Assembly: GCA_019310865.1 (NCBI GenBank)
Contig: JAFDDL010000035.1
Span: forward strand, 1-14,313
Direction: 5' to 3'
Length of the DNA stretch: 14,313 nt
Origin: Deltaproteobacteria bacterium
Lineage (GTDB): Bacteria; Desulfobacterota; Desulfobacteria; Desulfobacterales; JAFDDL01
Below, one piece after another: positions 1 to 14,313 of this stretch (its first letter is position 1; each line of letters begins with the position of its first letter). The translations under genes were made by a program, and so were the position numbers. The notes beneath the pieces were generated by a model, which had not been told where the DNA came from, ran no database searches, and saw only the letters and a list, made by a program, of their open reading frames with translations.

Positions 1-1
1 T

Positions 2-130
2 GAACTCCGTCAAGGTCCCGATAATTCTCGTGTCGGTGGGCCGCACGCCCCACTCTGGGTTTGACACGGCGATAGAGCAGGTGGCATCTCCGCTGTATAT
101 GCAAAAAGGCGGATTCTTGTCCTCGATCTC
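2..130 (-). other. Coding-like stretch in another frame at the broken end of the corrinoid gene
   Basis: From position 130 down to 2 the minus strand is open in a frame different from the corrinoid protein. It encodes 43 residues with a protein-like composition (starts EIEDKNPPFC, contains NPEWGVRPTDTRIIG) and no stop. It does not resemble the missing half of a corrinoid B12 domain, so a simple one-base frameshift is not a good explanation. It looks more like the end of a different sequence joined here. The opposite strand is also open across most of this stretch, so the true direction is uncertain. I do not recognise the family. Confidence 0.25.
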
Positions 131-555
131 CCGGCATCGGCTCCCATGGCCTCGGCCTCTTTGATGAAATCGGCAGAATCCACGTCATAGCCGAGATCTT
201 TTACTTCAAATCCATTGGTTTCCAACATCAATTTAACGATGTTTTTTCCGATTTCGTGCAAGTCGCCCTTGACGGTTCCCAGAACAATCTTTCCTTTTTT
301 GGCGATGCTTTCAAAATCTTCAATCTCCTTGCTGAGCACTTCCACAGCTGCTGACATGTTCTCACCGGCCTGCATCATTTCAGGTAGAAAAATTTCCAGA
401 CGGGAAAATTTATCTCCCACCTCAACCATGACCGCGGTCAGGGAAGAGATGGCCGCCATGGGCGATATGCCGTCATCCAATACGGTTTGCGCCACTTGCC
501 GGGTCTTTTCCGGGTCACTCTTGAGTACCGATTCATGCAAACTTTCCATTAACAT
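10..555 (-). CDS. Corrinoid (B12-binding) methyltransferase protein, 3' part disrupted
   Basis: This is a small corrinoid protein of the MtbC/MttC/MtmC type, which carries a methyl group on cobalamin between a substrate:corrinoid methyltransferase and a second methyl acceptor in the cytoplasm. Residues 1-85 form the helical cap domain seen in this family (pattern LxxGxSPxxxI...GxxFxxxEIFLPEMMQAGxxM). Residues 88-140 begin the Rossmann-like B12 domain, with the cobalt-ligand motif GDLHEIGKN at 97-105 (Asp98, His100, Gly103). Family members continue after 'GAD' with an I/V-GLS-LLTTT-like strand and usually total about 210-220 residues. Here the frame instead turns into unrelated, arginine- and proline-rich sequence after residue about 141 and stops at 181. 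The start at 553-555 is supported by AGGAGG (561-566) five bases upstream. A sigma-54 promoter and an upstream inverted repeat precede it. The product is probably non-functional as it stands; a frameshift, a rearrangement or an assembly join could each explain the tail. Confidence 0.85.
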   Translation of the reverse strand: MLMESLHESVLKSDPEKTRQVAQTVLDDGISPMAAISSLTAVMVEVGDKFSRLEIFLPEMMQAGENMSAAVEVLSKEIEDFESIAKKGKIVLGTVKGDLHEIGKNIVKLMLETNGFEVKDLGYDVDSADFIKEAEAMGADAGRSRTRIRLFAYTAEMPPALSPCQTQSGACGPPTRELSGP

Positions 556-614
556 TCACGCCTCCTGTTGATTTTTATATAAATACTGAGTTTGTCTGGA
601 CCGAGCCTATTATT

Positions 615-631
615 AGCAATTCATGTGCCAA
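615..631 (-). promoter_or_regulatory. Sigma-54 (-24/-12) promoter of the corrinoid gene
   Basis: The minus strand reads TTGGCACATGAATTGCT. This matches the RpoN consensus YTGGCACG-N4-TTGCW with a single mismatch (A for the last G of the -24 element) and the exact spacing between the GG and GC dinucleotides. Transcription would start near 604, leaving a leader of about 50 bases before the ATG at 555. Sigma-54 promoters need an enhancer-binding protein; the inverted repeat at 706-742 lies roughly 120 bases upstream of the predicted start, a usual distance for such a site. The match is seen directly; activity is inferred. Confidence 0.75.
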
Positions 632-705
632 CTGGTCGTTATCCATAAATATGTATGTAATTCAGGATGCTTAGATAAGATAGCAATTTATAGACTTGAA
701 AGTAT

Positions 706-742
706 ACCACCAAATATGGTTGATTCTACCAAATGTGGTGGT
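706..742. promoter_or_regulatory. 15-bp inverted repeat, candidate upstream activator site
   Basis: The left arm ACCACCAAATATGGT (706-720) and right arm ACCAAATGTGGTGGT (728-742) are inverted copies matching at 13 of 15 positions, separated by 7 bases. The stem is A+T-rich in its middle and no T-run follows on either strand, so it is a poor terminator. Its place upstream of the sigma-54 promoter suggests a binding site for a dimeric enhancer-binding protein controlling the corrinoid gene. Control by the neighbouring ribbon-helix-helix protein is an alternative. Confidence 0.45.
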
Positions 743-776
743 AATAATCAGGGAGGTGGATTCAAGGTTTTAACAG

Positions 777-1112
777 TTATTGAGAATGAACAACCTGATC
801 CAGCGTGTCAGCTACCCATTTGTTAAGGCTTTTTCCGGCGTGAGCCGCAGCAGCGGCTATTTCGGCATGTATCCCGGGAGAAACGCGCAAGGTCAGTTTG
901 CCGGAGTAAGGTTTACCAGGGGTGCGCCTCTCTTTTTTGCAGTCGGCAAGGTAATGGTCAATGGCGTTGTGGAAATCTTCGGTAAGCTGTGCGACAGTTT
1001 CACCCTCAAAGGTAATACTGTCATTTATTCCAATCACTTTTCCCCAAAAGATACTATCCCGTTCGTCAAAGTTGATTTTAGCAAAATATCCCTTATAGGT
1101 CATACTGTTCAT
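777..1112 (-). CDS. HicB-family antitoxin, no HicA partner adjacent
   Basis: This 111-residue protein has the two-part plan of HicB-like antitoxins. Residues 5-60 form a degenerate RNase-H-like fold (GYFAKINFDERDSIFWGKV, then SITFEGETVAQLTEDFHNAI). Residues 71-108 form a ribbon-helix-helix DNA-binding domain (GKLTLRVSPGIHAEIA...GKSLNKWVADTL). In known pairs HicB neutralises the small dsRBD-fold mRNA interferase HicA and represses its own operon. The start at 1110-1112 is supported by GGAGGTG five bases upstream. It lies 78 bases downstream of recD on the same strand. No HicA-like reading frame (about 60-80 residues, with the GSHH-type motif) is visible on either side, so it is an orphan or has a non-HicA partner. 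The family call is firm; the activity is inferred. Confidence 0.85.
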   Translation of the reverse strand: MNSMTYKGYFAKINFDERDSIFWGKVIGINDSITFEGETVAQLTEDFHNAIDHYLADCKKERRTPGKPYSGKLTLRVSPGIHAEIAAAAAHAGKSLNKWVADTLDQVVHSQ

Positions 1113-1207
1113 GGCGTCACCTCCAAGTCTGTTAACCAGTCACGAATTTTTTCAACCATATATTTCTTTGCTTCCTTGTAATTAAAATTTTTACCTGAGC
1201 TGATCAC
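1109..1207 (-). other. Possible mini-ORF translationally coupled to hicB
   Basis: A 32-codon frame starting at GTG 1205-1207, or 16 codons from ATG 1157-1159, runs through the end of recD and the gap. Its TGA overlaps the hicB ATG as ATGA. The predicted peptide is Lys/Glu-rich and helical-looking (contains YKEAKKYMVEKIRDWL). It may be a small real gene, the remnant of a lost partner, or only a coupling leader. No Shine-Dalgarno was found for it and I do not recognise the sequence. Confidence 0.2.
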
Positions 1208-2987
1208 TCAGGCCCGAGGCGCGCTGCACGGGTGTGGCGATGGCTTCCCGGATAACCAGTTCCGAACCAAAGATGGTGACCGTCTGCTTTGCCCGGGTAA
1301 CAGCCGTGTACAATAGCTCCCGGGTAATCACCGGGGATCGAACCGGCGGCAGCACGAGCAGCACATGATCGAATTCGGAGCCCTGGCTTTTGTGAACGGT
1401 CATGGCGTAAACGCTCTGATGCGCCGGCAATCGGCTCGGGGCCAGGGCGCGCACCCCGTCTGTCCCATCGGGAAAATAGACCCGAATCTCCGGTGAATCC
1501 TTGTCGGGTTTCGCTGCAATCCCCACATCCCCGTTAAACAGGCCCAATTGGTAATCGTTTTCCATGATCATCACCGGTCGGCCTGAATACCAGAGCAAAT
1601 CGCCATCCAGTTGGGTCTGCCCCTGCAGCATCGCCTCTGCTAGGTCGTTTAGCGTCTCGCTACCGAAAATTCCCCGCCGATGGGCGCAAAGAATGCGAAA
1701 ACCGCCCAGGGCCCCAAGCCGGCTTTCCGGATTCACGTCAGTGATCAGGGGCAGGTAATGACGCCGGATAAAGGGGGACAGCACATTCGTCAGCGACCCG
1801 GGCGTTGATCCATCGATCAGGGAAACATCAGCCGCCCCGGGATTGTTCAGACATGCCATCGCATCGTCTGCATCCCCGGATCGAATGCTTTCGGCCAGCC
1901 GTCCGATCCCGCTACCGGGACCGAATCGATAGCTATGGACCAGGTTGACGATGCAATCCTGAATGTTCGGGGCTGCGCAGATATCGCCCAATATTGCACC
2001 GGCGTCCACCGACGCCAGTTGATCCTTGTCCCCCAGGAGTATCACCCGCGTCTCGGGTGCCGCGGCCTCCATGAGCCGGCACATGAGAGACAGATCAACC
2101 ATGGAGGCTTCATCCACCACCAGAACATCGGCCGAAAGCGGATTGTCAAGATTGTGCCGGAATCGGCCGCCACTGCCGGAAGCGCCCAGGAGCCGATGTA
2201 GGGTGACCGCATCCTCGGGAACGGTATTAATGGCGGCAGCAATCGCGCCCTTGCCGGCTTCCGGTGATACCGACCGATTCGGCGCGCCCTTGGCAGCGGT
2301 GATGGCTTCCTTCAAGCGGGCGGCCGCCTTTCCCGTGGGGGCCGCCAGCTCAATTATGGGCATCTTTTGCCGGGTAGCCATTGCTTGGGCAATGATCAAG
2401 GCCAGTATGTTAACCACCGTATGGGTTTTGCCGGTCCCCGGTCCGCCGGACACCACTGTCAAATAGCGCAATACGGCCGTCCGGGCAGCCAGGCGCTGGT
2501 GGTCCGGTACCGATGGCGCCGCGCGATGGGGAAAGAGATCTTTCAACCCTGCTTCGAGTACTAGCGAATCGATCCCGCTAACCCGGCCACGGGATCGCCG
2601 GCGCAGCTGGAACACCAGCCGCTGCTGGTATTGCCAGTACCGGGCCAGATAGAGACGGTTGCGCCGGTCCACCACCAGGGGCGCGGTGGTGGCGCTTTGG
2701 GCCACCGCACCGCTTTCCATCAATGCTTCGAGCCACCGGGTCTTTTCCGGCCATCGAATTTCCGGCAAGGTTTCTCCGGTGTCGGTGATAACCGGTCGGC
2801 CGGCCATTTGGTCCAGATCGACGCAGACATGCCCCTGGGCTGTAAACCGGCTTGCCAATGCTGCCGTCAGCATGACCACTGGATTTTCATCAGCAGCCAC
2901 CCGCCCCAGCGTTTGGGCAAACTGATAATCGAGGTCGGAAAAATACCCCGCGTCATAAAGTTGTTCGATGGTCGGCATCGTTTCCAT
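1191..2987 (-). CDS. recD: RecBCD enzyme subunit RecD (5'-3' helicase)
   Basis: RecD is the fast 5'-3' superfamily 1B helicase of the RecBCD complex and is needed for Chi-regulated processing of double-strand breaks. Starting at METMPTIEQ (2985-2987) it is 598 residues, close to the 608 of E. coli RecD. Motifs in order: N-terminal RecD domain with LYDAGYFSDLDYQFA (10-24); Walker A GGPGTGKT (181-188); motif Ia APTGKAAARL (216-225); DEAS box VVDEASMVD (290-298); motif III LLGDKDQL (317-324); SYRF (352-355); AMTVHKSQGSEFD (528-540); LYTAVTRAK (559-567). All catalytic motifs look intact. The frame is open back to a GTG at 3062, but that extension crosses a period-7 DNA repeat and does not look like protein. 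ATG 3000-3002 and ATG 2976-2978 are other possible starts; no start has a strong Shine-Dalgarno. It follows recB at the end of the recC-recB-recD cluster. Confidence 0.95.
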   Translation of the reverse strand: METMPTIEQLYDAGYFSDLDYQFAQTLGRVAADENPVVMLTAALASRFTAQGHVCVDLDQMAGRPVITDTGETLPEIRWPEKTRWLEALMESGAVAQSATTAPLVVDRRNRLYLARYWQYQQRLVFQLRRRSRGRVSGIDSLVLEAGLKDLFPHRAAPSVPDHQRLAARTAVLRYLTVVSGGPGTGKTHTVVNILALIIAQAMATRQKMPIIELAAPTGKAAARLKEAITAAKGAPNRSVSPEAGKGAIAAAINTVPEDAVTLHRLLGASGSGGRFRHNLDNPLSADVLVVDEASMVDLSLMCRLMEAAAPETRVILLGDKDQLASVDAGAILGDICAAPNIQDCIVNLVHSYRFGPGSGIGRLAESIRSGDADDAMACLNNPGAADVSLIDGSTPGSLTNVLSPFIRRHYLPLITDVNPESRLGALGGFRILCAHRRGIFGSETLNDLAEAMLQGQTQLDGDLLWYSGRPVMIMENDYQLGLFNGDVGIAAKPDKDSPEIRVYFPDGTDGVRALAPSRLPAHQSVYAMTVHKSQGSEFDHVLLVLPPVRSPVITRELLYTAVTRAKQTVTIFGSELVIREAIATPVQRASGLSDQLR

Positions 2988-3030
2988 CTTGTTTACACCC
3001 ATATCATAAGCCGGCAAATCCGGAATCGAA

Positions 3031-3065
3031 GTGCTGAGTACTGAGCACTTAGAACTAAGCACTTT
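3031..3065. repeat. Degenerate heptamer tandem repeat between recB and recD
   Basis: Five 7-base units follow one another: GTGCTGA, GTACTGA, GCACTTA, GAACTAA, GCACTTT. AAGTGCT (3029-3035) and AGCACTT (3058-3064) form an inverted repeat across the block, so the transcript could fold just upstream of the recD start. Short heptameric tandem repeats of this general kind are known between genes in several bacterial groups. Their role here is unknown. Confidence 0.7.
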
Positions 3066-3086
3066 TATTAGGGACAGTTGCCCGGG

Positions 3087-6000
3087 CTAACCCAACAGAT
3101 TCGACAGTTCCCGAATCAGCTTCTCCGGGGGCCGATCCTGAAACACCCCGCTTCCAGGTCCGGCCGACGGCGACATGCCCCGGAGAAACAGGTAGTACAC
3201 CTTTCCAAAATGCGTTTCATAGTTGTAATCTTCAATCCGGCCCGACAGGTATTTGTGAACAGCCGTCACATAGAGATGATACTGCAGAATGTAGTGATGG
3301 TCGCACATAGCCGCCGCCAGGTGATCCGGGCCATAGTCCGTCAACCGGGCGCCCAGGAAATTTGATTTATAGTCGATCACATACCACCGCCCCTGGTGAA
3401 CAAACACCAGGTCGATGAATCCTTTGAAATAGCCCTGAATGGACGGCAGTGTCAGTCGGGACAAGGCCTTCTGATACGATTGCGGAATCCCCGGTTCGCA
3501 ATATTGTTGAAACAACGCCACGAGCTGCCGGCCGGTCACTGGTCGCTGGGCCGGCGTGTCCTTTCCATGGGCCACGGGAAAAATAAACTCCAGCTCGTTG
3601 AGTCGATTGTTGACACAAATGCGATCCAATGACAATTCCGGGTTTTTCCGGTCGAGCCCGGACGTCCGGTCGAGTCCGGTCGACCGGTCAAGCCCGCACG
3701 AAACAATGTCGGAAAGGGCCGTTAAGACCGGTTCGTGCCATCTGCCGGTCTCAAAACCATGGGACGCAAGGTTCCGGTCCACCAGGTCGCTCACCCGGCT
3801 TGCGTCCGTTTCTTGAAAATCGATGTGCTCCAGAAGGGTGTGAAAAAAGGTCCCGGCGCCGGCGCTTCTTTCAAATTCCGCCAGGGGAACCAGCGGCCCC
3901 TGCAGCGCCGATTTTTCGGGTTCCGGCCTTCGGGCTTCCACTGTTTGATCATGATCCTGCCCGGGCTCGGGCGCCAGTTGCGGTGCAGTGGCGCTGGATA
4001 CGAGATGCGAATAACTCGCCACCCGCCATCCGGGCTCCAGAGTTCGCCGCTGCTTTCGGCAGGCTAACGATTGCCCGGATTCGGCGGTGGGTTCATAAGC
4101 CTGGCCCGATTTAACCGACAAGGCCCGAACCGCAATGGTCCCGTTGGACTCGTCAGCCAGGGTTGAAAGATCCTTGGCGATATCCACGTCTGACAGCGTG
4201 GTTGCCGGTTCACCGAAATCGCCAGCGGTTTCACCATTGTTATGAAGCAGGTAGAAGAGAGAAGAGGTTTCAAACCCTTTGACGGCCCCCCAAACCACCA
4301 CACAGTGGTGTCGCGCACGGGTGAGGGCCACGTAGAGAAGCCGGCAGTTTTCCGCATTGGCCTCTTGCCGGGCCAGCGGTTCGTGGGAATCACGTTTTTC
4401 TGACCCCAGATCCAAGGTAGGCCGAAACCCATCGGCCGGATCGTGAAAGGATAGGCCCGAGTCATGATGCAATGGCCGGTCTCCTTCCCAAAGATAGGGT
4501 AGAAAAACAACTGGGTATTCGAGCCCCTTGCTCTTGTGGATGGTTACCAGGCGAACGGTCTGTTCGTCGCTTTCCAGGCGCAGTTCATGGGTGTCCGATG
4601 CCGGACCGTCCCCACTGCGCCGGCGCTGAAACCACTGCATCAGCCCCGCCATACCCAGCCGATCGTCCAGGGCGGCCCCATGAAGCAATTCGGCCAGATG
4701 CTGAAAATTGGTCACCTGTCGCCTCCCGTCCACCCGGCGCAGCAGCGCCGGCAACCGGGGTGTGGTCGAGGTGTCGGTTTGCCCGCTGAATACATCGCTG
4801 ATCATGGGCATAAAACCGTCGCTATGCCAGAGCCGATGCCAGTTGCGAAACTGAATCACCCAGGATGTCCAAGCCCTGTCATCCCGGCCAAGCACATCGA
4901 TATCACACGCCGGAAGGCCAAACAGCTGCGTCTGCAGGGCATTTCGAATACCAATGTCTGACGGATCGGCAGCGGCCCCCAGCACCTGCCATAGTTCAAA
5001 GGCTTCGGTGGATTCAAAAACTGAATCCGCACCGGAAATCACACTGGGAATGGCCAATTCCCGAAGGGCCGACTGCATAAGTCTCGCCTGCCGGTTGGTG
5101 CGCACTAGCACGGCCACATCCTTTGGCGCCACTAGCCGGGGGGATGGATCTTCAATCCTGGCATCGCCGGTCAGTAGATCGGATATTTCCGCGGCCGTTT
5201 TGCCAGGCAAATTCTCGTTGATCCAGCCCTTTGAAATTAAAGCCGGCGCCTGGACCTTTGCATCCTGCCGGGAAAGAAACAATACCTGTAGGGCGGCTGT
5301 CTTTTTACCCTCTCGGGTGATGGCATTCACGGCGTCGGTTCGCGCTTTCACCGGTGAAAAGCGCACCTGCGGAAACAAGAACGGGTTGGCAACCCGGCCA
5401 AACAGGGTGTTCACCGCGCCAATGAGTGACGGATCCGATCGCCAATTGACGTCCAGGGTTCCGACGCGGTCACCGGTATCCCTTGCCGCCTTGAAGTATG
5501 CAAAAATATCGGCGCCGCGAAAGGCATAGATGGATTGTTTGGGGTCACCGATGAGAAAAAACGGCCGGCTGCCCCCCTGAAAGATCCGGTTGAAAATCCG
5601 ATATTGGAGAAGATCGGTATCCTGGAATTCATCAATCAAGGCGGCTGCAAACCGGCTTCGGATGCCGGCGGCCAGATGTTCACCTGCCGGCCCTTGAAGG
5701 GCCCGATCCAGGTCACCGATCAGATCGTCAAAAAACACAACGCCCAGATCCTGCTTGCGTCGGCTCAGGATTTGGCGGGCATCATCGATCAGCTGACGCT
5801 GAAAAGCGATCAACCACCGGCCTGAATACCGGCACAGGTCATCCACTGCTTCGAAAAATCGGTGCCGAGGCTGGGGTGGATCTTTTTTCATGCGATTGTG
5901 AAAGTCAAGCAGCCGGGACTGGGAAAACCGAGCGATACCGGCGTTGTCATCTGGAAACCGGGCCGGATTCGGCATTGACAGATAGTCTTCAGTGGCCGAA

Positions 6001-6755
6001 AGCCAGTTGGGCAGATTCCGCTTGTTATAGCTTTGCCGATTAATCCCTGGATGGGATGTCAGCAAGGTTTTGATTTCTTTCTGATCCGCCGCCCAGATTG
6101 CGCGCGCGGAGTCGTATATCTTTTCAAACACCAGGGGATCGAAGACCGGGACCTGTGAATCGGGAATCAGTTTGAAATCCGGCCGGCCAAGAATGCGGGT
6201 TAAGAAGGGAACCAGACGCGCCGGGTTTAGCAGCTTATCCTGGAGTAGTCGAATCCAGGGAGCCGGCAGGCTAGAAGTGGTGCCGGCCCAAAGATCCGCA
6301 GCCACCTCTTGGTAAAGGGGAAGCTGATCGGCGACCAGTTCCATATCGTACACGGCGCCGCTTTCAAAGGCGTGCTCCTGGAGCACCCGTCGGCAAAAGC
6401 CGTGGATGGTCCAGATGGCCGCCTCGTCAAATGAACTCAAAGCAGCCGTGACCTGCCGAACGGCTTGCGCCTTTTGGGCATCCGAATTGCCAAGCACCTG
6501 GTGTAAAAATGCGTCTTCACAGTTTCCCTGGCGAAGGGCGGCCAGGGCCTCGTGCAGCCGGCTGCGAATTCGGTGCTTGAGCTCCGCCGTGGCCGCTTCG
6601 GTGAAAGTCACGACCAGAATGTCGGACACTGGGTAACCGGCCAGCACCAATCGAATGAACAGGGAGGTAATGGTATAGGTCTTTCCGGTTCCAGCGCTGG
6701 CCTCGATGAGAAACCGATCGGCCAGAGAAACACCGGCTGGATCAAAGGCCCTCAT
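3087..6755 (-). CDS. recB: RecBCD enzyme subunit RecB (3'-5' helicase and nuclease)
   Basis: RecB is the 3'-5' superfamily 1A helicase and the only nuclease of RecBCD, and it also loads RecA. The protein has 1222 residues (E. coli 1180). Helicase motifs: Walker A ASAGTGKT (19-26); Ia VVTFTEAATAELKHRI (48-63); TIHGFC (116-121); II ALIDEFQDTD (372-381); III IGDPKQSIYAFRGAD (402-416); IV NWRSD (437-441); V VRLVTIHKSKGLEYPVVF (734-751); VI RLLYVALTRAR (805-815). The C-terminal nuclease domain holds GTFFHTLLEH (His972), GFIDLVF (Asp1115) and DYKSN (Asp1128, Lys1130). The 13- and 15-residue spacings equal those of E. coli Asp1067, Asp1080 and Lys1082. The ATG (6753-6755) overlaps the recC stop as ATGA and has GGGAGG a few bases upstream, so translation is probably coupled. 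An unusual three-fold GLDR repeat lies at residues 1021-1038. Confidence 0.97.
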   Translation of the reverse strand: MRAFDPAGVSLADRFLIEASAGTGKTYTITSLFIRLVLAGYPVSDILVVTFTEAATAELKHRIRSRLHEALAALRQGNCEDAFLHQVLGNSDAQKAQAVRQVTAALSSFDEAAIWTIHGFCRRVLQEHAFESGAVYDMELVADQLPLYQEVAADLWAGTTSSLPAPWIRLLQDKLLNPARLVPFLTRILGRPDFKLIPDSQVPVFDPLVFEKIYDSARAIWAADQKEIKTLLTSHPGINRQSYNKRNLPNWLSATEDYLSMPNPARFPDDNAGIARFSQSRLLDFHNRMKKDPPQPRHRFFEAVDDLCRYSGRWLIAFQRQLIDDARQILSRRKQDLGVVFFDDLIGDLDRALQGPAGEHLAAGIRSRFAAALIDEFQDTDLLQYRIFNRIFQGGSRPFFLIGDPKQSIYAFRGADIFAYFKAARDTGDRVGTLDVNWRSDPSLIGAVNTLFGRVANPFLFPQVRFSPVKARTDAVNAITREGKKTAALQVLFLSRQDAKVQAPALISKGWINENLPGKTAAEISDLLTGDARIEDPSPRLVAPKDVAVLVRTNRQARLMQSALRELAIPSVISGADSVFESTEAFELWQVLGAAADPSDIGIRNALQTQLFGLPACDIDVLGRDDRAWTSWVIQFRNWHRLWHSDGFMPMISDVFSGQTDTSTTPRLPALLRRVDGRRQVTNFQHLAELLHGAALDDRLGMAGLMQWFQRRRSGDGPASDTHELRLESDEQTVRLVTIHKSKGLEYPVVFLPYLWEGDRPLHHDSGLSFHDPADGFRPTLDLGSEKRDSHEPLARQEANAENCRLLYVALTRARHHCVVVWGAVKGFETSSLFYLLHNNGETAGDFGEPATTLSDVDIAKDLSTLADESNGTIAVRALSVKSGQAYEPTAESGQSLACRKQRRTLEPGWRVASYSHLVSSATAPQLAPEPGQDHDQTVEARRPEPEKSALQGPLVPLAEFERSAGAGTFFHTLLEHIDFQETDASRVSDLVDRNLASHGFETGRWHEPVLTALSDIVSCGLDRSTGLDRTSGLDRKNPELSLDRICVNNRLNELEFIFPVAHGKDTPAQRPVTGRQLVALFQQYCEPGIPQSYQKALSRLTLPSIQGYFKGFIDLVFVHQGRWYVIDYKSNFLGARLTDYGPDHLAAAMCDHHYILQYHLYVTAVHKYLSGRIEDYNYETHFGKVYYLFLRGMSPSAGPGSGVFQDRPPEKLIRELSNLLG
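3642..3695 (-). repeat. Three-fold 18-base repeat inside recB (GLDR units)
   Basis: Residues 1021-1038 of RecB read GLDRST, GLDRTS, GLDRKN, encoded by three 18-base units sharing a CT[T/C]GACCGG core. A fourth partial echo (SLDR) follows at 1042-1045. The block lies between the His972 motif and the Asp1115/Asp1128/Lys1130 core of the nuclease domain, probably in a surface linker. The unit number could vary between strains through slippage. Confidence 0.6.
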
Positions 6756-9700
6756 GGCTTGCCTCCCTTCATTCTCCGGTTTCCAGCTTCGATCTCATTG
6801 GCCAGCAGGGGGCCAAAAACGCGGCCGGCAAGCGCCTCAAATGTTTGCTCCGGCGCTGCGGTAATATCCATGAGGGGATCGGAGACGCCAAATAGGCGCG
6901 AAACGGAAGCATCCGCTGCCTCACCTGGAAAGCCGGGACTGCCCAACCATTTTTTGCGGGCCGCAGCCAGCGCCCTAAATCGGCTTTCCGCACTGTCCGG
7001 CTCTTTCAAGGCAGCCACATAGGCGTGCGAAGCGATGGGGAAAAACCGAGTCGGCTCCCCCTGCCCGGCTGTGAAAATCGCCACCAGATCGATCAAAAGC
7101 TGCTGGGCGATATGGGCAATTGGCTTAAATCCATAGACGTCGGATCCTTTTTTTCCACGCCCCACCATCAGGGACGACACGTCGGCGTCGGGCGCAGATG
7201 CTGCGTTTATCAACAGGTGGTCAATCCAAAGCGCCAGCTTTCGGTGGACCGTAATCTTACCAAAGGTGGTGCAGATTCTGCCTTCGGGCCATCGATTCGC
7301 CACCTGGCCGGTGAGATGGATCGTGTCCATGTCCAGATCAACGGGAATCGGATCGCATTTATCGCCGCTCATTTTCCGGGCAGCAGCTTCCCGGATTGGC
7401 TCGGCCGCCGCTGCCAGGTCTTCAAATAAACAGCTTCCCGCAGCACCCGGCGGAAGCCGGCCGCCGGCCTGAAGGAGCTGATGGACGCATTCTAAATTGC
7501 TTCCAGCCAGCATCTGATCCAGAATGAACTGCCCCAGATGAAAGGTTTCCAGCGAATCGGGCACCAGCGGTTCGCGCTGGTCGATGACCGAAAGATCGTC
7601 CTGTAGCAAAATCCCCAATCGATGGCGAAGCAAATAGGCTGCCGGGGATCGGAAAAAGCGAATGAAATCTTCAACGGAAACCATGGGTGCCCGATCCGGG
7701 GCATCCGCCGGCAAAGCGTCGGGAAAAAATGGCGGCGGCGGCTGGCCAGGCCCTTGTTCCGCCCGGGCCCCGGCCAGATATTCGGTTGAATAGCTGAACA
7801 GGTCCGGCGTCCGGGAAGAAAAATAATCGCTGTGAAAGGGATGAAGCGGGTGGCGTGTCACCAGCTGTGCTTCAAGGGATCGATAACCTTCCGGTAAGTC
7901 AGTCGTGGAAGTGTCGGCCGGACGATACCTTTCACAGAGTGCATCGATCAACTCGTCCACCACCACCGACGGTGGCTTGACGCTGTTGTCCCGAATATCG
8001 CGCCCCACATAGGAGATGATCAGTCGGGATTCAGCCGATAAAATGGCTTCCAGAAACAGATACCGGTCGTCATGGCGAACCGATCGATCACCCGGGCGCG
8101 GCGAGGCGGCAAGCAGGTCAAACCCCAAGGTCGGCTGCCGTCGCGGAAAATCGGCATCGTTCATTCCCATGAGATAGACCACTTCAAATGGAATGCTTCG
8201 CATGGGAAGCAGGTTGCAGAAGGTCACACCGCCGGATAGAAATCCGCGGGTGGCGCTTCGGTCCTCAACCATTTCGGTCACCCACTGGGATACAACGTTC
8301 AGGTCCACCGGATCGCGATAGTCTGCGGTCTCGGTCTGCGTCGCCAGCTGGGCCAGGGTGTCTCTGATAAATTGATGTTCATGGTCATTGCCGGGCTCGC
8401 GGGAGATGAGACCATGAAGCCCCTCGATCAAAATCGCCTGCCATCCGGCGGGTGAATGGGGCTTTGAAAACTGCTTTAGCACGTGAAAAAGCCTGGCGCA
8501 GAAAGTGGACATAAAGCCCACTATTTGCGTATCCTGACCTTCCACATGGGTGATGGGATAAATGCCGCCGAACAGTTCGGGAACGGCCTCATCGGGCATG
8601 GCCATACCGATCAGAAGCCGATCCAGGCCGAATTGCCAGGTGTTTTCGTTAAATTCCGGCTGTCCACAGCGGCTTCGGTGCGCCGCATCCATGGCCCATC
8701 GAACACCGGCATCCACCAGCCATCGGCTTGCGCTCTCCACCGCTTCGGCGCTCAAGCCAAATCGATCTCGTACCGGATCAAGGCTCAGAAAATCGATCAC
8801 ATCCCGAATGGTCAACCGACTTTTGGCAAGAACAAACAGGTGTAAAAAGGCCTTGATCACCAGGGCCTCGTAGCGAATTGCACGATCGGCAATCTGATAG
8901 GGTATAAAGGCCTTCCGGTCGATTGCCCTGTGGCCGAAAATCGCGTCGATGTAAGGTGAATAGCAATCCACATCGGGCACCATCACCGCCACGTCGTGTG
9001 GAAACAGCGCCGGGTGCGTTTCAAACAGGTCCAGCAGCTGATCGTGCAGCACCTGGACTTCGCGCATGGGGCTGTGACAAACATGAATCGATATGGATCG
9101 ATCCGACGGGGAAACCGCCGACGGCGATCGGCCTTGGGACGTCAGGCCCTGCAGATTCAATATGTCGGACTGAAGCCGGTGGAGAAGCGTTGGATGGGTG
9201 TCATCCGACATCGAATCTTCAAACAGATCCGCATCATATTCACCATAGGCGCCCGCCTCTTCGATGATTTGCTGAAATTCCCGTCCGACACGCCCCAGTG
9301 AGGCCAGCAGGGGATGGCCCATTTCCAGGTGTGGGTCCCAGTCACCACCCGGGTTATTGGCATCTGCATCACGCAAGGTGCGGTCGATTTCTTTTTGCGA
9401 TCGGGTATCCGCCCAATACTCCCGGCACGGGCTCAACAGGAACAGATGGACCTGCACCGTATCGGGCAGCGCCGCCAATACGTTTATGTATAGCGGCGGC
9501 AGGGTGGAAATGCCAAACAGCGATATTCGGGGCGGCAGCCCGTCAAAGCCGGCCGTTCCATTTTTCAACGCCTTGAAATATCGGTCCGCCACCGATGCGA
9601 TATGTATGTCCCCTAAGTGCGCCCGGATCGCATTCCACAGATGCGGTTGCCAGCGCATGTCGGCTCGAATCAGATTGGCCGCCTGGGAATCCACCTGCCA

Positions 9701-10144
9701 ACGTTGCACCATGTCCGGCCGGTAGACAGCGTACTGATCAAACACCCGGGCAATCCGTCGGGATAGCTGGTAGCGTTTGATCATGCGCCCATCGCCGGAA
9801 AGATAGCGTTTCAGGAGACCGAAATCTTTGTGAGACAGCAGCGACGGCAGCAGGGACAAAATGGCCCATGTCATGGTTTTCGGATTGCAGGCGGATGTGT
9901 CTTCGGGATCCACGCCAAGGGTTTTGGAAAAAATGTTTTCAATCAAGGTTCGGGGAAACGGATGGTAGCCGTTGGCCCAGATTCCCAGCCGCTTGGACAG
10001 GGCCATTTTGAGCCATACGGCGATCCCCTGGGTCTGTATTCCGACCCACTCTGCGATCCCGGGTGCCGGCAAGGGATCTTTCAGGATGTCGGCGAGGGCG
10101 TCCGCCAGTTTTTCGAGCCGGTTGCTGCGATGCAGATGAAGCAT
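6752..10144 (-). CDS. recC: RecBCD enzyme subunit RecC (Chi recognition)
   Basis: RecC holds RecB and RecD together, splits the DNA strands and reads the Chi sequence in the 3' strand; its helicase-like domains are catalytically dead. The protein has 1130 residues (E. coli 1122). Family signatures: the N-terminal WVGIQTQGIAVWLKMALSKR (33-52) followed by GIWANGYHPFP (54-64), equivalent to the QSNGMARWL...FPFP region of E. coli; then GGVTFCNLLPMRSIPFEVVY (638-657) and GMNDADFPR (660-668). Next come GFDLL (674-678), DDRYLFLEAILSA (692-704) and SYVGRDIRDNS (711-721), nearly identical to the E. coli block. No intact Walker A was seen, as expected. The ATG at 10142-10144 has only a weak Shine-Dalgarno. 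It is the first gene of the recC-recB-recD cluster, with no ptrA protease gene between recC and recB as there is in E. coli. Confidence 0.95.
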   Translation of the reverse strand: MLHLHRSNRLEKLADALADILKDPLPAPGIAEWVGIQTQGIAVWLKMALSKRLGIWANGYHPFPRTLIENIFSKTLGVDPEDTSACNPKTMTWAILSLLPSLLSHKDFGLLKRYLSGDGRMIKRYQLSRRIARVFDQYAVYRPDMVQRWQVDSQAANLIRADMRWQPHLWNAIRAHLGDIHIASVADRYFKALKNGTAGFDGLPPRISLFGISTLPPLYINVLAALPDTVQVHLFLLSPCREYWADTRSQKEIDRTLRDADANNPGGDWDPHLEMGHPLLASLGRVGREFQQIIEEAGAYGEYDADLFEDSMSDDTHPTLLHRLQSDILNLQGLTSQGRSPSAVSPSDRSISIHVCHSPMREVQVLHDQLLDLFETHPALFPHDVAVMVPDVDCYSPYIDAIFGHRAIDRKAFIPYQIADRAIRYEALVIKAFLHLFVLAKSRLTIRDVIDFLSLDPVRDRFGLSAEAVESASRWLVDAGVRWAMDAAHRSRCGQPEFNENTWQFGLDRLLIGMAMPDEAVPELFGGIYPITHVEGQDTQIVGFMSTFCARLFHVLKQFSKPHSPAGWQAILIEGLHGLISREPGNDHEHQFIRDTLAQLATQTETADYRDPVDLNVVSQWVTEMVEDRSATRGFLSGGVTFCNLLPMRSIPFEVVYLMGMNDADFPRRQPTLGFDLLAASPRPGDRSVRHDDRYLFLEAILSAESRLIISYVGRDIRDNSVKPPSVVVDELIDALCERYRPADTSTTDLPEGYRSLEAQLVTRHPLHPFHSDYFSSRTPDLFSYSTEYLAGARAEQGPGQPPPPFFPDALPADAPDRAPMVSVEDFIRFFRSPAAYLLRHRLGILLQDDLSVIDQREPLVPDSLETFHLGQFILDQMLAGSNLECVHQLLQAGGRLPPGAAGSCLFEDLAAAAEPIREAAARKMSGDKCDPIPVDLDMDTIHLTGQVANRWPEGRICTTFGKITVHRKLALWIDHLLINAASAPDADVSSLMVGRGKKGSDVYGFKPIAHIAQQLLIDLVAIFTAGQGEPTRFFPIASHAYVAALKEPDSAESRFRALAAARKKWLGSPGFPGEAADASVSRLFGVSDPLMDITAAPEQTFEALAGRVFGPLLANEIEAGNRRMKGGKP

Positions 10145-10276
10145 GGGCGATATATGAGAGCTGTGGTTTCGTTTTTTCTATAGCAATGTCATTTATCAAA
10201 CATAATTTTGATGGCGTCGAAAAAAAGCAGGTTTTGCGAGTTCATCAATTTTAAGAAATCATTTTACCACAGCGAA

Positions 10277-10328
10277 CACAGGAAAGCCAGGACTCCAGAG
10301 ATCACAGGAAAGCGCAGACTCCGGAGAA
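10277..10328. repeat. Imperfect 26-base tandem duplication upstream of recC
   Basis: Two adjacent units (10277-10302 and 10303-10328) share CACAGGAAAGC, an ACTCC core and a GAGA end. The second contains the 8-bp palindrome CTCCGGAG. An ACCACAGCGAACACAGG-like stretch begins just before, at 10267, resembling a repeat I have seen between genes of environmental bacteria. The 10145-10353 gap otherwise holds an A+T-rich leader of recC in which I find no convincing -35/-10 pair and no gene. Confidence 0.5.
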
Positions 10329-10353
10329 AAAGCTGAAAATGGCATGGAAAAAT

Positions 10354-10389
10354 AAAAGCGGGAGGACCCACTACGATCCACCCGCTTTT
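10354..10389 (-). terminator. Symmetric rho-independent terminator closing the peptide cassette
   Basis: AAAAGCGGG (10354-10362) and CCCGCTTTT (10381-10389) form a perfect 9-bp stem around an 18-base loop that can extend with a GGA/TCC pairing. On the minus strand the stem ends in a T-rich tail (CGCTTTTATTTTT). On the plus strand it ends in CTTTTTGTTG, so it may work both ways. It begins 27 bases after the stop codon of the repeat peptide and separates that unit from recC. Confidence 0.85.
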
Positions 10390-10416
10390 TGTTGAAATCG
10401 CATTCGCCGGTTAGGG

Positions 10417-10602
10417 TCAGACAGGTGCGTGACATGCAGGTGCATGGCATGCGGGCGAATGGCAAGAGGGTGCATGACACGACGGTGCGTGGCAGGACGG
10501 CGCATGGCATGACGGAGCATGGCATGACGGAGCATGACATGACGGGGCATGACAACTGGCCGCTGAAGACACCTTCTTTTCTACCTTCTTGGTTTCCAGC
10601 AT
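10417..10602 (-). CDS. SCHAP-repeat peptide, candidate RiPP precursor
   Basis: This 61-residue peptide is unlike any family I can name. Residues 1-15 form a short charged leader (MLETKKVEKKVSSAA; four Lys, two Glu). Residues 16-60 are nine tandem pentapeptides: six SCHAP, one SCHSP, two ACHAP; a single Val ends the chain. Cys, His and Pro are invariant in all nine units. Every DNA unit is different, with mostly silent changes: five serine codons (AGT, TCA, TCC, TCG, TCT), four alanine, three proline and both Cys and His codons are used. That is a mark of selection on the protein. AAAGGAGGTGATT (10605-10617) gives a near-full anti-16S match four to five bases before the ATG. It lies 34 bases after a cobalamin-type radical SAM gene and 27 bases before a terminator. 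I infer that the enzyme modifies the repeats, at Cys or at neighbouring His/Ala/Pro. An unmodified metal- or thiol-binding peptide is the alternative. Confidence 0.85.
   Translation of the reverse strand: MLETKKVEKKVSSAASCHAPSCHAPSCHAPSCHAPSCHAPSCHAPSCHSPACHAPACHAPV
10423..10557 (-). repeat. Nine 15-base units encoding the CHxP ladder
   Basis: Nine contiguous 15-base units with no spacers encode the pentapeptide ladder. On the minus strand each follows TCN-TGY-CAY-GCN-CCN, apart from AGT in unit 1, TCG (Ser) at position four of unit 7 and GCA (Ala) at position one of units 8 and 9. No two units are identical at the DNA level. Confidence 0.9.
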
Positions 10603-10604
10603 TC

Positions 10605-10617
10605 AATCACCTCCTTT
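10605..10617 (-). promoter_or_regulatory. Exceptionally strong ribosome binding site of the repeat peptide
   Basis: The minus strand reads AAAGGAGGTGATT, pairing with nearly the whole anti-Shine-Dalgarno tail of 16S rRNA, with AGGAGGTGA ending four bases before the ATG. It decides the reading frame and start, and it suggests the peptide is made in excess over the enzyme encoded upstream, whose own start has no clear site. Confidence 0.9.
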
Positions 10618-10636
10618 CTAGTATTTTTATTGTTGC

Positions 10637-12655
10637 TCATTCGAGAACGATAAAATTCAGTTCCCGAAGTCCTTCCATCGCCTCCTGACAGGCGTGGGTA
10701 AAGGCGGAAATATCCATTCCTTTCCCGTGCAGCGAATACATCTGACGGGAAATTCCACTGACGGGTGTCTGCCCGTCGCACCGGGACAGAAAATCGATCC
10801 CGAACGCGTTGACCTGGGTTACCGCCAGTTCGTTGCCCGCCTGGATGAAAATCAGAGACGTGGGTGTTTCCGAATACTCAGGACGGAATTGATCGGATTT
10901 CATATCGGCAATAATGGCCGGCAAATCGTATGTAAAATGCCCGATGACCAGGTTCGGATTTTGCCGAGGCCGCCACTGCCGGCAGCCACTCAGGTCCACC
11001 GTAGCAGTGGGCGGAATGTTCGGGAATTTCCCCACTTCAATGGCCTTTGTTTCATAGTCAACAACCGCTGGTAAATGGCGCCAACTGATCACGGGACTAC
11101 GTTGAAATCGCGTTGAGGCATATTGGGGGAAATATCGATAGCAGTCCGCCGGGTCCAAGGTGAGCGCCTTTCGGTCCCGTTCGTCTCTGAGCCACCCAAG
11201 CCAGTCAAAAAACAGGTCGCTCACCGAAGCATCCGTGGCCATTGCCAGCAAAAGCATCGACTTGGGATACAGGTTCACCATAATCGGGAAAAAACCGACC
11301 AGATCATACAGCCGCTTAAGATCCATGGCACGGGTGGGCAGATTATAAAAACTGCTGAACACGTCCCGGTGCCCATCGATGAGGGAATCATCGGAAGCCA
11401 GGCGGCGTCCATCGTCAAACTCGAGACCCATGGAAAAATAGGTATCAACCTGTCGAACCAGCTCAGACAAATACCGCGTATAGAGTTCAGTTCCCGGCAG
11501 AACCGTCGGAAGCTGAAGAAGCGGATTGCTGTTTCCCTGAACCCCGGTTTTCAATGCCAGCGTCAGGGTCGCATCCACATCGGCTTTTTCTTCTTCCGGG
11601 AACCCGATCACAAAGCTCAAGGTGGGCACCATGCCCTGGTCGGTGGTTTCCCGGACACGCTGGTAGAGAATATTATCGTCTATCTGCTTTCGAATAAACG
11701 CCAGCGTCTTCTTAGACCCGGAATCGATTCCGTAGCACATTGATTCGCAGCCGGCCGCCTTCATCAGGCGAAGCATATCGGCATCCACGGTATCGAGCCT
11801 GGAGATACAGTACCATGGCAGCCGGTTGAGCTTTTCATCGATGATCGCGTGGCAGAAATCCTTCACGAAGCGATGGTTGGCGGTAAATTGGTCATAGGCA
11901 AGAAGAAAACATTCCGCGCCCCGCTCATGGGCAAGATGGCGCATCTCTTTCACGAGTCGATCGATGGAATACGTCCGCGTTCGTCGTCGCCAAAGAATCG
12001 ACTCGGAACAATAGACGCATCGATGGGGACAGCCCCTGCCCACTTCTATGATGGCGATGCTTCGTGGCAGCCCGCACGCATCACGATACTGCGAAAGTGG
12101 CGGTAAAAAGCGGTAATCGGGCAGGGGAAGCGCATCCAGGTTGTCCAGAAGCGGCCGGTCTTCGGTTCTGATGATTTCATCATTGTCTCGGTAAGTGATA
12201 CCGCCGACTGATTTCAAGTCCTTCCCAAGAGCAACAGCGGTTGTGAGTTCCTGAAACGTCACTTCGCCTTCGCCACGCACCACCACATCGATACCGGGAA
12301 ACCGTGCCAGGGTCTCTTTGTCCACAAAAGAGGCGTTATGCCCGCCGATCACGATACGGGCGGAGGGCTTCAGGTCCTTGATGCGCTGGGCGATCTGCAC
12401 AACTGCCGGGTAGGTGGTGCACTGGGCGGAAAACGCGACCAGATCCGGTGAATCGGTCAGAATTCGTCTTGCGCATTGATCATAGATGGTGGCGTCAAGG
12501 GTCAATCTGTTTTGACGAATCGCCAATACAAAATCGTGGATGACCACCTTGTGCTCGGGACTTTGAATCTGTGTCGCCAGGTTGACAAGACCCAGCGGTG
12601 GCAGGTTATACAGGGACGCAAAATAAAACGGCGGGAAAACAAGCGTTACATTCAT
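10637..12655 (-). CDS. B12-binding radical SAM enzyme with C-terminal PqqD-like domain (putative RiPP maturase)
   Basis: The protein has 672 residues from ATG 12653-12655; a GTG two codons upstream is the other possible start, and neither has a clear Shine-Dalgarno. Residues 1 to about 140 form a Rossmann-type cobalamin-binding domain (NLPPLGLVNLA at 17-27, VIGGHNAS at 102-109, VRGEGE at 126-131) without the DxHxxG ligand motif, as in base-off enzymes of this class. Residues 195 to about 400 form the radical SAM barrel with GRGCPHRCVYC (Cys209, Cys213, Cys216 binding the 4Fe-4S cluster) and FVIGFPEE (348-355). Residues 400-560 are a helical region I cannot assign, with no SPASM-like cysteine cluster. 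Residues about 565-672 contain VNAFGIDFLSRCDG (615-628), then helix-rich sequence to the end, matching the layout of PqqD-type RiPP recognition domains. Enzymes of this class often methylate unreactive carbons. The repeat peptide directly downstream is the likely substrate. Domain calls are firm for B12 and rSAM, moderate for PqqD-like. Confidence 0.85.
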   Translation of the reverse strand: MNVTLVFPPFYFASLYNLPPLGLVNLATQIQSPEHKVVIHDFVLAIRQNRLTLDATIYDQCARRILTDSPDLVAFSAQCTTYPAVVQIAQRIKDLKPSARIVIGGHNASFVDKETLARFPGIDVVVRGEGEVTFQELTTAVALGKDLKSVGGITYRDNDEIIRTEDRPLLDNLDALPLPDYRFLPPLSQYRDACGLPRSIAIIEVGRGCPHRCVYCSESILWRRRTRTYSIDRLVKEMRHLAHERGAECFLLAYDQFTANHRFVKDFCHAIIDEKLNRLPWYCISRLDTVDADMLRLMKAAGCESMCYGIDSGSKKTLAFIRKQIDDNILYQRVRETTDQGMVPTLSFVIGFPEEEKADVDATLTLALKTGVQGNSNPLLQLPTVLPGTELYTRYLSELVRQVDTYFSMGLEFDDGRRLASDDSLIDGHRDVFSSFYNLPTRAMDLKRLYDLVGFFPIMVNLYPKSMLLLAMATDASVSDLFFDWLGWLRDERDRKALTLDPADCYRYFPQYASTRFQRSPVISWRHLPAVVDYETKAIEVGKFPNIPPTATVDLSGCRQWRPRQNPNLVIGHFTYDLPAIIADMKSDQFRPEYSETPTSLIFIQAGNELAVTQVNAFGIDFLSRCDGQTPVSGISRQMYSLHGKGMDISAFTHACQEAMEGLRELNFIVLE

Positions 12656-12755
12656 TATCACACACTGCTATTGGCAGTATCGACGGGTTACATGTGTGTA
12701 TTTTTTCCAAGTCTTGCTTATACGTCCTACCATAGATGCCGGGAGCGTGCAATAA

Positions 12756-12779
12756 TTCGTTCACGTGCACGTGAACGAA
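12756..12779. promoter_or_regulatory. Perfect 24-bp palindrome in the divergent promoter region
   Basis: The centre reads TTCACGTGCACGTGAA, flanked by TTCG and CGAA, giving 24 bases identical to their reverse complement and containing two abutting CACGTG boxes. It has no loop, so it suits a dimeric repressor or activator (TetR-like operators are often full palindromes) rather than a terminator. It lies about 100 bases upstream of the radical SAM start and 156 upstream of the exonuclease start, so it could control either or both. The regulator is not in the window. Confidence 0.7.
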
Positions 12780-12811
12780 CCCCGTGATGTGAATTCCGTC
12801 TGATTAACCAT

Positions 12812-12907
12812 GCCCGTTTTCATATCTGAAAACCAAGTGTGCTTAGGGCTCAAATCCGCGCGAAACGGGCAAGCCTTAAACCCACCAGAGGCGGGCAAGA
12901 TTTTAAC
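12812..12907. repeat. Inverted and direct repeats upstream of sbcB
   Basis: GCCCGTTT (12812-12819) can pair with AAACGGGC (12863-12870). It overlaps a small hairpin TTTTCA-TATC-TGAAAA (12817-12832). The segment starting CGGGCAAG at 12866-12881 recurs at 12892-12907 (13 of 16 bases the same, 26-base period), so the left arm could pair with either copy. CCCACC-AGA-GGCGGG (12881-12895) is a further near-perfect hairpin. This could be a folded 5' leader of sbcB or a degenerate REP-like element. I recognise no known riboswitch consensus. Confidence 0.4.
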
Positions 12908-12935
12908 TTGCATTTACAAGCGGTTACAGGTATGC

Positions 12936-14313
12936 ATGGGTATGGCAACCTATCTTTTCTACGACATTGAAACCTCCGGGCTCAACAAGGCCTTTGATCA
13001 GATTCTGCAATTTGCAGCCATCCGCACGGACCGGCATTTTAACGAAATTGATCGGCACGAGGTGCATGTCCGGCTGCGACCGGATGTGATCATTTCCCCC
13101 CTGGCCATGGCAACGCATATGATTTCCGTCGCTGATGCTCATCAGGGCGATGTGGAATACGAGGCGATCCAACAAATTCACGACTGGCTAAACACCCCTG
13201 GAACCATCAGCATCGGTTACAACTCCCTGGGTTTCGACGATGAATTTTTAAGGTTTGCCTTTTACCGAAACCTGTTGCCGCCGTATACGCATCAGTATAA
13301 TAATGGTTGCAGCCGCATGGACGTGCTGCCCATGACGGTTGTCTACCGGCTATACAAATCGGATATACTCCAATGGCCCGAAGTAGACGGAAAACCGTCA
13401 CTGAAACTGGAGTATCTCAATGATACCAACAAACTCTTCGATGGCCGTGCCCATGACGCCCTTTCCGATGTGGAAACCACACTTGCCCTAGCCCGAACAT
13501 TATCCCGGGAAGTTAAAATCTGGCAGTTTTTAAACGATTATTTTGACAAAGCCATTGAGCGGAAGCGAACGGAAAAGCTTCCGGAAGCATTTCAAACGGC
13601 TGCGGGTATTCACCGCAAAGGAATCATGATCAGCCACAAGGTGGGTGCAGAGGCAAACTACCAGGCCCCTGTTTTGTATATCGGCGATTCGGTTCCGTAC
13701 AAGAATCAGACCCTCTGGCTGCGGCTGGATCTTCCGGAACTACAGCAAACCACGTCCGAAACCCTTTCCGAAACCACCTGGGTGAAAAGAAAACGCTTCG
13801 GAGAACCACCGTTCATTCTGCCGCCCCTTGCCCGATACAGCCGGCGGCTTCGAAAGGAAAGCATGCAGCTGGCGAAAGAAAATCTACGGTGGCTGTCAGC
13901 AAATCCGAAAACTTTTCTGGAAATTGTTCATTACCACCAGCATTTCAGATATCCGGACGTCCCGAATCTGGATACCGATTCGGCCCTGTATCAGATGGGA
14001 TTCCTATCACGATCCGAAGAAAAGCTTTGCCGGCGGTTTCATGCGGCGGATTTACATCACAAGGCCGAACTCATCGAAACCTTTTCCAAACCCGAAACCC
14101 GCGAGCTGGCCCGTCGTATTCTGTTTCGAAATTACCCCGAGGCCTTGAGCGAACCGCAGAGAAACTATTCCGAACAGTATTTGAGACGGATCAATCCCCA
14201 ACGGGAAGATGATGCGCTGGTGGACTATCGTGGGGAAAAACGGGTGATGCCCGCTGCAGCACTGAAGGAAATCGAGCAAATCAGACATGAAGGAACCCTG
14301 CAAGAAAAAAAAA
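12936..14313 (+). CDS. sbcB: Exonuclease I (ssDNA-specific 3'-5'), 3' end outside window
   Basis: ExoI degrades single-stranded DNA from the 3' end and takes part in mismatch repair and in limiting recombination intermediates. The frame is open from ATG 12936 (MGMATYLFYD) to the window end: 459 codons, against 475 in E. coli, so only a short C-terminal piece is missing. DEDDh catalytic residues are all present: Asp10 and Glu12 in FYDIET; GYNSLGFDDEF with Asp101/102; His173 and Asp178 in HDALSD. The five-residue His-Asp spacing equals E. coli His181/Asp186. QFAAIRTD (25-32) and FYRNLLPPY (109-117) match the E. coli enzyme closely. AGG (12928-12930) five bases before ATG 12936 favours this start over ATG 12942. 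It is divergent from the radical SAM gene. The window ends in a run of nine A's within the frame. Confidence 0.93.
   Translation, partial: MGMATYLFYDIETSGLNKAFDQILQFAAIRTDRHFNEIDRHEVHVRLRPDVIISPLAMATHMISVADAHQGDVEYEAIQQIHDWLNTPGTISIGYNSLGFDDEFLRFAFYRNLLPPYTHQYNNGCSRMDVLPMTVVYRLYKSDILQWPEVDGKPSLKLEYLNDTNKLFDGRAHDALSDVETTLALARTLSREVKIWQFLNDYFDKAIERKRTEKLPEAFQTAAGIHRKGIMISHKVGAEANYQAPVLYIGDSVPYKNQTLWLRLDLPELQQTTSETLSETTWVKRKRFGEPPFILPPLARYSRRLRKESMQLAKENLRWLSANPKTFLEIVHYHQHFRYPDVPNLDTDSALYQMGFLSRSEEKLCRRFHAADLHHKAELIETFSKPETRELARRILFRNYPEALSEPQRNYSEQYLRRINPQREDDALVDYRGEKRVMPAAALKEIEQIRHEGTLQEKK

Follow-up and report, generated by a model that had tools for sequence, protein, structure and literature searches.

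Two neighbouring genes of the window (the whole stretch of 14,313 nt analysed here) encode a B12-binding radical SAM enzyme and a small peptide made of Cys-His pentapeptides, its predicted ribosomal substrate; together they probably lead from the peptide to ovothiol-type thiols (5-thiohistidines) in an O2-independent manner. What points to this product is the company of the pair, which in other genomes mostly lies beside a relative of the ovothiol-type methyltransferases, making it likely that a ribosomal peptide is converted into such thiols with no need for oxygen. The window contains no relative of this methyltransferase, of the M19 dipeptidase or of the PLP enzyme found elsewhere, and the later steps of the pathway are therefore read from relatives.

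The enzyme and peptide genes

The ATG start of the enzyme agrees with its homologues; the translation offers an alternative GTG at 12661. Only two Pfam domains exceed their cut-offs in the protein, i.e., B12-binding (64.4 bits, cut-off 32.1) and Radical_SAM (67.4 bits, cut-off 29.5), and the cysteines of the CX3CX2C motif are unchanged in 26 of 26 aligned sequences. The two domains and this motif, which we took as diagnostic, classify the protein by its sequence as a B12-dependent radical SAM enzyme. Homologues are numerous (734 at E<=1e-30, with 7993 candidates scored), and full-length identity to the window's enzyme is mostly 53-60% among the matches listed. The AF2 model of the whole enzyme (pLDDT 90.6) shares its fold with CysS, AprD4, OxsB and TsrM; TokK was also matched in the fold search. 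Among NCBIfam models, that of the RiPP enzyme ApyD comes closest (262 bits, below its cut-off of 750).

A RiPP recognition element is predicted at the C-terminus. Pfam PqqD was detected at E<=1 in 18 of the 26 aligned enzyme sequences (best E-value 1.5e-4) but not in the window's own protein. Because a whole-enzyme fold search hardly probed this domain, it was predicted and searched separately. Modelled alone (AF2, pLDDT 94.3), it matched TglHI, TbiB1 with its leader, the PbtF recognition element (RRE), NisB and PqqD in Foldseek and VIA searches, none of these matches being below a Foldseek E-value of 1e-3.

Table 1. Features of the enzyme-peptide locus (positions in the window).
Feature	Position	Strand	Basis or remark
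B12-binding radical SAM enzyme, predicted peptide maturase	10637..12655	-	672 aa ORF
B12-binding domain, residues 16-137	12245..12610	-	Pfam
Radical SAM domain, residues 203-366	11558..12049	-	Pfam
CX3CX2C, 4Fe-4S cluster motif, Cys209/Cys213/Cys216	12008..12031	-	alignment
C-terminal domain, residues 562-672, predicted PqqD-like RiPP recognition element	10640..10972	-	Pfam in homologues, AF2, Foldseek/VIA
Shine-Dalgarno AAAGGAGGTGA ahead of peptide	10607..10617	-	within 34-base gap
Precursor peptide gene, 61 aa	10417..10602	-	ORF translation
Leader MLETKKVEKKVSSAA	10558..10602	-	kept in relatives, roughly ML.[IV]K.VEKK.S.AA
Core, nine tandem.CH.P pentapeptides, proposed thiohistidine units	10423..10557	-	translation
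Plausible terminator, GC-rich inverted repeat and T run	about 10346..10389	-	by eye, 3' of peptide

A preliminary description of this DNA had reported a B12/radical SAM gene and, 34 bases away, a 61-residue peptide with nine Cys-His repeats, and the sequence bears this out. The peptide consists of MLETKKVEKKVSSAA, nine.CH.P units and a terminal V, the units following [S/A]CH[A/S]P. When the window was shuffled 200 times by mononucleotide,.CH.P runs reached a length of 1 at most, compared with the 9 observed. Synonymous positions differ among the nine repeats, which points to selection at the protein level and not to a fresh expansion of the DNA. By eye, no signal sequence is apparent. The ribosome binding site of the preliminary description stands as well: the gap contains AAAGGAGGTGA, and the identical 11 bases are found upstream of 11 of 11 ladder peptides examined. 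The shared terminator that it had named is plausible only, because an automatic scan counted 4 terminators in the window, no more than in shuffles (mean 3.3); at this site the scan detected a shorter stem. An Rfam search of the window gave no matches.

Distribution of the pair and its neighbours

The pair was surveyed in 395 genomes belonging to the phylum of G001, the source of the sole distant relative from a single-protein scan of genome contigs; this may not be the window's own phylum. With presence defined as E<=1e-120 and at most the three best first-look candidates scored per genome, the enzyme was found in 12 of the 395 genomes. Rescoring of 12 further genomes with all candidates revealed no enzyme relative above 193 bits. 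The peptide is directly downstream of the enzyme in all 12 enzyme-bearing genomes, in ten as a CHxP ladder of 4-9 units and in G256 and G391 as a shortened peptide with a similar leader and only 2 or 1 CH remaining. A peptide profile matched 13 of the 395 genomes (ten strong matches, G256, and weak matches in G043 and G359), and all ten strong matches fall in enzyme-bearing genomes. The co-occurrence proposed as a check in the preliminary description is thus found in both directions within these genomes, which supports, at the level of sequence, a conserved radical-SAM/peptide pair.

The weak matches in G043 and G359 were judged spurious, as they lack the leader and stem from period-15 DNA or arginine-rich repeats. 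In G043, one reading gives CHTP repeats, and methyltransferase and M19 genes are present at the contig start; a close enzyme relative was not found in this genome (best 179 bits). C, H and P are kept in 75 of 75 units of 11 peptides, as counted by the.CH.P pattern, every core being unbroken up to the last residue, and positions 1 and 4 are variable. The peptides of G332 and G185 are identical. A peptide with a single CH exists (L010), and in the metagenome peptide P0135 one CH unit is replaced by SCNAP.

The methyltransferase is encoded in 44 of the 395 genomes (E<=1e-40), among them all 12 enzyme-bearing ones (hypergeometric P 8e-13, a value that overstates independence, as the genomes are related). 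In ten of these 12 it lies on the same strand, at most 0.7 kb downstream of the peptide; in the remaining two, where the peptide is down to one or two CH, it is located elsewhere in the genome. The nearest solved relatives in the PDB are OvsM (113 bits), OvoA (108 bits) and OvoM (105 bits), with the next methyltransferase at 46 bits. All four methyltransferases scanned match TIGR04345 (ovoA_Cterm), with 84-114 bits below its cut-off of 170, and the N-terminus carries a Trm112-like zinc ribbon. Judged by its closest solved relatives, the protein appears to be related to the thio- and selenohistidine N-methyltransferases OvsM, OvoA and OvoM.

Two further genes accompany the pair. An M19 dipeptidase (at least 300 bits) is present in 12 of 12 enzyme-bearing genomes, compared with 4 of the 32 that encode the methyltransferase but not the enzyme, and is clustered with the pair in 8 of 12 loci, so that the absence of a protease claimed in the preliminary description does not extend to the relatives. 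The solved relatives of the dipeptidase include GliJ. A class V PLP enzyme resembling SufS, C-DES and EgtE is found in 9 of 12 enzyme-bearing genomes (missing in three) and in 1 of the 32 without the enzyme; its gene is clustered with the pair in only 4 of 12 loci. All three PLP enzymes scanned score 45-88 bits with TIGR04343 (EgtE), below the cut-off of 400; SufS-family models outscore it, yet also stay below cut-off. The enzyme retains a lysine, assigned by motif as the PLP lysine. No conserved Cys was found among four aligned sequences in its C-terminal third, which we take to be the region where desulfurases have their persulfide Cys. The presence of OvoM-like, M19 and PLP genes near the relatives' pairs points to a small molecule excised from the peptide.

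The methyltransferase also occurs in a different setting. In 23 of the 32 genomes lacking the B12/radical SAM enzyme it adjoins an acetylene-hydratase-like metallopterin enzyme, an arrangement seen in 0 of the 12 enzyme-bearing genomes. By score and position, the metallopterin enzyme was recognized in 24 genomes, these 23 and G393, where it is on another contig; in G276, the metallopterin neighbour of the methyltransferase is cut by the contig end. Four of the 12 enzyme-bearing genomes have lower-scoring metallopterin relatives elsewhere (best 541-700 bits). In G209 and G253, both of the metallopterin type, an M19 gene also adjoins the methyltransferase. The profile search did not find the CHxP peptide in the 23 metallopterin-type genomes, which makes a free amino acid the likelier substrate of the methyltransferase there. 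The OvoA sulfoxide synthase domain (TIGR04344) exceeds its cut-off in none of the 12 enzyme-bearing genomes and in 4 of the 44 methyltransferase-bearing ones; any match at E<=1e-5 was obtained in 32 of the 44, those four included.

Proposed route and competing explanations

In the proposed pathway, the leader (K.VEKK.S.AA) would be bound by the C-terminal recognition element of the enzyme, which would then couple the Cys sulfur to C5 of a histidine imidazole in each of the up to nine CHxP units. Most simply, the histidine coupled would be the adjacent one within CHxP; alternatively, the bond may connect His to the Cys of the following repeat. The ring formed by bonding neighbouring Cys and His would be tight, with 9 members by our count. 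General peptidases and the M19 dipeptidase found in relatives could free S-(5-histidyl)cysteine, the class V PLP enzyme of relatives would break the cysteine C-S bond to give 5-thiohistidine, and their OvoM-like methyltransferase would methylate a ring nitrogen, yielding ovothiol A. A thioether is the best-fitting among the modifications considered in the preliminary description, which had also listed C-methylation. Thioether formation by a B12/radical SAM enzyme has been described for ThnL (excerpt of PMC13331322).

We lean slightly towards the broader view that anaerobes make ovothiol by translation: a repeat peptide would receive Cys-S-His bonds unit by unit and then be digested into many copies of a low-molecular-weight thiol. 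Thiohistidine sulfuration would then have been invented a third time, in an O2-independent form, in addition to OvoA and to a metallopterin enzyme that is predicted to be a 5-thiohistidine synthase and shares the same methyltransferase. Among the open-licence PMC matches listed (subscription papers and most preprints being outside this set), none links a precursor peptide to ovothiol or thiohistidine, and none gives a radical SAM route to ovothiol; in PMC9016710 and PMC7419502, ovothiol occurs only within a reference title.

The modified repeat peptide could itself be the end product, carrying Cys-His thioethers or thiohistidines, possibly N-methylated, and acting as a thiol, redox or metal-binding factor. 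The 4-9 units would suit a multivalent peptide, the Trm112-like zinc ribbon of the methyltransferase could bind a peptide, and no signal sequence was apparent by eye. However, this is unlikely given the M19 enzyme in all 12 genomes and the C-S-lyase-like PLP enzyme in nine, the same Trm112-methyltransferase beside a metallopterin enzyme in 23 genomes in which the profile search found no such peptide, and the one-CH peptide. The metal- or thiol-binding ladder staying in the cell, as envisaged in the preliminary description, is likewise disfavoured by the relatives' neighbouring genes, which suggest an excised small molecule. Cysteine and histidine both serve as metal ligands, and metal-binding peptides often contain repeats. 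A metallothionein-like metal or thiol store, modified incidentally or never, would agree with such a composition, but we consider it extremely improbable: no strong peptide match lies outside the enzyme-bearing genomes among the 395 searched, a recognition element is predicted in the enzyme, and the single CH of some relatives would make a poor metal binder.

The other alternatives concern the chemistry. B12-dependent radical SAM enzymes known so far are mostly methyltransferases. The subclass is described in this way also in the part of PMC13142503 available, and the window's enzyme has ApyD as its closest NCBIfam model (below cut-off) and TsrM, CysS and TokK among its fold matches. It could therefore be a C-methyltransferase acting on Cys, His or Ala/Pro of each repeat, with the neighbouring methyltransferase and lyase serving other substrates; we regard this as quite unlikely. 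The pathway might also move the Cys sulfur to the ring of histidine within the peptide yet end in a thiohistidine other than ovothiol A (2-thiohistidine, a selenium analogue or a conjugate). The methyltransferase is about as close to OvsM (selenohistidine) as to OvoM, and 5-thiohistidine may also be acetylated (passages of PMC12631010). However, the substrates of both OvoM and OvsM are, by the names of the molecules, 5-substituted histidines, and the ladder contains Cys and no selenocysteine, so that such a product seems very unlikely.

Relation to known pathways and implications

The iron enzyme OvoA consumes O2. It oxidatively couples free histidine and cysteine, for which a B12/radical SAM enzyme and a ribosomal peptide would substitute in ovothiol-type synthesis from the ladder. 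The logic of Cys-to-His sulfur transfer and a homologous terminal methyltransferase are shared with the OvoA/OvoB/OvoM (OvoC) pathway, whose OvoA, OvoB and OvoC steps are described in the text available from PMC12631010. In the metallopterin ergothioneine synthase (MES) of Caldithrix abyssi, according to the part of PMC9516567 at hand, a module related to the acetylene-hydratase-like enzyme takes part in sulfuration of a histidine derivative, i.e., C-S bond formation without O2 in anaerobes. MES differs in enzyme family, in its free substrate and in its product, ergothioneine (a 2-mercaptoimidazole). The metallopterin proteins neighbouring the methyltransferase (~690 aa) are without the desulfurase half of MES, and such a relative of the metallopterin module of MES would fill the corresponding role in 23 of the 32 methyltransferase genomes without the B12/radical SAM enzyme.

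Pearlins (3-thiaglutamate, 3-thiahomoleucine) are likewise thia-amino acids built on a carrier peptide with the help of a recognition element and then freed, and the tmo cluster includes a B12 radical SAM enzyme (excerpt of PMC9303977). There, a PEARL ligase adds the amino acid post-translationally and tmo has a DUF692 protein, whereas the residues of the CHxP peptide are genetically encoded. CefA (Cys-every-fifth RiPP peptide, NF038108) also has Cys at each fifth position. Membership was rejected for the window's peptide (20.3 bits, cut-off 30); CefA is the one named family that the pair resembles, and a match to an already named family is what the preliminary description had listed as refuting it. 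Only 4 of 10 peptides match NF038108 at all (best 20.3 bits), and its cut-off is exceeded in none of 297 genomes of the phylum. Beyond the enzyme-bearing genomes, CefA was matched at E<=0.001 only once, in G006; this match was discarded, being on the opposite strand of a pentapeptide-repeat gene. "Cys-every-fifth" as a term appears in none of the literature matches listed.

As a ribosomal and O2-independent route, the pathway is, we infer, PQQ-like. PQQ and mycofactocin are made by SPASM-type enzymes from peptides with a single unit each, whereas here a B12-type enzyme would act on up to nine tandem units; the CHxP peptides scanned match neither PqqA- nor MftA-type precursor models, which places them outside these two systems. 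In gliotoxin synthesis, a fungal pathway, the dipeptidase GliJ (M19) and then the C-S lyase GliI liberate a thiol whose sulfur comes from glutathione. GliJ is related to the M19 enzyme described here, but no ribosomal peptide is involved. ThnL and other B12 radical SAM enzymes have the same domains and, for the solved members, the same fold; ThnL, however, acts in carbapenem biosynthesis on a non-ribosomal substrate. We know of no C-terminal recognition element reported for ThnL-type B12 radical SAM enzymes.

If the proposed route is correct, a small-molecule antioxidant would come from a ribosomal polyprotein of Cys-His units, and a radical SAM enzyme would perform sulfur-to-imidazole coupling. 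An uncharacterised enzyme family would thereby be explained, and its metallopterin counterpart would become directly testable. Anaerobes would then possess a route to ovothiol without O2, and the role of ovothiol in life without oxygen would become a question.

The enzyme and its ladder peptide

The preliminary description had proposed a B12-binding radical SAM gene and, 34 bases further on, one for a 61-residue peptide of nine CH units, and both translation and domain searches bear this out; a full Shine-Dalgarno sequence (AAAGGAGGTGA) precedes the peptide ORF. In 200 mononucleotide shuffles of the window, the.CH.P run never exceeded one unit, as against nine in the real peptide, whose repeats differ among themselves at synonymous sites. 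As far as can be told, the recBCD and exonuclease I-like flanks have no relation to the pair, and none of three accessory genes (methyltransferase, M19 dipeptidase, PLP enzyme) was found within the window. The corrinoid-protein ORF near the window's end possibly contains a frameshift or assembly break, since its remainder is unmatched.

Features of the window and of loci (L) from the surveyed genomes
Feature	Location	Strand	Remarks
Corrinoid-protein ORF (TIGR02370-like)	window 10-555	minus	family match stops at about residue 138
recD, recB, recC	window 1191-10144	minus	single run, one side of pair
Peptide ORF, 61 residues	window 10417-10602	minus	MLETKKVEKKVSSAA, then nine.CH.P units
B12-binding radical SAM protein, 672 residues	window 10637-12655	minus	both domains detected
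Exonuclease I-like gene	window 12810-14312	plus	divergent, other side of pair
Methyltransferase next to acetylene-hydratase-like molybdopterin enzyme	L062, L063, L065-L069, L071, L075, L077, L078, L048		23 of 44 methyltransferase-bearing genomes overall
Methyltransferase apart from pair	L072 6081-9124; L073 379-3661		shrunken-peptide genomes
Contig start just ahead of methyltransferase, M19 next	L060, L061, first 250 bases
Cys-every-fifth ORFs opposite a pentapeptide-repeat gene	L029, about 4270-5508		weak match to CefA model

Conservation of the pair

We surveyed 395 genomes of one phylum with a profile built from 26 enzyme sequences, and 12 of them carry the enzyme at E<=1e-120. In ten of these the next gene downstream encodes a ladder peptide with the same leader; in the other two (G256 and G391) the leader is still recognisable and the peptide has shrunk to MLKVKEVENKVLYTDVCHESSDQASACHVPT and ...MVKDVEEREMATAACHESSRQASTSHVPT, respectively. 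The ladders of the window and the ten genomes comprise 4 to 9 units, with C, H and P kept in all 75. A peptide profile matched 13 of the same 395 genomes, i.e., ten strongly, G256, and two with weak matches judged spurious. The preliminary description had regarded either partner occurring without the other, or a match to a named family, as grounds for rejecting the pairing. In this sample, the peptide lies downstream of the enzyme in 12/12 genomes (two shrunken), all ten strong peptide matches are in enzyme-bearing genomes, and the cut-off of the Cys-every-fifth RiPP family CefA (NF038108) was missed by ten bits; given these co-occurrence counts among the 395 genomes, the pairing holds here.

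A search of 5.8 billion proteins returned 16 peptides (14 new, two already in the query), including those of Syntrophobacter sp. SbD1, a Syntrophobacteraceae MAG and a Spirochaetota MAG. His directly follows 68 of their 77 core Cys; the exceptions lie mostly outside CH slots, one being SCNAP in the metagenome peptide P0135. Opposite-strand readings of pentapeptide-repeat genes (e.g., L029) are a trap in searches for Cys-every-fifth peptides. Because the peptide gene is repetitive, contigs may end there, and counts from draft genomes may miss some copies of the pair.

Neighbouring genes and a proposed route to ovothiol

A methyltransferase fused to a Trm112-like ribbon is located downstream on the same strand, within 0.7 kb, in 10 of the 12 genomes. 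Among solved structures its three nearest relatives are OvsM, OvoA and OvoM (113-105 bits; next methyltransferase, 46), which are 5-seleno- and 5-thiohistidine N-methyltransferases. NCBIfam points the same way: all four methyltransferases scanned matched TIGR04345 (ovoA_Cterm) with 84-114 bits, below the cut-off of 170. The gene is present in 44 of the 395 genomes, among them all 12 with the enzyme (P 8e-13 were genomes independent; they are related). These neighbours suggest an ovothiol-type pathway for the pair. At L072, the methyltransferase gene lies between those for a CysQ-like phosphatase and a Sfum_1244-family (DUF6866) protein (scanned); the same families surround it at L073, by similarity.

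M19 dipeptidase (at least 300 bits; GliJ among its relatives) is present in 12/12 enzyme-bearing genomes, clustered with the pair in eight, versus 4/32 methyltransferase-bearing genomes without the enzyme. The corresponding figures for a class V PLP enzyme, which falls in the SufS/C-DES/EgtE group, are 9/12 (four clustered) and 1/32. Four aligned PLP enzymes share one invariant lysine in the expected motif and have no conserved Cys in the C-terminal third, a pattern that would fit a C-S lyase better than a desulfurase. Both enzymes track the peptide version, the only one that would leave cysteine and peptide backbone to remove.

We infer every reaction of the following route from the genes present, their order, their homologues and their predicted folds. 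The leader would be bound first, and in every CHxP unit radical coupling would then link the Cys sulfur to C5 of His; proteolysis of the modified peptide, dipeptidase action and C-S lysis would follow, and final N-methylation would yield ovothiol A. Single-CH peptides favour a bond between adjacent Cys and His over one from His to the next Cys, while ring strain (nine ring atoms by our own count) is a concern for the adjacent bond. Precedents are ThnL, a B12 radical SAM enzyme that forms a thioether (PMC13331322), and pearlins, in which a thia-amino acid is made on a carrier peptide (PMC9303977). The logic resembles that of PQQ, and the parts are of known kinds: a predicted RiPP maturase with a predicted recognition element and, by homology, an ovothiol methyltransferase. 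No ribosomal route to ovothiol was found among the open-licence PMC papers listed.

Proposed alternative routes of histidine sulfuration

A molybdopterin protein, most similar among solved structures to acetylene hydratase (418 bits), adjoins the methyltransferase in 23 of the 32 methyltransferase-bearing genomes without the enzyme versus none of the 12 with it; weaker relatives occur elsewhere in four of the latter (best matches 541-700 bits). According to PMC9516567, Caldithrix makes ergothioneine with a metallopterin synthase whose N-terminal module is a relative of acetylene hydratase; together with a desulfurase fused to it, this module sulfurates a histidine derivative and needs no oxygen. 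Our molybdopterin proteins, which lack such a desulfurase, are candidate metallopterin 5-thiohistidine synthases, counterparts of the Caldithrix enzyme for ovothiol. The OvoA domain exceeded the cut-off in four genomes (G026, G089, G099, G203), none enzyme-bearing; G089 has the metallopterin neighbour as well. Of the 32 genomes this leaves G118, G172 and G297, together with G393, whose metallopterin protein is on a different contig, and G006 and G043, where the methyltransferase and M19 genes stand at the start of a contig. The metallopterin, OvoA and enzyme/CHxP contexts therefore point to one methyltransferase family with alternative histidine sulfuration routes, and this replacement pattern supports the view that the enzyme/CHxP pair would occupy the histidine-sulfuration slot beside the methyltransferase.
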